From the NCBI RefSeq assembly GCF_018137965.1, contig NZ_CP073100.1, positions 3,049,754 to 3,113,753 of the forward strand: DNA of 64,000 nt. Direction: 5' to 3'. The notes under the pieces were generated by a model that worked only from the letters and a program-made list of their open reading frames with translations, had not been told where the DNA came from and did not search any database. Position 1 is the first letter of the stretch, and each line of letters opens with the position of its first letter. Of this stretch, positions 1 through 64,000 are shown in pieces. The translations under genes and the position numbers were made by a program. The stretch comes from Luteolibacter ambystomatis. Lineage in GTDB: Bacteria; Verrucomicrobiota; Verrucomicrobiia; Verrucomicrobiales; Akkermansiaceae.

Positions 1-117
1 CAGGGTCGCGTAATCGGCCGCCGATGCGGAAGCGGCGGAAAGCAGCAGCATGCAAAACAAGTTCCAGATCATGACGAATGGCTTGGACCCTGCATGCCAT
101 TTCATGCGGGAGTCCAT
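1..117 (-). CDS. Secreted protein of unknown function, N-terminal fragment
   Basis: Only the first 39 codons lie in the window; the gene runs off the left edge. The reading begins with an ATG at 117, preceded on the minus strand by a purine-rich AGGAAGGGGG that looks like a good ribosome binding site about six bases upstream, which is unusual for this window. The peptide has a hydrophobic core (FVMIWNLFCMLLLSAASASA) and an Ala-rich cleavage region followed by AADYATL, so it is a likely Sec signal peptide. Starts at 105 or 72 are also possible. It lies 47 bases downstream of the GH97 gene in the same direction and is probably co-transcribed with it, suggesting a role in the same carbohydrate-related secreted set. 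The mature part is not visible, so no function can be given. Confidence 0.6.
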   Translation of the reverse strand, partial: MDSRMKWHAGSKPFVMIWNLFCMLLLSAASASAADYATL

Positions 118-164
118 CGGAAACCCCCTTCCTGCAACGTTTGTTCAGGCTCCGCCGCAACCTC

Positions 165-3100
165 TCATGGCACCGCGATGCGGAAAAACATCTTCCCGGC
201 CGGTGGTTGCTCCAAGGACACATCCACGGTCGAGACTCCATTGGCATCGCGCGCACCCTCGTTGAACGCAGCACCGAATTGTCCGCTCACGAGAGACTGC
301 CAATCGTCCAGCGTGGTCGAATACTGGACCTGCGGTTGCAGGAAAGGTCCTGTAGCGCTCAATCGGTAGGAGTATCTCAGACCGTTCACATCCATGGTGA
401 GTGTCGGCAGTTTCGTGCTGTCATCGCGCACCAGCGGATTCGTGCCCAACACGCATTCGATCGCATTCGGAATGCCATCGCCATCCGGATCATCATCGGT
501 TCCGGCGGAAGCGATCGGAATGCCTTTGAGAGCCACCCATTGTCCATAGGGGTCCGCAGGGAAATACTCCACGATGAGCTCCGGGTGCCAATCCGCATTC
601 GTATGATCACTGCTGGCGAATTGCCACTGGGGCGCGCCTGTATAGGGAGCGCCATAGGTCAACAGCAACCCTGCGTTGCCACTGCCACCGCCCGCGATCC
701 ATGAATCAACGATCTTCGTGAGCGAGTCGCGGGTGGACACTCCGCTGGGTGCTGACAACGGGATTTCAATCCATGCGCCCACCGGTGCGATGGATGAATC
801 GAGGGTGGCGGACCCGAGCTGGGCATAGCAATCGGTGGCCGTGCGTGCGCCCGCGGTTCCTCCCAGCCAGGCCCCGGCAGTGGACGCGGCATGGTTCCAG
901 CACGACGTGCCGGACACCGCGGCCCCGTTCGCACTTCCCTCAACCCATCCGGAATTTCCTTCCCGCTCCAACTGGACACCCACCTGACAACTGGCGGATA
1001 GATCCGTCACCGCCGCCACGCGCAGGCGGAGTGTCATCGATTTGATGGAAGCATACCTTCCTCCCAGCACGGACAGATCGAACCTCGTCAATCCGGAGCG
1101 CACCTTGCCGCTGCCGAGCACGCCAACCAGGAGCGTGTCGCGTCCACCGTAGTTGTTGCCGGGAGTCTCCTGAACCAAGGAGGTATCCTGCACGCCCTGA
1201 TAGTTGCTCAGGTGGACGAGACCGTCCGAGGAACCGGGAGACGTCCCTTTCTTGAAGATCATCGAACTGAGAGGCGGAGTCGGTGGTACCACTTCCCGCA
1301 GCCCGTTTTCGGTGAGGATCACGGTGAAGCCATTCCCCGCTGCGACACTCCGAACCAGCGTGGCGCCCGCATCGACATCGAGCATGTCGATCGCCACCTG
1401 CGTGGTGGTCGCGACGGAGCCATCATCCCGGAACACCTCCGCACGATACGCCTTGGTGGAATCGAGAAAGGTCAGTGGCACTTGGAACGTACGCGCCGTA
1501 TTGCCATTCAGACCCGCGAGAAACCATGTCGTCCCCTTGCGCCGTGCCACCGTCACGTGTGTGTCCGGATGCCCATCGAGAATCCGGCTTTCATCCCAGG
1601 TCGTCGGCAGGCGATCGAAGAACGATAGTTCCGGCACCTCCTGCAATACGGACACTCCTCCTCCGGCACCCGCACTCCCGGGCGAACCAGCCGGACGGTC
1701 ATACCAGTAGAGCGTTTGCCACGGACTGAAGATGCAAACGGACTTCGCCAGTTGGGACGCATGCGAACCCATCGTGGCCACCCGGCTGGCAAAATAGCAG
1801 TTGGTCTGGTCCGATGCCCCTGCGAGACAGCGGGTGAAGAGACTCTTGAGCGCGTCCGCGTTCTTCGGGGTTTCTTCATCACCACGGATACCTTCCTGGG
1901 TGAGAAGATTCGGCCACGTGCGCGACACGCCGGTGGGGCGGTATTCGTCGTGGATGTCCACAATGAGGTGATGGTCCGCGCATTTCGCCACCGCGTTGTG
2001 AAGCCAGGTGGTGTTCGATTGGGAGCCCACATTGACGAAACCGAACTTCATGCCCGCCACGCCCCACGACTCGTAGAGCGGCAGGATCTGGTCGAGCTGC
2101 CGGGTGAGGGCGATCTGGTTGACGTAGAGAATCACGCCGACGCCTTTCTGTTTTCCGTAGGCGATCACCGCCGGCAGATCGAGCGGTCCGGGCGAACGCG
2201 CCGGGTCCACGTTCACCGTCGTCGCATCCGATGAGGATGAATTCTCCGGCCCGTACCATCCGGCATCGAAGAGGATGTATCGCAGGTCATGCGCGGCGGC
2301 GAAGTCGATGCAAGCCAGGCCGCCCTGCGTGGTGAGCGTGACCTCGCGGAGCACCTTTCCTGGCTGGATCCACGAGGTGTCCGCCACCTTGGACGGCTCG
2401 TTCAGGTTCAGCATGAACGCGCTGTCCTGAAGCAACGCCGCGGGAGAAGACCCGACCCGCACGTAACGCCATGGACTGGTGAACAAACCCGTGAATGCCT
2501 CACTGCTGGATAGCGAAGCGGAAAGGGTCGAGGTGCCGGTGCGCGTGAACTTCATCCTCGCACCATCGACCAAACCGGCCTCCCCCAGCGAGGCGTAGAG
2601 GTCGGACGCGAGCTGCGCGAGCACCGGACGATCCAGCGAACCGCTGGCCACGGAAAGCGATTGCTTCGAGATCGTCCCCTGCGCGGAGGTGGAGGTCCAC
2701 ACCACGGTGGAGGATGGCATCGGAAACGTGGACTTCTCCGAGGCTACCGTGCCACTGCCGGAGATCAGATAGCGCCACGCGATCCCCGTGTCATACGCCC
2801 TCACCTGGATCTTTGCATCGGGTTGTCCCGTCACTGACGGAACAATCGAGAGTGTCTCCTGCCGGCAGCGATCCCGCACGTTCATCTCTTCCCCGAAAGG
2901 ATTCGACCACGTGAGATCCACATCCGCTGCCTGGACATCTCCCAGTGCCCCTTGGGATGCTACGATGCCAATCGTACTTCCCAGATCCAACCCGAAGGTT
3001 CCGCGTGTGACCACCACACGACCTGCGGAGGTCACGCTATGGAGCAAGGCTCCGGTAGTGGTATCCCGCTCCAATGTGAACACCACACCTCCTCCGGGGC

Positions 3101-3188
3101 TGGCGATGGTGCGCTCGGTCACGAACGCACCGCATGCTGATGCAGCGGCAGCCATCCATGCGAAGATGATGAGGGAGCCTTTTGACAT
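165..3188 (-). CDS. GH97-family glycoside hydrolase with DNRLRE-type and C-terminal anchoring modules
   Basis: A secreted protein of about 1007 aa. The ATG at 3188 was chosen because it begins a clear signal peptide (MSKGSLIIFAWMAAAASACG); in-frame sequence further upstream is unlike a protein start. Residues about 25-280 match the N-terminal beta-sandwich and about 285-640 the barrel of GH97 (SusB family, alpha-glucosidases and alpha-galactosidases): YILFDAGWYG, GMKFGFVNVGSQ, VDIHDEYRPTG and LTQEGIRGDEE are visible. The position where retaining GH97 enzymes carry a nucleophilic Asp reads Gly (KFGF), as I recall for the inverting branch, and an EGIRGDE glutamate is kept. About residues 670-880 resemble a DNRLRE/CBM96-like beta domain (NNYGGRDTLLVG, RFDLS). 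The tail has a DDDPDGDGIPNAIE calcium-type stretch and ends FFRIAVP, a module shared with the PATR proteins here. Substrate is not predictable; starch-type or galactosidic glycans are likely. It lies downstream of a PATR gene. Confidence 0.85.
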   Translation of the reverse strand: MSKGSLIIFAWMAAAASACGAFVTERTIASPGGGVVFTLERDTTTGALLHSVTSAGRVVVTRGTFGLDLGSTIGIVASQGALGDVQAADVDLTWSNPFGEEMNVRDRCRQETLSIVPSVTGQPDAKIQVRAYDTGIAWRYLISGSGTVASEKSTFPMPSSTVVWTSTSAQGTISKQSLSVASGSLDRPVLAQLASDLYASLGEAGLVDGARMKFTRTGTSTLSASLSSSEAFTGLFTSPWRYVRVGSSPAALLQDSAFMLNLNEPSKVADTSWIQPGKVLREVTLTTQGGLACIDFAAAHDLRYILFDAGWYGPENSSSSDATTVNVDPARSPGPLDLPAVIAYGKQKGVGVILYVNQIALTRQLDQILPLYESWGVAGMKFGFVNVGSQSNTTWLHNAVAKCADHHLIVDIHDEYRPTGVSRTWPNLLTQEGIRGDEETPKNADALKSLFTRCLAGASDQTNCYFASRVATMGSHASQLAKSVCIFSPWQTLYWYDRPAGSPGSAGAGGGVSVLQEVPELSFFDRLPTTWDESRILDGHPDTHVTVARRKGTTWFLAGLNGNTARTFQVPLTFLDSTKAYRAEVFRDDGSVATTTQVAIDMLDVDAGATLVRSVAAGNGFTVILTENGLREVVPPTPPLSSMIFKKGTSPGSSDGLVHLSNYQGVQDTSLVQETPGNNYGGRDTLLVGVLGSGKVRSGLTRFDLSVLGGRYASIKSMTLRLRVAAVTDLSASCQVGVQLEREGNSGWVEGSANGAAVSGTSCWNHAASTAGAWLGGTAGARTATDCYAQLGSATLDSSIAPVGAWIEIPLSAPSGVSTRDSLTKIVDSWIAGGGSGNAGLLLTYGAPYTGAPQWQFASSDHTNADWHPELIVEYFPADPYGQWVALKGIPIASAGTDDDPDGDGIPNAIECVLGTNPLVRDDSTKLPTLTMDVNGLRYSYRLSATGPFLQPQVQYSTTLDDWQSLVSGQFGAAFNEGARDANGVSTVDVSLEQPPAGKMFFRIAVP

Positions 3189-3265
3189 GAGGATCGGTTG
3201 CTTGGAATGGCGGAACCCAATGGCATCCCGCGCGGGAGCCGCGGCGGAGCCACACCTTGGGAAAA

Positions 3266-3291
3266 CCGCTCCAGAGCGAACTCTGGAGCGG
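3266..3291 (-). terminator. Intrinsic terminator after the first PATR gene
   Basis: A perfect 11-bp stem (CCGCTCCAGAG, 3266-3276, with CTCTGGAGCGG, 3281-3291) encloses a CGAA loop. Reading the minus strand it is followed by TTTTCCC. It lies 43 bases past the stop of the PATR gene and before the GH97 start, so it should end or attenuate transcription between them. Confidence 0.7.
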
Positions 3292-3334
3292 CTCACATTG
3301 CATCTATTTACCCACGGAAACGAATTTCAGGGCT

Positions 3335-6307
3335 TCATTCGGTTACCTTGGCCCGGATGAAGATCTTCACATTTGCAGCCGGATCAGAACCGGGAATGTA
3401 GAAGGAACGATAGGTCCAGCCGCCGGGCAACGGCTTGTCCGCAGCCAGAGTGCCCTGCACCGCAGCCACATCCGCCGGATTGGTGACCTCGTTCACATCG
3501 ATGAAATTGCCGGTCCAATTGGTCACATCAACAGAACCCTGGATGTGATAGGTCACACCATCCTGGGCGGTGGAGACCAGTTCGTCCGGCCCCAAATCGG
3601 GGAAGCTTGCGCCCGTCCGCACCGGCATGGTGAGGGTCAGCGCGTTCAGCCCGCCCACCGCAGCCACCTTGGTCACGATCCGGCCGTCATTCGCTCCTGA
3701 CAGCGGATCACCATCGAACGCGAACTCATGGAGGTTGTTGTGACCATCGTGGTCCGGATCCTGCACCGGACCGTTGCTGGTGCCATCGAGACCTTTCGAA
3801 TTGGCCCATGCGATGTAATAGCTGCTTGCGCCCGTGGACTCGAGGGTCACCGCCTGGCCGTCGTGATAGCGGATGATGAAGTTGTTGATGCCGATGGCGA
3901 CCGGAGCGTTTTCCGCAAGGCCGTTGAAGGTGCCGGTGAGCGTGCCGGTGTAGGCGATCAGGGTCAGCTTCGTGCCGACCGGAACAGCCCCGGCCGTGAC
4001 GGCCCGGTCGGAGAGGCCGAGCGTTCCGCCGAGCGTCACGTCTCCATTCACGGAGATGAGATCCGAGCCGACGGGACCGGAAGTATCAATCTCAGACGCC
4101 AGCACGGCCCCGGCGGGAAGGGTCAGCGCACCGGTGGTCAATACTCCGATCGCACCATTCCCCGGGGCAAGGGTGCTGCCGGATTCCAACGTCACCGCGC
4201 CGATGGTACCGGTGCCACCCAAGATGGTGGTCGAATGGACCACGGTCGTCCCGGTGCCAGTGGCCAAGCCGGTGGTATTGTTTGCGAGCAAGGTTCCTCC
4301 GGAAACATCGGTGTTGCCGCTGTAGGTATTGGCTCCGGAGAGAATCAACGTGCCGGTGCCAGCCTTGCCCAGGCCGCCGGTTCCAGAAAGGATGCCGCTC
4401 AAGGTGATGGTGTGGGCGGTTGAAGCGGACAGGTTGCCGTTGGTCCCTGTGAGATTCATTGGCAGCGATGAACTCCATGAAGCACTGGATGACAGGGTGC
4501 CGCCACCCATGTTGAGCGTGGCGGTGCCGCTCCCTTTGCTGATGCCGCCGCTGCCGACCGACAGCGTGCCGCCGGTGAGGTTGAGGGTTCCGGCGGATGC
4601 GCTGTTATAGCCCAGCGCGATCTTTTTCACCGATGCCGTGCCTCCGGCCATGTTCCAAGCGGCGGCGGAGTTCTGCCCGATATAGACGGCTGCATTGCCA
4701 ACGGCCAACGTGCCACTGTTCATGTTGAAGGTGCCTGCGTCGCCGGCGTATTCCCCGATGACCAGGCCGCGGTCGGACGGCGTTCCGCCGGAGATTCCGT
4801 TCACGGTCAACGAGCCGCTGGTGAGGGTGAGCGTGCCGGTGCCGGTGTTGTCGAAATAGCCGAGCCCCACCCATCCACCGAATGTGATCTGGGCATTGTT
4901 CTTGATCTCCGCACTGCCGCCGCTGCCGACGTTGAAGCTGCGCGAAGCGGGTGCGGTGGCGGATGCATCCAGGCTTCCACCGTCAAAAACAAAGCTCCCT
5001 CCCTGAACGACGGTCTGGCCGGTATAGGTATTGCCGCCCGATAGCGTGAGTGTGCCCGCGCCGGTTTTACCAAGCCCAAACGCACCACTGCCGGTTCCCG
5101 TGCTGTTGGCGAGGTTGGCCAGTCCGATCGCATTGCCGGTACCAATGTTCACGCGCAGCGTGGCTCCCGCCCGCAGCCCGTTGTTGTTGATGTTGGTGGT
5201 TAGATTCGCAATCAGCGTGGCGACCTGGCTTTCGCTGAACTCACCAATTCCGCCTGCATTCAGGGCCAGGGTGGCGCCACTGTTCGCGGCAATGTTTTCC
5301 TTGGTCCACGAGCCAACGCTGCCGCCATAGAGCGAGGCCGCGGTGGTGAAGGTGATCGTCCCGGCGGTGATCTGCCACTTGCCGGCGCTGGCGGCAGTGG
5401 TTTGGACGGTGGTCAGGGTAGCGGCCGTCCCCGTGCTTTCGTAGGTGCCGGTGTAGCCGGACATATCTCCCGAAAAGCGGACTTCGGAGGTGGCCGATCC
5501 GCTCGTGCTGGAATAGCGGGTCAGATTGGAAGAACCGGTGATTGCTCCAGTCAGATCGAGCGTCTGGAGCCCTGAGGTCACCGCACTGGTGGAGATCCCA
5601 CTGGCGGAGGCCACTTCCACCGCACGCGTATTGGTGGTCGTGCCCGCTCCTCCGCCGCTGACAAACAACGATCCGCCCTTGAGGATAATCCGGTTTGAAG
5701 CCACCCCGCACCCCGAGCCTGCCGCAAAGTTGCCGCTGAGGACCGTCACATCTCCTGTGAAGTCATTGGTCTGGTTGGTGAGATTCAGACGCCCCGTACT
5801 TCCCGGCGTGGTGATGTTGCTGCCATGTTTGATAATCAGCCCGCCTGTGATGGCACCGGTGATCTTCTGGGCGATGGTCGAATTGGAGGAGCCGGAGCCA
5901 TCGATCCCTGGATTCGCCGCCTCATTGTAGCTACCGGAAAACTTGATCGTGTTGATGGCATCGGAAGTCGAACCGAGCGTATAGGCCCCCGACGTGTTGC
6001 CACCGATAAACCGGATCTGGTTGACCTCCACGCCGCCGTTGACCGTGACCGTCTTGCTTCCGGAGATGGTTCCGCCGAACACCGCATTGTCGAGGCTGGC
6101 ATTGTTCCAGGCGACATGGGCCAGGCCGCTGCCTTGGTCCCAGTTCACGACGGTCGTGTTCCAGTTACCCGTGTTATAGGTGGAGGCCCCATCACCGTTG
6201 GTGGCGATATCGGTGGTGCCTCCGTCCCAGAAGCGGTCGGCGGCGGCGGAGTGGAAGATGGGAACGATGGCGAAGACAATGAGACTCGGGAGGGAGGGGA
6301 TTTTCAT
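3335..6307 (-). CDS. Autotransporter-associated beta-strand (PATR) repeat protein
   Basis: A large secreted protein of about 990 aa. The ATG at 6307 begins a signal peptide (MKIPSLPSLIVFAIVPIFHS, then AAADRFWDGG); no clear ribosome binding site precedes it. The body is Gly/Thr/Ser/Asn rich and carries PATR-type beta-helix units such as GAGTLTLSGGNTYTGQTVV and GTGTLILSGANTYSGNTDV. There is no C-terminal autotransporter beta-barrel, so it is not a classical type V passenger. The last ~150 residues form a module with DPDHDGHNNLHEFAF, a Trp region (VDVTNWTG) and the end KIFIRAKVTE, also seen at the ends of the other large secreted proteins in this window. The likely role is a surface or matrix beta-helical protein; a polysaccharide-binding function is only a guess. 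It is divergent from a sigma factor gene across a 218-bp region with an inverted motif. Confidence 0.85.
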   Translation of the reverse strand: MKIPSLPSLIVFAIVPIFHSAAADRFWDGGTTDIATNGDGASTYNTGNWNTTVVNWDQGSGLAHVAWNNASLDNAVFGGTISGSKTVTVNGGVEVNQIRFIGGNTSGAYTLGSTSDAINTIKFSGSYNEAANPGIDGSGSSNSTIAQKITGAITGGLIIKHGSNITTPGSTGRLNLTNQTNDFTGDVTVLSGNFAAGSGCGVASNRIILKGGSLFVSGGGAGTTTNTRAVEVASASGISTSAVTSGLQTLDLTGAITGSSNLTRYSSTSGSATSEVRFSGDMSGYTGTYESTGTAATLTTVQTTAASAGKWQITAGTITFTTAASLYGGSVGSWTKENIAANSGATLALNAGGIGEFSESQVATLIANLTTNINNNGLRAGATLRVNIGTGNAIGLANLANSTGTGSGAFGLGKTGAGTLTLSGGNTYTGQTVVQGGSFVFDGGSLDASATAPASRSFNVGSGGSAEIKNNAQITFGGWVGLGYFDNTGTGTLTLTSGSLTVNGISGGTPSDRGLVIGEYAGDAGTFNMNSGTLAVGNAAVYIGQNSAAAWNMAGGTASVKKIALGYNSASAGTLNLTGGTLSVGSGGISKGSGTATLNMGGGTLSSSASWSSSLPMNLTGTNGNLSASTAHTITLSGILSGTGGLGKAGTGTLILSGANTYSGNTDVSGGTLLANNTTGLATGTGTTVVHSTTILGGTGTIGAVTLESGSTLAPGNGAIGVLTTGALTLPAGAVLASEIDTSGPVGSDLISVNGDVTLGGTLGLSDRAVTAGAVPVGTKLTLIAYTGTLTGTFNGLAENAPVAIGINNFIIRYHDGQAVTLESTGASSYYIAWANSKGLDGTSNGPVQDPDHDGHNNLHEFAFDGDPLSGANDGRIVTKVAAVGGLNALTLTMPVRTGASFPDLGPDELVSTAQDGVTYHIQGSVDVTNWTGNFIDVNEVTNPADVAAVQGTLAADKPLPGGWTYRSFYIPGSDPAANVKIFIRAKVTE

Positions 6308-6371
6308 GGTAATGCATCCGATGTTCACACCGGATGCTCTGGGGCCTCCTCGGCCCGCGATTCCTCCGGTT

Positions 6372-6484
6372 ATCGGGCATAAGCACCAAGCACCCGTTTT
6401 CGCGGAAAAATTGCCCGCCATTCCCACTTTCGAAAAAATCGGGAAAAAATCGCGAGATCCGTCACACTCGCGCTTATGCCCGAT
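6372..6484. promoter_or_regulatory. Perfect 13-bp inverted motif in the divergent PATR/sigma promoter region
   Basis: ATCGGGCATAAGC at 6372-6384 is repeated exactly as its reverse complement GCTTATGCCCGAT at 6472-6484. The two copies are 100 bases apart; one lies 65 bases upstream of the PATR start (6307), the other 42 bases upstream of the sigma factor start (6526). Between them lies an A-rich stretch with two near-direct AAAAAATCG units. The arrangement suits one site for each divergent promoter. Part of the motif (TTATCGGGCA) recurs upstream of the PATR gene at 39341. The binding factor is unknown. Confidence 0.5.
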
Positions 6485-6525
6485 GGGAACATCCCGCAAA
6501 TCCCTCCCCAACCCCATCTCCGGCC

Positions 6526-7062
6526 ATGAAAGCAGAAACCGATGAAGGAAACCGGGAATTCCTGTCCAGGCTGCTGCCCAATCAGAAATCGATCCGGAAT
6601 TTCATCTACAGCCTCCATCCCCACTCGGAGGACCTGGACGACATCATGCAGGACACGGTCATGAGTCTGTGGGAGAAATTCGACACCTTTGAACTGGACC
6701 GGGAATTCCTGCCATGGGCGAACCGCCTCGCCTATTTCGAGGTCCTCCGTTTCCGCAAGAAACGCAGCCGCGACCGGCTGGTCTTCTCCGACCAAATGGT
6801 CGAGCAACTCTGGGAGGATGCGCCATCGCCGAATGATACGGAAGCCGTCCGACAGGCTCTGGATGCCTGCCTGTGCAAGCTCGACGGCCGCGCCCGCGAG
6901 GTGGTGGAGGCACGCTATGCCCGTGGCGCATCGATCGCCACGCTGGCCAAAATGCGCCGCGAATCCGTCCACCAGCTCTACCGCATCCTGGAAAAAGTCC
7001 GTCTCGCGCTGGTGAGCTGCGTGCAGCGCCGGCTGGCTGCGGAAGGCAACCCTTTCTCCTGA
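6526..7062 (+). CDS. Sigma-70 family RNA polymerase sigma factor (Rhodopirellula/Verrucomicrobium type)
   Basis: A 178-aa ECF-like sigma factor. The ATG at 6526 gives MKAETDEGNREFLSRLLPNQ, the usual start for this family. Region 2 is seen as DIMQDTVMSLWEKF, followed by FLPWANRLAYFEVLRFRKK, and region 4 as a helix-turn-helix in LDGRAREVVEARYARGASI and the following residues. The length fits the short sigma factors common in Planctomycetes and Verrucomicrobia. The next gene starts six bases after its stop and encodes a FecR/LamG membrane protein, the usual partner (putative anti-sigma) of these factors. It is divergent from a PATR gene and may control it and the GH97 gene; that link is inferred from position and the shared inverted motif. 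Confidence 0.9.
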   Translation: MKAETDEGNREFLSRLLPNQKSIRNFIYSLHPHSEDLDDIMQDTVMSLWEKFDTFELDREFLPWANRLAYFEVLRFRKKRSRDRLVFSDQMVEQLWEDAPSPNDTEAVRQALDACLCKLDGRAREVVEARYARGASIATLAKMRRESVHQLYRILEKVRLALVSCVQRRLAAEGNPFS

Positions 7063-7067
7063 ACCAT

Positions 7068-8660
7068 ATGGGCCGCTACCAGCCATCCACCCGTCTCAAC
7101 CTTCTCCTGTCCCGTTTGACGGACGGACTGCTCCATCCCGACGAAGCCCGGGAGCTGGAGGAAATTCTGCAAAAGGATGCCGGAGCCCGGACCTACTACC
7201 GCTTTTTCGCCTCGGTCCATCTGGAGCTGGAGGACCATGAACGTCTGGCCGCGCCAATGGTGATCCAGCCTCGCCCGATCTGGCAGCGTCCGGCATGGCT
7301 GGCGGTCGCCGCGACTGCAATGCTGGCAGCGGGCCTGGCGTGGTGGCAGATCACCAAGCCCCGGCCGCCCGGCCCGGCCATCCCCGGCGTTTCCGTCCAC
7401 CCCACGATGGCGGTGATCTCCGCATCGAAAAACGTGGCTTGGAACCAGCCGATGGTTGCGGAAACAGGCACTCCCTTGCAGGCTGGCACCATCCGGCTGG
7501 ATGCCGGAGAACTTTCCCTCTCACTCGATGGAGGCTCCGAAGTGGCGGTACGCGCTCCGGTGGAATTCGAACTACTAGAGAAATCGGAGTTCGCCCTGCG
7601 CCGTGGCCAGGCCGCCTTCCGGATGAACGGGCAGCTCATCGTCCATCTGCCCCATGCCGCGGTGGTGAACAACAACGGCGAGTTTTCCGCAAACGTGGCG
7701 GAAGATGGCACGGCGGATGTCCGCTCCTTTCAGGAGAGTGTGACAGTCTCCACCACGGAGGACCGCCGGCGCAGCCGTGAGGAGTTCCTGCTGGGCAGCG
7801 GCCAGTCACTCCATGTCACCGACAAACTGGCGGTCACCGCGCTGGCTGCGGACCAGTTTCTCCGCCTGCCGGCTCCGGCTCCCATCGGATATTCCCTCGC
7901 CGGAGAGTCATACGCCAAAGCCGTGCGGGAGTCGTCCCCCCTCCACTACTGGAGATTCCAGACGATGGACGAAAAGCGGCAGATCGCGGATGAAACCGGC
8001 GGCACTCCCCTCCTGCTCAAAAAGAATCCGCGGATCGAAGGCAGCGCCGGACGTGGCTACCTGTATCTGGATGCGGCGGGCAGCGCCGGATTCGCCACCA
8101 CCGAGGCTCCCCTCAAGGGACTGGACACCTCGACCGGACGCAGCATCGAATGCCTGCTCTTCCCGGGCAGCGACCAATATCTCACCGCCGTTTCGCTGGA
8201 AACCGCGGACCCTGCTTTTCCGCTTCCCGCCCCGGGAGCGAAAATGCACCACGCGCCGCAACTGTTCGCGCTCGAACGGATGAAGCGGAATGGCGAAAAC
8301 ATCGGCCACGTCCACCCGGACTATGCGCTCCGCAGCATGTTCCGCTCGCCGCCGGGTTACAAGGGAGGCACGAACACCTACTCCCGCGAATCCCATTTGT
8401 TCTACCGCTGGATTCATGTGGTGGCCACCGCGGATGCAGGACGGATCCAACTCTATGTCAACGGCCGGCTCTCGGACCAAAGCCCTGCCGGCATCGGCTT
8501 CAACAACCTCAACATCCGGCCGATCATCGGCAACCTGCAGCCCGATCCCCGCGACGAACAACGCCAGTGGATCGGCGGTATCGATGAAGTCGCCCTCTAT
8601 GGCAAAATCCTCACTCCCGAGGAGGTTGAGCACCATTTCGAAGCGCTGAAACAGCCATAA
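7068..8660 (+). CDS. FecR-like membrane protein with C-terminal LamG domain, putative anti-sigma factor
   Basis: A protein of about 530 aa starting at the ATG at 7068, five bases after the sigma factor stop, so the two are translationally coupled. The N-terminal ~75 residues (LNLLLSRLTDGLLHPDEARELEE) form a cytoplasmic part typical of the putative anti-sigma partner. One transmembrane helix follows at about residues 80-98 (AWLAVAATAMLAAGLAWW). Residues about 135-260 look FecR-like (GSEVAVRAPVEFELL, HAAVVNNNGEFSANV). Residues about 345-530 form a LamG/concanavalin-like domain (WIHVVATADAGRIQLYVNGR and, later, GGIDEVALYGKILTPEEVEHH). By family knowledge this would sequester the sigma factor and sense an outside ligand, possibly a glycan through LamG. 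The ligand is unknown. Confidence 0.85.
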   Translation: MGRYQPSTRLNLLLSRLTDGLLHPDEARELEEILQKDAGARTYYRFFASVHLELEDHERLAAPMVIQPRPIWQRPAWLAVAATAMLAAGLAWWQITKPRPPGPAIPGVSVHPTMAVISASKNVAWNQPMVAETGTPLQAGTIRLDAGELSLSLDGGSEVAVRAPVEFELLEKSEFALRRGQAAFRMNGQLIVHLPHAAVVNNNGEFSANVAEDGTADVRSFQESVTVSTTEDRRRSREEFLLGSGQSLHVTDKLAVTALAADQFLRLPAPAPIGYSLAGESYAKAVRESSPLHYWRFQTMDEKRQIADETGGTPLLLKKNPRIEGSAGRGYLYLDAAGSAGFATTEAPLKGLDTSTGRSIECLLFPGSDQYLTAVSLETADPAFPLPAPGAKMHHAPQLFALERMKRNGENIGHVHPDYALRSMFRSPPGYKGGTNTYSRESHLFYRWIHVVATADAGRIQLYVNGRLSDQSPAGIGFNNLNIRPIIGNLQPDPRDEQRQWIGGIDEVALYGKILTPEEVEHHFEALKQP

Positions 8661-8675
8661 CGATCCCCGGGGCCG

Positions 8676-9062
8676 TCATGCCCAGTCGGGCACCCGGAGC
8701 TGGAACTCCGGAATGCGGGCGAAGACCCACTCGCCCCCGGCTGTTTCGCCGAAAAAGGCTCCCTCCACCCGCGCACCCAACTTGGTGACATGGTAGCTGT
8801 TGTAGGAAAAATCCTCGCCCGGAGCGAGTACCGGCATCTGGCCGATCACCCCATCCCCCTCCACCACGGTGACCTCACCGTCGTTTTCCCGGACCACCCA
8901 TTTGCGACCGCGGATCGTGACCTGTTCGGTGGAGCGGTTGCGGATCGAGATGAAGTACACGAACGGGTGCGGCTTGTCCTGCGGAGCCTCCAGGCTCGGC
9001 ATGTAGAGGACGTCATCCACCTTGACGCTCAGGCCTTGCAGTTCGCGGATCGTTCCCGGCAT
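8676..9062 (-). CDS. apaG: ApaG-family protein (DUF525)
   Basis: A 128-aa single-domain protein matching ApaG in length and sequence: VYFISIRNRSTEQVTIRGRK, then VVEGDGVIGQMPVLAPGEDF and FSYNSYHVT, which is the Gly-rich core of the fibronectin-III-like fold. ApaG is linked to Co/Mg sensitivity in enterobacteria and its biochemical role is unsettled; some F-box proteins carry the same domain. The ATG at 9062 has no alternative nearby. It is convergent with the anti-sigma gene (15 bases) and divergent from thiD. Confidence 0.9.
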   Translation of the reverse strand: MPGTIRELQGLSVKVDDVLYMPSLEAPQDKPHPFVYFISIRNRSTEQVTIRGRKWVVRENDGEVTVVEGDGVIGQMPVLAPGEDFSYNSYHVTKLGARVEGAFFGETAGGEWVFARIPEFQLRVPDWA

Positions 9063-9201
9063 GGGAAGAACACCATCCCGCCTCTAACGCCTCCTGCCAA
9101 GTGGGAAACCGCAATCTTTCATAAATCGTCAAAAAACGTCCTCCCCCTCCCCCACGCAATGCGTCTTGCATGAAGTCCGCTCCATCCGGGATGGTCGCGC
9201 C

Positions 9202-10008
9202 ATGCATCCTTCACCGCCGGTCGCGCTGACCATCGCCGGTTCCGACTGCTCCGCCGGCGCGGGCATCCAGGCCGACCTGAAAACCTTCGAACACTTCCGC
9301 GTCCACGGCCTCACCGCCGTGACCTGCGTGGTCTCGGAAACGGCGAACGTGGTCCGTGCCGTCCATCCGGTGCCGCCGGAACTCGTGGGCGACCAGGTGG
9401 AGCTGCTGCTGGATGCCTTTCCGATCTCCGCCATCAAGACCGGCATGCTGTTCTCCGCCGCCCACATCGAGGCGGTATTGGATGCGCTTTCCCGTTACCC
9501 GGCCATCCCGCTGGTGGTCGACCCGGTGATGATCGCCTCCACCGGTGATCCGCTGCTGGAGCCCGATGCCATCGCCGCCCTGCGCGATGAAGTGCTGCCC
9601 CGCGCCACACTGGTCACCCCGAACCTGCACGAAGCGGAAGCGCTGGCCGGGGAGAAAATCACCAGCGTGGACGATCTGGAGCGGGTGGCTCTGGCCCTTT
9701 CCGCCCGCTTCGGCACCGCCTTCCTGCTGAAAGGCGGCCATCTGGACGGCCCCGAATGTACCGACCTGCTGGCGGATGGCGGCCTCGTCCACCGTTTCAC
9801 CGCCGCCCGCATCGCCGTACCCGGCTCGCACGGCACCGGTTGCACCTTCTCCGCCGCCATCGCCGCACAACTCGCGCTGGGCCAGCCCCTAGCCGATGCC
9901 GTGAGCGTGGCAAAGGTCTATCTCACCGAGACCCTCGCCAAATCCTATACGCTCCATTCTCCCGCCGGAGGATCCATTCACGCACTCAACCAGGGAACCA
10001 CGCTCTGA
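9202..10008 (+). CDS. thiD: Hydroxymethylpyrimidine/phosphomethylpyrimidine kinase
   Basis: ThiD phosphorylates HMP and then HMP-P to HMP-PP in thiamine synthesis, using ATP in the cytoplasm. The ATG at 9202 gives 268 aa (MHPSPPVALTIAGSDCSAGA), the normal family length; an upstream in-frame start would add 12 residues with no match to the family. Visible ribokinase-fold motifs are GSDCSAGAGIQADLKTF, AIKTGML, VVDPVMIASTG, LVTPNLHEAEAL and the anion-hole region VPGSHGTGCTFSAAIAAQLA. No TPP riboswitch is evident upstream. It is followed by coaD after 43 bases and then cstA, probably one transcript, although the functions are unrelated apart from cofactor supply. Confidence 0.95.
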   Translation: MHPSPPVALTIAGSDCSAGAGIQADLKTFEHFRVHGLTAVTCVVSETANVVRAVHPVPPELVGDQVELLLDAFPISAIKTGMLFSAAHIEAVLDALSRYPAIPLVVDPVMIASTGDPLLEPDAIAALRDEVLPRATLVTPNLHEAEALAGEKITSVDDLERVALALSARFGTAFLLKGGHLDGPECTDLLADGGLVHRFTAARIAVPGSHGTGCTFSAAIAAQLALGQPLADAVSVAKVYLTETLAKSYTLHSPAGGSIHALNQGTTL

Positions 10009-10011
10009 TTT

Positions 10012-10046
10012 GAGCATTTCAAATTCCGGATTTTAAATTCAAATCC
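10012..10046. repeat. AT-rich TTTGAAATTC-type spacer repeat
   Basis: The thiD-coaD spacer holds ATTTCAAATTCCGGAT followed by TTAAATTCAAATCC, unusually AT-rich for this window. A similar string (AATTTGAAATTCCGGAT) occurs at about 52423-52440, also a few bases upstream of a start codon. These look like a dispersed leader or spacer element in this genome. Only two copies are visible, so this is tentative. Confidence 0.3.
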
Positions 10047-10051
10047 TCCCC

Positions 10052-10537
10052 ATGCGCACCGCAGTCTATGCCGGTTCCTTCGATCCACCGACAAATGGTC
10101 ATCTCTGGATGATCGAGCGCGGGCTGGAGCTTTTCGACCGCCTGATCGTGGCGATCGGCAACAATCCCTCGAAATCCTACACCTTCACGGTGGAGCACCG
10201 GATCAAGCTGCTGCGCGAGTCGGTGCCGTCCTGCGAGCGGCTGACCATCGACCATTTCGACAACCGCTTCCTGGTGGACTACGCGATGACGATGGATGCC
10301 CACTACATCCTGCGCGGCATCCGTTCCCCGGACGACTATGAATACGAGCGGGTGATGCGCCACATCAACAGCGACATGGCCCCGCAGATCACCACCACCT
10401 TCCTGATGCCGCCGCGCGACATCGCGGAACTTTCCTCCAGCATGGTGAAAGGACTGATCGGCCCGGAGGGTTGGGAGGAAATCGTCCGCCGCTACGTGCC
10501 GATTCCTGTGTTCGAAGCACTGTCCCACGACACCTGA
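10052..10537 (+). CDS. coaD: Pantetheine-phosphate adenylyltransferase
   Basis: CoaD transfers AMP from ATP to 4'-phosphopantetheine, the fourth step of coenzyme A synthesis. The 161-aa length is standard. The nucleotidyltransferase motif [17 protein letters not shown] (TxGH) is at residues 8-24, [10 protein letters not shown] around residue 98, and the C-terminal SSSMVKGLI matches the conserved phosphate-binding segment. The ATG at 10052 is the only sensible start. It stands between thiD and cstA in a co-directional run; the cstA start is five bases after its stop. Confidence 0.97.
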
Positions 10538-10542
10538 TTGCC

Positions 10543-12588
10543 ATGAAACGCCTGCTTACCGTCCTCCTCTGGATCTTCATCTCGCTGCTCGGCATGACCG
10601 CCGTGGGCGTAGCCGCCTTCCAGCGCGGGGAACCGGTCAACGCTTTGTGGCTGGTGGTCGCGGGTCTCTGCACCTTCGCCGTCTCCTACCGTTTCTACTC
10701 CGCCTGGCTGTGTGCCAAGGTGCTCACCATCGACGACCGCCGCGCACCGGCCGCGGTGACTTGTGCGGATGGAAAGGACTTCGTGCCGACCTCGAAGTGG
10801 GTCGTCTTCGGCCACCACTTCGCCGCCATCGCCGGTCCCGGACCGCTGGTGGGTCCGGTGCTTGCCGCCCAGTTCGGCTACCTGCCGGGCGTGCTGTGGA
10901 TTCTCATCGGAGCCACCCTCGGCGGCGGTGTGCATGATGCCGTGATCCTCTTCGCCTCGATGCGACGGAAGGGCAAATCACTCGGGCAGATGCTGAAGGA
11001 GGAAATGAATCCCTTCATTGGCTTCATCGCCATGATCAGCCTGCTGGCGATCATGACCATCCTCCTCGCCGTGCTCGGCCTGGTGGTGGTGAAGGCGCTC
11101 GCCGAAAGCCCGTGGGGTCTCTTCACCATCGCCGCAACCATTCCGCTCGCGTTCATCATGGGCATCGCGATCAAGAGCGGCAAGGTGGGGGTGACTCCCG
11201 CCACGATCTTCGGCGTGATCGGTCTGCTGGCCGCGGTGGTCGGTGGCAAGTATCTGCCGGAATCCTGGAACCACGCTCTGACGCTGGACTCCAAAACACT
11301 GGCCTGGGCGATCATGATCTATGGCTTCGCCGCCTCGGTGCTGCCGGTGTGGATGCTGCTCGCGCCACGCGACTACCTCAGCACCTTCCTCAAGCTCGGC
11401 GCGGTAGGTGTGCTCGCAGTCTTCATCGTGGTGCTGGCACCCCCGTTGCACATGCCCGCGATCACGCCCTTCGTCCACGGCGGCGGCTTCATCGTGCCGG
11501 GTCCGGTGTTCCCCTTCGTCTGCATCACCATCGCCTGTGGGGCGATCAGCGGCTTCCATGCGCTCATTTCCTCCGGCACCACGCCGAAGCTGCTGGCCCG
11601 CGAAAAAGACATCCGCCTCGTCGGCTACGGTTCGATGGTGACGGAGATGCTGGTCTCGCTGATGGCGATCATCGCCGCCTGCGCGCTCTCGCCGGGCCAG
11701 TATTTCGCGATCAACTCGCCGGTGAACCCGAACGACAACGTCGCGGTGGCCGCCCAGATCGAGAAAATCAATTCCTACGGCCCCACCTATGCCGTCACTC
11801 TGCCGGAGATGCAACAGCTCGCGAAGGATCTCGGCGAACCGCACATCATCGGCAAGACTGGCGGCGCCCCCACCTTCGCGGTGGGGATGGCCCACATGTT
11901 TGCCAAGGTGATCCCGGGCAATACCGCGCTCTCGCTGTGGTATCACTTCGCCATCATGTTCGAGGCGCTGTTCATCCTGACCACGCTGGATGCGGGCACG
12001 CGGGTGGGACGCTTCATCCTCCAGGATCTGCTCGGGCAGGCCGTGCCCGCGCTCAAGGACACCGGCTCCTGGATCGGCAATGTCACCGCCACCGGTCTGC
12101 TGGTCGCGGCATGGGGTTTCTTCCTCTATCAGGGTGCGATCGATCCCGCGGGCATCGCCAAGAGCCTGTGGCCGATCTTCGGCATCTCGAACCAGCTTCT
12201 CGCTGTGATCGCCTTTTGCTTCGGCACCACCCTGCTGATCAAGATGGGCAAGGCACGCTACTGCTGGGTCACCGGAGTGCCGCTGGTGTTCCTCACCATG
12301 GTCACCTTCACCGCGGGGTGGCTGAAGATCTGGGATGCGGGTTCAGCGGGATTCCTTCCGGAAATCGCCAAGCAGCAGAAACTCATCGAAAGCGGCATCC
12401 AGGGCAAGGCGCTCGAAGCCGCGAAGACCTCGCTGTTCAACGCGCGCATCGACGTGGCGGTCACCGCGGCCTTCCTGGTCTTCGTCGCCATCATTGTGCT
12501 CGGCACCGCCCGCGAATGCTGGCTGCTGCTGCGGAAACGGAAGGAAGCCATCCTGCAGGAAAGCGACTACGTGGCGCTGGCGAAGTAA
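10543..12588 (+). CDS. cstA: Carbon starvation protein A (CstA-family transporter)
   Basis: A 681-aa polytopic membrane protein. The ATG at 10543 starts a first membrane helix (KRLLTVLLWIFISLLGMTAV). Many further hydrophobic helices follow, with the conserved HHFAAIAGPGPLVGPVLAAQ region near residues 85-105, GGGVHDAVILFASMRRKG, ISGFHALISSGTTPK and TLDAGTRVGRFILQD. CstA proteins of enterobacteria import pyruvate or peptides. Here there is no YjiX-type small partner next to it. It follows coaD by five bases and ends before a long palindrome at 12601-12714 that may act as terminator. Substrate here is inferred only from family. Confidence 0.93.
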   Translation: MKRLLTVLLWIFISLLGMTAVGVAAFQRGEPVNALWLVVAGLCTFAVSYRFYSAWLCAKVLTIDDRRAPAAVTCADGKDFVPTSKWVVFGHHFAAIAGPGPLVGPVLAAQFGYLPGVLWILIGATLGGGVHDAVILFASMRRKGKSLGQMLKEEMNPFIGFIAMISLLAIMTILLAVLGLVVVKALAESPWGLFTIAATIPLAFIMGIAIKSGKVGVTPATIFGVIGLLAAVVGGKYLPESWNHALTLDSKTLAWAIMIYGFAASVLPVWMLLAPRDYLSTFLKLGAVGVLAVFIVVLAPPLHMPAITPFVHGGGFIVPGPVFPFVCITIACGAISGFHALISSGTTPKLLAREKDIRLVGYGSMVTEMLVSLMAIIAACALSPGQYFAINSPVNPNDNVAVAAQIEKINSYGPTYAVTLPEMQQLAKDLGEPHIIGKTGGAPTFAVGMAHMFAKVIPGNTALSLWYHFAIMFEALFILTTLDAGTRVGRFILQDLLGQAVPALKDTGSWIGNVTATGLLVAAWGFFLYQGAIDPAGIAKSLWPIFGISNQLLAVIAFCFGTTLLIKMGKARYCWVTGVPLVFLTMVTFTAGWLKIWDAGSAGFLPEIAKQQKLIESGIQGKALEAAKTSLFNARIDVAVTAAFLVFVAIIVLGTARECWLLLRKRKEAILQESDYVALAK

Positions 12589-12600
12589 CATCTGTCCGAT

Positions 12601-12714
12601 GAGCCCTTCGCTGTAGTCGGAGCGCGGACTTCAGTCCGCATCATGACCAGCCGCGAAGCGGGAGGCTTTTTCAAAGCGGACTGAAGTCCGCGCTCCGACT
12701 ACAGCAAAAGGCTC
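12601..12714. repeat. Long REP-like inverted repeat between convergent genes
   Basis: Two arms face each other: 12611-12639 and 12676-12704 are almost exact reverse complements (29 bases), and the match continues outward to 12601 and 12714 at 14 of 16 bases. Each arm itself contains the near-palindrome GCGGACTTCAGTCCGC. The 36-base centre is not repeated. It lies between the stops of cstA and the helicase and could fold into a long hairpin acting as a two-way terminator. Sequences of this kind appear as dispersed palindromes in Verrucomicrobia genomes as far as I recall; no second copy exists in this window. Confidence 0.75.
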
Positions 12715-12717
12715 TTT

Positions 12718-14757
12718 TCAAAACGGATCGTCATCCACCCATCCGCCACGGCCCACATGCCATTCCTCCACGAGATCCGCCGGACAATCATCCAGGAACC
12801 GTGACGGGCGCTGGATGACATCGCCGGTGTAAGACTTCGGGTTGATCATCGGGTAGCTCATGTAGAGCTCGTCCTTGGCGCGGGTGATCGCGACGTAGAA
12901 CAGGCGGCGCTCCTCCTCCAGCATGGCATCGTCCTCGGCATCGAGGATGCGGCTGTTCGGGAACTGCCCGTCGGCGAGCCAGATCAGGAACACGACCTTC
13001 CATTCGAGGCCCTTCGCCTGATGGATGGAGGACAGGACCACGCACTCGTCGTCCTTCGCGCGTTTGTCGCCGGACGGCTCGCCATCCACCGATCCCATGA
13101 GCGAAAGCTGGGCGAGGAACTCCAGCACATCATCAAAAGTCTGACCGTAGGAAATGAGCTGCTCGATGTCGCTACGGCGATTCTCGTAGTTGTCGAAGCT
13201 GGCCTTGAGGTACTCGTCATAGACACCCTCCAGCACGCTGAAGAGCATGTTCGAGGGCGGCACGAACACGCCGCCCGGAGAAAGTTCGTCCAAGGTGTAG
13301 CAGAGCTGCTCCCAGTCCTTCGCCGCCTTCTTCGGAGGTTTGAACCCGAGCATCACCTCCGACCACGATGCGGGCGGCTCGTCCTTGTCCGCGAGGCCGG
13401 TGGCCAGCCAGTTCTGCCAGAGCTTCTCCGCCGCCGAGGGGCCGACGCCCGGCATGAGCTGGAGCATGCGCTTGAAGCTGACCTCGTCCTTGCGGTTGGT
13501 CACAAAGCGCAGGAACGCCGAGACATCCTTGATGTGCGCCTGCTCGAAGAAGCGCAAGCCGCTGGTGATGGTGAATGGAATCCCCGCACGGGTGAGTTCC
13601 ATCTGCACTTCCAGACTCTGGAAGTGGGCGCGGTAGAGCACCGCCATTTCCTCCAATGGAATGCCTTCGTCCCGTAGTTCCAGAATGCGCTGCGCCACGA
13701 ACGCCGCCTGCGAAGCCGGATCATCCAGCGGCACCAGCGCGGGCTTCACGCCAAGCGCATCCCGTGACGAACGCAGATCCTTTTCAATGCGACCTTGGTT
13801 CACGCGGATCGCCGCGTTCGAAAGATCGAGGATCTCCGGCACGCTGCGGTAGTTCGTTTCGATCTTGAAGATCCGTGAATTGAAGTAGCGCCGCTGGAAT
13901 GACAGGATGTGGTCCAGATCCGCTCCGCGCCACGAGTAGATCGACTGCGCGTCATCCCCCACCGCCATCAGGCTGTTCGAGTCCCCGGCAAGCAGGTCGA
14001 TCATGCGGCTCTGCACCGAGTTGGTATCCTGATACTCGTCCACCAGAATGTGGCGGAACTTCCCGCGGTAAAGGTCCAGCACGTCCGGCCGCTCCTCGAA
14101 GAGCTTCACGGTGAGGACCAGCAGGTCATCGAAATCCATCGAGTTCGTGTCCCGCTTCTTCTTGGCGTAGCCGTCGCGGACCTGGTCGATCTGCTCGATC
14201 CAGTCATCGAAATAGGGGTAGCGGGTGGCCAGCACGTCCTCCAGAGATTCCCCGGTATTTTCGATCAGGCTGAAAATCGTCGCCAGCACGTCCGCCTTCG
14301 GAAAGCGGCGCTGCTTGGTATCGATGTCGCAGGCGGCGACCACCGCGGACAACAGCGATTTTTGATCATCCCGGTCGAGAATGGAAAAGGAGCGGGTGAA
14401 TCCGAGATCGTCCGCATGGCGGCGCAGGATGCGGTTGCCGATCGAGTGGAAAGTCCCCGCCCACAGGTCGGAGGTGTCCGCGGTCACCAGCTCCTGGACG
14501 CGGGTGATCATCTCGCGCGCCGCCTTGTTGGTGAAGGTCAGCAGGAGGATGTTCCGGGATTCCACATCGTGATCCAGCAACCAGGCTACCCGGTAGGTGA
14601 GTGTCCGCGTTTTACCCGATCCGGCGCCGGCGATCACCAGCGCGCGCCCGGGCGGCGAGGACACGGCGGCGTGCTGCTCGGCATTCAGCTCGGCGGCATA
14701 GTCGATTCCTGACCGAGGGGCGGTCTGTCGCCGGTGGAGGGTATATTCGCGCGCCAT
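12718..14757 (-). CDS. UvrD/PcrA/Rep-family ATP-dependent DNA helicase
   Basis: A superfamily 1A 3'-5' helicase of 679 aa. The ATG at 14757 gives MAREYTLHRRQTAP; the frame stays open far upstream but that part overlaps the divergent regulator gene and has no helicase features. Motifs in order: LNAEQHAAV (Q motif region), GAGSGKTRTLTYRV (Walker A), WAGTFHSIGNRILRR (Ia/Ib region), HILVDEYQDTNSVQ (Walker B), VGDDAQSIYSWRGA (motif III), IETNYRSVPEIL (motif IV), SIHQAKGLEWKVVFLI (motif V) and YVAITRAKDELYMSYP (motif VI). The roles known for the family are nucleotide excision repair, mismatch repair or replication fork restart. I cannot separate UvrD, PcrA and Rep by eye. Confidence 0.95.
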   Translation of the reverse strand: MAREYTLHRRQTAPRSGIDYAAELNAEQHAAVSSPPGRALVIAGAGSGKTRTLTYRVAWLLDHDVESRNILLLTFTNKAAREMITRVQELVTADTSDLWAGTFHSIGNRILRRHADDLGFTRSFSILDRDDQKSLLSAVVAACDIDTKQRRFPKADVLATIFSLIENTGESLEDVLATRYPYFDDWIEQIDQVRDGYAKKKRDTNSMDFDDLLVLTVKLFEERPDVLDLYRGKFRHILVDEYQDTNSVQSRMIDLLAGDSNSLMAVGDDAQSIYSWRGADLDHILSFQRRYFNSRIFKIETNYRSVPEILDLSNAAIRVNQGRIEKDLRSSRDALGVKPALVPLDDPASQAAFVAQRILELRDEGIPLEEMAVLYRAHFQSLEVQMELTRAGIPFTITSGLRFFEQAHIKDVSAFLRFVTNRKDEVSFKRMLQLMPGVGPSAAEKLWQNWLATGLADKDEPPASWSEVMLGFKPPKKAAKDWEQLCYTLDELSPGGVFVPPSNMLFSVLEGVYDEYLKASFDNYENRRSDIEQLISYGQTFDDVLEFLAQLSLMGSVDGEPSGDKRAKDDECVVLSSIHQAKGLEWKVVFLIWLADGQFPNSRILDAEDDAMLEEERRLFYVAITRAKDELYMSYPMINPKSYTGDVIQRPSRFLDDCPADLVEEWHVGRGGWVDDDPF

Positions 14758-14910
14758 GTCTCCCCGCCACGATGGCGCAAGCCCGGGACCGATCAAGCGC
14801 CGAGAACCCCGGGGAGCAGGTGGACCTTGCGTCTTGCAATCCCGGGGTTCCACGTCTTTAACCGTAATCCCGCGATCCGGAAAACGCCGTACCCCGCCGT
14901 CCCGCCGCCG

Positions 14911-16095
14911 ATGATTTTCCTGCCACCCCACGTGACCGCACTGCCCACCCCGCCCCGCCCAAAGCGTGTCTTGTTCGTCACCGACTTTTATCAGGAAGAG
15001 GTTCTGGACGGTATCGTGGATCACGCGGGACCAGCAGGCTGGGAACTGATCGCGAACATGCGCTTCCACGGAAAATTCCCCGGGGAAACGGAGGCGGACG
15101 GCATCCTCGCCGTCGCCATCGAGGATCGGGTCCGCGAGTGGCTTGAGAAGTGGAAGGGCACGCCCGTGGTCAATATCGGAGCACCCTATCCGGGATTGGA
15201 GGGACCGTCGGTGAACACGGACTACATGGAGGCGGCCCGTACCGGTGCCCGCCACCTGATGGAGCTGGGCCATACCAGTTTCGCCTTCTATTCCCTCACG
15301 GATTTTACCGAGTCCCCGGCGATATTCGCCGCCTACCAGAATGAACTCGCCAAGTTCAACCTCACGGTCACCCATGCCAATTTCGCGGCGGTTCATGGCA
15401 GGGATGCCATCGATGTCCCCCGGGCGGAGCGCCTGCGCTGGCTGGCGGACCAGTTGCTCGCGCTGAAGAAGCCGCTGGCGGTCATGAGTGATGACGACCG
15501 GCGCAGCCTGGAATTGATCGCAGCCTGTAACATGGCGGGGCTGAGGGTTCCCGAGGATGTCTCCATCCTCGGATGCGAGAACCGGTCGGTGGAATGCCGC
15601 ATGGCCCGGGTCCCCCTCTCTTCTGTGGACATGAACTGGCGTGGCGTCGGCCGGGCGGCGGCGGCCCTGTTGGAGCGGCTCATGGTCGGTCATCCCGCCG
15701 AAACGGATCAACTGCAGGTGCCCACCCGCGGAGTGGTGGCCAGGGCGTCCACGGCCACCTTCGTGACGGAATCGGAGGGCATCACCCGTTCCATCCTCCA
15801 TATCCGGCAGCACTTCCCGGAATCGATGAAGATGAAGGACCTCGCCCAGATGGCGGGAATGACCGAACGTTCCTTCCGCACGGAATTCAAGCGCCTCGTC
15901 GGCCGCAGCCCGCGGTCCGAAATCCAGCGCGCCCGGCTCGCCAGTGCCTGCAGCCTGCTCCGGGATACCGATCTCAAGCTCGACGCGATCGCCATGGAAA
16001 GCGGGTTCGGAACGGCTCAGAAACTTTGCGAGGTCTTCGCCGAGACCCTCGGCACAACCCCGGGAGGGTGGCGGCAGAAGGCGCGCCAGATCTGA
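14911..16095 (+). CDS. XylR-type transcriptional regulator (LacI-like sensor plus AraC HTH)
   Basis: About 394 aa from the ATG at 14911. The N-terminal 280 residues resemble a periplasmic-binding-protein/LacI sensor: RVLFVTDFYQEEVLDGIVDH, PVVNIGAPYPGLEGPSVNTD, GARHLMELGHTSFAFYSL, PLAVMSDDDRRSLELIAACN, GLRVPEDVSILGCENRS. The C-terminal ~105 residues are an AraC/XylS double helix-turn-helix (MKMKDLAQMAGMTERSFRTE, LKLDAIAMESGFGTAQKLCE). E. coli XylR has this architecture and activates xylose genes; this clade has many such paralogues controlling sugar genes. The effector is likely a sugar but is unknown. It is divergent from the helicase and convergent with a PATR gene. Confidence 0.9.
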   Translation: MIFLPPHVTALPTPPRPKRVLFVTDFYQEEVLDGIVDHAGPAGWELIANMRFHGKFPGETEADGILAVAIEDRVREWLEKWKGTPVVNIGAPYPGLEGPSVNTDYMEAARTGARHLMELGHTSFAFYSLTDFTESPAIFAAYQNELAKFNLTVTHANFAAVHGRDAIDVPRAERLRWLADQLLALKKPLAVMSDDDRRSLELIAACNMAGLRVPEDVSILGCENRSVECRMARVPLSSVDMNWRGVGRAAAALLERLMVGHPAETDQLQVPTRGVVARASTATFVTESEGITRSILHIRQHFPESMKMKDLAQMAGMTERSFRTEFKRLVGRSPRSEIQRARLASACSLLRDTDLKLDAIAMESGFGTAQKLCEVFAETLGTTPGGWRQKARQI

Positions 16096-16112
16096 ACATC
16101 CCGGAAAGATGA

Positions 16113-16149
16113 GGCCCGCGGCTGGAGCCCATTTCACCAACCGCGGGCC
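16113..16149. terminator. Hairpin between convergent XylR-like and PATR genes
   Basis: GGCCCGCGG (16113-16121) pairs perfectly with CCGCGGGCC (16141-16149) around a 19-base loop. It sits in the 62-base gap between two convergent stop codons. Neither side has a good T tract, so termination is plausible but not certain. Confidence 0.4.
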
Positions 16150-16157
16150 AAAGTCCC

Positions 16158-19100
16158 TTACGGGACTGTCAGTTGCAGGCGCACGAAAAAGCGGGTGGCC
16201 GGGCTCGCCAACGAACGCGGCACCGTCACCGTGACGATGGGCGGATTCGAGTTGTTATCCGTTACGACGGTGACGCCGTCGACCCCATCCACCGCCGTCG
16301 TCCAGCTCGTCAGATTGGTGCTGTATTGCACGGCGGGGTTGTAGTTCGCGGAATCGACGGTGCGGAAGAAGCTGAACGTGATGTCCGCCGGATTGACCGC
16401 CGTGAAGGGCAGCAGGGCCTGGTCTCCCGGAGCGGCGGGATCCCCGCCGATCACGAACTCGATGCCATTGGTGATGCCATCGTGGTCGTCATCCGCATTG
16501 GCCGCACCGACTCCATGGCTCAGAGCCCAGGCGGCATAGCTGCCCGCGCTCGCCACGGACAACCGGCCGGTGCCCGCGAAATGCGCGTCATCGATGTTCG
16601 TCGCACCGGAACCGGTAGCGCCGTAGGTACCCGAGGCCATTGTCACACCTCCGATCACCAATCCGGCAACGGTGTCAGTCTGGCCGTGGGTCAAGGTCAG
16701 CTTCCCTCCCGCGGCAATATTCACAGTGGAAGTATCGGCCAGCGTGGCGGCTCCCAGCGACAGGGTGCCCTCGCTGACGGTGGTGTCCCCGACATAGCCC
16801 GGCTGGGCCACGGTCGCGGTATTGCCCCCAGTCTTGGTAAGCGAGGCGGTGCCGGTGACCGGACCATTCACGACCAATGCCTGGCCGGCCGCCTCAAAGG
16901 TGACCGCTCCAGCCAGGGTGATCGCTCCAGTCCATGTGCCGACACCGCCCGCTCCTTCCACATACAAAGTTCCACCGGATTCGATGCTCACCGGAGTCGC
17001 AATGGTCCGGGGGTTGTAGGTGCCGAGACGGGCGCCATTTTTCACCACCACGTCGCCGGTGAGTCCGCCGAGGGCATTATCCGTGAGCTCCGCCCACGCA
17101 CGACCGCTCGCGATCACGTAGTGGATCGGAGTTCCGGATGAGTCTCCACGGACACCGATGCCTTGACCCGCATTGAGCGTGAGCGTGTGATTGTTTCCGG
17201 TGATCGTGCCGACATTGCCGGGGTTGGCGGTATTGTGGCCGATGTCGAAGCGGCCGATGTTCGCGTTCAGCGATGCATCCGCGGACAATGTGAGCGCACG
17301 AACGCCCGCGCCTTCATTGATCGCGCCACCGCTGTTCGCCAGCGCGCCCAGGCCATCCACACCATTGCCGGCGATGGTGTAGTTCGAGGGATGACCGACG
17401 CCGCCCGGCTGCTGGCCGTTGAAGTCGATCGCGCCCCCCGCGGCAATGGTGATGCCGGAGGTGAAGCCGAAGGCCTCCGCGTTCAGGACCTTGAGGGTGC
17501 CCGCGTTCACCTGCACCGGACCGGTGAAAGTGCTGCTCTGACCGCCGAAGTTCACCAGGCCGGTGCCGTTCTTGGTGATACCGGTGGTGCCGATGATCCC
17601 GTTGACGGTCGTGTTGTTGAAGCCGTTCAGGGTATAGGTGGCCGTGGTGTTGTTGAAGGTGACGGAACTCGGCTGGAGCAAGCCGGTCAGGGCGATGGTG
17701 TTCACCGCCGAGGTGTCATCGAACAACACGTCATCGCCCTGCAGGAAGGTGATGTTGCCCGCACCCGCGCTCCAGTTCGCACCGACGTTCACATCCCAGT
17801 TCCCGGTCGTGGCGCCGGTCCAGACCAGCGGCAGGCCGCTCCCCGAGACGGTGAGGTTGATCACGCCGGGGGAGGAAGTGTCCAGAGCCACGGTCTTGCG
17901 ATAGATCGAACCATCGATGGAGACATTGGCCGGCCCGAACAGACCGCCGTAGCTGACGAGCGGATAGGTGCCGTTCGGTGGCAACTGCGGCAGCACGATC
18001 TTGCTCGCGCCATTGAAGGTCACGGTGCCCGCCACCGTGAGCGGAGAGGCGGTGTTGATCGAGAGATTCGCACCAGTGGTGCCTCCGACCGTCAGATTGC
18101 CATTGATGGTGCCGGCCGCACCGAGCGTGAAACCATCGCTGACATTCGCGCTGCCACCCAGCGTGGTATTCAGGTTCAGGCGGCCGCGGGTCACATTGAT
18201 CGTACCGGTGTAGGCGGAGGCATTGCCGGTGATGTTGACCGTGCCGGTAAGGTCGGCGGTGGTAGTCGGGATGCCGACTTCCAGATTCGCCGTGCCGGAA
18301 AGCGCGCCGCTGATCGTGCCGGTCTGGCCGCCGTTTGCGGTGATGCGTGCCGCACCGGTCAGGGTGACCGCGCCGGTCAGGTTGGCGCCCCCTTCGAAGC
18401 GGATCGCGCCGCGTTGTTCCGTGCCTTCCGCCCAGCCAAGGCCTTCGATCTGCAGCGCATTCGGGAAGGCTCCAGCCACGGCGAAATCGAGCTGGGAGTT
18501 GGTGCCGGTCACCCGTGCCATGCCGGTGCCCAGGGAGCCCACGCTGCTGAGCGCAAGGCGGCCGTTGTTGACCCAGGTGCCGCCGGTGTAGGTGTGGCCG
18601 ACCGAAAACCGCAGGTGGTCGGGACCGGTCTTGATCACCTTCAGCGGCGTGGAACCGTCGTAGTCCTTGATGACCACGTTGTTCACCTGGTAGTCGGTAC
18701 TGCCGCCGTTGGCGACAATGGTGAGAGTGCCGGAGGACGAAGTCACGAAGCCGCTGCCGGTGCCGACCTTCATCCAGTGGCTGGCGTTGTGGAACAGCAG
18801 GCCGCCATTGGCCACGTTGAGGGTGGCACCATTGCTGATGAGAAAGTCTCGGGTGGTCTCCACATTCCCGATCGACTGGTTGGAAGCCAGGGTCGTAGCC
18901 GCTCCGTTGTCGTAGTAGGTGGAGGTGGCCGTTGCCGTGCCGAGATTGGCCGCGCCGAGCACCTTTTCCCCGTTCGGGATCTCGACCACCTGGGTACCGG
19001 TGTATTTCAGGAAACTCCAGCGGGTGTGCGCCCAGCCTGGAAGCGGACCAGTGGCCGGAGTGGCGCCATTGATGGTGCCCAGCGAGATCGCCGCATTGGT

Positions 19101-19259
19101 ATTGTTCGAGTCGAACCAAACGCTGTCGCCTGCGTTGACGACGATGTTGGCGGTGGTGGCGTTGACGACCGTTTCGGCCGCATGGGACAGGGTCGGCAAC
19201 AGGGCCAAGGCGGCCGCAGTATGGAGGAGGGAGGCCCGGAGGGATGAGTTTTGTTTCAT
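16158..19259 (-). CDS. PATR repeat secreted protein with C-terminal shared module
   Basis: About 1033 aa. The ATG at 19259 begins a signal peptide (MKQNSSLRASLLHTAAALAL, ending SHAAE). The body is a long low-complexity beta-helix-like region with PATR-type units, for example GTGLVNFGGQSSTFTGPVQ and VGDTTVSEGTLSLG, and two segments like WTGATTGNWDVNVGANWSAG that recur as domain starts in such proteins. There is no beta-barrel. The end has ADDDHDGITNGIEFVIGGDP, VQYSTNLTSWTTAV and RFFVRLQLTVP, the same module as in the other PATR proteins and the GH97 enzyme. It is probably a surface-exposed beta-helix protein; ligand unknown. The XylR-like regulator is its convergent neighbour, and a candidate operator lies at 19529-19560, well upstream. 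Confidence 0.85.
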   Translation of the reverse strand: MKQNSSLRASLLHTAAALALLPTLSHAAETVVNATTANIVVNAGDSVWFDSNNTNAAISLGTINGATPATGPLPGWAHTRWSFLKYTGTQVVEIPNGEKVLGAANLGTATATSTYYDNGAATTLASNQSIGNVETTRDFLISNGATLNVANGGLLFHNASHWMKVGTGSGFVTSSSGTLTIVANGGSTDYQVNNVVIKDYDGSTPLKVIKTGPDHLRFSVGHTYTGGTWVNNGRLALSSVGSLGTGMARVTGTNSQLDFAVAGAFPNALQIEGLGWAEGTEQRGAIRFEGGANLTGAVTLTGAARITANGGQTGTISGALSGTANLEVGIPTTTADLTGTVNITGNASAYTGTINVTRGRLNLNTTLGGSANVSDGFTLGAAGTINGNLTVGGTTGANLSINTASPLTVAGTVTFNGASKIVLPQLPPNGTYPLVSYGGLFGPANVSIDGSIYRKTVALDTSSPGVINLTVSGSGLPLVWTGATTGNWDVNVGANWSAGAGNITFLQGDDVLFDDTSAVNTIALTGLLQPSSVTFNNTTATYTLNGFNNTTVNGIIGTTGITKNGTGLVNFGGQSSTFTGPVQVNAGTLKVLNAEAFGFTSGITIAAGGAIDFNGQQPGGVGHPSNYTIAGNGVDGLGALANSGGAINEGAGVRALTLSADASLNANIGRFDIGHNTANPGNVGTITGNNHTLTLNAGQGIGVRGDSSGTPIHYVIASGRAWAELTDNALGGLTGDVVVKNGARLGTYNPRTIATPVSIESGGTLYVEGAGGVGTWTGAITLAGAVTFEAAGQALVVNGPVTGTASLTKTGGNTATVAQPGYVGDTTVSEGTLSLGAATLADTSTVNIAAGGKLTLTHGQTDTVAGLVIGGVTMASGTYGATGSGATNIDDAHFAGTGRLSVASAGSYAAWALSHGVGAANADDDHDGITNGIEFVIGGDPAAPGDQALLPFTAVNPADITFSFFRTVDSANYNPAVQYSTNLTSWTTAVDGVDGVTVVTDNNSNPPIVTVTVPRSLASPATRFFVRLQLTVP

Positions 19260-19622
19260 GGGTTCACGCAATAGGTTGAATCCCATTCATGGATCATTGG
19301 GTGCGGAGCCTTGGGGGGGAACCGGAGGGCCGGTCATCGCAGGAACCAGCCTGAAATTGGGAGGCCTTTTGTGTCTCCCGGCGGATGCAGCGAGGGCTGC
19401 CCGTCCCACCAACCAGACTTACGGGCGGAAAAACAACTCCGCCAGCTACGCAACACAACGCTCTACAAATGGAATTCCCCGCACCCTAGCGTCCGTTTCG
19501 GATGAAGGAAGTGACTGGGATTCCCCTTTTCGGACAAAAATTTTTCCCTTTTTGACCGAACGGGCATCGAATCACAGAAAATCCACGCTTGAACCCACGC
19601 GATACGGGTGAGATGGACCGGC
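19260..19622. other. Divergent intergenic region, 363 bp
   Basis: This region separates the PATR gene start (minus) from rlmN (plus). I see no coding potential or RNA gene. It holds an A/T-rich inverted repeat at 19529-19560. No convincing -35/-10 pair could be assigned by eye. Confidence 0.5.
19529..19560. promoter_or_regulatory. Inverted repeat upstream of rlmN
   Basis: TTCGGACAAAAA (19529-19540) and TTTTTGACCGAA (19549-19560) are reverse complements except for one position, separated by TTTTTCCC. It is 63 bases upstream of the rlmN start. It could be an operator or, in RNA, a weak hairpin followed by no T tract. Confidence 0.3.
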
Positions 19623-20702
19623 ATGAGCGCAGCCGCCCCACGATCCCTCCACGACCTCGGGCTCTCCGGGATCGAGCGGGTCCTGGAAGAGGCAGGCGTG
19701 CTCCCCCACCACGCGAAGGCCCTGTGGAAAGCCCTCCAGCGCGAGGGCGAACTGGATCTGGCGTCCCGTGACTTTTCACCACCGCTGAAGCGCTGGATCG
19801 AGGAGCATGTCGGCGAGGGCAAAGCGTTCTTCCTCGATGCGCCGGAAGTCACCGAGGAGATCCGCAGCAGCGATGGTCTGACGCGGAAATACCTTCTCAA
19901 GCTGCGCGACGGTCAGACGATCGAAACCGTGCTGATGGGCTACGACGGCCGCCACACGGTCTGCGTGAGCACCCAGGCGGGCTGCGCGATGGGTTGCGTT
20001 TTCTGCGCCACCGGGCAGATGGGCTTCGTCCGCCACCTGCGCCCCGGCGAGATCGTCGCGCAGGTCCTTCATGTCCGCCGCGTGCTCGCCACGGACATGC
20101 CGGACCGGAAGCTCCGCAACATGGTCATGATGGGCATGGGTGAGCCGCTACACAACTACGACTCGGTGATGCAGGCTCTGGACATCATCTCGAATGTCCG
20201 CGGCATCAGCCTGGGTCCCAGCAAGATCTCCGTGAGCACCGTGGGTGTGATCCCGAACATCCTGCGCCTCGCCGAGGAAGACCGCCCCTACAATCTCGCG
20301 GTGAGCCTTCATGGTGCGACCGAGGAGCAACGCTCGGCGCTCATTCCCGTCAGTAGAAAGTGGAACCTCGCCGATCTGGTGGATGCGTGCCGCCGCTACG
20401 GAGCGATGACCGGCCGCCGCATTTTCTTCGGCTGGACGCTCATCGCCGGAAAGAACGATTCCCCGGAACAAGCCCGCCAGCTCGCGGAACTGCTCAAGGG
20501 CATCGACGCCCACGTGAACCTCATCCCGCTCAACCCCACGCAGGGCTACGAGGGGGCGGCCAGCGCCAACAAGGCGGGCATCGTCTTCCAGCGCATCCTG
20601 CGGGATGCCGGCTTCCCCTGCACTTTCCGCCAGCGCCGTGGCATCGACGTGGCCGCAGGCTGCGGGCAACTCAAGGCGGAGAAGAAACGGATGGCGGGGT
20701 GA
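19623..20702 (+). CDS. rlmN: 23S rRNA (adenine-2503-C2)-methyltransferase
   Basis: RlmN is a radical SAM enzyme that methylates C2 of A2503 in 23S rRNA and of A37 in some tRNAs. The ATG at 19623 gives 359 aa, normal for the family. The radical SAM motif is GCAMGCVFCATGQMGF (CxxxCxxC), followed by EIVAQVLHVRR, NMVMMGMGEPLHNYD and KISVSTVGVIPN. The C-terminal FPCTFRQRRGIDVAAGCGQL carries the conserved Cys that acts with the mechanism's protein-RNA adduct. It stands alone on the plus strand and is convergent with the Rieske gene. Confidence 0.97.
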   Translation: MSAAAPRSLHDLGLSGIERVLEEAGVLPHHAKALWKALQREGELDLASRDFSPPLKRWIEEHVGEGKAFFLDAPEVTEEIRSSDGLTRKYLLKLRDGQTIETVLMGYDGRHTVCVSTQAGCAMGCVFCATGQMGFVRHLRPGEIVAQVLHVRRVLATDMPDRKLRNMVMMGMGEPLHNYDSVMQALDIISNVRGISLGPSKISVSTVGVIPNILRLAEEDRPYNLAVSLHGATEEQRSALIPVSRKWNLADLVDACRRYGAMTGRRIFFGWTLIAGKNDSPEQARQLAELLKGIDAHVNLIPLNPTQGYEGAASANKAGIVFQRILRDAGFPCTFRQRRGIDVAAGCGQLKAEKKRMAG

Positions 20703-20711
20703 GGTGCCCGC

Positions 20712-21464
20712 TCACACCTCCTTGAGAACCAGCGAAACCACGTAGAAGCCCTTCGGCCCGGAAGCATCGACATAGACCTCCAGCGGCACGATGCCGTCCG
20801 CCGTGGTCTGGATGGAGGTCTGGTTCGCGGCACCGGTGGGGGTGGTCGCGAATGATACACGCGTGAAGGTTCCGTTCAGCGTCTCCGAATAAAGGATTTC
20901 GTACTTCGAGAAGGCGCTGGCGGAGAACCGTAGTTTCATCCGGCCGGGCGGCTGGACGCTGATGGAGCGGATGCCGAACCCGAGACCCGGGATCGTGATC
21001 GCCACCATTTGCGTGACAGGATCATAGGAAGAGGCGAAGCGCTCGATGTCCCGCGGCGCGGGTTCGGTGGAGTTGCCTTCCGCATCGCGGAAGACACGAC
21101 CGCGGATGTCATAGCGGGAACCGTGGCAGGGACAGCGCATGCGGCCGTCCGCCACCACATACTTCCCCACCGTACATCCGGCATGGGTGCAACGCGAATC
21201 GAGTGCCACGAACTCCGCGGCCGAGACCCGGTTCAAGGTGAAGGGCTTCGAGATCTGGCTGAACTCCACCTGCACCGATCCACCCGCGGCTTGCAAGACC
21301 GGGAAATCCACCAGCTTCAACCGGATCTGGGCGGGCCCTGCCATCGGTTCCGATACCTCCGCCAGCACCCGGCCAACCCATGCCGGTGCGACCATCGAGG
21401 AGACACTGCCGAGAATGAAGCGCTTGAGCATCACGCGCCGCGAATTTGAGGAAACGGAGTCCAT
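20712..21464 (-). CDS. Rieske [2Fe-2S] protein with Tat-like signal
   Basis: About 250 aa from the ATG at 21464. The N-terminus has SRRVMLKRFILGSVSSMVAP, a twin-Arg stretch and hydrophobic core like a Tat signal. The Rieske cluster motifs are intact: CTHAGC and, 15 residues later, CPCHGS, giving two Cys and two His ligands. The remaining C-terminal ~100 residues (PGRMKLRFSASAFSKYEILY to the end VVSLVLKEV) are a beta-rich extension not needed for the cluster. No cytochrome b or bc1/b6f partner is next to it, so the electron partner is unknown. It may be a stand-alone exported redox protein. Confidence 0.85.
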   Translation of the reverse strand: MDSVSSNSRRVMLKRFILGSVSSMVAPAWVGRVLAEVSEPMAGPAQIRLKLVDFPVLQAAGGSVQVEFSQISKPFTLNRVSAAEFVALDSRCTHAGCTVGKYVVADGRMRCPCHGSRYDIRGRVFRDAEGNSTEPAPRDIERFASSYDPVTQMVAITIPGLGFGIRSISVQPPGRMKLRFSASAFSKYEILYSETLNGTFTRVSFATTPTGAANQTSIQTTADGIVPLEVYVDASGPKGFYVVSLVLKEV

Positions 21465-21560
21465 GAGGAAGGTATTCGGTCTTCCTGCATGAAAGCCGCC
21501 GCCCATGCCCCCTGAAAGCCCGGCATTGCGACGATTCGGACAAACGCGTCCCGCCTTCCT

Positions 21561-22448
21561 TCAAAACCCCAGGTGCTGGCGGACACGGTGGCGGTAGGTC
21601 CGGCCGACGGCGAGCGGCAGGGACCAATCGTGCAGGTGCAGCCGCCATCCATCCGCGGCAGATCGGTCGAGCCGCCGGATGCGGGCGCGGCGGATGAGAT
21701 GGCGCTGGCTGATGCGGAGAAACTCCTCCTCCGGCAACTGGGACTCCCAGGACTTGAGGCTGCGCAGTTCGGTGAACCGCGGACGGCTTGCGAAATGAAG
21801 ATGCGTGTAATCCCCATCCGCCTCGATCAGCACGAGATCATCCCGCTCCACGGACACCACGATCCCGCCGCTGCGGATGTGAAGAACCCTCGGAGACGGC
21901 TGAGACGCCGGAGCAGGCACATCTCCGCCGCGGGAATAAAGCAGGGCCGCGACATACGCCGCCGCATCTGTTAGACACGCCTGCATGGAGGCACTCCATG
22001 CGACCTTGCGGCGGACCATGTCGTAGCCGAAAATTCCGCGCAGCCTGCCCTCATGATGCAGGGGGACGTTGATGCTGGAACGGATGCGCTGGCGGCGGAG
22101 TTCCGCCTGGTAGGCACGGGCCTGCCGCGGCAGCAGCTCGGTATCCGGATTCGGCACGATCTTCCCGGCCATCAAGGGTTTCTGCATCCACCGGATCATG
22201 TCCACGGAAGCCGCCTGCAGGTCCTCCACGTGCTGGGAAACCCCGTCCCGGGTCCATTCATGGGTGTTCCAGAAGTGGGTCAGCGGCTCGTTGTAACGCA
22301 CGATCCACACGCGGTCCACGCGATGGCAGGAGCCCAGACAGGAGAGGGCCAGATCCACGGCAGGCTCCGCCGGATGGCTGGCGGCGATCAAAGCAAGCTG
22401 CCTCCAGAGCATTCTGTTAGATACACCATCGGGGGACCGTTCTGACAT
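21561..22448 (-). CDS. GAF-LytTR DNA-binding regulator
   Basis: A 295-aa protein with ATG at 22448. Residues about 15-165 resemble a GAF sensor (VDRVWIVRYNE, RIRSSINVPLHHEGRLRGIF, AAAYVAALLYSR). Residues about 195-295 are a LytTR domain (VERDDLVLIEADGDYTHLHF, LRSLKSWESQLPEEEFLRIS, RHLIRRARIRRL, VGRTYRHRVRQHL), which binds DNA through beta strands. It lacks a phosphoreceiver domain, so the signal is probably a ligand or redox cue through GAF. A short inverted repeat lies directly upstream of its start (22451-22476), which may be autoregulatory. Targets are unknown. Confidence 0.85.
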   Translation of the reverse strand: MSERSPDGVSNRMLWRQLALIAASHPAEPAVDLALSCLGSCHRVDRVWIVRYNEPLTHFWNTHEWTRDGVSQHVEDLQAASVDMIRWMQKPLMAGKIVPNPDTELLPRQARAYQAELRRQRIRSSINVPLHHEGRLRGIFGYDMVRRKVAWSASMQACLTDAAAYVAALLYSRGGDVPAPASQPSPRVLHIRSGGIVVSVERDDLVLIEADGDYTHLHFASRPRFTELRSLKSWESQLPEEEFLRISQRHLIRRARIRRLDRSAADGWRLHLHDWSLPLAVGRTYRHRVRQHLGF

Positions 22449-22450
22449 GC

Positions 22451-22476
22451 CTGCATCATCGGATGAATGGATGCAG
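22451..22476. promoter_or_regulatory. Short inverted repeat at the LytTR gene start
   Basis: CTGCATC (22451-22457) and GATGCAG (22470-22476) are perfect reverse complements with a 12-base gap, three bases upstream of the start codon of the LytTR gene. It could form a leader hairpin or be an operator. The remainder of the gap up to 22679 shows nothing recognisable. Confidence 0.25.
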
Positions 22477-22679
22477 AATATCGACCACTATTGCTGGAAA
22501 TCGTTCCGGCTATGGACATATCCCCGCCTCCAGTGGATAGGCCTGACACCCGGTCGGACGATCCGCTCCCCCCCTCGAAATCGACCGGCCGGCAAAGCTG
22601 TGCTCAACACCCGGCTTCATGCGGGGGGCCTCAAGCTCATGACGGCCTCCCGCATGTCCAGGTGGCATGCCCATCCACT

Positions 22680-23306
22680 TCACATCTCCACCACCCATGG
22701 CGGCCGCGGCTCATGGCCGCCGGTGGAAAAGGAGGCGGCGTTCACGAACAGAGTATCGCCGCTCTGCTTGCGGCCATACCCGGCATGCACATGCCCGAAT
22801 ACGTGGAGACGCGGACGGATGCGCTTCAGTTCTTCTAACAAGATCGGGCATCCAAGGTGTCTCCGGCTCCGCGACGGCGTGTCCAGGATGCCGTGGGGAG
22901 GCGTGTGGGTGACGAGGATGTCGATCCCTTCCGGAATCTTCCGCCAGTGCTCGCGGAGCTCATCGTCGGTTGCGTAGAAGGCGAAACCGGGAAGGTTCGG
23001 GCACCAGGGTGAGCCGTAGACAATCAGGCCGCCGATGGTGGTCGCGGAATCTTCCAGATACGTCGCGTGGGGAAAGGGCGGCGAGCTGCCCGGAGACCGG
23101 CGTTCGAGGGAACGATCGTGGTTCCCCGCGATGCAGATCACGTCTTTCGCCGGAGCGGCCTTGAACCAATCATCCATCTCACCCAGCGGATCGGGGCGTG
23201 GATCACTGTACTCGCACATGTCGCCGCAATGGATCAGCAGGTCCGCCTCCGGAAGCAGGAGGTAGTCATGCTTTCCGTGGGTGTCAGCGATAAGGCAAAG
23301 GCGCAT
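22680..23306 (-). CDS. Metallophosphoesterase (calcineurin-like)
   Basis: A 208-aa cytosolic phosphoesterase. The ATG at 23306 starts directly at the first motif (MRLCLIADTHGKHD); the open frame extends upstream but adds nothing family-like. The dimetal motifs are all present: IADTHG, LLIHCGDMCEY, ICIAGNHDRS, ILVTHTPPHGILD and HVFGHVHAGYG. This matches the small YfcE-like/MPPED-like group that acts on phosphodiesters or phosphoprotein substrates. The substrate is not predictable. It is the last gene in a run downstream of the toxin-antitoxin pair, in the same direction. Confidence 0.9.
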   Translation of the reverse strand: MRLCLIADTHGKHDYLLLPEADLLIHCGDMCEYSDPRPDPLGEMDDWFKAAPAKDVICIAGNHDRSLERRSPGSSPPFPHATYLEDSATTIGGLIVYGSPWCPNLPGFAFYATDDELREHWRKIPEGIDILVTHTPPHGILDTPSRSRRHLGCPILLEELKRIRPRLHVFGHVHAGYGRKQSGDTLFVNAASFSTGGHEPRPPWVVEM

Positions 23307-23391
23307 GGGCTGGAATTTTTTTACCCAAAAGGCCGGATGATTCGCAATGGCTCCCGGTTTCCAACTTCTTTTCCCAGCGAATCTCGACCTT

Positions 23392-23856
23392 TCAACGCAG
23401 GCGGGTATCAAGGCGGAGCAGGCCCGCCTGACCTATGGAGAGGGCGGCGAAATCCGGATGGGCCGGATTCAACAGATAGTTCGATTCTTCGTTTGTCACC
23501 GCGCTTGGAACCGCCATCACGGCAGAACGGCCGCTGCGTATCCATTCGTCACCAAAAATCTGGGTCGCCGATGGAGGTTCGGGAGAAAACCAACCGGCGG
23601 GCAAGTCCTTCGACAAGACCCGTAGGATCAATGCCTCGGGGATACCAATGGGAATGGTGCTGTACTGTCCCATGATCATCGAAACATCATCCGTATGGAC
23701 GAGGATCTCCAAAGTGGCCAGGGAGATCGAAGAGGCGGCGTAAACCATACGGGTTCCTTGTGAATTCCACCGGCCTCCATACAGCCTTGCGCCCTCTCCA
23801 TCAAACGCCGAGGCGAGGTGCTTGGTCTTTGTGATGCGATAAGCGGTGACGCTCAT
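23392..23856 (-). CDS. RES-domain toxin
   Basis: A 154-aa RES-family protein. Family features are YRITKTKHLASAFDGEGARL, YGGRWNSQGTRMVYAASSIS and LATLEILVH near the N-terminus, with the Arg, Tyr and Glu/Ser residues expected of the ADP-ribosyltransferase-like fold. Known RES toxins (MbcT, Res) degrade cellular NAD+. Its start overlaps the stop of the antitoxin gene by four bases (ATGA), the typical toxin-antitoxin arrangement with the antitoxin first. By eye the pair has lower GC and a less GC-biased third position than its neighbours, which fits recent transfer. Confidence 0.88.
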   Translation of the reverse strand: MSVTAYRITKTKHLASAFDGEGARLYGGRWNSQGTRMVYAASSISLATLEILVHTDDVSMIMGQYSTIPIGIPEALILRVLSKDLPAGWFSPEPPSATQIFGDEWIRSGRSAVMAVPSAVTNEESNYLLNPAHPDFAALSIGQAGLLRLDTRLR

Positions 23857-24416
23857 GAAAACACGCCGTGTTCAATGCGCCCGAGCAAATTGGCAACTTC
23901 TTCCGCTCCCGGTTCCGTGTCACAGAATTCCATGGGCGTCTTGCCTCCGAGAGCCCTTTTGGCGCTCGAGAACCAACGGCGTGCCGTATCGAGAGAACCC
24001 AGAACTTCAATCGCACGCTGGAAAGCGGATGCAACGCGAAGAATACGCTCGGACTCGTCCGGCTTGAATATTTCCCGACGTGCAATGGTACGCTCCGGAA
24101 TCCTGACCACCTTGGAAAGTTCGCCCGAAGGAGCATCAAGGGCGATTTTGAGACGGTTGAACGCTTCTTTGTTCAATCCCTTCTCAATCGCACCGCGTAT
24201 ATCATCCACCGTCGCTTTTTCAGGCTCTTGATAAACCCGGAGAAGATTCGAAAGCAGAATGGCATAGCGCCCCGTGGAGGTCGCATGAGTTGGGACCACC
24301 CAGTCCCATTTTTTCCGAAGCGCCGCACGCATCTCCGCTTCCGGAGCCCCTGGCGTCCAGAAGTACAGGGAAAAGTCCTTCCCCTGGTTTTCACTTCCGA
24401 TCCTCACCTGCGTCAT
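23853..24416 (-). CDS. Xre/MbcA/ParS-type antitoxin of the RES toxin
   Basis: A 187-aa protein from the ATG at 24416; the frame extends upstream but MTQVRIGSENQG is the natural start. The C-terminal half has the MbcA/ParS/Xre features: LSKVVRIPERTIARREIFKP (Xre-like helix-turn-helix), SERILRVASAFQRAIEVLG, ARRWFSSAKRALGGKTPMEF and the final EEVANLLGRIEHGVFS. It should bind and block the RES toxin and repress its own promoter, which must lie within 24417-24483. The N-terminal ~60 residues have no assignment. Confidence 0.88.
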   Translation of the reverse strand: MTQVRIGSENQGKDFSLYFWTPGAPEAEMRAALRKKWDWVVPTHATSTGRYAILLSNLLRVYQEPEKATVDDIRGAIEKGLNKEAFNRLKIALDAPSGELSKVVRIPERTIARREIFKPDESERILRVASAFQRAIEVLGSLDTARRWFSSAKRALGGKTPMEFCDTEPGAEEVANLLGRIEHGVFS

Positions 24417-24483
24417 ATGGCATAATCTAGTCCGCCATTTGGCAGCACGCAAGGGTGATTTACCGCACAATCTGGAATGCAAA

Positions 24484-24509
24484 AACGCCCGCGGTTTCCC
24501 GCGGGCGTT
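24484..24509 (-). terminator. Intrinsic terminator of clpB
   Basis: An 11-bp perfect stem (AACGCCCGCGG, 24484-24494, and CCGCGGGCGTT, 24499-24509) with a TTTC loop. Reading the minus strand it is followed by a run of five T (TTTTTGC; the run overlaps the stem base). It lies 12 bases past the clpB stop. Confidence 0.85.
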
Positions 24510-24521
24510 GGAGGAGACGGC

Positions 24522-27098
24522 TCAGGCCTTGCGGAACAGCATCGTGCCGTGGTCCACATCGGCTTCGATCACGTCGCCATCGGTGAACTTGCCATCGAGC
24601 AGGTCGAGGCTGAGCGGATCGAGCAGGTGGTGCTGGATCGCACGTTTCAGCGGACGCGCGCCATACACCGGATCGTAGCCCTGATTGCCCAGGAACTCCT
24701 TGGCCTTTTCCGTGAGCGCCAGCGCGAGGCCTTGCTGGGCGAGGCGCTTGCGCACGCGGTCGAGCTGGATGTCCACGATCGAGGTCAGCTCGTCGCGCCG
24801 CAGGCGGTCGAAGATGATGGTCTCATCGATGCGGTTGAGGAACTCCGGACGGAAGTGCGCGCGCAGGGCATCGAGCACCTTGGCCTCGCGCTGCTCGGCG
24901 TTCTCTTCATCCAGAATGTACTGGCTGCCGATGTTCGAGGTCATGATCAGCACCGTATTGCGGAAGTCCACGGTGCGGCCCTGGCCATCGGTGATGCGGC
25001 CGTCATCCAGCACCTGGAGCAGCACGTTGAAGACATCCGGATGGGCCTTCTCGATCTCGTCGAAGAGCACCACGGAGTACGGCTTGCGTCGTACCGTCTC
25101 ACTGAGCTGGCCGCCCTCGTCGTAGCCGACGTAGCCGGGAGGCGCGCCGATGAGCCGGGAAACGCTGTGCTTCTCCATGTATTCGGACATGTCGATGCGG
25201 ATCATCGCGTTCTCGTCATCGAAGAGGAACTCGGCGAGCGCCTTGGACAACTCGGTCTTGCCGACACCGGTGGGACCGAGGAACAGGAACGAGCCGAGCG
25301 GGCGGTTCTCGTCCTGAAGTCCGGCACGGGCGCGACGGACCGCGTTCGACACCGCCTTGATCGCCTTCTTCTGGCCGATCACGCGTTCGCCGAGGCGCTG
25401 CTCCATGTGTACGAGCTTTTCCTTCTCGCCTTCCTGGAGGCGGGACACGGGAATGCCCGTCCATGAGGACACCACGCGGGCGATATCCTCCTCGGTAACC
25501 TCTTCCTTCAGGATCGCGCCGTTCTTCTGGAGTTCCGCAAGCTGCTGCTGGGCAACTTCCAGCTCCCTCTGCGCGGCGGGGATAGCCCCATAGGTGATCT
25601 CCGAGGCGCGGCTGAGGTCGCCGATGCGCTGGGCCTTCTCGGCGTCGGTTTTCAGAGAATCGATCTTCTCCTGCGCGGTGCGGACCTGCTCAATGATGCT
25701 TTTTTCATTACGCCACTGGGCCATGAGGCCGGCGGACTGCTCCTTGAGATTGGATTGCTCCTCCTTGACCTTTTCCAAGCGCGCCTGGCTGGCCTTGTCG
25801 GTTTCCTTCTCCAGTGCCTTCTTCTCCATTTCAAGCTGGAGGATCTGGCGTTCGATCGTGTCGATCTCGGTCGGCATCGAATCCAATTCGATCTTCAATC
25901 GCGAGGCGGCCTCATCGACGAGATCGACAGCCTTGTCCGGCAGGAAGCGGTCGGCGATGTAGCGATCCGAAAGCATGGCCGCGGACACCAGCGCGCCGTC
26001 CTGGATGCGGACGCCGTGGTGCACTTCATAGCGCTCCTTCAGGCCGCGCAGGATGGCGATGGTGTCCTCCACGGACGGCTCGCCCACCATCACCGGCTGG
26101 AAGCGGCGCTCGAGCGCGGCGTCCTTCTCGATGTACTTGCGGTATTCATCCAGCGTGGTCGCGCCAATGGTCCGCAGTTCGCCGCGGGCAAGCTGGGGCT
26201 TGAGCAGGTTGGACGCGTCCACCGCGCCCTCGCTGGCTCCCGCGCCGACGATGGTGTGCAACTCATCGATGAAGAGGATGATCTCGCCATTCGATTCGGT
26301 GACTTCCTTGAGAAAGGCCTTGAGACGCTCCTCGAATTCACCGCGGAACTTGGCCCCGGCGAGCATGCCACCGAGATCCATCACGATCACGCGCTTGTTC
26401 TTCATCGAATCCGGCACGTCACCGGAAACGATGCGGCGGGCGAGACCTTCTACGATGGCGGTCTTGCCAACGCCGGGCTCACCGATGAGCACGGGGTTGT
26501 TCTTGGTGCGGCGCGAGAGCACCTGCATCACGCGGCGGATCTCATGATCGCGGCCGATGACGGGGTCGATCTTGCCAGCACGGGCGCGGGCGGTGAGGTC
26601 GGTGCCGTATTTCTCCAGCGTCTGGTATTTTCCTTCCGGATCCTGATCGGTGACCTTCTGTGAGCCACGGACGCTCTTGATGGCCTCCAGTGCCTTCTTC
26701 TCATCAAGGCCCGCTTCCTTGAGCAGCTTGCCCGCGGGCGTGTCCGCTTTGAGCAGACCGACGATGAAGTGCTCCACACTCAGAAAATCATCGCCGAGTG
26801 ATTCGCGGACGCTGTCGGCCTCGTCCAAGGTCGAACGCAGGCCATAGCTGAGTTGCGGCTGCGAGGATGCACCACTCTGCCGCGGTTCACGGTCGAGCGC
26901 GGTGATGACGGCGGCCTTGAGCCGTGGAACATCGACCCCGGCTTTCTGGAGAATGGGAACGGTGATGCCACCCTCCTGCTGGAGCAGGGCGAGCAGAACA
27001 TGCGCGCCCTTCAACTCCGCATGGGCGGATTTGGAAGCAAGCTGCTGGCCGGATTGCAGCGCTTCCTGAAGTTTGACGGTCAGTTTGTCGAGAGGCAT
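24522..27098 (-). CDS. clpB: ATP-dependent disaggregase ClpB
   Basis: ClpB (Hsp100) threads aggregated proteins through its hexamer and works with DnaK. The protein is 858 aa, the full-length family size, from ATG 27098. Domains: N-terminal Clp repeat domain (residues 1-145), AAA1 with Walker [14 protein letters not shown] and Walker [16 protein letters not shown], the coiled-coil M domain (about 400-525, [20 protein letters not shown]), AAA2 with [20 protein letters not shown] and [16 protein letters not shown], and a C-terminal D2-small domain. The M domain distinguishes it from ClpA/ClpC. A strong terminator follows. I could not assign a heat-shock promoter or CIRCE element in the 184 bases upstream. 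Confidence 0.97.
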
Positions 27099-27282
27099 GG
27101 GTAATATGGATGATGGAATCTATCAGGAGTCGGAGATGCTGCCACCTCCTTCCTGTTGTTTTCTCCTTTCTGGAGATAGGATGCCCTAGCATGAACTTTA
27201 TTCAAAAAATTTTCTCAACTTTCTGTCAGGACCCATGGAGGAAATGGCTGTAAAACGGGCCGATCCGTGCCACATATGAGGC

Positions 27283-28803
27283 ATGGCCCGGCGAGCGTTG
27301 TTGATTGTGCTGGATTCGGTCGGCTGCGGGGGCGCGCCGGATGCCGCGGTCTATGGCGATGCGGGTGCAGATACCCTCGGGCATCTCTTCGAGCATCTGC
27401 CCGGACTGGAGCTTCCCCACCTGGCCTCCATCGGCCTCTACGAGGCCCTGAAGCGCACGCACCGCGCCTTTCCGCTGTCCACGCCCATGCTGCGTTCCCA
27501 TGCCTCCTACGGCATCCTCACGGAGCGTTCCACAGGCAAGGACTCCACCACCGGCCACTGGGAGCTCATGGGAGCCGTCCTCACCAGACCCTTCGCCACT
27601 TTTCCCCAATTCCCGCAGGATCTGGTGAGGGAGATCGAGCAACGCGGCGGAGCGAAATTCATCGGCAACGTGGCCGCCTCCGGCACCGAAATTCTCAAGT
27701 CGCTGGGCGGAGAACACGTCTCCACCGGCAAGCCGATCCTCTACACCAGTGCCGACAGCGTGCTCCAGATTGCCGCGCATGAGGATCCCACGATCTTCGG
27801 CTTGGAACGGCTGCTCTCCCTCTGCCGCGTGGCCCGGGAGGTGCTGGACGAGCGCGGCGTGCGCGTCGGCCGGGTGATCGCACGTCCCTTCCTCGGAGAT
27901 TCTCCCGCCACCTTCCACCGCACCGCAAACCGGCACGACTACTCGCTGCAACCACCTGTCACCACGCTGAACCGGCTGCAAAACGTCGGTGTCCAGACGA
28001 TCGGCATCGGCAAAATCGAAGACCTTTTCGCCGGTGCCGGGCTGGATGTTTCCCGGCCCACCGTCTCGAATGCGGACGGAATGACCACCATCGCCCGGCT
28101 GTGGGCGGAGCAGCGGGACCAACCGCATTTCATTTTTGCCAACCTGATCGACTTCGACAGCGTCTACGGCCACCGCCGTGATCCGGAAGGTTATGCGCGG
28201 GCGCTGCGGGAGTTCGATGACTGGCTCGGCCAGTTCATCGGCCATGTCGGTCCGAACGACCTGCTCATCGTCACCGGTGATCATGGCAACGACCCCTACC
28301 ACCGGGGTACCGACCATACCCGCGAGCAAGTACCCCTCATGGTCTTGAACGGTGAAGCCCCGGCCGACGGCACCTTCAAAGACGTGGCCACCCTGGTGGA
28401 ACGGCACCTCTTCCCGGTACCACCGGAATACTTCCAAACCGTGTTCCGGGCAGAGGCACCAGTCGGCGGCTGGCCCGATACCTTCGCGGTGGTCACCGCC
28501 TTCAACCCACGCCGGAATCCGCAGGCCTCCGCCGAGGAGAACGCTCACGCGGATCTGGAACTGCACCGCGAGCTATCCGCCCGCGGATTGCAGCCCTTCC
28601 GGGTCACGGGCGCCTCACCAGACCTGCTGCATCAAGAGCCGGGCTGGGGTTTCGACACAGCCGGTCTGGCAATGGCGGCTGAATTCGCGGCACGATTCGA
28701 CCAAGTCGCGTTCTTCCACATCGATCACGGCGGGATCTTCATCCATCCGGATGGATCGGGCACCCGCTGGCCTGCAGGTACATGGCAAGCCCGGCTGGTT
28801 TGA
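27283..28803 (+). CDS. deoB: Phosphopentomutase fused to a DUF3293-like domain
   Basis: A 506-aa protein from ATG 27283. Residues 1 to about 385 match DeoB, the Mn-dependent enzyme that interconverts ribose/deoxyribose 1- and 5-phosphates: LLIVLDSVGCGGAPDA (first metal Asp), DSTTGHWELMGAV (active-site Thr region), FANLIDFDSVYGHRRD, LIVTGDHGNDPYHRGTDHTR and VPLMVLNG. Bacterial DeoB normally ends near 390-405 aa. Here about 115 more residues continue in frame: TFAVVTAFNPRRNPQASAEE, FRVTGASPDLLHQEPGWGF and FDQVAFFHIDHGGIFIHPDG, which look like the DUF3293 family. The added domain has no known function. The gene is monocistronic, and no nucleoside phosphorylase is adjacent. Confidence 0.9.
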   Translation: MARRALLIVLDSVGCGGAPDAAVYGDAGADTLGHLFEHLPGLELPHLASIGLYEALKRTHRAFPLSTPMLRSHASYGILTERSTGKDSTTGHWELMGAVLTRPFATFPQFPQDLVREIEQRGGAKFIGNVAASGTEILKSLGGEHVSTGKPILYTSADSVLQIAAHEDPTIFGLERLLSLCRVAREVLDERGVRVGRVIARPFLGDSPATFHRTANRHDYSLQPPVTTLNRLQNVGVQTIGIGKIEDLFAGAGLDVSRPTVSNADGMTTIARLWAEQRDQPHFIFANLIDFDSVYGHRRDPEGYARALREFDDWLGQFIGHVGPNDLLIVTGDHGNDPYHRGTDHTREQVPLMVLNGEAPADGTFKDVATLVERHLFPVPPEYFQTVFRAEAPVGGWPDTFAVVTAFNPRRNPQASAEENAHADLELHRELSARGLQPFRVTGASPDLLHQEPGWGFDTAGLAMAAEFAARFDQVAFFHIDHGGIFIHPDGSGTRWPAGTWQARLV

Positions 28804-28849
28804 AAAACCACCGGGCTGCGAAATCGGACGGGCCGGACGGGCCCGGTCT

Positions 28850-29251
28850 TCAGGCCACGGATAGACGGTAGGAGAAATCCTTCCGCTGGAAGTCGGTCGG
28901 CGAGACTTCGTAAAACTGCTGGAACTCGCGGGCGAAAATCTTCGGAGACGCGAATCCGAGGTCGATGGAAACCTCTTTCACGGAATGGCCTTCACGAAGC
29001 AGGTTGCGCGCGGCAACCATGCGCTCGCGGCGCAGCCAATCCTTTGGCGTGATTCCGAGGCCTTCCTCGAAAACACGGCGCAGGTGGCGCTCGGAAATTC
29101 CGACGACCTGACACATCCGGTCAACCCGGTAGCAGGTGGTACGGGCGACCGATGCCAAGGACAAAGGCATGGGTTCTCGCGCGCATAGCACGAGGATCTG
29201 GCCGTTGCGATGAACGACCTCGACGTCACGACGTTTCACGGTTGGGGACAA
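28850..29251 (-). CDS. Small stand-alone AraC-family regulator
   Basis: About 133 aa made almost wholly of an AraC/XylS double helix-turn-helix (YRVDRMCQVVGISERHLRRV, LGITPKDWLRRERMVAARNL, VKEVSIDLGFASPKIFAREF). No sensor domain is present. There is no in-frame ATG before residue 28; the start is either TTG at 29251 or GTG at 29239. Short proteins of this type occur in Verrucomicrobia, so it need not be a fragment. It lies just downstream of the terminator that closes the Phc-like operon and in the same direction. It could act in that pathway, but this is only positional. Confidence 0.75.
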   Translation of the reverse strand: MSPTVKRRDVEVVHRNGQILVLCAREPMPLSLASVARTTCYRVDRMCQVVGISERHLRRVFEEGLGITPKDWLRRERMVAARNLLREGHSVKEVSIDLGFASPKIFAREFQQFYEVSPTDFQRKDFSYRLSVA

Positions 29252-29382
29252 GGGCTGGTTGTGAACAGGACATTGGGTGTATACCTTTAGGAACCCGAAC
29301 TGTCAAATTTACAAAAAAAGGCCTGCGGTCATTTTCCTCTTTGCCGCTCCCGTGCATATTGCCCTTTCGCGGGATGCAAAAA

Positions 29383-29410
29383 GGGCGGCAGTGCCATCGC
29401 ACTGCCGCCC
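29383..29410 (-). terminator. Strong intrinsic terminator of the Phc-like operon
   Basis: A perfect 12-bp stem (GGGCGGCAGTGC at 29383-29394, GCACTGCCGCCC at 29399-29410) with a CATC loop. On the minus strand it is followed by TTTTTGC. It lies 28 bases past the stop of the response regulator gene and marks the 3' end of the three-gene operon. Confidence 0.9.
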
Positions 29411-29438
29411 ATGAGCCGTTCCGGCAATGACCGGAAAA

Positions 29439-30488
29439 TCAGATCAGGCCAAGCGCGGACGAGATGAGGAGGTCGTCATCGAACAACCAACGGGCGGTTT
29501 CCGTGCCAGCGGCGCCAGTGGGCTTGGCGGGAGCGGTGCCCACGTCAAGGGTAAGGCCCGCCCCCCGGACGCGGCGGACGCTGCCACCGGCATCGTAGAT
29601 GGACATCAGCGCGGCGAGCGTCTTCACGGACGCCTTGGTGGCGGCGGAATCATCGCTGCGGCCCAGCAGAACGTCAATCAGTCCCGGGGTCGGGTCGGTA
29701 TCGGAGGAAAGGCGGCTGCCCTCCCCTCCTCCGGCCACACTGATTCTGGCCCCGGCGGTTTCGAGCGCGGCGGCGAGAGCCTCGGTGCGCGATGAGAGGC
29801 CATCGACCTTCAGCGCGGCGGGAAGTTCGTTTTCCAGGGCGGATGCCAGTTCCACCTGGCGATCATGCAGCTTGGCCCAATCCGGCGAACGCAGCCCGGC
29901 GTCACCACCCGAATCCCCACGGCCCGAAACCCCGATCTTGATGAAGGAGGCGACCGCCTCCCCCGCACGGTGCACCTTGATGCCGGCACAGACAGGAGCC
30001 AGGGCGAAGGCGGCGAGACGACTGGACATGAGCACGTTGCCCATGGCCTGCATCTTCGCGGACAAGAGAGCATCACGCTCGCGCTTCACGGAGAAGAACT
30101 CCATCGCGCGGCGCAGGGTCACCTCAAGCTGGGGGATGTCCCAAGGCTTGGTGATGTAGCGGAAAATGCCGCCGTCGTTCACGGAGCCGATGGCGGCATC
30201 AATGTCCGAGAAGGCGGTGGAGAGGATTTTGATGATGTCCGGATAGTCTCCGGCGATCTTCGAGAGGAAGCCCACCCCCGTCTCGTTCGGCATCCGCTGG
30301 TCGGTGACGATGATGCCGATCTCGGACGCATGGCGGCGGAACACGTCAAGCGCCTCGATGCCATCCCCGGCCTCCAGGATGCGGAACTTGTCGCCAAAGA
30401 GGCGCCGGAAGTACTTCCGGGTCTTCTCTTCGTCATCGACGAAAAGAATGGCGTAACGCTGGTAGTCGTATTGCTCGGGGTCTGGCAT
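29439..30488 (-). CDS. PhcQ-like response regulator with unusual C-terminal domain
   Basis: A 349-aa protein from ATG 30488, one base after the kinase stop. Residues 13-125 are a receiver domain: acidic pair D18-D19 (AILFVDDEEKTRKYF), phospho-acceptor D63 (IIVTDQRMPNETGVGFL), and K114 (GGIFRYITKPWD). The rest (130-349) is not a standard DNA-binding domain; it begins with an amphipathic stretch (VTLRRAMEFFSVKRERDALL) and ends with a Gly/Ala-rich region that might be a degenerate kinase-type fold. In Ralstonia, PhcQ is a response regulator of this kind, encoded last in the phcBSRQ operon and acting with the quorum-sensing kinases. The match in receiver type, position and lack of an output domain supports a PhcQ-like role, but I cannot confirm orthology. 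Confidence 0.75.
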   Translation of the reverse strand: MPDPEQYDYQRYAILFVDDEEKTRKYFRRLFGDKFRILEAGDGIEALDVFRRHASEIGIIVTDQRMPNETGVGFLSKIAGDYPDIIKILSTAFSDIDAAIGSVNDGGIFRYITKPWDIPQLEVTLRRAMEFFSVKRERDALLSAKMQAMGNVLMSSRLAAFALAPVCAGIKVHRAGEAVASFIKIGVSGRGDSGGDAGLRSPDWAKLHDRQVELASALENELPAALKVDGLSSRTEALAAALETAGARISVAGGGEGSRLSSDTDPTPGLIDVLLGRSDDSAATKASVKTLAALMSIYDAGGSVRRVRGAGLTLDVGTAPAKPTGAAGTETARWLFDDDLLISSALGLI

Positions 30489-30489
30489 G

Positions 30490-33207
30490 TCAGTCTGGGC
30501 TGGATTGAGAACTGGATGAGAGGGCTGCGACCGGCTTCTCCCCGGAGACGGGGAAAAGAAGGCGGAAGCGTGTGAACTCGCAGGGTCGGCTTTCCACTTC
30601 GACCTGGGCGCGGTGACGCTGGAGGATCTGATGGGTGATGCTGAGGCCGAGGCCCATCCCCTTCCCCACATCCTTGGATGTGAAGAACGGGTCGAAGATT
30701 TTCTGTACGTTTTCCGGCGGGATGCCAATACCGTTATCAAGGACGGTCACCATCCATGAATTGCCGGCGGACTCGATGGAGACGTCCAGCGCTCCGGCGA
30801 CCTTGTCCGAGGGGTCCGCCTCATTGCGCATCCGGATGGCATCAATGCTGTTCTGGAACAGGTTGATGAAGACCTGGACGAGCTGGTTGGTATTGCCGCA
30901 GATCGGAGCCATCGTGGGCGCGTCCACCTTGAGAGTCACGTCGTGGCCCATCTGGTGGCTGACCATGCGGCGGGAACGCTCGACCACGTCCACAAGATCG
31001 GCATCGCCATCCACGCCGGGATCTTCACGGGTGAACTGGCGCAGGTCCGCGATGATCTGGGAAACGCGCTCCACGCCCTCGCGGATGTCTCCGACGATGT
31101 CCGCATAGTCCTCGCGATCATCCTCCGGCAGCGAGCGGGAGAATGTCTCCAACGCGTGGAGGCCGGCGCGGGAGTAGTTCAGCGGGTTGTTGATCTCATG
31201 GATCAGCCCCGCGCTCATGCGGCCGAGGGCGGAGAGCTTTTCGTTCCGGATCAGCAGCACCTCGTTCTCCTTGATCTGGTCGAGGGCGGCCTGGAGTTCG
31301 TGGTTGAGGTCCGACATCTCGCGGCGGATGCGCGCCATGGCGAGCTGGTTTTCCAAGCGCAGCGACAGCTCCGCGGTGGAGAAAGGCTTGGTCAGGAAGT
31401 CGCTGGCACCGGCCTCCAGCGCGGCGAGCTTGGTCTGTTCATCAGCGCGGGCGGTTAGAATGATGACCGAGACACCGCGGGTGGCATGGTGATCGCGGAT
31501 GCCCTTGCAGACTTCCACGCCGTCCATCTCCGGCATCATGTGGTCGAGAAGGGCGAGCTGCGGCTGGTGCTGGCGCGCGAGTTGAAGGGCCTGTGCTCCA
31601 TCGCCCGCCTCGATGACATCCACGTCATCCATCTGCATGCGCAGGAAGCGGCGGATGTCCGGCTCGTCATCCGCGATGAGGACGAGCGGGCGGACACCGG
31701 TGCGACGCCCGATCGACATCGGCTGCTTCGCGCCATAGCCATTGACCGGCGACTGGACCGGTGCGGCGCGTGAGGGTATGGAGAGCGCGGCCTTGCGGTG
31801 GAAATCGGCGATCACCCCGCCGTCCGACTCGACTTCCTCCTCCGGCTCGTCCGCCGCTTTGGCCGGGGCGGCCTGGACCGGAAAATGGACGCGGAAGGTG
31901 GTGCCGTGGCCCACCTGGCTTTCCACCTTCACCTCCCCTTCCATCGCCTCCGCCAGGCTGCGGACCAAGGCGAGACCGATGCCCGCACCCTGGAACTTGC
32001 GGGTCGAGGAAGTATCGACCTGCCAGAAGCGTTCGAAGATATGTTCCAGGACCTCCGGAGCAATCCCGACTCCGGTGTCCGCCACCGAGAGCTGGAGCAT
32101 GCCGTCCGACACTTCCGTGATGACCTCGATGCTGCCGCCGGACGGGGTGAACTTGATGGCGTTCACCACCAGGTTGAGCACGATCTTGTCGAACTTGTCG
32201 CGGTCGACCATCCATGCATCGCCGCCGCGGACCTGCCAAACGAGGGCCACATGGTCCTGCTCCGCGAGGTGGCGGAGGGAACGCAGCATGCCATCCAGAT
32301 GCGGCTGGAGGTCCGTGGCCTGGCGGACGACATCGGCGTGGCCGGTGTCGAAGCGGACGAGGTCGAGGAGGTCGTCGATGAGCTTGAGAAGGCGCAGGCC
32401 GTTGTGCCCGAGCAAGGTGGTCATTTCCGCACCGCGCGGATCGTTCTGCAGCGGCGGCAGTTTCGCCAGCCGCTCGGTGATGCCGAGCATCACGGTGAGA
32501 GGCGTGCGCAGTTCGTGGCTGATGTTTGCGAAGAAGCGGGTCTTGGCTTCGTCCAGTTCACTGAGCTGGCGGTTCTGGGACTCGAGCTGGGTTCGGGCTT
32601 CCTCCACCTCCTTGCGCAGCACGAACTCCCGGAAACGCAGCCGCTCATAGGCGTGGTTCCCCACCAGCACGAAGACCGCGGTGACGAAGAGGAAGTAGGA
32701 GTTGTTGAAAAGGATCCGGCCGTTCGCCTCGTGATTGTCCACCATGACCGCCACCGCGAAGAACACGAAGCACAACAGCACCATCACCAGGGTCCGCCGG
32801 AACGACCAGCGCAGCAGGATCGACAGCCCCAGCAGCACCAGATTCAAACCCGCGTAGTAGGGCGAATCACCACCACCGGTCAGTGCGATCATCGCGCAGA
32901 TCGCCAAGGTCGGAAGACCGGGGATGGCTTGGGAAATCCAAGCCGGAGGGCGCTTCACCGCCGCGCGGGAAAGCAGGAAGAACACCACGCCCAGCAACAG
33001 CGAGCTGAATGCCCGCAGACCGAGGAATTTCCAAGCCAGTTCCGGATACACCACCCAGTCCAGGGAAGCTCCGGCGAGCATGAACAATCCGGCGAGCACG
33101 GCGGCGCGACGGTCGTTCGCCACGGCCACGTCGTATTCGTAGTCGCGGAACTGTTGTTCCAGCACGGCGGGATCCACCGCCTTCTGGCTCTGGACCGGAT
33201 CAGCCAT
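30490..33207 (-). CDS. Double histidine kinase with central receiver, PhcS-PhcR-like fusion
   Basis: A 905-aa membrane protein. Six hydrophobic helices fill residues about 35-185. Then comes a first kinase: H-box H231 ([17 protein letters not shown]), and HATPase with [22 protein letters not shown] and GAGIGLALV (about 340-440). After an acidic linker is a receiver (505-620) with D555 ([13 protein letters not shown]) and K607 (DFLTKPFS). A second kinase follows, with H670 ([18 protein letters not shown]) and HATPase to about 880 ([29 protein letters not shown]). In Ralstonia, PhcS is a membrane kinase and PhcR a receiver-kinase; this protein equals the two joined end to end. Its start overlaps the methyltransferase gene by eight bases. 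The likely signal is a fatty acid methyl ester sensed by the membrane part, which is inference. Confidence 0.85.
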
Positions 33208-34615
33208 TTCCGACTTCGATATCCAGGAACAGGTTCACACCGGTGGCATCCGCGGTGATGGTGGTGGACTTGATCGGGACGTTGTCAGGCACCAGATCCT
33301 CCATCTCACTGTTGTCACGATAGATGAGATTCCATTCCATCAGATACTCCATCCAGGCTTTGCGCGGGTTGCTGGCCGCCACGTTGGTGACGATCACCCG
33401 GCCCCCCGGCTTTACCATGGTGGCGAACAACTCGACCAGCTTCTTGCACACGCGCTGGGAAAGATAATCGAAAAGACCGGCGCAATAGACCACGTCATAG
33501 CCCGTGAATTCCTCCTCACCTCCCTGCGAAGCGGCACGCAGCAACTGGTGGACCGACCGCTGGAAGTAACGGACCGCGGTTTCACGGCCACCGGCCATGC
33601 GCGCCTCCTGGATGCGCTCGCGGGTGTATTCCAGCGTTTCCGCGTTGAAGTCCAACAGGTCGATCTCGATCAGGTCGCTCTCGTCGTGTTCACGCAGGAA
33701 GCGCTGGATCTCGACGGCAGGTCCGCAGGCGAGGTTGAAGACGCGGGTCCGCGCACGGCCGACGCGGCTGCGGGTCTCGCGGATCAATGTCTCGATGAGA
33801 TAGTCGATGCGATTGCGGTGGGCCACCACGGGCTCGGTGTGGAGCAATGCGAAGTTGAGAATTTTCGCAAAGGCCGAAGAACCTTCGTAGGGATTCCTCA
33901 ACATCATGTTCACCATCTCATAGTCACCGGCATATCCGAGCGGCTTGGTGTAGGTGCGGTAGAGGAATGGCGAGCACAACACGATCGGATGCAACTCGCG
34001 TCGGACGTAGGACTTGTGGACGGCGGACTCCTCATCACCGACCTCGCGCGCGACCTTCTCGAAGCGCTCCATCGACGGCAGCACTTCCTCCACCACCCGG
34101 GCCTGGACGTTCGAGAAAATCTCCTGCTCCAGTTCATCCCGGCGGCGCGTGACCGTGGTGCGGATACCCACATCCACCCCGGTGAGCCAGTGCTGCACGC
34201 CATTGAGCATGTTCGCCATGTCCGCCACCACCAGCTTGAAAGGGTCCTGGACCTGGTTTGCGGACTTCCACTCCGTCATGAAGGACGTGAACTGGCCGCC
34301 GATGTCGGCATTGCCCGCAACGGACGAGAGGAAATCGACCTCGACCCAGCCTTCATCGAGCGTGGCTTCGCAAACGAGGACGATGCCGGTATTCAACAAG
34401 TTGCTGATCACGGCCTTGCCGTGGTAGAGCAACCGCCTCGAGGCCATGATCCGGAAGTCGGAAAGGACTTCGGAGAGCTGGAGGATACTATAGGGGTTGT
34501 ATACCTCGAAAACGACGGAGTACCGCTTGATTCTCAGCAAGTTGGCTGTCAGCTCTGTCCCTTGGCTATTGCGGCACGTAATGACGCTTTGTGAGGTGTC
34601 CCCAACGAGTTCCAT
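33200..34615 (-). CDS. PhcB-like SAM-dependent methyltransferase with N-terminal PilZ-like region
   Basis: About 471 aa from ATG 34615; a TTG at 34633 would add six residues. The C-terminal half is a class I methyltransferase: KPLGYAGDYEMVNMMLRNPY (about 223-242), SAM motif I FNLACGPAVEIQRFL (about 292-306), acidic motif IEIDLLDFNAETLEYTRERI, DVVYCAGLFDYLSQRVCKKL and KPGGRVIVTNVA. I recognise this as the family annotated as extracellular factor (3-hydroxypalmitic acid methyl ester) biosynthesis protein, of which Ralstonia PhcB is the known member; PhcB methylates a 3-hydroxy fatty acid to make the quorum signal. The first ~110 residues may be a degenerate PilZ-like barrel (RIKRYSVVFEVYNPY) without clear c-di-GMP motifs, followed by helices. 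First gene of the operon, overlapping the kinase gene by eight bases. Confidence 0.8.
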   Translation of the reverse strand: MELVGDTSQSVITCRNSQGTELTANLLRIKRYSVVFEVYNPYSILQLSEVLSDFRIMASRRLLYHGKAVISNLLNTGIVLVCEATLDEGWVEVDFLSSVAGNADIGGQFTSFMTEWKSANQVQDPFKLVVADMANMLNGVQHWLTGVDVGIRTTVTRRRDELEQEIFSNVQARVVEEVLPSMERFEKVAREVGDEESAVHKSYVRRELHPIVLCSPFLYRTYTKPLGYAGDYEMVNMMLRNPYEGSSAFAKILNFALLHTEPVVAHRNRIDYLIETLIRETRSRVGRARTRVFNLACGPAVEIQRFLREHDESDLIEIDLLDFNAETLEYTRERIQEARMAGGRETAVRYFQRSVHQLLRAASQGGEEEFTGYDVVYCAGLFDYLSQRVCKKLVELFATMVKPGGRVIVTNVAASNPRKAWMEYLMEWNLIYRDNSEMEDLVPDNVPIKSTTITADATGVNLFLDIEVGNG

Positions 34616-34759
34616 TGCTTTTGTTAAATTCAAGAAGTTCTAAACCGGCGGGGCGCCACCTCCGCCATTACGCGATCACGTTGCAAACCCGTGCGACGTA
34701 AGCAGGTCGCCCACCAAAAGACAACAAAGGTCATGCTGGATGGCCATTTTGCCACCGAT

Positions 34760-35437
34760 TCAATGAATTTCAGGCAGACCGACTTTCTCACCAAGATGCC
34801 TCGGACGCGTTCCGAGCACGCGGACATCAAGCCACATTTTCACCCGCGCACCAATCTCGCGGAGGTGGGTCTTGTATCCCCCCCTGCCCTCGACATCCCG
34901 CGCATTGTAACCCACGGCATCAATGCCATGAGCCTCTGCCAGATAGATCGCACGCTCGTTCTGAAATCGCTGGGTGATGAACACGATCTCCGTCACCCCG
35001 AACACCTCCTTGGCCCGGACTACGGAATCCAGGGTCCGCAGTCCGGCGAAGTCTCCGACAATGCGGTCCGTGGGCACGCCGTGCGCCACCAAAGCCTGTC
35101 TCATCGCCTCCGGCTCGTTGTAATTCCGCTCCCGATTGTCCCCGGAAACGATCACGAAATCGATTTTTCCCGCTTTCCACAGATCCGCGGCAGCATCGAT
35201 CCGGTAGCGGAAATAAAGGTTCTCCCGTCCCTCGATACGATGGTCACAGCCAAACACCAGACCGGCACGGCGGTGCGGAACGGACGCGGCATCATTGAAC
35301 AGCCGTCCGCGGGAAGCGATCATCGGAGCGACATTCGCATACCCCACGAACAAGACGACGAGCAGGATCACCAGACCGCACGCTTTCAGGAAACGGCGCA
35401 GGTACCGCTTCCACCTGGATGGAGCCTGCCCCTTCAT
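34760..35437 (-). CDS. SanA-like DUF218 membrane protein
   Basis: A 225-aa protein; ATG 35437 overlaps the lipid kinase stop by four bases (ATGA). A basic start and one transmembrane helix (RFLKACGLVILLVVLFVGYA, about residues 14-34) precede a DUF218 domain: RRAGLVFGCDHR, IDFVIVSGDNRERNYNEPEA, GLRTLDSVVRAKEVFGV and EIVFITQRFQNERAIYLAEA. SanA of E. coli affects envelope permeability and vancomycin exclusion at high temperature; DUF218 proteins are thought to act in cell wall or lipid carrier metabolism. It is the last gene of the ECF sigma operon. Confidence 0.88.
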   Translation of the reverse strand: MKGQAPSRWKRYLRRFLKACGLVILLVVLFVGYANVAPMIASRGRLFNDAASVPHRRAGLVFGCDHRIEGRENLYFRYRIDAAADLWKAGKIDFVIVSGDNRERNYNEPEAMRQALVAHGVPTDRIVGDFAGLRTLDSVVRAKEVFGVTEIVFITQRFQNERAIYLAEAHGIDAVGYNARDVEGRGGYKTHLREIGARVKMWLDVRVLGTRPRHLGEKVGLPEIH

Positions 35438-36402
35438 GCGCCCGCCTTGGTGGCCGGATCGGCAATCCGTTTCGGCCACAACATCATCGCCTTCATCACC
35501 TCGACAAAGCGGCTGCCCGGCAGCGGATCTTCCGGCGCGAGCACGCGGAGACGGCGCGGGCTTTCCGAGAAGCACACCTTGCGCGCGCGGCCGAGCAATT
35601 CGCCATCCACCTGGACCGGCACCTCACGTTCGGCGATGACGGTGAAGTCCTCCGACTGGAAATACTCGGTGGAGGCAGCCAGATCCACGCCACCCAGCGC
35701 AAGCCCCTTGAGAGAATCGAGCACCAGCTTGTAACCCGCTTCCTTGAACACGAGCACATCAAGCATCGAGTCCTGGTTGTCCGCCATCCGGAAGAGGCGG
35801 AACTGGCCGCCGTAGAGAGAACCATTCCCCGCGAGCACGGCCACGCCTTCCACGCGGCGACCATCGCGGCAAATCACTTCCATGCGCGGCGGCTTCTCGC
35901 CCAGCACCTTCACTGCGGAAAGCAGATAGGCCAGCGGCCCAAGCATCTTCTTGGTTTCCCAGGTGGTTTCCTCGATGACCATCGCATCGAAGCCCACCCC
36001 GGCCATCTGCATGAAGGGCGCACGGTTCGCCTCGAACAAATCGATCTCACGAACATGGCCGCGCTCGATCACCTCGAAGGCCTTGAGGAGATTGTCGTAA
36101 GGAATGCCAAGTTCGCGGGCGAAAACGTTCATCGTTCCAGCGGGCAGCACGCCCAACGCCGTTTGCGATCCCGCCAACCCGGACACCACCGCATTGAGAG
36201 TGCCATCACCACCGGCGGCGATCACCACCGGCTCGCCTTCCGCCGCGAAACGCGATGCCAGATCGCGGGCTTCATCAGACGAATTGGTGGCGCAGAGGTA
36301 GAACCGGTTGGAGTGTTCCATCAGGAAACGGAACGTCCGCTGCCCCCTCTGGCTTCTCGCCTTCGGGTTGAACAGCAGCGGATAGCGCGGCGGAAATGCC
36401 AT
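35434..36402 (-). CDS. Diacylglycerol kinase-family lipid kinase
   Basis: A 322-aa protein of the DagK/YegS/LCB5 family from ATG 36402. The nucleotide-binding motif GGDGTLNAVVSGL is at about residues 63-75, preceded by YPLLFNPKARSQRGQ and followed by LGVLPAGTMNVFARELGIP and FMQMAGVGFDAMVIEETTW. The C-terminal beta domain has DSMLDVLVFKEAG and VPVQVDGELLG. It would phosphorylate a lipid such as diacylglycerol, undecaprenol or a sphingoid base. It sits between maf and the SanA-like gene with a four-base overlap to the latter. Confidence 0.92.
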   Translation of the reverse strand: MAFPPRYPLLFNPKARSQRGQRTFRFLMEHSNRFYLCATNSSDEARDLASRFAAEGEPVVIAAGGDGTLNAVVSGLAGSQTALGVLPAGTMNVFARELGIPYDNLLKAFEVIERGHVREIDLFEANRAPFMQMAGVGFDAMVIEETTWETKKMLGPLAYLLSAVKVLGEKPPRMEVICRDGRRVEGVAVLAGNGSLYGGQFRLFRMADNQDSMLDVLVFKEAGYKLVLDSLKGLALGGVDLAASTEYFQSEDFTVIAEREVPVQVDGELLGRARKVCFSESPRRLRVLAPEDPLPGSRFVEVMKAMMLWPKRIADPATKAGA

Positions 36403-36443
36403 GCGCGATTCATCGTCCAATCCCCCGCCGCCCGCAATCCGAT

Positions 36444-37001
36444 TTACCGTTCGCCCAACAACCTTTCCACCACCTCGTCCACGGGCAGTCCCACCACATT
36501 GCTGTAGCTGCCGCGTATGCCGCTGACGATGCGGTCGCCATGCTCCTGGATGCCGTAGCCACCGGCTTTGTCGAGGGTATGAACGAGGGCCAGATAGCCC
36601 TCGATCGCAGCGTCATCCAGCTCGCGGAACTCCACCTCGGTCAGCGCATGGAAGGTTTCGCGGACACCGCCGGGACGGATGATACACACGCCGGTGCAGA
36701 CGGTGTGAGAGCGCCCGGAAAGTTTCCGCAGCATCGCGCGGGCTTCCTCCGGGGAACGCGGTTTCCCCATAGGCTCGCAGTCGATATAGACCAGCGTGTC
36801 CGCCCCGATCACCGTCGCATCCGGATGATCCACGGCGACTGCCTCGGCCTTGAGCGCGGCGTTTTCCTCACAGAGTTGGTCAAGCGGCATCGCCGGATCA
36901 TGAATCTCCTCCGCCGGAGAAGCCACGACCCCGAACGAAAGCCCGGCCGCGGCCAGCAATTCACGACGGCGCGGCGATGCGGAAGCGAGAATCAGTTTCA
37001 C
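36444..37001 (-). CDS. maf: Maf-family nucleoside triphosphate pyrophosphatase
   Basis: About 185 aa. I take the GTG at 37001 as start because it places VKLILASASPRRRELLAAAG at the N-terminus as in the family; the frame also has a TTG at 37070. Motifs: SASPRR (residues 6-11), VIGADTLVYIDCEPMGKPRS, AMLRKLSGRSHTVCTGVCII and DKAGGYGIQEHGDRIVSGIR, then GSYSNVVGLP. Maf enzymes hydrolyse dTTP/UTP or modified nucleotides to limit misincorporation and have been tied to septum control. It lies in the sigma factor operon between the PDZ protein and the lipid kinase. Confidence 0.93.
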   Translation of the reverse strand: MKLILASASPRRRELLAAAGLSFGVVASPAEEIHDPAMPLDQLCEENAALKAEAVAVDHPDATVIGADTLVYIDCEPMGKPRSPEEARAMLRKLSGRSHTVCTGVCIIRPGGVRETFHALTEVEFRELDDAAIEGYLALVHTLDKAGGYGIQEHGDRIVSGIRGSYSNVVGLPVDEVVERLLGER

Positions 37002-37071
37002 GCGCGGAAGAAGGACCGGAGCCAGACGCGGGGAGCAAGGACATTCCGGCCCTGTTCGAAAGGAGTCCAAC

Positions 37072-37953
37072 TCACTTTCCGGAGGGAGCCGGCACGGGAC
37101 TCACGGTCACGGAGATCTCCTGGGTGCCGCGCAGCAGCTTCAAGTCCACGGGTTCCCGCGGGATCAAATAGAAGAACGCGTTCGCGGCATCGGCATAGTT
37201 CGCCACCTGCCGCGTTCCCACCTGGAGCAGCACGTCATTCGGGCGGATGTCCGCCTTGGAAGCCGGAGAGTCCGGCGTCACCCGCATCACCTGTGGCGAT
37301 GGGGATTCGGCGCGCAGGGAAAGGCCCAGCCATCCGCGGGCCAGCTTGCCGCCGCCGCAGACATCCGCCTTCACACGCTGCACCGCCTCCACCGGAATCG
37401 CGTAGGCACTGTCGCCATTGCCGGCCGATTGGTAAACGAGCGCCACCACGCGGCCATCGTCCGTGCTTACCGGGGTTCCCGTAGGTGGCACCGCTCCTTC
37501 GAAATTGATCCGCAGCAGGGCGAAGGGCAGCACCTTCGTTCCGATCTGCTTCACCCAGCCGGTCGCCCGTGCCTTGACCGGCCCCGGAGCGTGCAACGGA
37601 GTGCCCGGCGTGTAGGGAGCCGTTTTCGCCCAAGCCAGCCGGTCGGAAGCCAGCGGGGTTTTCAAAAAACAAAGCCGGGAAACGGAATCCATGCCCACGA
37701 CCTCGGCCTGCACCGGTTGCCCAGCGCGGGTCGCCCCCGGACGTGTGGCATCCGTGCCAGGAAGCGCCACGGCAACAAGCATCCCGCCTTCCTCCAAAGG
37801 CGTGGCGATTGATTTCGCCGGAACACCACCCGCCGCAGCGGGAAACACGACCTCCCACTTCGCCACCTGGGCACAGGCGGGATGCAGTCCTGCCGATAGG
37901 AAAAAAAAGCCGATGCCGCACCGGGCAAGGCGTGAGATGGCGGTCCGGACCAT
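37072..37953 (-). CDS. Exported HtrA-like pseudo-protease with PDZ domain
   Basis: A 293-aa protein from ATG 37953 with a signal peptide (ISRLARCGIGFFFLSAGLHP, then ACAQ). Residues about 30-190 follow a trypsin-like HtrA fold at low similarity, ending GDSAYAIPVEAVQRV like the GFAIP strand of DegP. The segment that should read GNSGGP reads VPPTGTPV, so the nucleophilic Ser is missing; no catalytic His is evident. Residues about 200-285 are a PDZ domain (GWLGLSLRAE, PDSPASKADIRPNDVLLQVG). It is likely a periplasmic scaffold or sensor. The order sigma, membrane protein, HtrA-like protein recalls algU-mucA-mucB-mucC-mucD of Pseudomonas, suggesting envelope stress control; this is inference. Confidence 0.8.
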   Translation of the reverse strand: MVRTAISRLARCGIGFFFLSAGLHPACAQVAKWEVVFPAAAGGVPAKSIATPLEEGGMLVAVALPGTDATRPGATRAGQPVQAEVVGMDSVSRLCFLKTPLASDRLAWAKTAPYTPGTPLHAPGPVKARATGWVKQIGTKVLPFALLRINFEGAVPPTGTPVSTDDGRVVALVYQSAGNGDSAYAIPVEAVQRVKADVCGGGKLARGWLGLSLRAESPSPQVMRVTPDSPASKADIRPNDVLLQVGTRQVANYADAANAFFYLIPREPVDLKLLRGTQEISVTVSPVPAPSGK

Positions 37954-37960
37954 GCGGCGC

Positions 37961-38353
37961 TCAGAACACCTGCTCGCCGACGCTACCCTGGGTCGTGGGC
38001 CCGAGGTCCAGCTCGTCGAGTTGCTCGACCGGAGGTGCTGGAGCGGGGACCACCTGATGCTTCACCGGCACCACGGGTGCCTGCTCGACATCGGCGGGAC
38101 GCGGGATCAACAGGAACGCGGCCATGATGGTCGCGTAACCGAGACCGGCTCCGTAGAGCCACTTGGTGCTCCCCAGTTCACCGAACCAAGCAGTCGTGCG
38201 CTGCCAGACACCGGCCGGAGTCCACCGTTTCACGGCGGCCTCGCGCTGGCGCTGGTGGAACTCGCACAGGAAATCCTGCCAGTATCCCTCTTCCGGGCGC
38301 TCTTCGCGCTTGAGGGCCAGCAGGTTTCCGATTTGTTCGACCGAGGGTTTCAC
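37961..38353 (-). CDS. Single-pass membrane protein, candidate anti-sigma factor
   Basis: A 130-aa protein with GTG start at 38353; no ATG is available in frame before a stop. The N-terminal ~65 residues are charged and helical (EERPEEGYWQDFLCEFHQRQ), one transmembrane helix spans about residues 66-84 (LYGAGLGYATIMAAFLLI), and the C-terminal ~45 residues are Pro/Val-rich. No named family was recognised. It follows the ECF sigma gene by 52 bases and precedes the PDZ gene by seven, which is where a membrane anti-sigma of the RseA/MucA kind is expected. The role is inferred from topology and position only. Confidence 0.75.
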   Translation of the reverse strand: MKPSVEQIGNLLALKREERPEEGYWQDFLCEFHQRQREAAVKRWTPAGVWQRTTAWFGELGSTKWLYGAGLGYATIMAAFLLIPRPADVEQAPVVPVKHQVVPAPAPPVEQLDELDLGPTTQGSVGEQVF

Positions 38354-38405
38354 GACGGGGATGGTTAAGATTTATAAAATTTCCACCCGTCTGACAAGGA
38401 CTTTT

Positions 38406-39005
38406 TTAAAACCTCTGATCCCACCATTCCTGAAGGAACGACTGGAGCTGAAGGTGCGCGTAGTGGAGCCGCGATCGAACGGTGCCTTCCGAGACCTTCA
38501 ACACCTTCGCGATCTCCCCATGGGGCATCCCTTGGATGTCGAACAGGGTCACCACCGTTCTGTGGGAATCAGACAGCTTCCGCATGGCTTCGTTCAATTT
38601 TAGCTGGAGCTGGTTGAGGTGGCTCTGCTGCTCCGGATTGGATGCGTGCCCGGTGTCCACCAGCGCCGGATCGTCCTTCACGGATGAATCCGGGTCCTGA
38701 AGGCTGATGCCGGAACGACGCTTCCGCTTTTTGAGGAAATTCAGCGTCAGGTTCACGGCGATCTGATAGATCCACGTGTAGAACGTGGATTGCCCGCGGA
38801 ATTTCCCCAGCGATTGGTACGCCCGCGCGAAGATCTCCTGCAGAAGATCATGCGTGTCCTCCTTGTGGGAGGTCATGTTGTAAACCAGGCCGTAGAGCTT
38901 GTCGCCGTATTTGAGGATCAGCGCGTCAAAGGCGCGGGTATCGCCCTCACGGGCACGTGCGACCAACTCCCGATCCGGATCGGGTTGTTGGGGTTGGGAA
39001 AACAT
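38406..39005 (-). CDS. ECF sigma factor (RpoE-like)
   Basis: A 199-aa sigma factor from ATG 39005. Region 2 is LVARAREGDTRAFDALILKY and TSHKEDTHDLLQEIFARAYQ, with FRGQSTFYTWIYQIAVNLTL for the -10 contact region; region 4 is SDSHRTVVTLFDIQGMPHGE and the helix-turn-helix IAKVLKVSEGTVRSRLHYAH. It is the first gene of a six-gene run: candidate anti-sigma, pseudo-HtrA PDZ protein, Maf, lipid kinase and SanA-like protein, all tied to the envelope or division. Family knowledge suggests autoregulation and envelope stress control. Confidence 0.93.
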   Translation of the reverse strand: MFSQPQQPDPDRELVARAREGDTRAFDALILKYGDKLYGLVYNMTSHKEDTHDLLQEIFARAYQSLGKFRGQSTFYTWIYQIAVNLTLNFLKKRKRRSGISLQDPDSSVKDDPALVDTGHASNPEQQSHLNQLQLKLNEAMRKLSDSHRTVVTLFDIQGMPHGEIAKVLKVSEGTVRSRLHYAHLQLQSFLQEWWDQRF

Positions 39006-39340
39006 TCAGGGGGATCAGGGGGAGAAACAGCGGCATCAGCCTACACACGCGGCCGGTCATGTAAAGATCGTCCCCTAACGGTTGGCTCCAAATAAGTCCC
39101 ATCCGCCTGCCGACCCCCTCAAGAGACGCAATTTGAGGATGAATTTGTTGCACCCAACCCAATGATCAAAATGAAAAATACTCATGGAGCATCAGCCGAT
39201 CCGGGCTCCTTCATCGCGAATCGAGGAGACGCAAATTCCGGTGTGTTATGACTGGAAAAGGAGCAGAAACGGCCCCACTAATAACGGGCATTATCGGGCA
39301 AAATCCAACATTTTCCCGATAAGAACGTTAGTTGCAGCCC
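39006..39340. other. Divergent intergenic region, 335 bp
   Basis: It separates the ECF sigma gene (minus) from the giant PATR gene (plus). It is more AT-rich toward the PATR side. I see no gene or RNA. The only structured element is the palindrome at 39291-39322. Confidence 0.5.
39291..39322. promoter_or_regulatory. Operator-like palindrome upstream of the giant PATR gene
   Basis: TTATCGGGCAAAAT (39291-39304) and ATTTTCCCGATAA (39310-39322) are reverse complements apart from one extra C, with a five-base centre. It ends 18 bases before the PATR start at 39341. The first ten bases (TTATCGGGCA) are identical to 6370-6379 in the other PATR promoter region. It may be a repressor site or an mRNA 5' hairpin. 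Confidence 0.45.
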
Positions 39341-42300
39341 ATGAAACCAAAAAATATCCATCAAAACAGGCTCCTGAGCCTGCTTACCACCTTGACGTTT
39401 ACCCTGGCGGTCCAAGCCCCGTTGCACGCGGCCAGCCTCTACTGGGATGGCAACTCCACCACCGCGGATGCGGATGGCGGAGCTGGCACCTGGAGCACCG
39501 GCGCGACCACCAACTGGGACACCACCGCCACCGCAGGCACGGATGTCACATGGACGGATGGCTCGGACGCCGTCTTTCCCGGAGTGGCCGGAACCGTCAC
39601 CGTCAGCGGCACCGTCAGCACCCCTTCCCTCACATTTTCCACCACCGGCTACACCGTCACCGGCGGCACGATCACATTGACCGGAGCGCCGTTCATCGAC
39701 ACCGGAGCCAACAATTCGACGGTAGCCTCCGTATTGGGCGGTACCGCCGGCTTAACCAAAAACGGCACGGGTTCTCTCACTCTTTCAGGGGCGAACACCT
39801 ACAGCGGCACTTTGACCGTCAGCGCGGGCACCCTGAAGGCGGGCAACGCGGCCGCCCTCGGTCTGGCTGGCACCAGCAATGGCACCACCGTCCTCAGCGG
39901 TGCGACGCTCGACATCAACGCCCAGGCGCTCACGACCACGGAAATCATCACCATCTCCGGCACTGGTGTGGGAGGAGCGGGAGCCTTGGTCAACACGGGT
40001 GCGGACCAACTCAATGCGGTGAACAAGCTGGTGTTGGCGGGCAACGCGACGCTGGGTGGCACTGGACGCTTTGACATCCGTCCCGGCACCACGCCGACAC
40101 TCGATCTGGCCGGGTTCACGCTGACCAAGGAAGGAACCAACCAATTCAGTCTGGTCGGAGCTTCGATTACTCCTGGCAGCATCACGATCAATGCCGGCAT
40201 CCTGAGCGTGGAAACCACCTCGGTCCTCCAGGGAACAGGAACCGTCACCATCAATGCCAACGGCACGCTGGGCCTCTACGGCACCACCGGGACCAACATC
40301 ACCCGCGGCATCACCTCCAACGGCGGCGCGATCAGGAACCTCGGTTCCGGCGCCACCGTCAACAGCACGATCTCGCTGGCTACCAGCACCACCACCACCA
40401 TCGGCAGTCCCAATACGATCGCCACCACTCTGGCGGGCATCATCTCCGGCAGCGGAGCGCTGACCAAAACCGGCACGGACACCTTCACCCTGTCCGCTGC
40501 CAATACCTACACCGGTGCCACCACGGTGAATGGGGGCCTGCTGGTGCTCTCCAATACGAACAGCTCCCCGTCCTACAGCATCGCCACCGGAGCGGTGTTG
40601 GAAATGCAGAACCAGTCGATGCCGGTCAATGCGAGCATCTCCGGCACCGGCACCCTGCGCAAGACCCAGACCGGCACCCTGATCTGGGGCTCCACCGCAG
40701 GGACCTTCGCGATGGGCTCGGGAGGCTTGATCGACGTACAGGCCGGCATCTTCACCGGCGGCAGCAATGCCAACGAAGTGTGGACCAGCAACCTCTCCGA
40801 CCTGAATGTGGCCGCTGCGGGCACCTTCGACGGTGTGGAGGCGAACATCCGCGTGGACGCACTCACCGGTAGCGGCATCATCAAGTCCGGCTACACCGGC
40901 GCCGGCTATTCCACCTTCACCTTCGGCGTGGACAATGGCAGCGGCACCTTCACCGGCACGCTGGTCAACAGCGCCGCCGCCGCCAATATCACCAAGGCCG
41001 GTACCGGCACCCAGATCCTGACCGGCGCGAATACCTACACCGGCACCACCACCATCAATGGCGGCGTGCTGGAGATCGGCGCGAACGGCACTCTGGCCAC
41101 TTCCGGCATTACCGTGAATGCCACCGGCACCTTCCGCAGCGATGTGGCGGGCAAGACCTTCTCCACGATCGCCGCGGCAAACAACTCCACCTTGTCCACC
41201 CCCGCCCTTACTGGTGGCACCACCAACCTGACCGGGGTGTTGAACCTGGCGGATGGAGGCACGATCAACGTGGCTCCTCTCCTCGGCAATGCCACCACCG
41301 GCACCTACGATCTGATCACCGCCACCGGCGGCATCACGGGTACGGGAACTCCCGTACTAAACCTCTCCACCTACGGCACGACCCGCGCCACGGGCTCGGT
41401 GGTGGTCACCGGCAACAAGCTCCAGCTCGTCCTCACCGGCACAGGCGCGAACCTCGTGTGGAACAATGCCTCCGCCGCCGGAGTCGCCACCGGCACCTGG
41501 GACAACACGCTGCTGAACTTCAACAACGGCGGTTCGAATGATGCCTTCCAGGCCTTCGATGCAGTCACGTTCGACGACACACTGCTTTCCGGCACGGCCA
41601 AGACGGTGAACCTCACCGGCACGCTCGCGCCATCCGTCGTGACGGTGAACAATTCGAATGGCAACTACACCTTCGGCTCCACCGGCACGCTGACGGGCGG
41701 TGGTTCGCTGGTGAAAAGCGGTTCCTCCACGCTGACGATCGCCAGCACCACGGCCTACACGATGACCGGCAGCATCACGGTCAATGGCGGAACGCTGGAT
41801 CTGAGCGGCAAGCAGGTGACCCCCTCCTCCGTGACGCTGGCGGGCGGCACTTTCAACAATGCCACCGTCACCCCCACCTCGCTGGATCTCCAATCCGGCA
41901 CGGCTGGCGCGACTTTCACGGGATCAGGCACGTGGACCAAAACCACCGCGGGCACCGCAACTCTGAACGCGGCCAATACGATCACCGGAGCGGGTGTGAT
42001 CAGCGCGGGCACGCTGAGCCTTGGCAACACCGCGACCATCGGCAGCGGCACCGTCTCGATCGCCAGCGGAGCCACGCTTGCCGTTTCGCGCGCGGCGAAC
42101 TCCCTGGCGTTCTCGAACGCCTTCAGCGGCACCGGCAGCATCACCTTGACCGGCACGAACACCGGAGCCGCGACGAATGCCTCCGAAGTCACCCTGAACG
42201 GCAATAGCAGCGGCTTCAGCGGCCCCCTCTCTGTCACCGGAGCCCGCGCCACCCTCACCTCGTCCGCCACCGCGGGAGGCACCGGCCCTCTCACGGTCAC

Positions 42301-44599
42301 CGGCCCGGGCGGCCAGTTCTTCCTGGGAGGAGGCACCTACACGAACAACTTCTTCCTGAATGGCAACGGCTGGACGGAAAACGCGGGCACGCTCGGCGCT
42401 CTCCGCATCAACGGCGGCACGGTATCCGGCACGATCACGCTCACCGGCAACAGCCGCATCACCACCTACCAGACCTCCGGCACCATCAGCGGTCCCATCG
42501 TGGAAAGCGGCGGCTCCCGGAGCCTGGAGCTGGGCATCACCGGAGCCGTGAACACCCTCACCCTCACCGGAGCGAGCACCTACACCGGTCCCACCACCAT
42601 CACCAATGCCACGGTCAACCTGAACGGTAGCCTCGGAGCTACGGCTGTCACCGTAGCATCCGGCTCGACGCTGGGAGGCATCGGCTCGATCAACAGCGGC
42701 GGGTCGCTGACCCTTGCTGCCGGATCGAACCTCTCGGTGAACCCGGTGGCAGGAGCCCTCACCGTGAACGGCAACGTGGCGGTCAACGCCACCACCACCG
42801 TCAACCTCACCACCGCGGCGAGTGGCGGCGTGATCACCGTGCTCAACTACACCGGCGCGGTGACCGGCACCGCGGCGAACCTGGCTCTGGCGAACGCCGC
42901 CAACTACCGCCAGGCCGTCTTCAACGTGGCAGCGAACAAGATCACCGTGGACCTCGGCAACAAGGCACTGGTCTGGAACGGCACCTCCGGCGGCCAATGG
43001 AACGTGGGCGGCGCCAACCTGCGCTGGAACACCACCGGCAGCGGTGAAACCGATGCGTTCTTCCAAGGCGATGCCGTCACGTTCGATGACACCGGCGTGA
43101 CCACTGCCATCGCCCTGGGCGGAGCCGTGCAGCCGGCATCGATCACGGCAAACGCGGCCACGAAGAACTACACGATCACCTCATCCGGAGCGAACGTGAT
43201 CGGCGGCATCGGCGGTCTGACCAAATCGGGCGCCTCCACCCTCACTCTGACCGGCGCGGCGAACACCTACACCGGCGGCACCATCGTCAACGGTGGCACG
43301 CTTTCGCTCGGTCTCGGCGGTCCGGCGGGTACGATCCGTGGTCTGCTGACGATCAACAGTGGCGCCACCGTGACCACCACGGTGGGTGACGCGCTCGGCT
43401 ATACCGTCGGCACCCAAGTCACCACTCTCACGCTCAACGGCGGAACGTTGAACAACACCTCCGGTGGCAACGAAGGCTTCACCACGAATGTCAGCATGAC
43501 CGGGGGCACTGTCAGCTCCACAGGTGGCGCGTTCAACTTCACCAACTCCTACGGCATCACGTCCAACGCCAGTTCGACCACGTCCGTGTTCAGTTCACCG
43601 ATCTTGATCCGTGACACCAACAACCTCCCTGTCTCGGTCGCGTCCGGCACCACCGCCAGCGGCATAGACCTCGACGTGTCGGGTGTCGTCTCCGGAAACG
43701 CCCTGACCAAATCGGGAGCAGGCACGTTACGGCTCGGCGGAGCGAACACCTACACTGCGGGCACCACGCTGAGCGCGGGCACCTTGATCGTGGCCAATAC
43801 CAGCGGTTCCGCCACCGGCACTGGTGCGGTCACCGCAGCGGCTGGCACCACGCTCACCGGCGGTGGCACCATCTCCGGCGCATTGACCAGTGCAGGAACC
43901 ATCGCCCCCGGAGTCAATAGCACCGGCACCCTCACCACTGGAGCCTCCGCGCTTACCGGCACCCTCGCCATCGAGGTGGATGGAGCCAATGCCGACAAAC
44001 TCGTCGTCAATGGCAACCTCACCCTCGGCGGCAGCCTCTCGGTTTCGCTCCTCGGCGGAGGTTTCACCGCGCCCTCCTACGTGATCGCCACCTACACCGG
44101 CACACTGACGGGAACGTTCGCTTCCGCACCGTTCGGCTACAACGTCAACTACGACACCGCCAACAAGCAGATCGTGCTCACCCAGTCCACCGGCTACGCC
44201 TCGTGGGCGGGCACCAACGGCCTCACCTCCGGCAACAACGGACCCACCCAGAATCCAGACAATGACAGTCTCGCCAACCTGCTCGAGTACGTGCTGATGG
44301 CAAATCCGCTGGCATTTACGTCGGCGGAACTGCCGGTGCAGGGCTTGGACAACGACTACCTCTATTTCTACTTCCTGCGCAGCACGCAGTCGAAGCAGGA
44401 CACGAACGTGGCCGTCCAGTGGGGCACCAACCTGAGCTCATGGACCGACATCGCCATTCCCGACACGGATCCCGCGGATGGTGTGGTGTTCATCGACCAG
44501 AGCAATCCGACCTTTGACAACATCATGGTGAAAATCCCGCGGAGCAATGCCGTGGACGGCAAGCTCTTCGTCCGTCTCAAGGCCACGCCCAAGCCCTGA
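39341..44599 (+). CDS. Giant PATR repeat secreted protein 1
   Basis: About 1752 aa from ATG 39341 with a signal peptide (LLSLLTTLTFTLAVQAPLHA). Most of the chain is Thr/Gly/Ala/Asn-rich beta-helix sequence with many PATR units, for example GTGSLTLSGANTYSGTLTV, GTGTQILTGANTYTGTTTI, ASTLTLTGAANTYTGGTIV and AGTLRLGGANTYTAGTTL. Longer spaced segments (LVWNNASAAGVATGTWDNTL, LVWNGTSGGQWNVGGANLRW) divide it into at least three blocks. The end has TQNPDNDSLANLLEYVLMAN, VQWGTNLSSWTDIAIPDTDP and LFVRLKATPKP. No beta-barrel or PEP-CTERM anchor is present. It is paralogous along its length to the next gene, with near-identical DNA at the 3' end. A structural surface or matrix fibre is likely; the ligand is unknown. 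Confidence 0.88.
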   Translation: MKPKNIHQNRLLSLLTTLTFTLAVQAPLHAASLYWDGNSTTADADGGAGTWSTGATTNWDTTATAGTDVTWTDGSDAVFPGVAGTVTVSGTVSTPSLTFSTTGYTVTGGTITLTGAPFIDTGANNSTVASVLGGTAGLTKNGTGSLTLSGANTYSGTLTVSAGTLKAGNAAALGLAGTSNGTTVLSGATLDINAQALTTTEIITISGTGVGGAGALVNTGADQLNAVNKLVLAGNATLGGTGRFDIRPGTTPTLDLAGFTLTKEGTNQFSLVGASITPGSITINAGILSVETTSVLQGTGTVTINANGTLGLYGTTGTNITRGITSNGGAIRNLGSGATVNSTISLATSTTTTIGSPNTIATTLAGIISGSGALTKTGTDTFTLSAANTYTGATTVNGGLLVLSNTNSSPSYSIATGAVLEMQNQSMPVNASISGTGTLRKTQTGTLIWGSTAGTFAMGSGGLIDVQAGIFTGGSNANEVWTSNLSDLNVAAAGTFDGVEANIRVDALTGSGIIKSGYTGAGYSTFTFGVDNGSGTFTGTLVNSAAAANITKAGTGTQILTGANTYTGTTTINGGVLEIGANGTLATSGITVNATGTFRSDVAGKTFSTIAAANNSTLSTPALTGGTTNLTGVLNLADGGTINVAPLLGNATTGTYDLITATGGITGTGTPVLNLSTYGTTRATGSVVVTGNKLQLVLTGTGANLVWNNASAAGVATGTWDNTLLNFNNGGSNDAFQAFDAVTFDDTLLSGTAKTVNLTGTLAPSVVTVNNSNGNYTFGSTGTLTGGGSLVKSGSSTLTIASTTAYTMTGSITVNGGTLDLSGKQVTPSSVTLAGGTFNNATVTPTSLDLQSGTAGATFTGSGTWTKTTAGTATLNAANTITGAGVISAGTLSLGNTATIGSGTVSIASGATLAVSRAANSLAFSNAFSGTGSITLTGTNTGAATNASEVTLNGNSSGFSGPLSVTGARATLTSSATAGGTGPLTVTGPGGQFFLGGGTYTNNFFLNGNGWTENAGTLGALRINGGTVSGTITLTGNSRITTYQTSGTISGPIVESGGSRSLELGITGAVNTLTLTGASTYTGPTTITNATVNLNGSLGATAVTVASGSTLGGIGSINSGGSLTLAAGSNLSVNPVAGALTVNGNVAVNATTTVNLTTAASGGVITVLNYTGAVTGTAANLALANAANYRQAVFNVAANKITVDLGNKALVWNGTSGGQWNVGGANLRWNTTGSGETDAFFQGDAVTFDDTGVTTAIALGGAVQPASITANAATKNYTITSSGANVIGGIGGLTKSGASTLTLTGAANTYTGGTIVNGGTLSLGLGGPAGTIRGLLTINSGATVTTTVGDALGYTVGTQVTTLTLNGGTLNNTSGGNEGFTTNVSMTGGTVSSTGGAFNFTNSYGITSNASSTTSVFSSPILIRDTNNLPVSVASGTTASGIDLDVSGVVSGNALTKSGAGTLRLGGANTYTAGTTLSAGTLIVANTSGSATGTGAVTAAAGTTLTGGGTISGALTSAGTIAPGVNSTGTLTTGASALTGTLAIEVDGANADKLVVNGNLTLGGSLSVSLLGGGFTAPSYVIATYTGTLTGTFASAPFGYNVNYDTANKQIVLTQSTGYASWAGTNGLTSGNNGPTQNPDNDSLANLLEYVLMANPLAFTSAELPVQGLDNDYLYFYFLRSTQSKQDTNVAVQWGTNLSSWTDIAIPDTDPADGVVFIDQSNPTFDNIMVKIPRSNAVDGKLFVRLKATPKP

Positions 44600-44631
44600 G
44601 ACACACCCTCTTCCGGGTTAGCAATGCCCCG

Positions 44632-44663
44632 GCCCCGTTCCACCCTTCCGGGTGGGACGGGGC
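44632..44663 (+). terminator. Hairpin between the two giant PATR genes
   Basis: A 14-bp stem (GCCCCGTTCCACCC, 44632-44645, and GGGTGGGACGGGGC, 44650-44663) with one G-T wobble and a TTCC tetraloop. It is 32 bases after the stop. It is not followed by a T tract, so it could be an RNA-stabilising or processing hairpin instead of a full terminator. The gap to the next gene also contains TACATT-GTT-AATGTA at 44733-44747. Confidence 0.55.
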
Positions 44664-44819
44664 TATGGGGCTATATGCGTGTACGACATACGTTCACCAC
44701 TTTTTGCTGGCGCACCAGGGGAGGCAGGTATCTACATTGTTAATGTATCCCCCTTTTCTTCGTGAGAAATTTTCATGAGGACGGGTGGGGTAGCTCTGTT
44801 GCTTCTGTTGCATAAACCC

Positions 44820-47800
44820 ATGAAACTCAAACTCACACACCTTACGGTGGCGTTGGGCCTTGCCCTGCCGTCTCTTGGCTCCACCCTCACCTGGCAAACC
44901 GCCGGTACCACCAATAACTGGAGCACCGCCGCCGGCGACACCAACTGGTTCGTCGATGCCAATACGATCCTGACCCAATGGAGCGACGCCAATGACGCGG
45001 TGTTCTCCGCTGCGGCCGGAGAAACCGCCACCCTGGTCGGAACCGTCACGCCCACCACGGTCACGGTGGGAGCGAACAATGGCACCTGGACCTTCAATGG
45101 CACGGGTATTCTGGCCGGAACCGGCACCCTGACCAAAAACGGTACCGGTACCCTGACCCTCGCCAATACCACCGCCAACACCTTCTCCGGAGGCACCACC
45201 ATCAATGGCGGCATCCTCTCGATCGGCACCGGCGGAACGGGAGCGAACACTTCCACGGTCAGCGCCCTCGGCACCGGACTCGTCAACATCAACACCGGCG
45301 GCACCCTGCGGCTGTGGATCCAGAACTCCAATACCTTCACGTATGCGAACAACCTGTCGATCAACGGCGGGACCGTGTTGAATGAAGACGGGATCAGCAA
45401 CCTGACCGGCACCGTCGCCGTCGGCGCATCCGGAGCCACCCTGACCAGCAAGTGGACCGGCAAGGACATGACTTTCTCCGGGATCCTCTCCGGCACCGGC
45501 GCGGTCACCACCACCACCGCGAACAACGCCACCGCCAAGGTGATCCTGATGGGGGCGAATACCTACAGCGGCGGCACCACGGTGAACTCCGGCACCCTCC
45601 AGCTCGGAAACACCGTCGGCACGGACTACGGTGGCACGGGCCGGATCGTGGGCAATCTCACCGTCAACAGCGGTGCCACCCTCCTTCTCCAAGGCAACAA
45701 TGTCCTGGGCTACAACACCGGACAAAAGATCAACAACCTCACCCTCAACAACGCCACACTGACCCACGCGGGCACGGGGGACAACGGCTGGGGGGTGGCC
45801 TACACCCTGACCAATTCCACGATGCAGGCTACGGGGGGCGGGCGTTTTGCCTTTGGCAACAACACCTCCGTCACCACGCTGGCATCGACAACCCCCTCGA
45901 TCATCGCGGGCACGGTGTTCATGCGCGAGAACAATACCGATGCCACCGTGCCCTTCACGGTCGCCGATGGAGCTGCCTTCAACGACCTTCAGGTCAACGG
46001 CAATCTCGCTCTCAGCACCTCGGTGATCGTCACCGGTGTGGGGATCACCAAGAACGGTCCCGGAAACATGGTGCTCGCGGGAGCGAACAACTATTCCGGC
46101 AGCACCATCATCAATGCCGGTACGCTCACGCTGGCGACCAGTGGCACGCTGACCGCATCCGCCATTGTGGTGAACAATGGCGGTTTGTTCCGTCCTGAAG
46201 TGAATGGCAAGGTTCTGACCTCCCTCACTGCAAACAACGGTGCCATCCTCGGCGGTGTCGCGCAGACCGGTGCGACCACCACGGTGACCGGAGCGCTCAA
46301 TCTGGCCGATGGAGGCACCATCAATGTAGCCCCCATGCTCGGCAATCAGGCACTGGGCACCTACGATCTCTACACGGCTGGCAGCATCACCGGCACCGGC
46401 ACACCCGTGCTCAGCATGGGCTCCAACTATGGAGCAACCCGTGCGACCGGTTCGGTGGCGGTAAACGGCAACAAGCTGCAATTCACCCTCACGGGACTGG
46501 GTGCCTCGCTGGTGTGGAACAACGCCTCCGCCGCCGGCGTGGCAGCCGGAACGTGGGACCTGAACAACCTGCTCAACTTCAACAACGGAGGGAGCAATGA
46601 TGTCTTCAAGGCCTACGACTCCGTCCTCTTCGACGATACCATTGCCGGAGCGAAGACGATCACCTTGTCCGGCGTGCTGGCGCCATCCCTGGTGACCATC
46701 AATTCGACCGGAGCCTATACCTTCAACTCGACGGGTGTGGCGACGGGTATCCTCGCGGGCATCGGTTCGCTGGTGAAGTCCGGTTCTTCCACCGCCACCT
46801 TCGGCACCAACATGGCGTACTCCATGACCGGTGACATCACCGCGGCGGGCGGCACGCTGGATTTCTCCGCGAAGACCCTCACGGTCGGAAAGCTTGCCCT
46901 CACCGGCGGCGCCTTCAACAACGCCACCGCGAACATCACCACGGTGGACCTCCAATCCGGCAGCTCCTCCGCCACACTGAATACCCCGAACGCATGGACC
47001 AAGACCACCGCAGGCACTGTCGCACTTACCGGCAACAACGGCCTGAACGTCGCTGGCACGGTGAGCGCGGGGAACCTGGTGGTGGGCAATGCCACTACTC
47101 CGAACACAAACGGCTCGCTGGGAACCGGCACCGTCACCGTGGCCTCGGGTGCCACCACCACGTTCTGGCGGACCAACAACCTCACCGTGAACCCGTTCGC
47201 CGGAGCCGGTGCTTTGGTGTTCGCCAGCACGAATACCGGTGTGAACGGCACGGGCCAGGGTGACTACACCATGGGAGTGAACACCGCCTTCTCCGGAACC
47301 ATCACGGTCAATGGCGCGCGCGTGCAAGTCACGAACACCAACGGCCTCGGCACCGCCTCGCTCGCCACCGGTGCCAACGGCCAGTTCCTGGTCAGCGCGG
47401 GAGGCACCTATCCGAACGCCATGAACCTTTCAGGCAACGGTTGGGCGGAACCCACCGGAACCTTCGGCGCCCTGCGCCTGGGCGGAGGATCCATCATGTC
47501 CGGAACCGTGACACTCTCCGGAAACACCCGCATCACCACCCACGCCTCCACCGGTACGATTTCCGGCCCCATCGTGGAAACCGGCGGTGCGCGGAATCTG
47601 GAAGTGGGCGGCGGCTCCGCCACGACCGGCATTCTCACGCTCTCCGGCGCGAGCACCTACACCGGCACCACCACCATCACCGGTACCAACACGCTGAACC
47701 TCACCGGCAGCCTCGGAGCCACTTCGGTGACCGTTGGCTCGACCGCCAGCATCGGCGGCACCGGTTCCATCGGCAGTGGTGGTTCGCTGACCTTCGCGAC

Positions 47801-49688
47801 CGGCGGCATCATCGCGGCGAACATCGCGAACAACGGAATCACGGTCAATGGACCGGTCAACCTCGGCACCTCCACCGCCGTCTCCCTCGTGACCGGCGGC
47901 AGTGGCACTCCAAGCGGCACCATCACCCTACTCAACTACACCGGGGCCGTGACCGGCACGGCTGCGAATCTCGTGATGGCCACACCGGCCAACTACCGCC
48001 AGGCGATCTTCAACGTGGGCGCGAACAAGATCACGGTGGACATCGGCGCGAAAGCCATCACCTGGGGTGGCGTCACCGACGGCCAGTGGGTCATCGGCGG
48101 CAGCAACCTGCGCTGGAACACGGCGGGCAGCGGTGAGACCGATGCCTTCTTCCAAGGGGATGATGTCATCTTCAACGACTCCGGCACGAACACGGCCGTC
48201 ACGCTCACCGGCGTGCTCCAGCCGAACTCGGTCGTGGTGAACAGCAATACCAAGAACTATACGTTCACGGAAACCGCTGCGAACTACATCGCGGGGAGCG
48301 GCAGCCTGACCAAGTCCGGCTCCTCCACCCTCACCCTGACCGGTGCGGCGAACACCTTCTCCGGTGGCACCACCGTGAATGGCGGCACGCTCGTCCTCGG
48401 CACGGGTGGCGGCGCGGGCACGATCCGCGGCCCGCTGACCATCAACAGCGGCGCCACCGTGAACGCCACCGCCACCGACGCGCTCGGCTACACCGTGGGC
48501 ACCCAGGTGACCACGATGACGCTCAACGGCGGCACGTTCAATATCGGGCTCAACGGCAACGAGGGCTTCACCACGAACGTCTTCATGACCGGAGCCAGCC
48601 TCACCTCCACGGGTGGCGGCCAGTTCAACTTCACGAACGGCTACGGACTCACAACCGTCGCCAGTTCGACCACCTCGCTGGTCAGCGCGCCGATCAACAT
48701 CCGGGACACCAACAACCTGGGCGTGGCGGTGGCCACGGGCACAACAGCCAGCGGCATCGACCTGGACATGACCGGCATCATCACCGGCTACTCTGTCACC
48801 AAGTCCGGCACCGGCAGCCTGCGGCTCACCGCCGCGAACACCTACACCGCCGGCACCACGGTGGCGGCGGGCAAGTTGTTCGTGAACAATACCACCGGCT
48901 CGGGAACGGGCACCGGTGCGGTCACCGTGAATGCCTCCGGCACCCTCGGCGGCACCGGCATCATCACGGGAGCCGTCACCGCCGCAGGCACCATCGCTCC
49001 GGGACAGAATGCCACCGGCACGCTGACCACTGGAGCGACCACCATCACCGGCACCCTCGCCATCGAAACGGACGGTGCCAATGTGGACAAACTGGTCGTC
49101 AACGGCAACCTCACCCTCGGCGGCAGCCTCACCCTGTCGACCCTCGGCGGAGGCTTCACCGGCCCCTATGTGATCGCCACCTGGACCGGCACGCTCACGG
49201 GCACGTTCGCTTCCACGCCGTTCGGCTATAACGTCAACTACGACACCACCAACAAGCAGATCATCGTCACCCAGTCCACCGGCTATGCCTCGTGGGCGGG
49301 CACTGTCGGCCTGACCAGTGGCAACAACGGACCCACCCAGAATCCAGACAATGACAGTCTCGCCAACCTGCTCGAGTACGTGCTGATGGCCAACCCGCTG
49401 GCGTTCTCGTCTTCGGAACTGCCAACCCAAGGCCTGGACAACGACTATCTCTATTTCTACTTCCTGCGCAGCGCGCAGTCGAAGCAGGACACGAATGTAG
49501 CCGTCCAGTGGGGTACCAACCTGAGCTCATGGACCGACATCGCCATTCCCGACACGGATCCCGCGGATGGCGTGGTGTTCATTGACCAGAGCAACCCGAC
49601 CTTTGACAACATCATGGTGAAAATCCCGCGGAGCAACGCCGTGAACGGCAAGATCTTCGTCCGCCTCAAGGCCACTCCCAAGCCCTGA
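44820..49688 (+). CDS. Giant PATR repeat secreted protein 2 (tandem paralogue)
   Basis: About 1622 aa from ATG 44820, whose signal peptide reads MKLKLTHLTVALGLALPSLG; an ATG at 44775 in frame would add 15 residues and is less likely. The repeats resemble those of the preceding gene: GTGTLTLANTTANTFSGGTT, AKVILMGANTYSGGTTV, GNMVLAGANNYSGSTII and SSTLTLTGAANTFSGGTTV. The block pattern LVWNNASAAGVAAGTWDLNN and ITWGGVTDGQWVIGGSNLRW is kept. The C-terminal ~135 residues are nearly identical to those of its neighbour (TQNPDNDSLANLLEYVLMAN and the end IFVRLKATPKP), including runs of identical DNA. It arose by tandem duplication with later exchange. A strong terminator follows. Confidence 0.88.
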   Translation: MKLKLTHLTVALGLALPSLGSTLTWQTAGTTNNWSTAAGDTNWFVDANTILTQWSDANDAVFSAAAGETATLVGTVTPTTVTVGANNGTWTFNGTGILAGTGTLTKNGTGTLTLANTTANTFSGGTTINGGILSIGTGGTGANTSTVSALGTGLVNINTGGTLRLWIQNSNTFTYANNLSINGGTVLNEDGISNLTGTVAVGASGATLTSKWTGKDMTFSGILSGTGAVTTTTANNATAKVILMGANTYSGGTTVNSGTLQLGNTVGTDYGGTGRIVGNLTVNSGATLLLQGNNVLGYNTGQKINNLTLNNATLTHAGTGDNGWGVAYTLTNSTMQATGGGRFAFGNNTSVTTLASTTPSIIAGTVFMRENNTDATVPFTVADGAAFNDLQVNGNLALSTSVIVTGVGITKNGPGNMVLAGANNYSGSTIINAGTLTLATSGTLTASAIVVNNGGLFRPEVNGKVLTSLTANNGAILGGVAQTGATTTVTGALNLADGGTINVAPMLGNQALGTYDLYTAGSITGTGTPVLSMGSNYGATRATGSVAVNGNKLQFTLTGLGASLVWNNASAAGVAAGTWDLNNLLNFNNGGSNDVFKAYDSVLFDDTIAGAKTITLSGVLAPSLVTINSTGAYTFNSTGVATGILAGIGSLVKSGSSTATFGTNMAYSMTGDITAAGGTLDFSAKTLTVGKLALTGGAFNNATANITTVDLQSGSSSATLNTPNAWTKTTAGTVALTGNNGLNVAGTVSAGNLVVGNATTPNTNGSLGTGTVTVASGATTTFWRTNNLTVNPFAGAGALVFASTNTGVNGTGQGDYTMGVNTAFSGTITVNGARVQVTNTNGLGTASLATGANGQFLVSAGGTYPNAMNLSGNGWAEPTGTFGALRLGGGSIMSGTVTLSGNTRITTHASTGTISGPIVETGGARNLEVGGGSATTGILTLSGASTYTGTTTITGTNTLNLTGSLGATSVTVGSTASIGGTGSIGSGGSLTFATGGIIAANIANNGITVNGPVNLGTSTAVSLVTGGSGTPSGTITLLNYTGAVTGTAANLVMATPANYRQAIFNVGANKITVDIGAKAITWGGVTDGQWVIGGSNLRWNTAGSGETDAFFQGDDVIFNDSGTNTAVTLTGVLQPNSVVVNSNTKNYTFTETAANYIAGSGSLTKSGSSTLTLTGAANTFSGGTTVNGGTLVLGTGGGAGTIRGPLTINSGATVNATATDALGYTVGTQVTTMTLNGGTFNIGLNGNEGFTTNVFMTGASLTSTGGGQFNFTNGYGLTTVASSTTSLVSAPINIRDTNNLGVAVATGTTASGIDLDMTGIITGYSVTKSGTGSLRLTAANTYTAGTTVAAGKLFVNNTTGSGTGTGAVTVNASGTLGGTGIITGAVTAAGTIAPGQNATGTLTTGATTITGTLAIETDGANVDKLVVNGNLTLGGSLTLSTLGGGFTGPYVIATWTGTLTGTFASTPFGYNVNYDTTNKQIIVTQSTGYASWAGTVGLTSGNNGPTQNPDNDSLANLLEYVLMANPLAFSSSELPTQGLDNDYLYFYFLRSAQSKQDTNVAVQWGTNLSSWTDIAIPDTDPADGVVFIDQSNPTFDNIMVKIPRSNAVNGKIFVRLKATPKP

Positions 49689-49714
49689 TCGCGGGAGACC
49701 ACTTCTTCCCAAAG

Positions 49715-49749
49715 TCCCCCTTCCGCCCCGTGCGGGAGGGGGATTTTTT
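49715..49749 (+). terminator. Intrinsic terminator after the second giant PATR gene
   Basis: A 12-bp stem (TCCCCCTTCCGC, 49715-49726, and GCGGGAGGGGGA, 49732-49743, one wobble pair) with a five-base loop is followed by six T (49744-49749). It lies 27 bases past the stop. Confidence 0.9.
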
Positions 49750-49759
49750 CATTCACGAA

Positions 49760-50635
49760 TCATGGCTGTTTCTTCTCCGTCTTTTCCAATTCCAGCGTCG
49801 CGCGCACCGGGAAATGATCGGATGGCCAGATGCCATCCTTCGCATCATGGAGAATCTCCGAGTCGACGGGCGTGAGGTCCGCGCTCGCATAGATATAGTC
49901 GATGCGGCCACCGTCGGTCTTGCCGCGGAAACCGTGCATGGTTCCGGAGATCGAGGGCGAAGCATCGGGGTGCAGGGATTTCCAGACATCCACCGGATGA
50001 AAGGTGCTGTTGCGGATGAGTTCCTGAACCGGATTGTCCTCCCCGGTGTTGAAGTCTCCGGTGAGCAGGAAAGGCCCCGCCGGCTGGCGGGCGGCGATGC
50101 GCTCGAGGATCAAGGCCATCCCCTTCTCCCGGGCGGGCTGGGACTCGTGATCCATGTGCGTGTTGTAGAAGTGGATCACCTGCCCGGTCTTCTTGTCCCA
50201 CAGCCGGGCCCAGGTGCAGATGCGCACCACGGTATTCCCCCATGACTTCGAGTTCACCACCTCGGGCGTGTCGGAAAGCCAGAAGGTGCCCGTCTGCTGG
50301 ATACCGAAGCGATCGGTCCTCACCAGCAGAGCGGAGTACTCTCCCTTCTGAAGCCCGTCCTCGCGGCCGATTCCGATTTCCGTATAGCCCTCCAGCCGCT
50401 GGCCCAGATCATCGAGCATCGGCCGCAGTGCCTCCTGCACTCCCAGCAGGTCCGGATGATCGCGGCGGATGATATCCGCCACCTGGTCGCGGCGGGCGGT
50501 CCACGCCCGATTGAGCAGATCGCCGCGGTTGATGTAGCGGAGATTGAAGGTCATCACGCGCAGGGGTTCGGCCGACAGGGAACCTGCGAGCGCACACCAC
50601 GCGGCAAGCCAACGGAGGGAGCGGGATCCGATCAT
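49760..50635 (-). CDS. Exported endonuclease/exonuclease/phosphatase-family protein
   Basis: A 291-aa protein from ATG 50635 (a GTG three codons earlier is possible) with a signal peptide (RSLRWLAAWCALAGSLSAEP). The EEP fold motifs are clear: RVMTFNLRYINRGD, DLLGVQEALRPMLDDL, IHFYNTHMDHESQPAREKGM, PFLLTGDFNTGEDNPVQELI, GGRIDYIYAS and WPSDHFPVRATLEL. These give the metal Glu, the Asp/Asn pair and the catalytic His. Exported members of this family hydrolyse extracellular DNA, inositol phosphates or sphingomyelin; the substrate here is not determinable. It converges on the giant PATR gene. Confidence 0.9.
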   Translation of the reverse strand: MIGSRSLRWLAAWCALAGSLSAEPLRVMTFNLRYINRGDLLNRAWTARRDQVADIIRRDHPDLLGVQEALRPMLDDLGQRLEGYTEIGIGREDGLQKGEYSALLVRTDRFGIQQTGTFWLSDTPEVVNSKSWGNTVVRICTWARLWDKKTGQVIHFYNTHMDHESQPAREKGMALILERIAARQPAGPFLLTGDFNTGEDNPVQELIRNSTFHPVDVWKSLHPDASPSISGTMHGFRGKTDGGRIDYIYASADLTPVDSEILHDAKDGIWPSDHFPVRATLELEKTEKKQP

Positions 50636-50689
50636 GGCGAGCACGATGGTGAAGCGGGCGGAGGATTCAAGCCCGCAAAATCCCCGGGA

Positions 50690-52399
50690 TCACTCGTTGC
50701 CGAGCCGGTCCACGAATTCGTCCAGGAGCGCCTTCAACCGCGCCTCCGGAGCGATCACGGAGGGTTTGTCGAAGCCGATCCAGATCACCGTTGCGCCCTT
50801 CGGCCCCAGGCGCAGCGTCCATGCCTCGCGTTCCGACCCGGTGGCCCCGGTGAAACAAAGCGTGCCCGAACGCGGCTTCAGCACCGACTTGGCCTCCGTG
50901 GCGGCGGATGCCGAGAGCGCCGGACTTTCCTGCGGATGGCCGGTGTAAAGCACTTCGCCCGCGGCATTGCGGATTTCCCGGATGAAGAACGCCCTGGGCC
51001 TCCGCCCCTTGTTGCCCAAGGTGGAAAGCCCGACCGCCATCTCCATGGGAGTGGCGGACACCGAGCCACGGAAGAGATCCTCGGTATCGAGAAAGGGGCC
51101 GGAAATGCCACAGCGTTTCGCGATCCGCTGGACCTCCGCCGGTCCCACCTGCCGGCCGGTTTGTACCGGTTTCCCCGGCAGCACCAGCTTCTTGCGCTCG
51201 GCGGCAGCGGCGGCCACGAAGGGCTCGAAGGCCGAGCCGAGATCACGGCGGACGCGGGTGAAATCGTAGCGCGAGTCCTTGAAATCACGTCCGCCGATGT
51301 AGGCGAGGATCGCTCCGCTTTTGTATTCAATGGTGATGGCGGCATACTGGAGGTAATCCACCGGCTCACCGTCCTTGTGCGCGGCATGTGTCGGCTTCTG
51401 CCAGGTCTTCTCGTTTTCCAGCGACTCGACCGCGCGGGCGAGTTCAGTTTCCAGCCGGGTCTGCCAGGCGGAATCGAGATTGGTGCGGATCTGCAGGCCA
51501 CCGAGGCGGATGTCGGATTCGTCGAGGATCGTATCCAGTTCGCGGCGCAACTGCTGCATGGCATACGAGCGTTGCACCTCGCGATCATCATCCTTCACCA
51601 ACCGCACCGGCGTGGAAATGATCCGTTCCTTGTCCGCTTCGGTGATGAACTTCATCGCGATCATGCGGTCCAGCACCTCGTTGCGCTGGGCCTCCGCCGC
51701 AGGGAGATTCCGGAACGGCGAGAAGATGTGCGGGCCACGGATGATGCCGACGATCATCGCGCACTCGCCCTCATTGAGCTCGCGCACCGGACGGCCGAAG
51801 TAGGTGCGCGCCGCTTCCTCGATGCCATGGCACCCCGCGCCGAAGTAGATGCGGTTGAGATAGCCTGTTAGAATCTGGTTCTTGTCGTAACGCCCCTCGA
51901 TGCGCAGCGTCAGCGCGATTTCGAGGAACTTCCGGTGCAGCGACTTCGCGCGGATGTCGAAGGTGTTGCGCGCGAGTTGCATCGTCAGTGTCGAGGCACC
52001 CTGCGTGAAATCGCGGTCCTTCAGATTACGGATCGTCGCGCGCATCAGACCCCGCACATCCACGCCGGAGTGATCGAAGAAGCGGGCATCCTCGCGCGCT
52101 TGCAAACCCTTGACCAGAAATTCCGGCAGGTCCGCGCGGGTGATCAACCGGCGGTTGTTGCCGGTGGACGCATCCATTTCCTTGTCATTGCGATCGTAAA
52201 CGATGTTCGCCGCAGGCAGGCGGTTGACCTCATCAAGGTCGAACTTCATCGCGAGGCAGAAGTAGAAGAACGCGATGCCGCACACGATCACCGTGGCCAA
52301 CACGCCCAGCTTCAGCACCCACTTCAGCGGCGTATGCAACCACGCGGGCACCCACCGCAGGAAACGGGAGGGAGTCGTGATGGGACGCCAGGTGGACAT
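50690..52399 (-). CDS. GT51 peptidoglycan glycosyltransferase with degenerate transpeptidase domain
   Basis: A 569-aa class A PBP-like protein from ATG 52399. A membrane helix at about 30-52 (LGVLATVIVCGIAFFYFCLA) is followed by an intact GT51 domain: QAREDARFFDHSGVDVRGLM (catalytic Glu), QGASTLTMQLARNTF, LHRKFLEIALTLRIE and LTGYLNRIYFGAGCHGIEEA. The C-terminal domain aligns with the neighbour's transpeptidase but has lost the active site: the SxxK motif reads SAFE in RDLGSAFEPFVAAA, the KTG reads FTG, and about 150 residues are missing. It should polymerise lipid II but not crosslink. It lies 90 bases downstream of the intact PBP gene, co-directional. Confidence 0.88.
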   Translation of the reverse strand: MSTWRPITTPSRFLRWVPAWLHTPLKWVLKLGVLATVIVCGIAFFYFCLAMKFDLDEVNRLPAANIVYDRNDKEMDASTGNNRRLITRADLPEFLVKGLQAREDARFFDHSGVDVRGLMRATIRNLKDRDFTQGASTLTMQLARNTFDIRAKSLHRKFLEIALTLRIEGRYDKNQILTGYLNRIYFGAGCHGIEEAARTYFGRPVRELNEGECAMIVGIIRGPHIFSPFRNLPAAEAQRNEVLDRMIAMKFITEADKERIISTPVRLVKDDDREVQRSYAMQQLRRELDTILDESDIRLGGLQIRTNLDSAWQTRLETELARAVESLENEKTWQKPTHAAHKDGEPVDYLQYAAITIEYKSGAILAYIGGRDFKDSRYDFTRVRRDLGSAFEPFVAAAAAERKKLVLPGKPVQTGRQVGPAEVQRIAKRCGISGPFLDTEDLFRGSVSATPMEMAVGLSTLGNKGRRPRAFFIREIRNAAGEVLYTGHPQESPALSASAATEAKSVLKPRSGTLCFTGATGSEREAWTLRLGPKGATVIWIGFDKPSVIAPEARLKALLDEFVDRLGNE

Positions 52400-52422
52400 G
52401 GGCGGGAAGAGGACTGCAAATT

Positions 52423-52440
52423 TGAAATTCCGGATCTCAA
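52423..52440. repeat. Second copy of the TTTGAAATTC-type spacer
   Basis: The gap between the two PBP genes has AATTTGAAATTCCGGAT, matching the AT-rich element upstream of coaD. It lies about 25-40 bases before the start of the downstream PBP-like gene. Confidence 0.3.
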
Positions 52441-52489
52441 ACCCGGGAACCCGGATGGAGGATCTGGAAAAGATACGGAACGTGGCCTT

Positions 52490-54859
52490 TCATTCCTCCA
52501 CCGGTTGGGCGCGGATCGGTGCCCGCGGTTCGTCCACGGGAACCGCGCGCGGCGGTGCGTCCCGGGCGGATGGCTGGAGCACCGGGCGCGCACGCGGCAC
52601 GGCGCTGTCCGGCACCGCATCTTCATCCACGGGAATCGCCTTCGCGGGATGGATCGGGCACAGGTCGTTCGGGTCGAACGTATCCGCCGGGACATCGTGA
52701 TCCGCATAGGCCGTCCCCGCCTCTTCGCACCCGGCGGTGGCACGCTTGCCGGACTGGCGGCACAGGCGCGCGGTGATGGTTTTCGATGCCGGGCTGAATT
52801 CCCCCGCCTTGTAGCCGAGTCGGTCCGCCGTCTGCATGATCTTCACCCACACGGGCAGCGCGAGCGTGGCACCATAGCCGCCCTGCATCGTCTTCACCGG
52901 AGTATCGAATCCCACCCACACCGTGCAGGTCAGGCTGGAGGTATAGCCCGCGAACCACGCATCCTTGAAATCGTTCGTCGTGCCGGTCTTGCCCGCGCAG
53001 GGTTTGTCAAAGCCGAGCTTCTTCACCGCGGCCGCAGTGCCACGCGATGCCACCTCGCGGAGGATCTGGGAAATCGCCCACGCCGATCCCGCCTTGGCCG
53101 CTGGATACGACAACTGCGGCGTGGCATAGAGCACATTCCCATCGCGATCGCGGATCTCGCGGATCAGGTAAGGACGATAGCGTTCGCCATTGTTCGGGAA
53201 GATCGTGTAAGCGGATGCCACCTTCCATGGAGTCGATTCCCACGCACCAAGATACGATGTCGGTTTCTCCGGCATCGATTTCGCCGGATCGCGATCCAGG
53301 AATCCAGCAGAGCGTGCCACGTCCTTCACGCGTTCCATGCCCGCATAGTTGCCCACGCGCAGCGACATCGTATTGCGGGAGCGGATGAGACCGTAGGCCG
53401 CCTCGTGCATGCCGGTGTAGGTGCCGTCCGAGTTCTTCGGATGCCAGGTCGATGGAGCTCCGGCGATTTCCCCCGGAGAAATCGGATCATCGCTGATGCT
53501 GGTGGTGGGACGCAGACCACGATCGAACGCGGCGAGATACACGAACGGCTTGAAGATCGACCCGATCTGACGTTGCGCCCGCTGGGCCCGATTGAAACGG
53601 GACTCATCCGCATCACGTCCTCCCACCACCGCGAGCACCGCGCCGCCGTGGTTCTCCATCACCACCGCCGCACCCTGGATATAGCCCGGCTCGGGATCGC
53701 GCTTGTCCTCGGGTTTCTTCAACCAGGCCGTGCGGGTGAGATGATTGTAGCCGCCCATCTGCTCCACCTCACGCAAGCGTTCATCAAGAGCCTTTTCGGC
53801 ACGCTGCTGGATGCGATTGTCGATGGTGGTGGAAATGGTCAGGCCACCCAGTTCGAGGTTCTCTTTTTCCAGGATCAACTCGAGGTCATGGCGGATGGCG
53901 TCCATCGCATAGGACTCCTGGAACTTCCGCCGCCACTCCGGCCGCACCTCGATCTTCTCCGCCTTCGCGGCATCGGCTTCCGCCTGCGTGATCGCATTCG
54001 CCGCCACCATGCGGTCCAGCGTGGTATCGCGCTCGCGCTTCGCCTTCTCGATGCTTTTGAACGGATTGTAGGCGTCCGGACCGCGCACAATCCCGGCGAG
54101 CAGCGCGGACTCGGACAACGAAAGCTGTGAGGCGTGCTTCTCGAAGTACACGCGCGAGGCCTCCTCGATCCCGCGGATCTGGCGGCCCCAGTTGATCGAA
54201 TTCAGATACGCCTCCAGGATCTCATCCTTCTGCATCGTGGACTCGATGCGGATACCGATGGCGATTTCCAGGAACTTGCGATCGAGCTGGTTGATGAAAT
54301 TCTTCGACTCGCCCTCCTTGAGCCGGAAGACATCGGACGCGAGTTGCTGCGTGAGCGTGGACGCGCCTTCCTTCTTGCCGGAAAGGTTCTTCGTGAATGC
54401 ACGCACGATGCCGATCGGATCCACCGCGCCGTGCTGGTAGAAGCGCTCGTCCTCGCGCGCGAGAATGGCCTTCCGGAAGGTGTCCGAAACCTGGCTCAAT
54501 TGGATCACATCACGCTTCTCGCCGTGGATGCGGCCGATCTCCTCGCCATTGCGGTCAAAGACGATCGAGCGCTCCGGCATCGCGTGGATCTTCTGGAGAT
54601 CGTAGCGGCTGGCGCGGAAGCCATACACCACCCCCAGCATCAGCAGAACGTAGAGCCCGGCCACGCAAGGATAACCGGCCAGCCGAACCAGCGGCCTCAG
54701 CGGCGAACCCAGCGGTTTCGTCAGCAACCGGAACAGGTGGAACGGCCAGAAAAACAGGAGCGAAACGAAGGTCGGAGAGCTGGAGCCGGACCCGTCGCCA
54801 TCCCGGCTCGCGCGGTTTTTCGAATTTTTGCTGGAATCTGGCTGGGCGCTTTTCGGCAT
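52490..54859 (-). CDS. Class A penicillin-binding protein (bifunctional GT51/transpeptidase)
   Basis: A 789-aa PBP1-type enzyme. The ATG at 54859 is chosen since upstream in-frame sequence overlaps the divergent protease gene. A Ser-rich cytoplasmic tail precedes a membrane helix at about 62-82 (YPCVAGLYVLLMLGVVYGFR). The GT51 domain has LAREDERFYQHGAVDPIGIV, GASTLTQQLASDVF, DRKFLEIAIGIRIE and LEAYLNSINWGRQIRG. The transpeptidase has SIFK in RQIGSIFKPFVYLAAF, SRN in LIRSRNTMSLRVGN and KTG in CAGKTGTTNDFKDAWF, so it is catalytically complete. The last ~100 residues are a Pro/Asp-rich tail. It builds and crosslinks peptidoglycan at the inner membrane. Confidence 0.95.
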   Translation of the reverse strand: MPKSAQPDSSKNSKNRASRDGDGSGSSSPTFVSLLFFWPFHLFRLLTKPLGSPLRPLVRLAGYPCVAGLYVLLMLGVVYGFRASRYDLQKIHAMPERSIVFDRNGEEIGRIHGEKRDVIQLSQVSDTFRKAILAREDERFYQHGAVDPIGIVRAFTKNLSGKKEGASTLTQQLASDVFRLKEGESKNFINQLDRKFLEIAIGIRIESTMQKDEILEAYLNSINWGRQIRGIEEASRVYFEKHASQLSLSESALLAGIVRGPDAYNPFKSIEKAKRERDTTLDRMVAANAITQAEADAAKAEKIEVRPEWRRKFQESYAMDAIRHDLELILEKENLELGGLTISTTIDNRIQQRAEKALDERLREVEQMGGYNHLTRTAWLKKPEDKRDPEPGYIQGAAVVMENHGGAVLAVVGGRDADESRFNRAQRAQRQIGSIFKPFVYLAAFDRGLRPTTSISDDPISPGEIAGAPSTWHPKNSDGTYTGMHEAAYGLIRSRNTMSLRVGNYAGMERVKDVARSAGFLDRDPAKSMPEKPTSYLGAWESTPWKVASAYTIFPNNGERYRPYLIREIRDRDGNVLYATPQLSYPAAKAGSAWAISQILREVASRGTAAAVKKLGFDKPCAGKTGTTNDFKDAWFAGYTSSLTCTVWVGFDTPVKTMQGGYGATLALPVWVKIMQTADRLGYKAGEFSPASKTITARLCRQSGKRATAGCEEAGTAYADHDVPADTFDPNDLCPIHPAKAIPVDEDAVPDSAVPRARPVLQPSARDAPPRAVPVDEPRAPIRAQPVEE

Positions 54860-54919
54860 CGCTGCGCGGACCGTAGCGTGCTCTATTGACCGCCGCCACC
54901 CCGTATTGATGAAGATCCC

Positions 54920-57172
54920 ATGAAGAAGGAACCGCAGACGAACGTCCCATCCGGCGTCGCTATGCCCCGTGGAATGATGAAAACGCGTGCGTTTTTTGCA
55001 GCCGTCGCCGCCGGCCTGTTGGCGTGGTCCCCCGCCGCCCTCCGGGCCGCGGAACCGGTCAAGACCGTGGCGGATCTCAAACACATCGAAAAGGAAGTCG
55101 CGGACGTGGCCTCGAAGGTCATGCCCGCCACCGTGGCCTTGGTTTCGGAACAGACCGGCTCCTCCGGCTCCGGAGTCATCACCTCCGCGGACGGGCTCAT
55201 CCTCACCGCCGCCCACGTGGTGCAGGGCGTGGATGACATGCTGGTGGTCTTCCCGAACGGCCGCCAGATCAACGGCCGCGTCCTTGGCGCGAACTACTCC
55301 AAGGACATCGCCATGGTGAAAATCGACGGCAAGGGTCCTTGGCCGTTCGTCGAGCGGGGCAATTCCAAGACCCTGATGGCGGGCGACTGGCTGGTGGCGA
55401 TGGGCCATTCCGCCGGATTCGACCCGAACCGCACCCCGCCGGTCCGCTTCGGACGCGTGGTGTCCAAGGGCCCGGGCAATTTCTTCACCAGCGACTGCAC
55501 CCTGATCGGCGGTGACTCGGGCGGCCCGATCTTCGACCTCCAGGGCCGTATCGTCGGCATCAACTCGTCCATCGGCGAATCCCGCCGCAACAACAACCAC
55601 GCGGGCGTGGACGGCTTCCGCGAGGACTGGGACCGCCTGATGGCCGGTGACAACTGGGGCGAGCTCTCCATGAATCCCTTCGCCAATCCGGAAGCTCCGG
55701 TGCTGGGCATCGGCATGGGCCGGGATTCCAGCAAAGGCCTTGGCGTGCCAGTGGAAAAAGTCACTCCCCGCTCGCCCGCCGCCGCCGCCGGCGTCCGCGT
55801 GGGCGACCTGCTCGTCGGCATCGATAGTGGCAAGGTCGGCAGTGGCCGCGACCTCCAGCTTGCCCTCGCGAAGAAGCAACCCGGCGACAAGATCCGCCTC
55901 GCCCTGATGCGCGACCAGACCAAGCTCGACCTCGAGGTCACGCTGGTGAAGCGCGACGCGCTCTACGATCCCCGCTCGCTGCGAGGCATCGGCATCGATC
56001 CGGAACTCTTCGAGAAAAAGGAAGTGCCGCTTCTCAGTGCCGAGGAAAACGAAGCCATCGCCAGCCAGTACGCCGACCTCTGCGCGGTAGGTGAATCGGT
56101 GGCCGCTCGTGTGTCCGCCTCAACCGTTCAGGTCTATGCCGGCAAGAATCAGGTCGCCTACGGCACCGTGGTTGGCAATGGCACCCAGGTTCTCACCAAG
56201 TGGAGCGAGATCGCCAGAAAGGGCGCCGCCATCCAGGTTCTGGATTCCAAGGGCACCACCCACAGCGCGAAGATCACCGGTGTTCATGAGGATGAAGACA
56301 TCGCCGTGCTTTCCATTGATGGTCCGGTACTCACGCCGGTGAAGTGGTCGGACCGCGGCTCCCCCGCCCTCGGCAGCTTCGTCGTGGCCTCCCGCCGCGA
56401 TGCCAAGCTCGGCGGCCTCGGCGTCGTGGCCGTGCTGTCCCGTTCCCTCCGCGAGTCCGACCAAGCCTTCCTCGGCGTGAACGGCGACATGACCTACAGC
56501 GGTCCCGGCGTGAAGGTGGGATCCGTGGAGGAAAAAACCGGCGCAGAAACCGCGGGCATCAAGGAGGGCGACGTCATTCTGAAAATCGGAGATCGCGCGA
56601 TCTCCGGCCTGATGGAGCTCCGCAATTCCCTGCTCGGCAAGAACCCGGGTGACAAGGTGGCCATGAAGATTTCCCGCGGCGGCAAGACGATCGACGTCGA
56701 GGTCCTGCTAGGCAACCGCCCGCGCCTGCCCCAATTCACCAACCTCCGCCTCCGCCAGATGGAGCAAATGGGCGGCGCGATCAGCCGCGTCCGTGACATG
56801 TTCCCGGCCGTGGTCCAATCCGATCTCCAGCTCAAGCCGCAGCAATGCGGTGGTCCGGTGGTCGATCTGGATGGCAATGTCATCGGCATCTCGATCGCCC
56901 AGGCCGACCGCACCCGCAGCTTCTTCATCCCCGCCGATGAAGTGGTGGCCATGCTGAAGAAGCCGACCGTCGATTCCGCCGTGGCACGCGTGGGCAATCC
57001 ACCGGCCGAACTGCCGAACCAAATGGCCCGCCGGGGAGATGACCAGGCGCCGCGCATGCAGCGGGCGCCTGATCGGGAAAGCATCGGCCGTGCACGACGC
57101 AATGTCCGTGACATGGAGCGCCTGATCGAGCGCCTCCATGAGGAAATGGACGCCGTCGAGCCGGCCCGCTGA
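54920..57172 (+). CDS. Double HtrA-type protease with two PDZ domains, second protease unit degenerate
   Basis: Up to 750 aa. ATG 54920 is given, but ATGs at 54962, 54974 and 54977 are in frame and the last two place a normal signal peptide (KTRAFFAAVAAGLLAWSPAA) at the N-terminus. The first trypsin-like unit is complete: His in LILTAAHVVQG, Asp in YSKDIAMVKID, Ser in LIGGDSGGPIFD. A PDZ follows (SPAAAAGVRVGDLLVGIDSG). A second protease-like unit (about 395-520 and after the second PDZ) lacks the His (QVLTKWSEI), keeps the Asp (DEDIAVLSID), and has Cys instead of Ser (QQCGGPVVD). The second PDZ is TAGIKEGDVILKIGDRAIS. The likely role is periplasmic protein quality control. It is divergent from the PBP gene. 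Confidence 0.88.
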   Translation: MKKEPQTNVPSGVAMPRGMMKTRAFFAAVAAGLLAWSPAALRAAEPVKTVADLKHIEKEVADVASKVMPATVALVSEQTGSSGSGVITSADGLILTAAHVVQGVDDMLVVFPNGRQINGRVLGANYSKDIAMVKIDGKGPWPFVERGNSKTLMAGDWLVAMGHSAGFDPNRTPPVRFGRVVSKGPGNFFTSDCTLIGGDSGGPIFDLQGRIVGINSSIGESRRNNNHAGVDGFREDWDRLMAGDNWGELSMNPFANPEAPVLGIGMGRDSSKGLGVPVEKVTPRSPAAAAGVRVGDLLVGIDSGKVGSGRDLQLALAKKQPGDKIRLALMRDQTKLDLEVTLVKRDALYDPRSLRGIGIDPELFEKKEVPLLSAEENEAIASQYADLCAVGESVAARVSASTVQVYAGKNQVAYGTVVGNGTQVLTKWSEIARKGAAIQVLDSKGTTHSAKITGVHEDEDIAVLSIDGPVLTPVKWSDRGSPALGSFVVASRRDAKLGGLGVVAVLSRSLRESDQAFLGVNGDMTYSGPGVKVGSVEEKTGAETAGIKEGDVILKIGDRAISGLMELRNSLLGKNPGDKVAMKISRGGKTIDVEVLLGNRPRLPQFTNLRLRQMEQMGGAISRVRDMFPAVVQSDLQLKPQQCGGPVVDLDGNVIGISIAQADRTRSFFIPADEVVAMLKKPTVDSAVARVGNPPAELPNQMARRGDDQAPRMQRAPDRESIGRARRNVRDMERLIERLHEEMDAVEPAR

Positions 57173-57244
57173 ACCCTTGTCAGGGGAACTACGAGCCGCG
57201 CGGGGTTCCACTTGCGCGACCGTTCATTCGCGAGTCTCTTGAGG

Positions 57245-57278
57245 CCCGCCCGCCACCCGGCAGGCGGGTTTCCTTTTT
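57245..57278 (+). terminator. Intrinsic terminator after the double HtrA gene
   Basis: A 10-bp stem with one mismatch (CCCGCCCGCC, 57245-57254, and GGCAGGCGGG, 57259-57268) and an ACCC loop is followed by TTTCCTTTTT. The MFS gene starts shortly after, so that gene needs its own promoter or readthrough. Confidence 0.75.
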
Positions 57279-57283
57279 AACGC

Positions 57284-58507
57284 ATGGACTCTGGAAGTGA
57301 CGGGGTGGAAAAGGTGGAAGGACGCGTCCTTTCCGAAAAGTGGCTCCTGCTCCTGCTCGCGGCGGTGCAGTTCACCCACATCATGGACTTCATGGTGATG
57401 ATGCCGCTGGGCCCGCAGCTCCAGCGGGAGCTCAATGTCACACCGCAGCAGTTCGGCGGCTTCATCTCCTCCTTCGCGATCACCGCCGGGGTGGTCGGCC
57501 TGCTGTCCGCGCCCTTCATCGACCGCTTCGACCGTCGCAAGCTGCTGCTGTTTTGTTACGCGGGATTCGCCGTGGGCACGCTGGCCTGCGGTCTCTCAAC
57601 CACGGCGGTCATGCTCCAGATTTCCCGCGCGATCTGCGGGGCCTTCGGCGGCGTGAGCGGCGCCGCGATCATGGCGATCGTGGCGGACGTCGTTCCACCC
57701 GAGCGCCGCGCCCGCGGCATGGGCATCATCATGACGGCTTTCTCCTTCGCCGCTGCCGCAGGAGTGCCGATCGGGTTGAAGCTTGCCCAGATCTGGCGCT
57801 GGGAAGCGCCGTTCCTCACCGTGGCCGCGCTGGCGGTGGTGGTGTGGATCTGTCTCTACCGCGTGCTGCCTCCGGTGCGCGGACATCTGAAAGAAGGCCA
57901 GGTTCCGTCGGGCAGGGATTTCCTCAATCTCCTCGCGGATGGAAATGCCTGGACCGGCATCCTGCTGATGACGGCGATGGTCTTCGGACACTTCACGATC
58001 ATCCCCTATCTCTCGACCTATCTGGTCGGAAACGCGGGCATGCCGGAGGAATCCCTGTTCCTCGTCTATCTCACCGGTGGCCTTGTCACGATCTTCACCG
58101 GTCCATGGGTCGGCCGGATGGCGGACATCCATGGCCGCTTCAAGGTCTATTGCGTGCTGGTGGCCGGAGCATCCATCGTGATCCGGCTGCTGACGAATTC
58201 CGGACCAATCCCCATGTGGCACGTGCTGGTACTGGCCGCGTTTTTCTTCACCTTCGCCAGCGGACGCTTCATCCCCGGACAGGCGGTGATTTCACAAGCG
58301 GTACCTTCCGCGCGGCGCGGCGCCTACATGAGTCTGGTCGGTTGCGCGCGCGACCTCGCCTCGGGCATCACGACTTCCATCGGCGGCATGGTGGTGCAAA
58401 AAGGCCCGGGCTTGTCATTGCTTCACTTCGACCGGCTCGGCCTGGCGGCGATCACCGTGAGCATCCTCAGCTTGTTCGTATTCCGCAAGCTGCGTGCGGT
58501 GGCGTAA
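57284..58507 (+). CDS. MFS transporter (DHA1-like)
   Basis: A 407-aa major facilitator protein from ATG 57284, with about 12 hydrophobic helices. The first is LLLLLAAVQFTHIMDFMVMM; the family's loop motif is visible as APFIDRFDRRKLLLFCYAGF, and a DHA1-type fifth-helix region as GMGIIMTAFSFAAAAGVPIG. The length and MDFMVMMPLGPQL start match the group of efflux permeases for sugars or drugs (AraJ-like). Substrate is unknown. It stands alone between the HtrA terminator and a repeat-bearing gap. Confidence 0.9.
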   Translation: MDSGSDGVEKVEGRVLSEKWLLLLLAAVQFTHIMDFMVMMPLGPQLQRELNVTPQQFGGFISSFAITAGVVGLLSAPFIDRFDRRKLLLFCYAGFAVGTLACGLSTTAVMLQISRAICGAFGGVSGAAIMAIVADVVPPERRARGMGIIMTAFSFAAAAGVPIGLKLAQIWRWEAPFLTVAALAVVVWICLYRVLPPVRGHLKEGQVPSGRDFLNLLADGNAWTGILLMTAMVFGHFTIIPYLSTYLVGNAGMPEESLFLVYLTGGLVTIFTGPWVGRMADIHGRFKVYCVLVAGASIVIRLLTNSGPIPMWHVLVLAAFFFTFASGRFIPGQAVISQAVPSARRGAYMSLVGCARDLASGITTSIGGMVVQKGPGLSLLHFDRLGLAAITVSILSLFVFRKLRAVA

Positions 58508-58540
58508 CCCATATCATCCACCCTCACTCGTTTCCGACCT

Positions 58541-58612
58541 CAGAGATGTCGCGGAACATAGCCGGAGGTTGAGGAGCCTTGGCGACGGCACCTCCGGATC
58601 GTCGCCCGCTTT
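58541..58612. repeat. Suspected dispersed repeat with CCGGAGGT/ACCTCCGG hairpin
   Basis: In the 245-base gap between convergent MFS and chdC genes, CCGGAGGT (58562-58569) pairs with ACCTCCGG (58590-58597) around a 20-base loop. The flanking text (GATGTCGCGGAACATAGCC) resembles a sequence I recall as recurring between genes in Verrucomicrobia and Planctomycetes. No second copy is in this window. The rest of the gap, 58613-58752, shows no gene. Confidence 0.4.
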
Positions 58613-58752
58613 AAGAATCCGCACCCATGCGCAGCGGGGTGCGGAAAGGCGGATAGGACATGGATACGCGAATCCATGGAACACGCGATGACCCCACGGT
58701 CTTCGACCCGCTCCGAGATCGTCCCAAGGTGCCAAAGACTCTGGCCAATATC

Positions 58753-59583
58753 TTACAGGCACACACGCCGGAACAACTCATCCAGCGGCAGCTGCATGCC
58801 GATGTAGAAGTCACCGAACTCCGCGTAGCGCGCGGAGACTTCATCGAAGCGCATCTCATACACGATCGCCTTGATGTCCATCGTATCCTTCGCCAGCAGC
58901 GTCACACCCCACTCGTATTCATCAAGACCGGTGGAACCGGTGATGAGCTGGAGAATGCGGCCTGAATAGGTGCGGCCCACGCGGGCGTGGCCGGACATGA
59001 GTTCGGCGCGTTCCTTGAAGCTGAGGGAATACCAGTTGTCCGCGCCGGTGCGGCGCTTCGACATCGGATAGAAACAGATCGCCGGCCAATCCGGCAGCAC
59101 CGGATACAGGCGGTGCTTCAGGTAGTGGGCCATGCGGTCGTCGAACTCGGCGAGCGCTTTCCCGTATTCCTCAGAACCCTCCGTGAGCCCCTTTTCAGCG
59201 ATCAGGGTTTCCGCCCCATACTGCTCGCGCGTGGTGGTGTATTCGGAGCGCTCGGTTTGCGAGAGGTAGGAATACACAGGTGTGAGAATGTCCGGTCCCA
59301 GCGAAAGCGTGAGCTGCTTTTCGTAAGCGGTGGCCACGTGCAGGTCCGGCGTGAGCAGCATGAAGCCGATGTCCGCCTTCGGCGTGGCGATGGCATAGGT
59401 CAGCAGATGGGTATCCTTCGTGGCGCGGATCTCCTGAACCAGCTCCGTCAGGCGCGTCTTCGCCGCCCGCTTCTCGTCCTCACCCAGCAAGGACCACGCG
59501 GAATGGTCCACGTCGTAGAAGAGGTGCATCACGTGCCAGCCTTCTTTCGGCACGAGCGGAGTCACAGGAGTATTGCTGGGCAT
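58753..59583 (-). CDS. chdC: Coproheme decarboxylase (HemQ)
   Basis: A 276-aa chlorite-dismutase-fold protein. ChdC/HemQ turns coproheme III into heme b using hydrogen peroxide, the last step of the coproporphyrin-dependent pathway. Family motifs: GWHVMHLFYDVDHSAW, ICFYPMSKRRTGADNWYSLS, RAELMSGHARVGRTYSGRIL (His in SGH is the expected proximal ligand), STGLDEYEWGVTLLAKD and IVYEMRFDEVSARYAEFGDF. The length suits the pentameric HemQ type and not the short dismutases. The gene starts four bases after the stop of the upstream membrane protein gene. Its presence indicates this organism uses the coproporphyrin branch. Confidence 0.92.
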   Translation of the reverse strand: MPSNTPVTPLVPKEGWHVMHLFYDVDHSAWSLLGEDEKRAAKTRLTELVQEIRATKDTHLLTYAIATPKADIGFMLLTPDLHVATAYEKQLTLSLGPDILTPVYSYLSQTERSEYTTTREQYGAETLIAEKGLTEGSEEYGKALAEFDDRMAHYLKHRLYPVLPDWPAICFYPMSKRRTGADNWYSLSFKERAELMSGHARVGRTYSGRILQLITGSTGLDEYEWGVTLLAKDTMDIKAIVYEMRFDEVSARYAEFGDFYIGMQLPLDELFRRVCL

Positions 59584-59587
59584 GGGA

Positions 59588-60652
59588 TCAGTGGCGGTCG
59601 TTGGCTAGAGGGGTATCGAGGAGCCTCTTGAACTCCTGGCGCGGCGAATCGGTGGACGGGGCCTCGAACAATTCCAGCCGCCATGGCGGCGTCTGCCCCG
59701 CACGGTAGGAGGCATGGAACGCGATGTCCTCCAACCCGGCGGTGGCGGCAATCTCGACAGTCCCGGGGCTGATGGCACGTGTCACCGGATCACCGATGGT
59801 CTCGCCTTTCTCGTTGCGGAAAAACGCGCGGATCGCACAGGGCGAGCCTTCCAGCTCCAGCTTCACCACGGGAATGAGCTTGGTATCGCGACGGACCGTA
59901 TCCTTGCCCGCGATCGGCTCGCGCCAGAAGCTCTCGGTGCTCTTCACCGTGATCCGATCCCCCTTCACCGGGTAGCGGGGATAATCGTCCGAAGTATCAT
60001 GAATGGGCAGCCGCTTGCCCGCCGTGGTCAGCACGTAAATCCCACCCGCGACCAACAGCGCGGCCAGAGCAATCAGACCGATCTTCTCAAGCTTGGAAAG
60101 GCCCAGCCGGGTGCGGATCGCCTCGACGTTCAGCGGGATTGCGGCAGATGCAGGTTCCGCCGACACCGATTCATCGTCCAGGACCGGCCCGGCAGCGACC
60201 TCCGAAACCGCCTCTCCGATCGCAGTCTCCAACTCCGGCTCAAGCGGGGGCTCCGGCTCTGGCGGGGAAACTTTGGATTCCGGCACCACGGGCCTTTCCT
60301 GCGCGGGGAGTGGCTCGGACGCGGGAAGATCGTCGTCCAGTTCCCCAATGTCGTCAGATATCTTGCGGCGCTGCTCGAATGGCTGGGCTGGTCCTTTGGC
60401 AGCCGGTTTCTTGCTCCGGACCGAAGACGCCCCGTCTCCAATGGAAACCGCGCGGGGTTCCGGAGTCAGGGAACGGGTCCGCAGCTTGGAAGCCGGGGGC
60501 AGTTCAGTGGCGGACGGCTCGGGGGACAAGTCGCCTTCTCCATCAAAGTCCCACAAATCCAATTCGGACGAGTCCTTGGGGGCTCGGGCCACGGGCGGAC
60601 GCTGCCGGGGCGGCTGGGGTCCGTCGGGTGTTTCGGAAGAGGGTTGGCTCAT
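59588..60652 (-). CDS. Pro/Glu-rich single-pass membrane protein, unknown function
   Basis: A 354-aa protein from ATG 60652. The first ~185 residues are of low complexity, rich in Pro, Glu, Ser and Asp, and probably disordered and cytoplasmic. One helix at about residues 192-212 (EKIGLIALAALLVAGGIYVL) crosses the membrane. The C-terminal ~140 residues form an exported beta-rich domain (YPVKGDRITVKSTESFW, VVKLELEGSPCAIRAFFRNE, PPWRLELFEAPSTDS). I recognise no family. It is four bases upstream of chdC, so co-translation is likely, but a role in heme synthesis would be a guess. Confidence 0.8.
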   Translation of the reverse strand: MSQPSSETPDGPQPPRQRPPVARAPKDSSELDLWDFDGEGDLSPEPSATELPPASKLRTRSLTPEPRAVSIGDGASSVRSKKPAAKGPAQPFEQRRKISDDIGELDDDLPASEPLPAQERPVVPESKVSPPEPEPPLEPELETAIGEAVSEVAAGPVLDDESVSAEPASAAIPLNVEAIRTRLGLSKLEKIGLIALAALLVAGGIYVLTTAGKRLPIHDTSDDYPRYPVKGDRITVKSTESFWREPIAGKDTVRRDTKLIPVVKLELEGSPCAIRAFFRNEKGETIGDPVTRAISPGTVEIAATAGLEDIAFHASYRAGQTPPWRLELFEAPSTDSPRQEFKRLLDTPLANDRH

Positions 60653-60790
60653 GGGCGGACGGCTCCGAGGTGTTTACGGTCCGGGCACCGGCTTGGCCAG
60701 TGCGAATCCCTCAGCCTCCCGCCGGAAAAATCGAATTGCAACCGGGAGCGGTCGGGGCCATCCAAGGCCCAGCAACCTTTCACGCACTAC

Positions 60791-61027
60791 ATGGCCGATC
60801 GCGAAGACAAGAACGCAGAAAACGTCGCAGGGAAATTCTACGTCGACAGCCAATGCATCGACTGCGACCTCTGCCGCGAGACCGCGCCGAAGAACTTCAC
60901 CCGTGCCGATGACGAAGGCTACTCCTTCGTATACAAGCAGCCGGAGAGCGACGAGGAGCGCGAGCAATGCATCGAAGCCATGGAAGGCTGCCCCGTCGAA
61001 GCGATCGGCAACGACGGCGAAGACTGA
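60791..61027 (+). CDS. Small [4Fe-4S] ferredoxin
   Basis: A 78-aa protein from ATG 60791. Cysteines are arranged CIDCDLC (residues 22-28) with a fourth in EGCPVEAIG near residue 67, the pattern of single-cluster [4Fe-4S] ferredoxins. The rest is acidic (EDKNAENVAGKFYVDSQ, QPESDEEREQCIEAMEG). It would carry electrons at low potential in the cytoplasm; partners cannot be named. It is the first gene in a co-directional run with the DciA-like, HAD-NUDIX, folB and polX genes. Confidence 0.92.
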   Translation: MADREDKNAENVAGKFYVDSQCIDCDLCRETAPKNFTRADDEGYSFVYKQPESDEEREQCIEAMEGCPVEAIGNDGED

Positions 61028-61044
61028 ACCCTTTTTCCCTCCCG

Positions 61045-61416
61045 ATGAACGATGACCCCGCCCTGAAAAGGATCCGCGAGGCCATCCTCCGGGAATGGCG
61101 CGGAGCGGACGAACCGGTCAATCTGGAGAACCGGGTTTCCCGGCCGGATCGTTTCATCAAGGCAATCCTCCACCAGGCCGGTGTGGCAGAAGGATTGCAG
61201 GAAGACCAGGTCCGGGGTGCCTGGAAGGAACTGGCCGGGGATTTCATCGCCCGCCACACCGAGCCACTATCGGTCAAAGGCGGCCATCTGGTGCTACGCG
61301 TCACCCAGCCCGCCATGCGCTTCCATCTGGAGCAGATGAAGCCGATGCTCCTGAAACGGCTCCGGGAAGAACTCGGCGAGGATCGAATCCTTTCCGTCCG
61401 CTTCCAAATCGGCTGA
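61045..61416 (+). CDS. DciA-like protein (DUF721)
   Basis: A 123-aa protein from ATG 61045, 17 bases after the ferredoxin stop. The core VRGAWKELAGDFIARHTEPL, VKGGHLVLRVTQPAMRFHLE and LREELGEDRILSVRFQIG matches the DUF721 fold, in which the Trp and the beta-alpha-beta unit are conserved. DciA proteins load the replicative helicase DnaB in bacteria lacking DnaC or DnaI. The N-terminal part is short and charged. Confidence 0.85.
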   Translation: MNDDPALKRIREAILREWRGADEPVNLENRVSRPDRFIKAILHQAGVAEGLQEDQVRGAWKELAGDFIARHTEPLSVKGGHLVLRVTQPAMRFHLEQMKPMLLKRLREELGEDRILSVRFQIG

Positions 61417-61430
61417 ACTTCCGCCCTGTC

Positions 61431-62492
61431 ATGTTCCGCAACCTGATTTTCGACTGGTCCGGCACCCTCGTGGACGACCTCGGCCCCGTGCTGGAGGCCA
61501 CCAACCTCGTTTTCGAGAGCTACGGCCGCGATCCGCTGGACCGCGATGCCTTCCGCCGCCATTTCCGGCTGCCCTACAGCGAGTTTTACCAGGAATTCCT
61601 GCCGGAGGTGGCGCTGGATGAACTGGAAAGCCGGTTCCGCCCCGCGTTCCATGACTCGAAGGCCCCCGTTTTCGTCCTGCCTCACGCGCGCGAAAAACTG
61701 GAATGGTGCGCCGCCCACGGCATCCGCTGCTTCGTGCTCAGCAGCATGCACCGCGAGGCCTTTCACCAGCAGCTTGAGGAATTCGGCCTCGAACCGTTCT
61801 TCGAGGCCACCTACGCCGGAGTCGTGGACAAGCGCAAGATGATCCATGAGATCCTCGCCACCCACAAACTCGATCCCGGCGCGACCGCCTTCGTGGGCGA
61901 CATGACCCACGACATCGAAACCGCCCGTCACGGTGGAATTTCCTCCATCGCCGTGCTCACCGGCTACACGCATGCCGAACCGCTGGCTGCGGTGCGACCG
62001 GACATCACCGTGCCGGATCTGGGCGTCCTGCGTTCGCTGCTCGGCCGCACCACCACCGCCCCGCGCCCCATCGCCACGGTGGGAGCCCTGCTTCATGACG
62101 GCCACGGCCACGTGCTGATGGTCCGCACCCACAAGTGGAGCCACCGCTGGGGCATTCCCGGTGGCAAGATCCGTCGTGGAGAAACCTCCCTCGATGCCCT
62201 GCGCCGCGAGATCCGGGAGGAAACCGCCGTGGAGCTGGACAACATCCAGTTCGCCCTCGTCCAGGACTGCATCGATTCCGAGGAATTCGAGCGCCCCGAG
62301 CACTTCCTGCTTCTGAACTACGTGGCGCGCGCCCGAACCACCGCGATCCAGCTCAACGACGAGGCGGAGGATTTCAAATGGCTGTCCCCGGCCGATGCCC
62401 TGACGCTCGATCTCAACCACCCCACCCGCGTCCTGCTGGTGGAGGCGATGGAGCGTGGGATGATCCCGGAGATGGAATCCTTCGCCTCCTGA
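61431..62492 (+). CDS. HAD-NUDIX bifunctional hydrolase
   Basis: A 353-aa protein from ATG 61431. Residues 1-210 are a HAD phosphatase: FDWSGTLVDDLG, where the first catalytic Asp is present and the second position is Ser-Gly-Thr in the style of phosphoglycolate-phosphatase-like enzymes, then CFVLSSMHREAFHQQLEEFG and FVGDMTHDIETARHGGISSI. Residues about 215-353 are a NUDIX hydrolase: RWGIPGGKIRRGETSLDALR then REIREETAVEL, the Nudix box with Ala instead of the usual Gly. The two domains would act in sequence on a phosphate ester and a nucleotide-linked substrate. It precedes folB by one base; dihydroneopterin triphosphate is a possible NUDIX substrate, but this is conjecture. Confidence 0.88.
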   Translation: MFRNLIFDWSGTLVDDLGPVLEATNLVFESYGRDPLDRDAFRRHFRLPYSEFYQEFLPEVALDELESRFRPAFHDSKAPVFVLPHAREKLEWCAAHGIRCFVLSSMHREAFHQQLEEFGLEPFFEATYAGVVDKRKMIHEILATHKLDPGATAFVGDMTHDIETARHGGISSIAVLTGYTHAEPLAAVRPDITVPDLGVLRSLLGRTTTAPRPIATVGALLHDGHGHVLMVRTHKWSHRWGIPGGKIRRGETSLDALRREIREETAVELDNIQFALVQDCIDSEEFERPEHFLLLNYVARARTTAIQLNDEAEDFKWLSPADALTLDLNHPTRVLLVEAMERGMIPEMESFAS

Positions 62493-62493
62493 T

Positions 62494-62850
62494 ATGACCG
62501 ATACCATCGAGATCCGGAAACTCCGCGTCACCACCCACATCGGCGTGCCGGATGAAGAACGCGCCGCGCCGCAGGAACTGCTGCTGAGCATTGTGATGAC
62601 ACCACAAGCCTCCTTCCGACATCTCGGCGACGACATCGCGCAGACCGTCGACTATTACGCGGTGTCTCTGGAACTCGAAGCGCTCGCAGCGGAGAAACCG
62701 CGCAAGCTCATCGAAACCCTCGCCGCGGATGTGGCGGATCATTTGCTCTCCCATCATCCCCTGCGCCGGGTGGACGTTCTGGTGGAGAAATTCATCCTGC
62801 CGAACACCGAATGCGTCGCTGTGCGGACGGTTCGCGAAAAGGTCGCTTGA
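62494..62850 (+). CDS. folB: Dihydroneopterin aldolase
   Basis: A 118-aa FolB protein from ATG 62494, one base after the previous stop. It cleaves 7,8-dihydroneopterin to 6-hydroxymethyl-dihydropterin in folate synthesis. Features: TIEIRKLRVTTHIGVPDEER (substrate Glu region), QTVDYYAVSLELEALAAEKP, KLIETLAADVADHLLSHHP and VDVLVEKFILPNTECVAVR with the catalytic Lys in EKF. The length is standard. No folP or folK is adjacent in the window. Confidence 0.93.
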   Translation: MTDTIEIRKLRVTTHIGVPDEERAAPQELLLSIVMTPQASFRHLGDDIAQTVDYYAVSLELEALAAEKPRKLIETLAADVADHLLSHHPLRRVDVLVEKFILPNTECVAVRTVREKVA

Positions 62851-62895
62851 ACGGCCCTTGTCGCCGCGGGTGCCATGCGGTTGAGTATGGCCAGC

Positions 62896-64000
62896 ATGAC
62901 CCGCGAAACGCTTGCTGAAGTCCTCGAAGAAATCGCCCGGTTGCTTGAGCTGAAGGGCGAGAATCCTTTCAAGGTCCGCGCCTACCGGCAGGGCGCGGAG
63001 GTCGTACTGGGTTACGATGGCGATATCGTCGCCCTCGCCGCCGCCAACGACTTGGAAGGCATCAAAGGCCTCGGCGACGCCTTGCGCGACAAGCTTCATG
63101 AACTCGCGACCACGGGGGAGCTCCAGTTTCACAAGAAGCTGCGCGCGGAGTTTCCGGAGGGTCTGTTCGAACTCTTCGATGTTTCCGGACTCGGGCCGAA
63201 GAAAATCAAGGCGCTCTTTGAGACGCTGGAGGTCGGCTCCATCGCGGATCTGAAAGCCGCCTGCGATGCCGACAAGGTGGCAGGTCTGCCCGGCTTCGGC
63301 GCGAAGACCCAGACGAAGATTCTGGAAGCCCTCCAGCAGCGCGAGAGTTTCGCCGACACCTTCCGCCTCGGCACGGTGACCTCGTTGGTCGATGACATTC
63401 TGGAAGCCCTGCGCGATCATCCGGCGGTATCGCAGGTGGCCGTGTGCGGATCGTTCCGTCGTGCGAAGGAAACGGTGCATGATCTCGATTTCCTGGTCGC
63501 CACCAAGGAGCCCGCGGAGTTGTGCCGCTACTTCACCACGTTCCCGATCGTGAAGTCGGTGATCGCCCGGGGTGAAACCAAGACCTCGGTGCGATTGGAC
63601 AATGGCATCCAGTGTGACCTGCGCGCCGTATCGAACGCGGAGTTTCCTTTCGCGCTGATGTATTTCACCGGTTCCAAGGAGCATAACGTGGCGATCCGCC
63701 AGCGCGCGCTGAAACACGGCTGGTCGCTCAACGAATACGCCCTCACACCCGTGGAAGGAGTCGCGCCGCCACCCGAGATCCACGACGAACCGGGGCTCTA
63801 CAAGGCGCTCGGCCTGCGCTATGTCTCACCGGAGCTGCGCGAGAACCGCGGCGAAATCGAAGCCGCGGAAACCGGCGACCTGCCACGGCTGGTCGAACTC
63901 AGCAACCTGCGCGGCACCTTCCACAACCACACCAATGCCTCGGACGGCGTCAACACGCTGGAGGAAATGGCGGAGGCGGCCCAGGAACTAGGACTCCAGT
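62896..64000 (+). CDS. polX: DNA polymerase/3'-5' exonuclease PolX, 5' part
   Basis: The gene runs off the right edge; 368 codons are visible. The ATG at 62896 is chosen because MTRETLAEVLEEIARLLELK is the family start; ATGs at 62875 and 62887 are in frame. The 8-kDa-like N-terminal domain has GENPFKVRAYRQGAEVV and two helix-hairpin-helix stretches (GIKGLGDALRDKLHE, GLGPKKIKALFE). The polymerase domain has VCGSFRRAKETVHDLDFLVA with the catalytic Asp pair and IQCDLRAV. A PHP exonuclease domain begins with GTFHNHTNASDG shortly before the edge. Bacterial PolX fills short gaps in base excision repair. Confidence 0.92.
   Translation, partial: MTRETLAEVLEEIARLLELKGENPFKVRAYRQGAEVVLGYDGDIVALAAANDLEGIKGLGDALRDKLHELATTGELQFHKKLRAEFPEGLFELFDVSGLGPKKIKALFETLEVGSIADLKAACDADKVAGLPGFGAKTQTKILEALQQRESFADTFRLGTVTSLVDDILEALRDHPAVSQVAVCGSFRRAKETVHDLDFLVATKEPAELCRYFTTFPIVKSVIARGETKTSVRLDNGIQCDLRAVSNAEFPFALMYFTGSKEHNVAIRQRALKHGWSLNEYALTPVEGVAPPPEIHDEPGLYKALGLRYVSPELRENRGEIEAAETGDLPRLVELSNLRGTFHNHTNASDGVNTLEEMAEAAQELGLQ

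Follow-up and report, generated by a model that had tools for sequence, protein, structure and literature searches.

Described Phc systems

The signal of the Phc systems is methyl 3-hydroxymyristate or methyl 3-hydroxypalmitate. According to excerpts of the Ralstonia literature, Phc signalling is specific to that genus (PMC8578825). Excerpts of a further paper (PMC2864759) report that the phc genes are also conserved in Cupriavidus. In that report, the full set of phc genes is present in Cupriavidus metallidurans, but purification of 3-OH PAME from it was unsuccessful, so the phc genes alone do not fix the signal. For Ralstonia, the excerpted texts give H230 as the histidine of PhcS (PMC11960443) and R154 as an arginine of PhcQ (PMC6989110). 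The latter paper also describes lowered signal production in PhcQ mutants. In Sinorhizobium, as excerpted, FadL takes up long-chain AHL signals (PMC9938287).

Operon organization and domain composition

The window is the whole stretch of DNA analysed, 64,000 nucleotides from Luteolibacter ambystomatis. ORF reading showed three adjoining minus-strand genes, hereafter the trio, encoding a PhcB-like methyltransferase (gene 1), a fused kinase (gene 2), and a PhcQ-like regulator (gene 3). The features of the locus are as follows.

33200-34615 (ATG) or 33200-34633 (TTG), minus strand: PhcB-like methyltransferase gene (ORF reading, homology)
31843..33207, minus strand: PhcS-like half of the fused kinase (domains; edge toward the PhcR-like half approximate)
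30490..31695, minus strand: PhcR-like half of the fused kinase (domains; edge toward the PhcS-like half approximate)
30490-33207, minus strand: fused kinase ORF, whole (ORF reading)
29439-30488, minus strand: PhcQ-like regulator gene (ORF reading, Pfam, family alignment)
29383-29410, minus strand: intrinsic terminator (perfect 12-bp stem, 4-nt loop, then TTTTT)
28850-29239, minus strand: stand-alone AraC-type HTH gene, candidate output protein (ORF reading, Pfam, relatives)

This layout agrees with an earlier note on this DNA, which had claimed three such genes, an 8-base overlap between the methyltransferase and kinase genes (33200-33207), a 1-base gap between the kinase and regulator genes (30489), and a perfect terminator after the operon. 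Four terminator-like matches were found in 28700-35600, versus 5.4 on average in shuffled sequence; only the match at 29383-29410 has 12 pairs, and the rest have 5-6. The order B-S-R-Q is common to the window operon and to the Phc systems of Ralstonia and Cupriavidus, and so are a membrane kinase, a receiver-kinase, and a receiver protein without a DNA-binding domain.

Gene 2 had been described as a membrane histidine kinase running on into a receiver-kinase, and Pfam analysis bore this out: HisKA and HATPase occur twice, together with one receiver (residues 509-617). The membrane sensor region (residues about 50-202) is MASE8-like. The first kinase module contains H231 in HisKA, followed by HATPase; the second lies behind the receiver and contains H670 (HEINNP) in HisKA and a HATPase. 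Unlike in Ralstonia and Cupriavidus, PhcS and PhcR form one chain. The PhcR-type feature, a receiver with a histidine kinase but no DNA-binding domain, is present within gene 2 and not as a separate gene.

In gene 3, Pfam identified a single receiver and no other domain, as expected for the claimed response regulator without a DNA-binding domain. An arginine after the receiver, R157, is invariant in all 36 aligned homologues and has the same number in Paraburkholderia graminis. HATPase_c was detected by Pfam in 13/36 of the PhcQ-like homologues and HisKA in 5/36; the window protein matched neither. The family alignment and these Pfam matches point to a histidine kinase, now decayed, as the apparent origin of the PhcQ C-terminal part. 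A fold search with the PhcQ-like protein was filled by receivers and barely tested this part. Such an origin, if true, would explain the uncharacterised C-terminal part of PhcQ.

Distribution of the trio and association with FadL and AraC-type genes

The methyltransferase was found in 25 of 383 sampled Verrucomicrobiota genomes. Gene neighbourhoods were compared in the loci of the best 80 of 514 relatives. The kinase frame begins at most 500 bp from the methyltransferase end in 78 of these 80 loci, and the regulator also lies behind the kinase in 62. The remaining 18 loci are cut short by the contig end, which falls within the kinase frame or shortly behind it, or in one case (L096) within or shortly behind the methyltransferase. 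The trio loci in this set are labelled Verrucomicrobiota, FCPU426, and Omnitrophota, and one (L116) only as 'bacterium'. The trio order is thus kept in relatives, and the neighbourhood conservation in Verrucomicrobiota that the earlier note had proposed as a check was found. The same note had called such a system little described in this phylum. This fits the literature searched, since none of the open-licence matches listed, in the text available from each, describes a Phc system in Verrucomicrobiota; but the trio itself is common in Verrucomicrobiota genomes.

FadL channels import fatty acids and hydrocarbons. Among the same best 80 of 514 relatives, 38 loci have a FadL gene adjacent to the trio, covering 11/19 methyltransferase clusters and four arrangements, and each of these 38 genes matches PF03349 with an E-value no higher than 0.001. 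FadL is absent from the flank examined in the other 42 loci, 21 of which have short flanks. L. ambystomatis has its own FadL gene 93 kb from the operon (Pfam Toluene_X, 161.8 bits, over the cut-off). It is 57-59% identical to the trio-adjacent FadLs of four loci (L083, L082, L104, and L085), in a comparison that recovered 11/13 FadL entries and missed the G028 entry and one of the two G016 entries.

In a draw of 37 genomes of the genus, FadL was present in 13/13 genomes with an intact methyltransferase versus 2/23 without (Fisher 2e-8); one genome with a broken methyltransferase copy has a FadL remnant. Adding three further genus members from the phylum draw gave 15/16 versus 2/24 (5e-8). The methyltransferase occurs without FadL in G305 (one contig, 98% complete). 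Across the phylum draw, FadL occurred in 18/25 methyltransferase-positive versus 148/358 negative genomes (p 0.003), and 7/25 positive genomes had no FadL over the cut-off. The phylum-wide association is modest.

Directly downstream of the operon, on the same strand, lies the AraC-type HTH gene at 28850-29239, which is absent from the earlier note. Its start is read as GTG at 29239, a position at which ATG is found in some relatives; in the ORF list the start is TTG at 29251. An orthologue was found in 13/13 genus genomes with an intact trio versus 1/24 others (4e-9). This search covered the 37-genome draw and left out G268, G305, and G410, and the cut between orthologues and paralogues (87 vs 72 bits) was set after the scores were seen. 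In four genomes, the AraC and FadL genes are adjacent (61-220 bp) and the trio sits on another contig.

It had been claimed that a PhcA-like LysR regulator is missing here and that the output would differ. No LysR gene was found at the operon locus, and 11 LysR_substrate matches lie elsewhere in the genome. The absence holds at the locus, but a candidate for a DNA-binding output exists, because the AraC-type regulator adjoins the operon and co-occurs with it. The association with this regulator and with FadL, in place of a LysR gene, is a difference from the Phc systems of Ralstonia and Cupriavidus.

That FadL and the AraC-type gene tend to be kept or lost with the trio suggests roles in signal intake and readout. 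Phylogenetic inertia was considered as a source of this co-occurrence and is not supported: on a ClpB tree of 30/37 genus genomes, which covers 11 of the 13 intact-trio genomes, trio presence is scattered, with 9 changes, and is no more clustered than in shuffles. The FadL linkage offers a candidate entry route for a signal of the fatty-acid methyl ester class. It also fits with sensing of environmental lipids, in which FadL would import lipids, the kinase would sense them, and the methyltransferase would modify or detoxify them. This explanation is rather unlikely: in the system that the operon order and the PhcQ-type regulator resemble, the ligand is a product of the methyltransferase, and the methyltransferase and kinase genes are next to each other in nearly all of the 80 loci.

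Methyltransferase domains and phylogeny

By its sequence, the gene 1 product (471-477 residues, depending on the start codon) is a predicted PhcB-like class I SAM methyltransferase with an N-terminal beta-rich domain of its own. Pfam gave weak class I methyltransferase matches only, all under the Pfam cut-offs. The matches are generic and weak, so neither Pfam nor NCBIfam gives the name PhcB. In the structure model, about six strands stand ahead of the helical and methyltransferase parts. This six-strand part is reminiscent of a PilZ barrel; a PilZ identity found no support, as Pfam gave no match in the window segment with the threshold relaxed to E 10. The hits of the fold searches were taken up by methyltransferases, which left the N-terminal domain without a name.

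In the methyltransferase tree, the trio clade includes the P. graminis enzyme, on a long branch flagged as unsure in placement, and excludes other homologues. Receiver-methyltransferase fusions occur in related genomes (L019, L021, and L024), and behind L019 come a long fused kinase and a regulator (L045). These fusions, and the lower signal production of Ralstonia PhcQ mutants as excerpted (PMC6989110), might be taken to mean that the methyltransferase modifies a protein, or some other small molecule, and that the receiver targets the enzyme itself. Such phosphorylation-controlled modification is quite improbable. All three fusions fall outside the trio clade, the FadL association points to a lipid, and feedback on synthesis is also compatible with quorum sensing.

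Comparison with Paraburkholderia graminis and Ralstonia

The P. graminis plasmid pPHS1_P (NZ_CP024936) encodes a methyltransferase with 38% identity over 96% of the query. It is the sole record of 141 plasmid records with a match covering at least 80% of the query; plasmid searches started from the window methyltransferase, the window regulator, or the P. graminis methyltransferase gave no full-length match beyond P. graminis. The window and P. graminis enzymes have the N-terminal domain in common. The P. graminis operon runs methyltransferase, kinase, regulator, regulator, the same four-step order as in the window. The sensor regions are related (29%, E 3e-19), and the PhcQ-like receivers share 42%. 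Unlike in the window, the P. graminis sensor is joined straight to a module of the second-kinase type (HEVNNP), and the third gene is a separate bare receiver. The C-terminal parts of the two PhcQ-like proteins have no BLAST similarity. An AraC-family gene, 395 codons long, is located about 10 kb from the P. graminis operon; neither the annotated genes nor the clustered ORFs of the 25-kb stretch include a FadL. A pel cluster is called to mind by neighbouring genes, annotated PelD and others.

The likeness to the Ralstonia and Cupriavidus Phc systems is drawn from published coordinates and residue numbers in excerpted sources, not from sequences. From GMI1000 mutation coordinates, the phcB to phcS spacing is 1417 bp, versus 1408 or 1426 in the window, and the phcS to phcQ spacing is 2523 bp, versus 2719; the published values presuppose that an R-to-C change affects the first codon base and an L-to-R change the second, with the genes oriented toward rising coordinates. 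Ralstonia PhcB, its length inferred from the same coordinates, has about 470 residues, close to the window enzyme, and both have an extra N-terminal non-methyltransferase part. The kinase histidine is H231 in the window versus H230 in Ralstonia PhcS. It is H233 in the P. graminis kinase, so the histidine position alone does not discriminate. The arginine past the PhcQ receiver is R157 versus R154 in Ralstonia. PhcB R22 has two candidate counterparts in the P. graminis protein, R14 and R22. Within the limits of these sources, the phcB-phcS-phcR-phcQ order proposed in the earlier note is supported by the P. graminis operon order, by the GMI1000 spacing and residue positions, and by the methyltransferase clade. 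The weak generic domain matches, and the comparison of Ralstonia PhcB by coordinates instead of sequence, would also suit a generic class I methyltransferase beside a generic two-component system unrelated to Phc, but the shared N-terminal domain, the four-gene order in P. graminis, the gene spacing, the histidine and arginine positions, and the methyltransferase tree make this very improbable.

Proposed circuit

The locus probably encodes a Phc-type cell-density circuit, in which FadL serves as the signal port and the AraC-type protein stands in place of PhcA. Its observed basis is the gene content, the domain order, the conservation of the trio, and the linkage and co-occurrence with FadL and AraC-type genes. 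Judging from homology, the methyltransferase would convert a long-chain fatty acid, probably a 3-hydroxylated one, to its methyl ester. The linkage and co-occurrence suggest that this hydrophobic signal would recross the outer membrane via the FadL-family channel. A FadL-family channel also handles a long-chain signal in Sinorhizobium, in the excerpts cited (PMC9938287), where the signal is an AHL and belongs to another signalling family. From its domains, the fused kinase would sense the signal with its membrane region, and phosphate may pass from H231 to the receiver and/or via the H670 module to the PhcQ-like receiver. The PhcQ-like protein would act on the adjoining AraC-type regulator, comparable to the binding of the LysR protein PhcA by Ralstonia PhcQ.

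More tentatively, the operon may belong to an old Phc module, repeatedly gained or lost, that Verrucomicrobiota share with neighbouring phyla. In this module, a dedicated FadL would admit the lipid signal, an AraC protein stabilised or activated by PhcQ would replace PhcA, and PhcQ would derive from a receiver-histidine kinase. If the Verrucomicrobiota operons work as the Ralstonia system does, fatty-acid methyl ester signalling would span several phyla. What is new here is the FadL gene beside the trio, the AraC-type gene after the operon, and the co-occurrence of both with the trio in the genus. Loci of the set of 80 were also found in the cultivated and presumably harmless species Luteolibacter pohnpeiensis (L067) and Brevifollis gellanilyticus (L107), which could serve to study this signalling if the proposal is true.

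The probable Phc-type operon

The window contains a minus-strand trio of genes, encoding a PhcB-like methyltransferase, a fused kinase resembling PhcS plus PhcR, and a PhcQ-like regulator.

33200-34615 (34633 if the start is TTG), minus strand: methyltransferase
30490-33207, minus strand: kinase, 905 residues
29439-30488, minus strand: regulator, 349 residues
28850-29239, further gene of the window: single-domain AraC-type HTH protein (Pfam)

ORF and terminator searches confirmed the three genes described in the earlier note, with an 8-base overlap between the methyltransferase and kinase genes, a 1-base gap between the kinase and regulator genes, and a terminator with a perfect 12-bp stem after the regulator gene. 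The host genome is one 5.32-Mb contig, in which the methyltransferase matched once. Its Pfam and NCBIfam matches stay under the cut-offs and are those of generic class I enzymes, and its nearest relative among the tree rows is from Luteolibacter pohnpeiensis (83%). The kinase carries, in order, a membrane region (matching MASE8 at 26.0 bits in one search, just under the 26.2 cut-off, and at 30.9 in another), HisKA and HATPase, a receiver (509-617), and a second HisKA-HATPase pair. Pfam found a single receiver in the regulator. Upstream of the operon, on the same strand, is a DUF218/SanA-like gene (34760-35575, minus), which is absent from the recurrent neighbours listed in the locus clustering.

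Likeness to Ralstonia Phc was judged by published coordinates, residue numbers and descriptions (GMI1000 and PhcBSRQ papers), not by sequence alignment. Mutations tabulated by Tang et al. (PMC6989110) were used here to compute gene-start distances for GMI1000. The distance from phcB to phcS is 1417 bp, compared with 1426 (TTG) or 1408 (ATG) in the window; that from phcS to phcQ is 2523 bp, compared with 2719. The reported phosphorylation site of PhcS, H230 (PMC11960443), is matched by H231 in the window kinase and H233 in that of a Paraburkholderia graminis plasmid operon. R154 of Ralstonia PhcQ, placed outside the receiver (PMC6989110), has its counterpart by position in R157 of the window and P. 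graminis proteins, which is invariant in all 36 aligned PhcQ-like homologues. PhcR is described as a receiver plus kinase and PhcQ as a receiver protein (PMC8578825); both types are also found in the window. The good support for the Phc-type membership claimed at first reading comes from architecture (order, spacing, H231 and R157), rather than from chemistry or a direct sequence comparison with Ralstonia or Cupriavidus. Genes do not reveal the exact signal, as Cupriavidus metallidurans warns: it is reported to have all phc genes, and 3-hydroxypalmitate methyl ester was not obtained (PMC2864759). A PhcA-like LysR gene had been noted as absent from the locus, and no LysR_substrate match was found in the operon; the genome has 11 such matches elsewhere (10 over the cut-off), so a PhcA outside the operon is possible.

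Conservation and spread of the trio

The scan of named genomes found at least 514 relatives, and the best 80 were retained as loci. Of these 80 of at least 514, 78 have a kinase frame whose start is less than 500 bp from the methyltransferase end, and in 62 a regulator follows the kinase. The two exceptions for the kinase are L096, where the contig ends first, and L116, where it lies 1.7 kb off; in the 18 loci lacking the regulator, the contig ends in the last frame or within 136 bases of it. Kinase frames in the 61 ordered loci are 873-1107 codons long (median 913), apart from those of L075 (523) and L088 (476), which have a single kinase module. In L059, the 62nd locus with a regulator, the kinase is split over two overlapping frames. 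The same best 80 of at least 514 include loci labelled candidate division FCPU426 (L089, L127) and Omnitrophota (L090). Of 383 genomes drawn evenly from the phylum, 35 match the methyltransferase, 25 of these with E below 1e-100. The conserved kinase fusion and the spread over phyla are new.

In eight loci (L089, L090, L098, L102, L104, L109, L117, L128), an extra receiver-histidine kinase-like gene follows the PhcQ-like gene; it comprises two frames in L089, and Pfam covered that of L104 only.

Association with FadL and AraC-type proteins

The clustering of neighbours took in the window and P. graminis besides the 80 loci. One family occurs in 38 loci, all among the best 80 of at least 514, and all 38 members match PF03349 (OMPP1/FadL/TodX). 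They lie downstream of the trio (11 same strand, 8 opposite strand) or upstream (15 same strand, 4 opposite), and span 11 of the 19 methyltransferase clusters. No FadL was found beside the trio in the other 42 loci, 21 of which have short flanks. The window genome has a single PF03349 gene, 93 kb away, which is 57-59% identical to the trio-adjacent FadLs of L082, L083, L085 and L104.

Thirty-seven genomes were taken as relatives in the genus draw; the short methyltransferases of G002 and G012 were left out of the count. The methyltransferase is intact in 13 and broken in G033. A FadL sequence was found in all 14 of these genomes versus 2 of the 23 others (Fisher 2e-8), the two being G020 (59% complete) and G029 (weaker match). 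In G033 (L049:6831-7966), the truncated methyltransferase abuts what is left of a FadL gene on the other strand; a single deletion apparently removed the system. No FadL was found in G305, which is complete and methyltransferase-positive; with it counted, both draws combined give 15/16 versus 2/24 for the genus (5e-8). The link is weaker in the phylum draw (18/25 versus 148/358, p 0.003; without the genus, 15/21 versus 148/356, p 0.007). The 11 recovered genus FadLs form four groups with at most 45% identity between them, so different FadLs are paired with the system.

The AraC orthologue (at least 87 bits, a cut set after seeing the scores; the best of the next genome is 72) occurs in 13/13 genus genomes with an intact trio versus 1/24 others (G020; Fisher 4e-9). 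It lies 61-220 bp from FadL in G001, G009, G030 and G035, where the trio is on another contig. An AraC-type gene adjoins or is near the trio in the window and in 17 of the best 80 of at least 514 named loci, being upstream and divergent in ten; some may be there by chance, HTH genes being a common family. The association of both proteins with the trio is new.

A ClpB tree was built for 30 of the 37 genus genomes, 11 of them with the trio. The trio requires 9 changes, of which well-supported branches force 8; its clustering does not exceed that of shuffled labels (291/500 shuffles as low). Near relatedness therefore does not explain the co-occurrence of trio, FadL and AraC.

A possible pathway can be proposed. 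The methyltransferase would synthesize a methyl ester, which might pass through FadL and be sensed by the membrane kinase; phosphate would be transferred to the PhcQ-like receiver, which might act on the AraC protein. Long-chain AHL uptake is described for Sinorhizobium FadL (PMC9938287). Since Ralstonia PhcQ is reported to bind and stabilise PhcA (PMC13320629), the AraC protein is a testable substitute for PhcA.

The C-terminal part of PhcQ

PhcQ has a C-terminal part that is described as uncharacterised (PMC6989110). Behind the receiver, Pfam found HATPase_c in 13 and HisKA in 5 of the 36 aligned PhcQ-like homologues. Several of the aligned proteins show a AAGLSHHIRNSL-type H-box and a DNGPGLP-type ATPase motif; both are lost in the window protein and its close relatives. 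In the predicted structure of the window protein, most of the C-terminal part is modelled with confidence. PhcQ is likely to be a decayed receiver-kinase, a kinase origin that is new here; for Ralstonia PhcQ, the same origin is conjectural.

Methyltransferase phylogeny and the P. graminis operon

The methyltransferase search of plasmid records gave 141 matching records. Among these 141, a single place has at least 80% query cover, P. graminis pPHS1_P (38% identity over 96%); the other 59 of the 60 rows listed cover 48-65%, the catalytic part. Consecutive methyltransferase, kinase, regulator and regulator genes are found there. The kinase membrane region shares 29% identity (E 3e-19) with that of the window, and the PhcQ-like receiver 42%; BLAST showed no similarity between the C-terminal parts of the PhcQ-like proteins. 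In the 31-row tree, the P. graminis methyltransferase joins the trio enzymes of Verrucomicrobiota, FCPU426 and Omnitrophota (95/92), its position within the clade being unsure because of its long branch.

Receiver-methyltransferase fusions and short methyltransferases fall outside this clade. The fusions (L019:889-2946, L021:580-2448, L024:1486-3504) join receiver domains to PhcB-related methyltransferases, suggesting that the methyltransferase itself might be under receiver control; behind the L019 fusion come a long fused kinase and a regulator (L045). In L005:314-1213 (G030) and L053:6811-7710, the full-length methyltransferase is closely preceded by a second, short one (26% identical). In a Pseudanabaena plasmid (L170:4049-6668), a short PhcB-related methyltransferase gene converges with genes for a sensor kinase and a single-domain regulator. 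The P. graminis operon (L002:9919-25365) is flanked by a cyclopropane-fatty-acid synthase-like gene on one side and by genes annotated PelD and others on the other side, reminiscent of a pel exopolysaccharide cluster.
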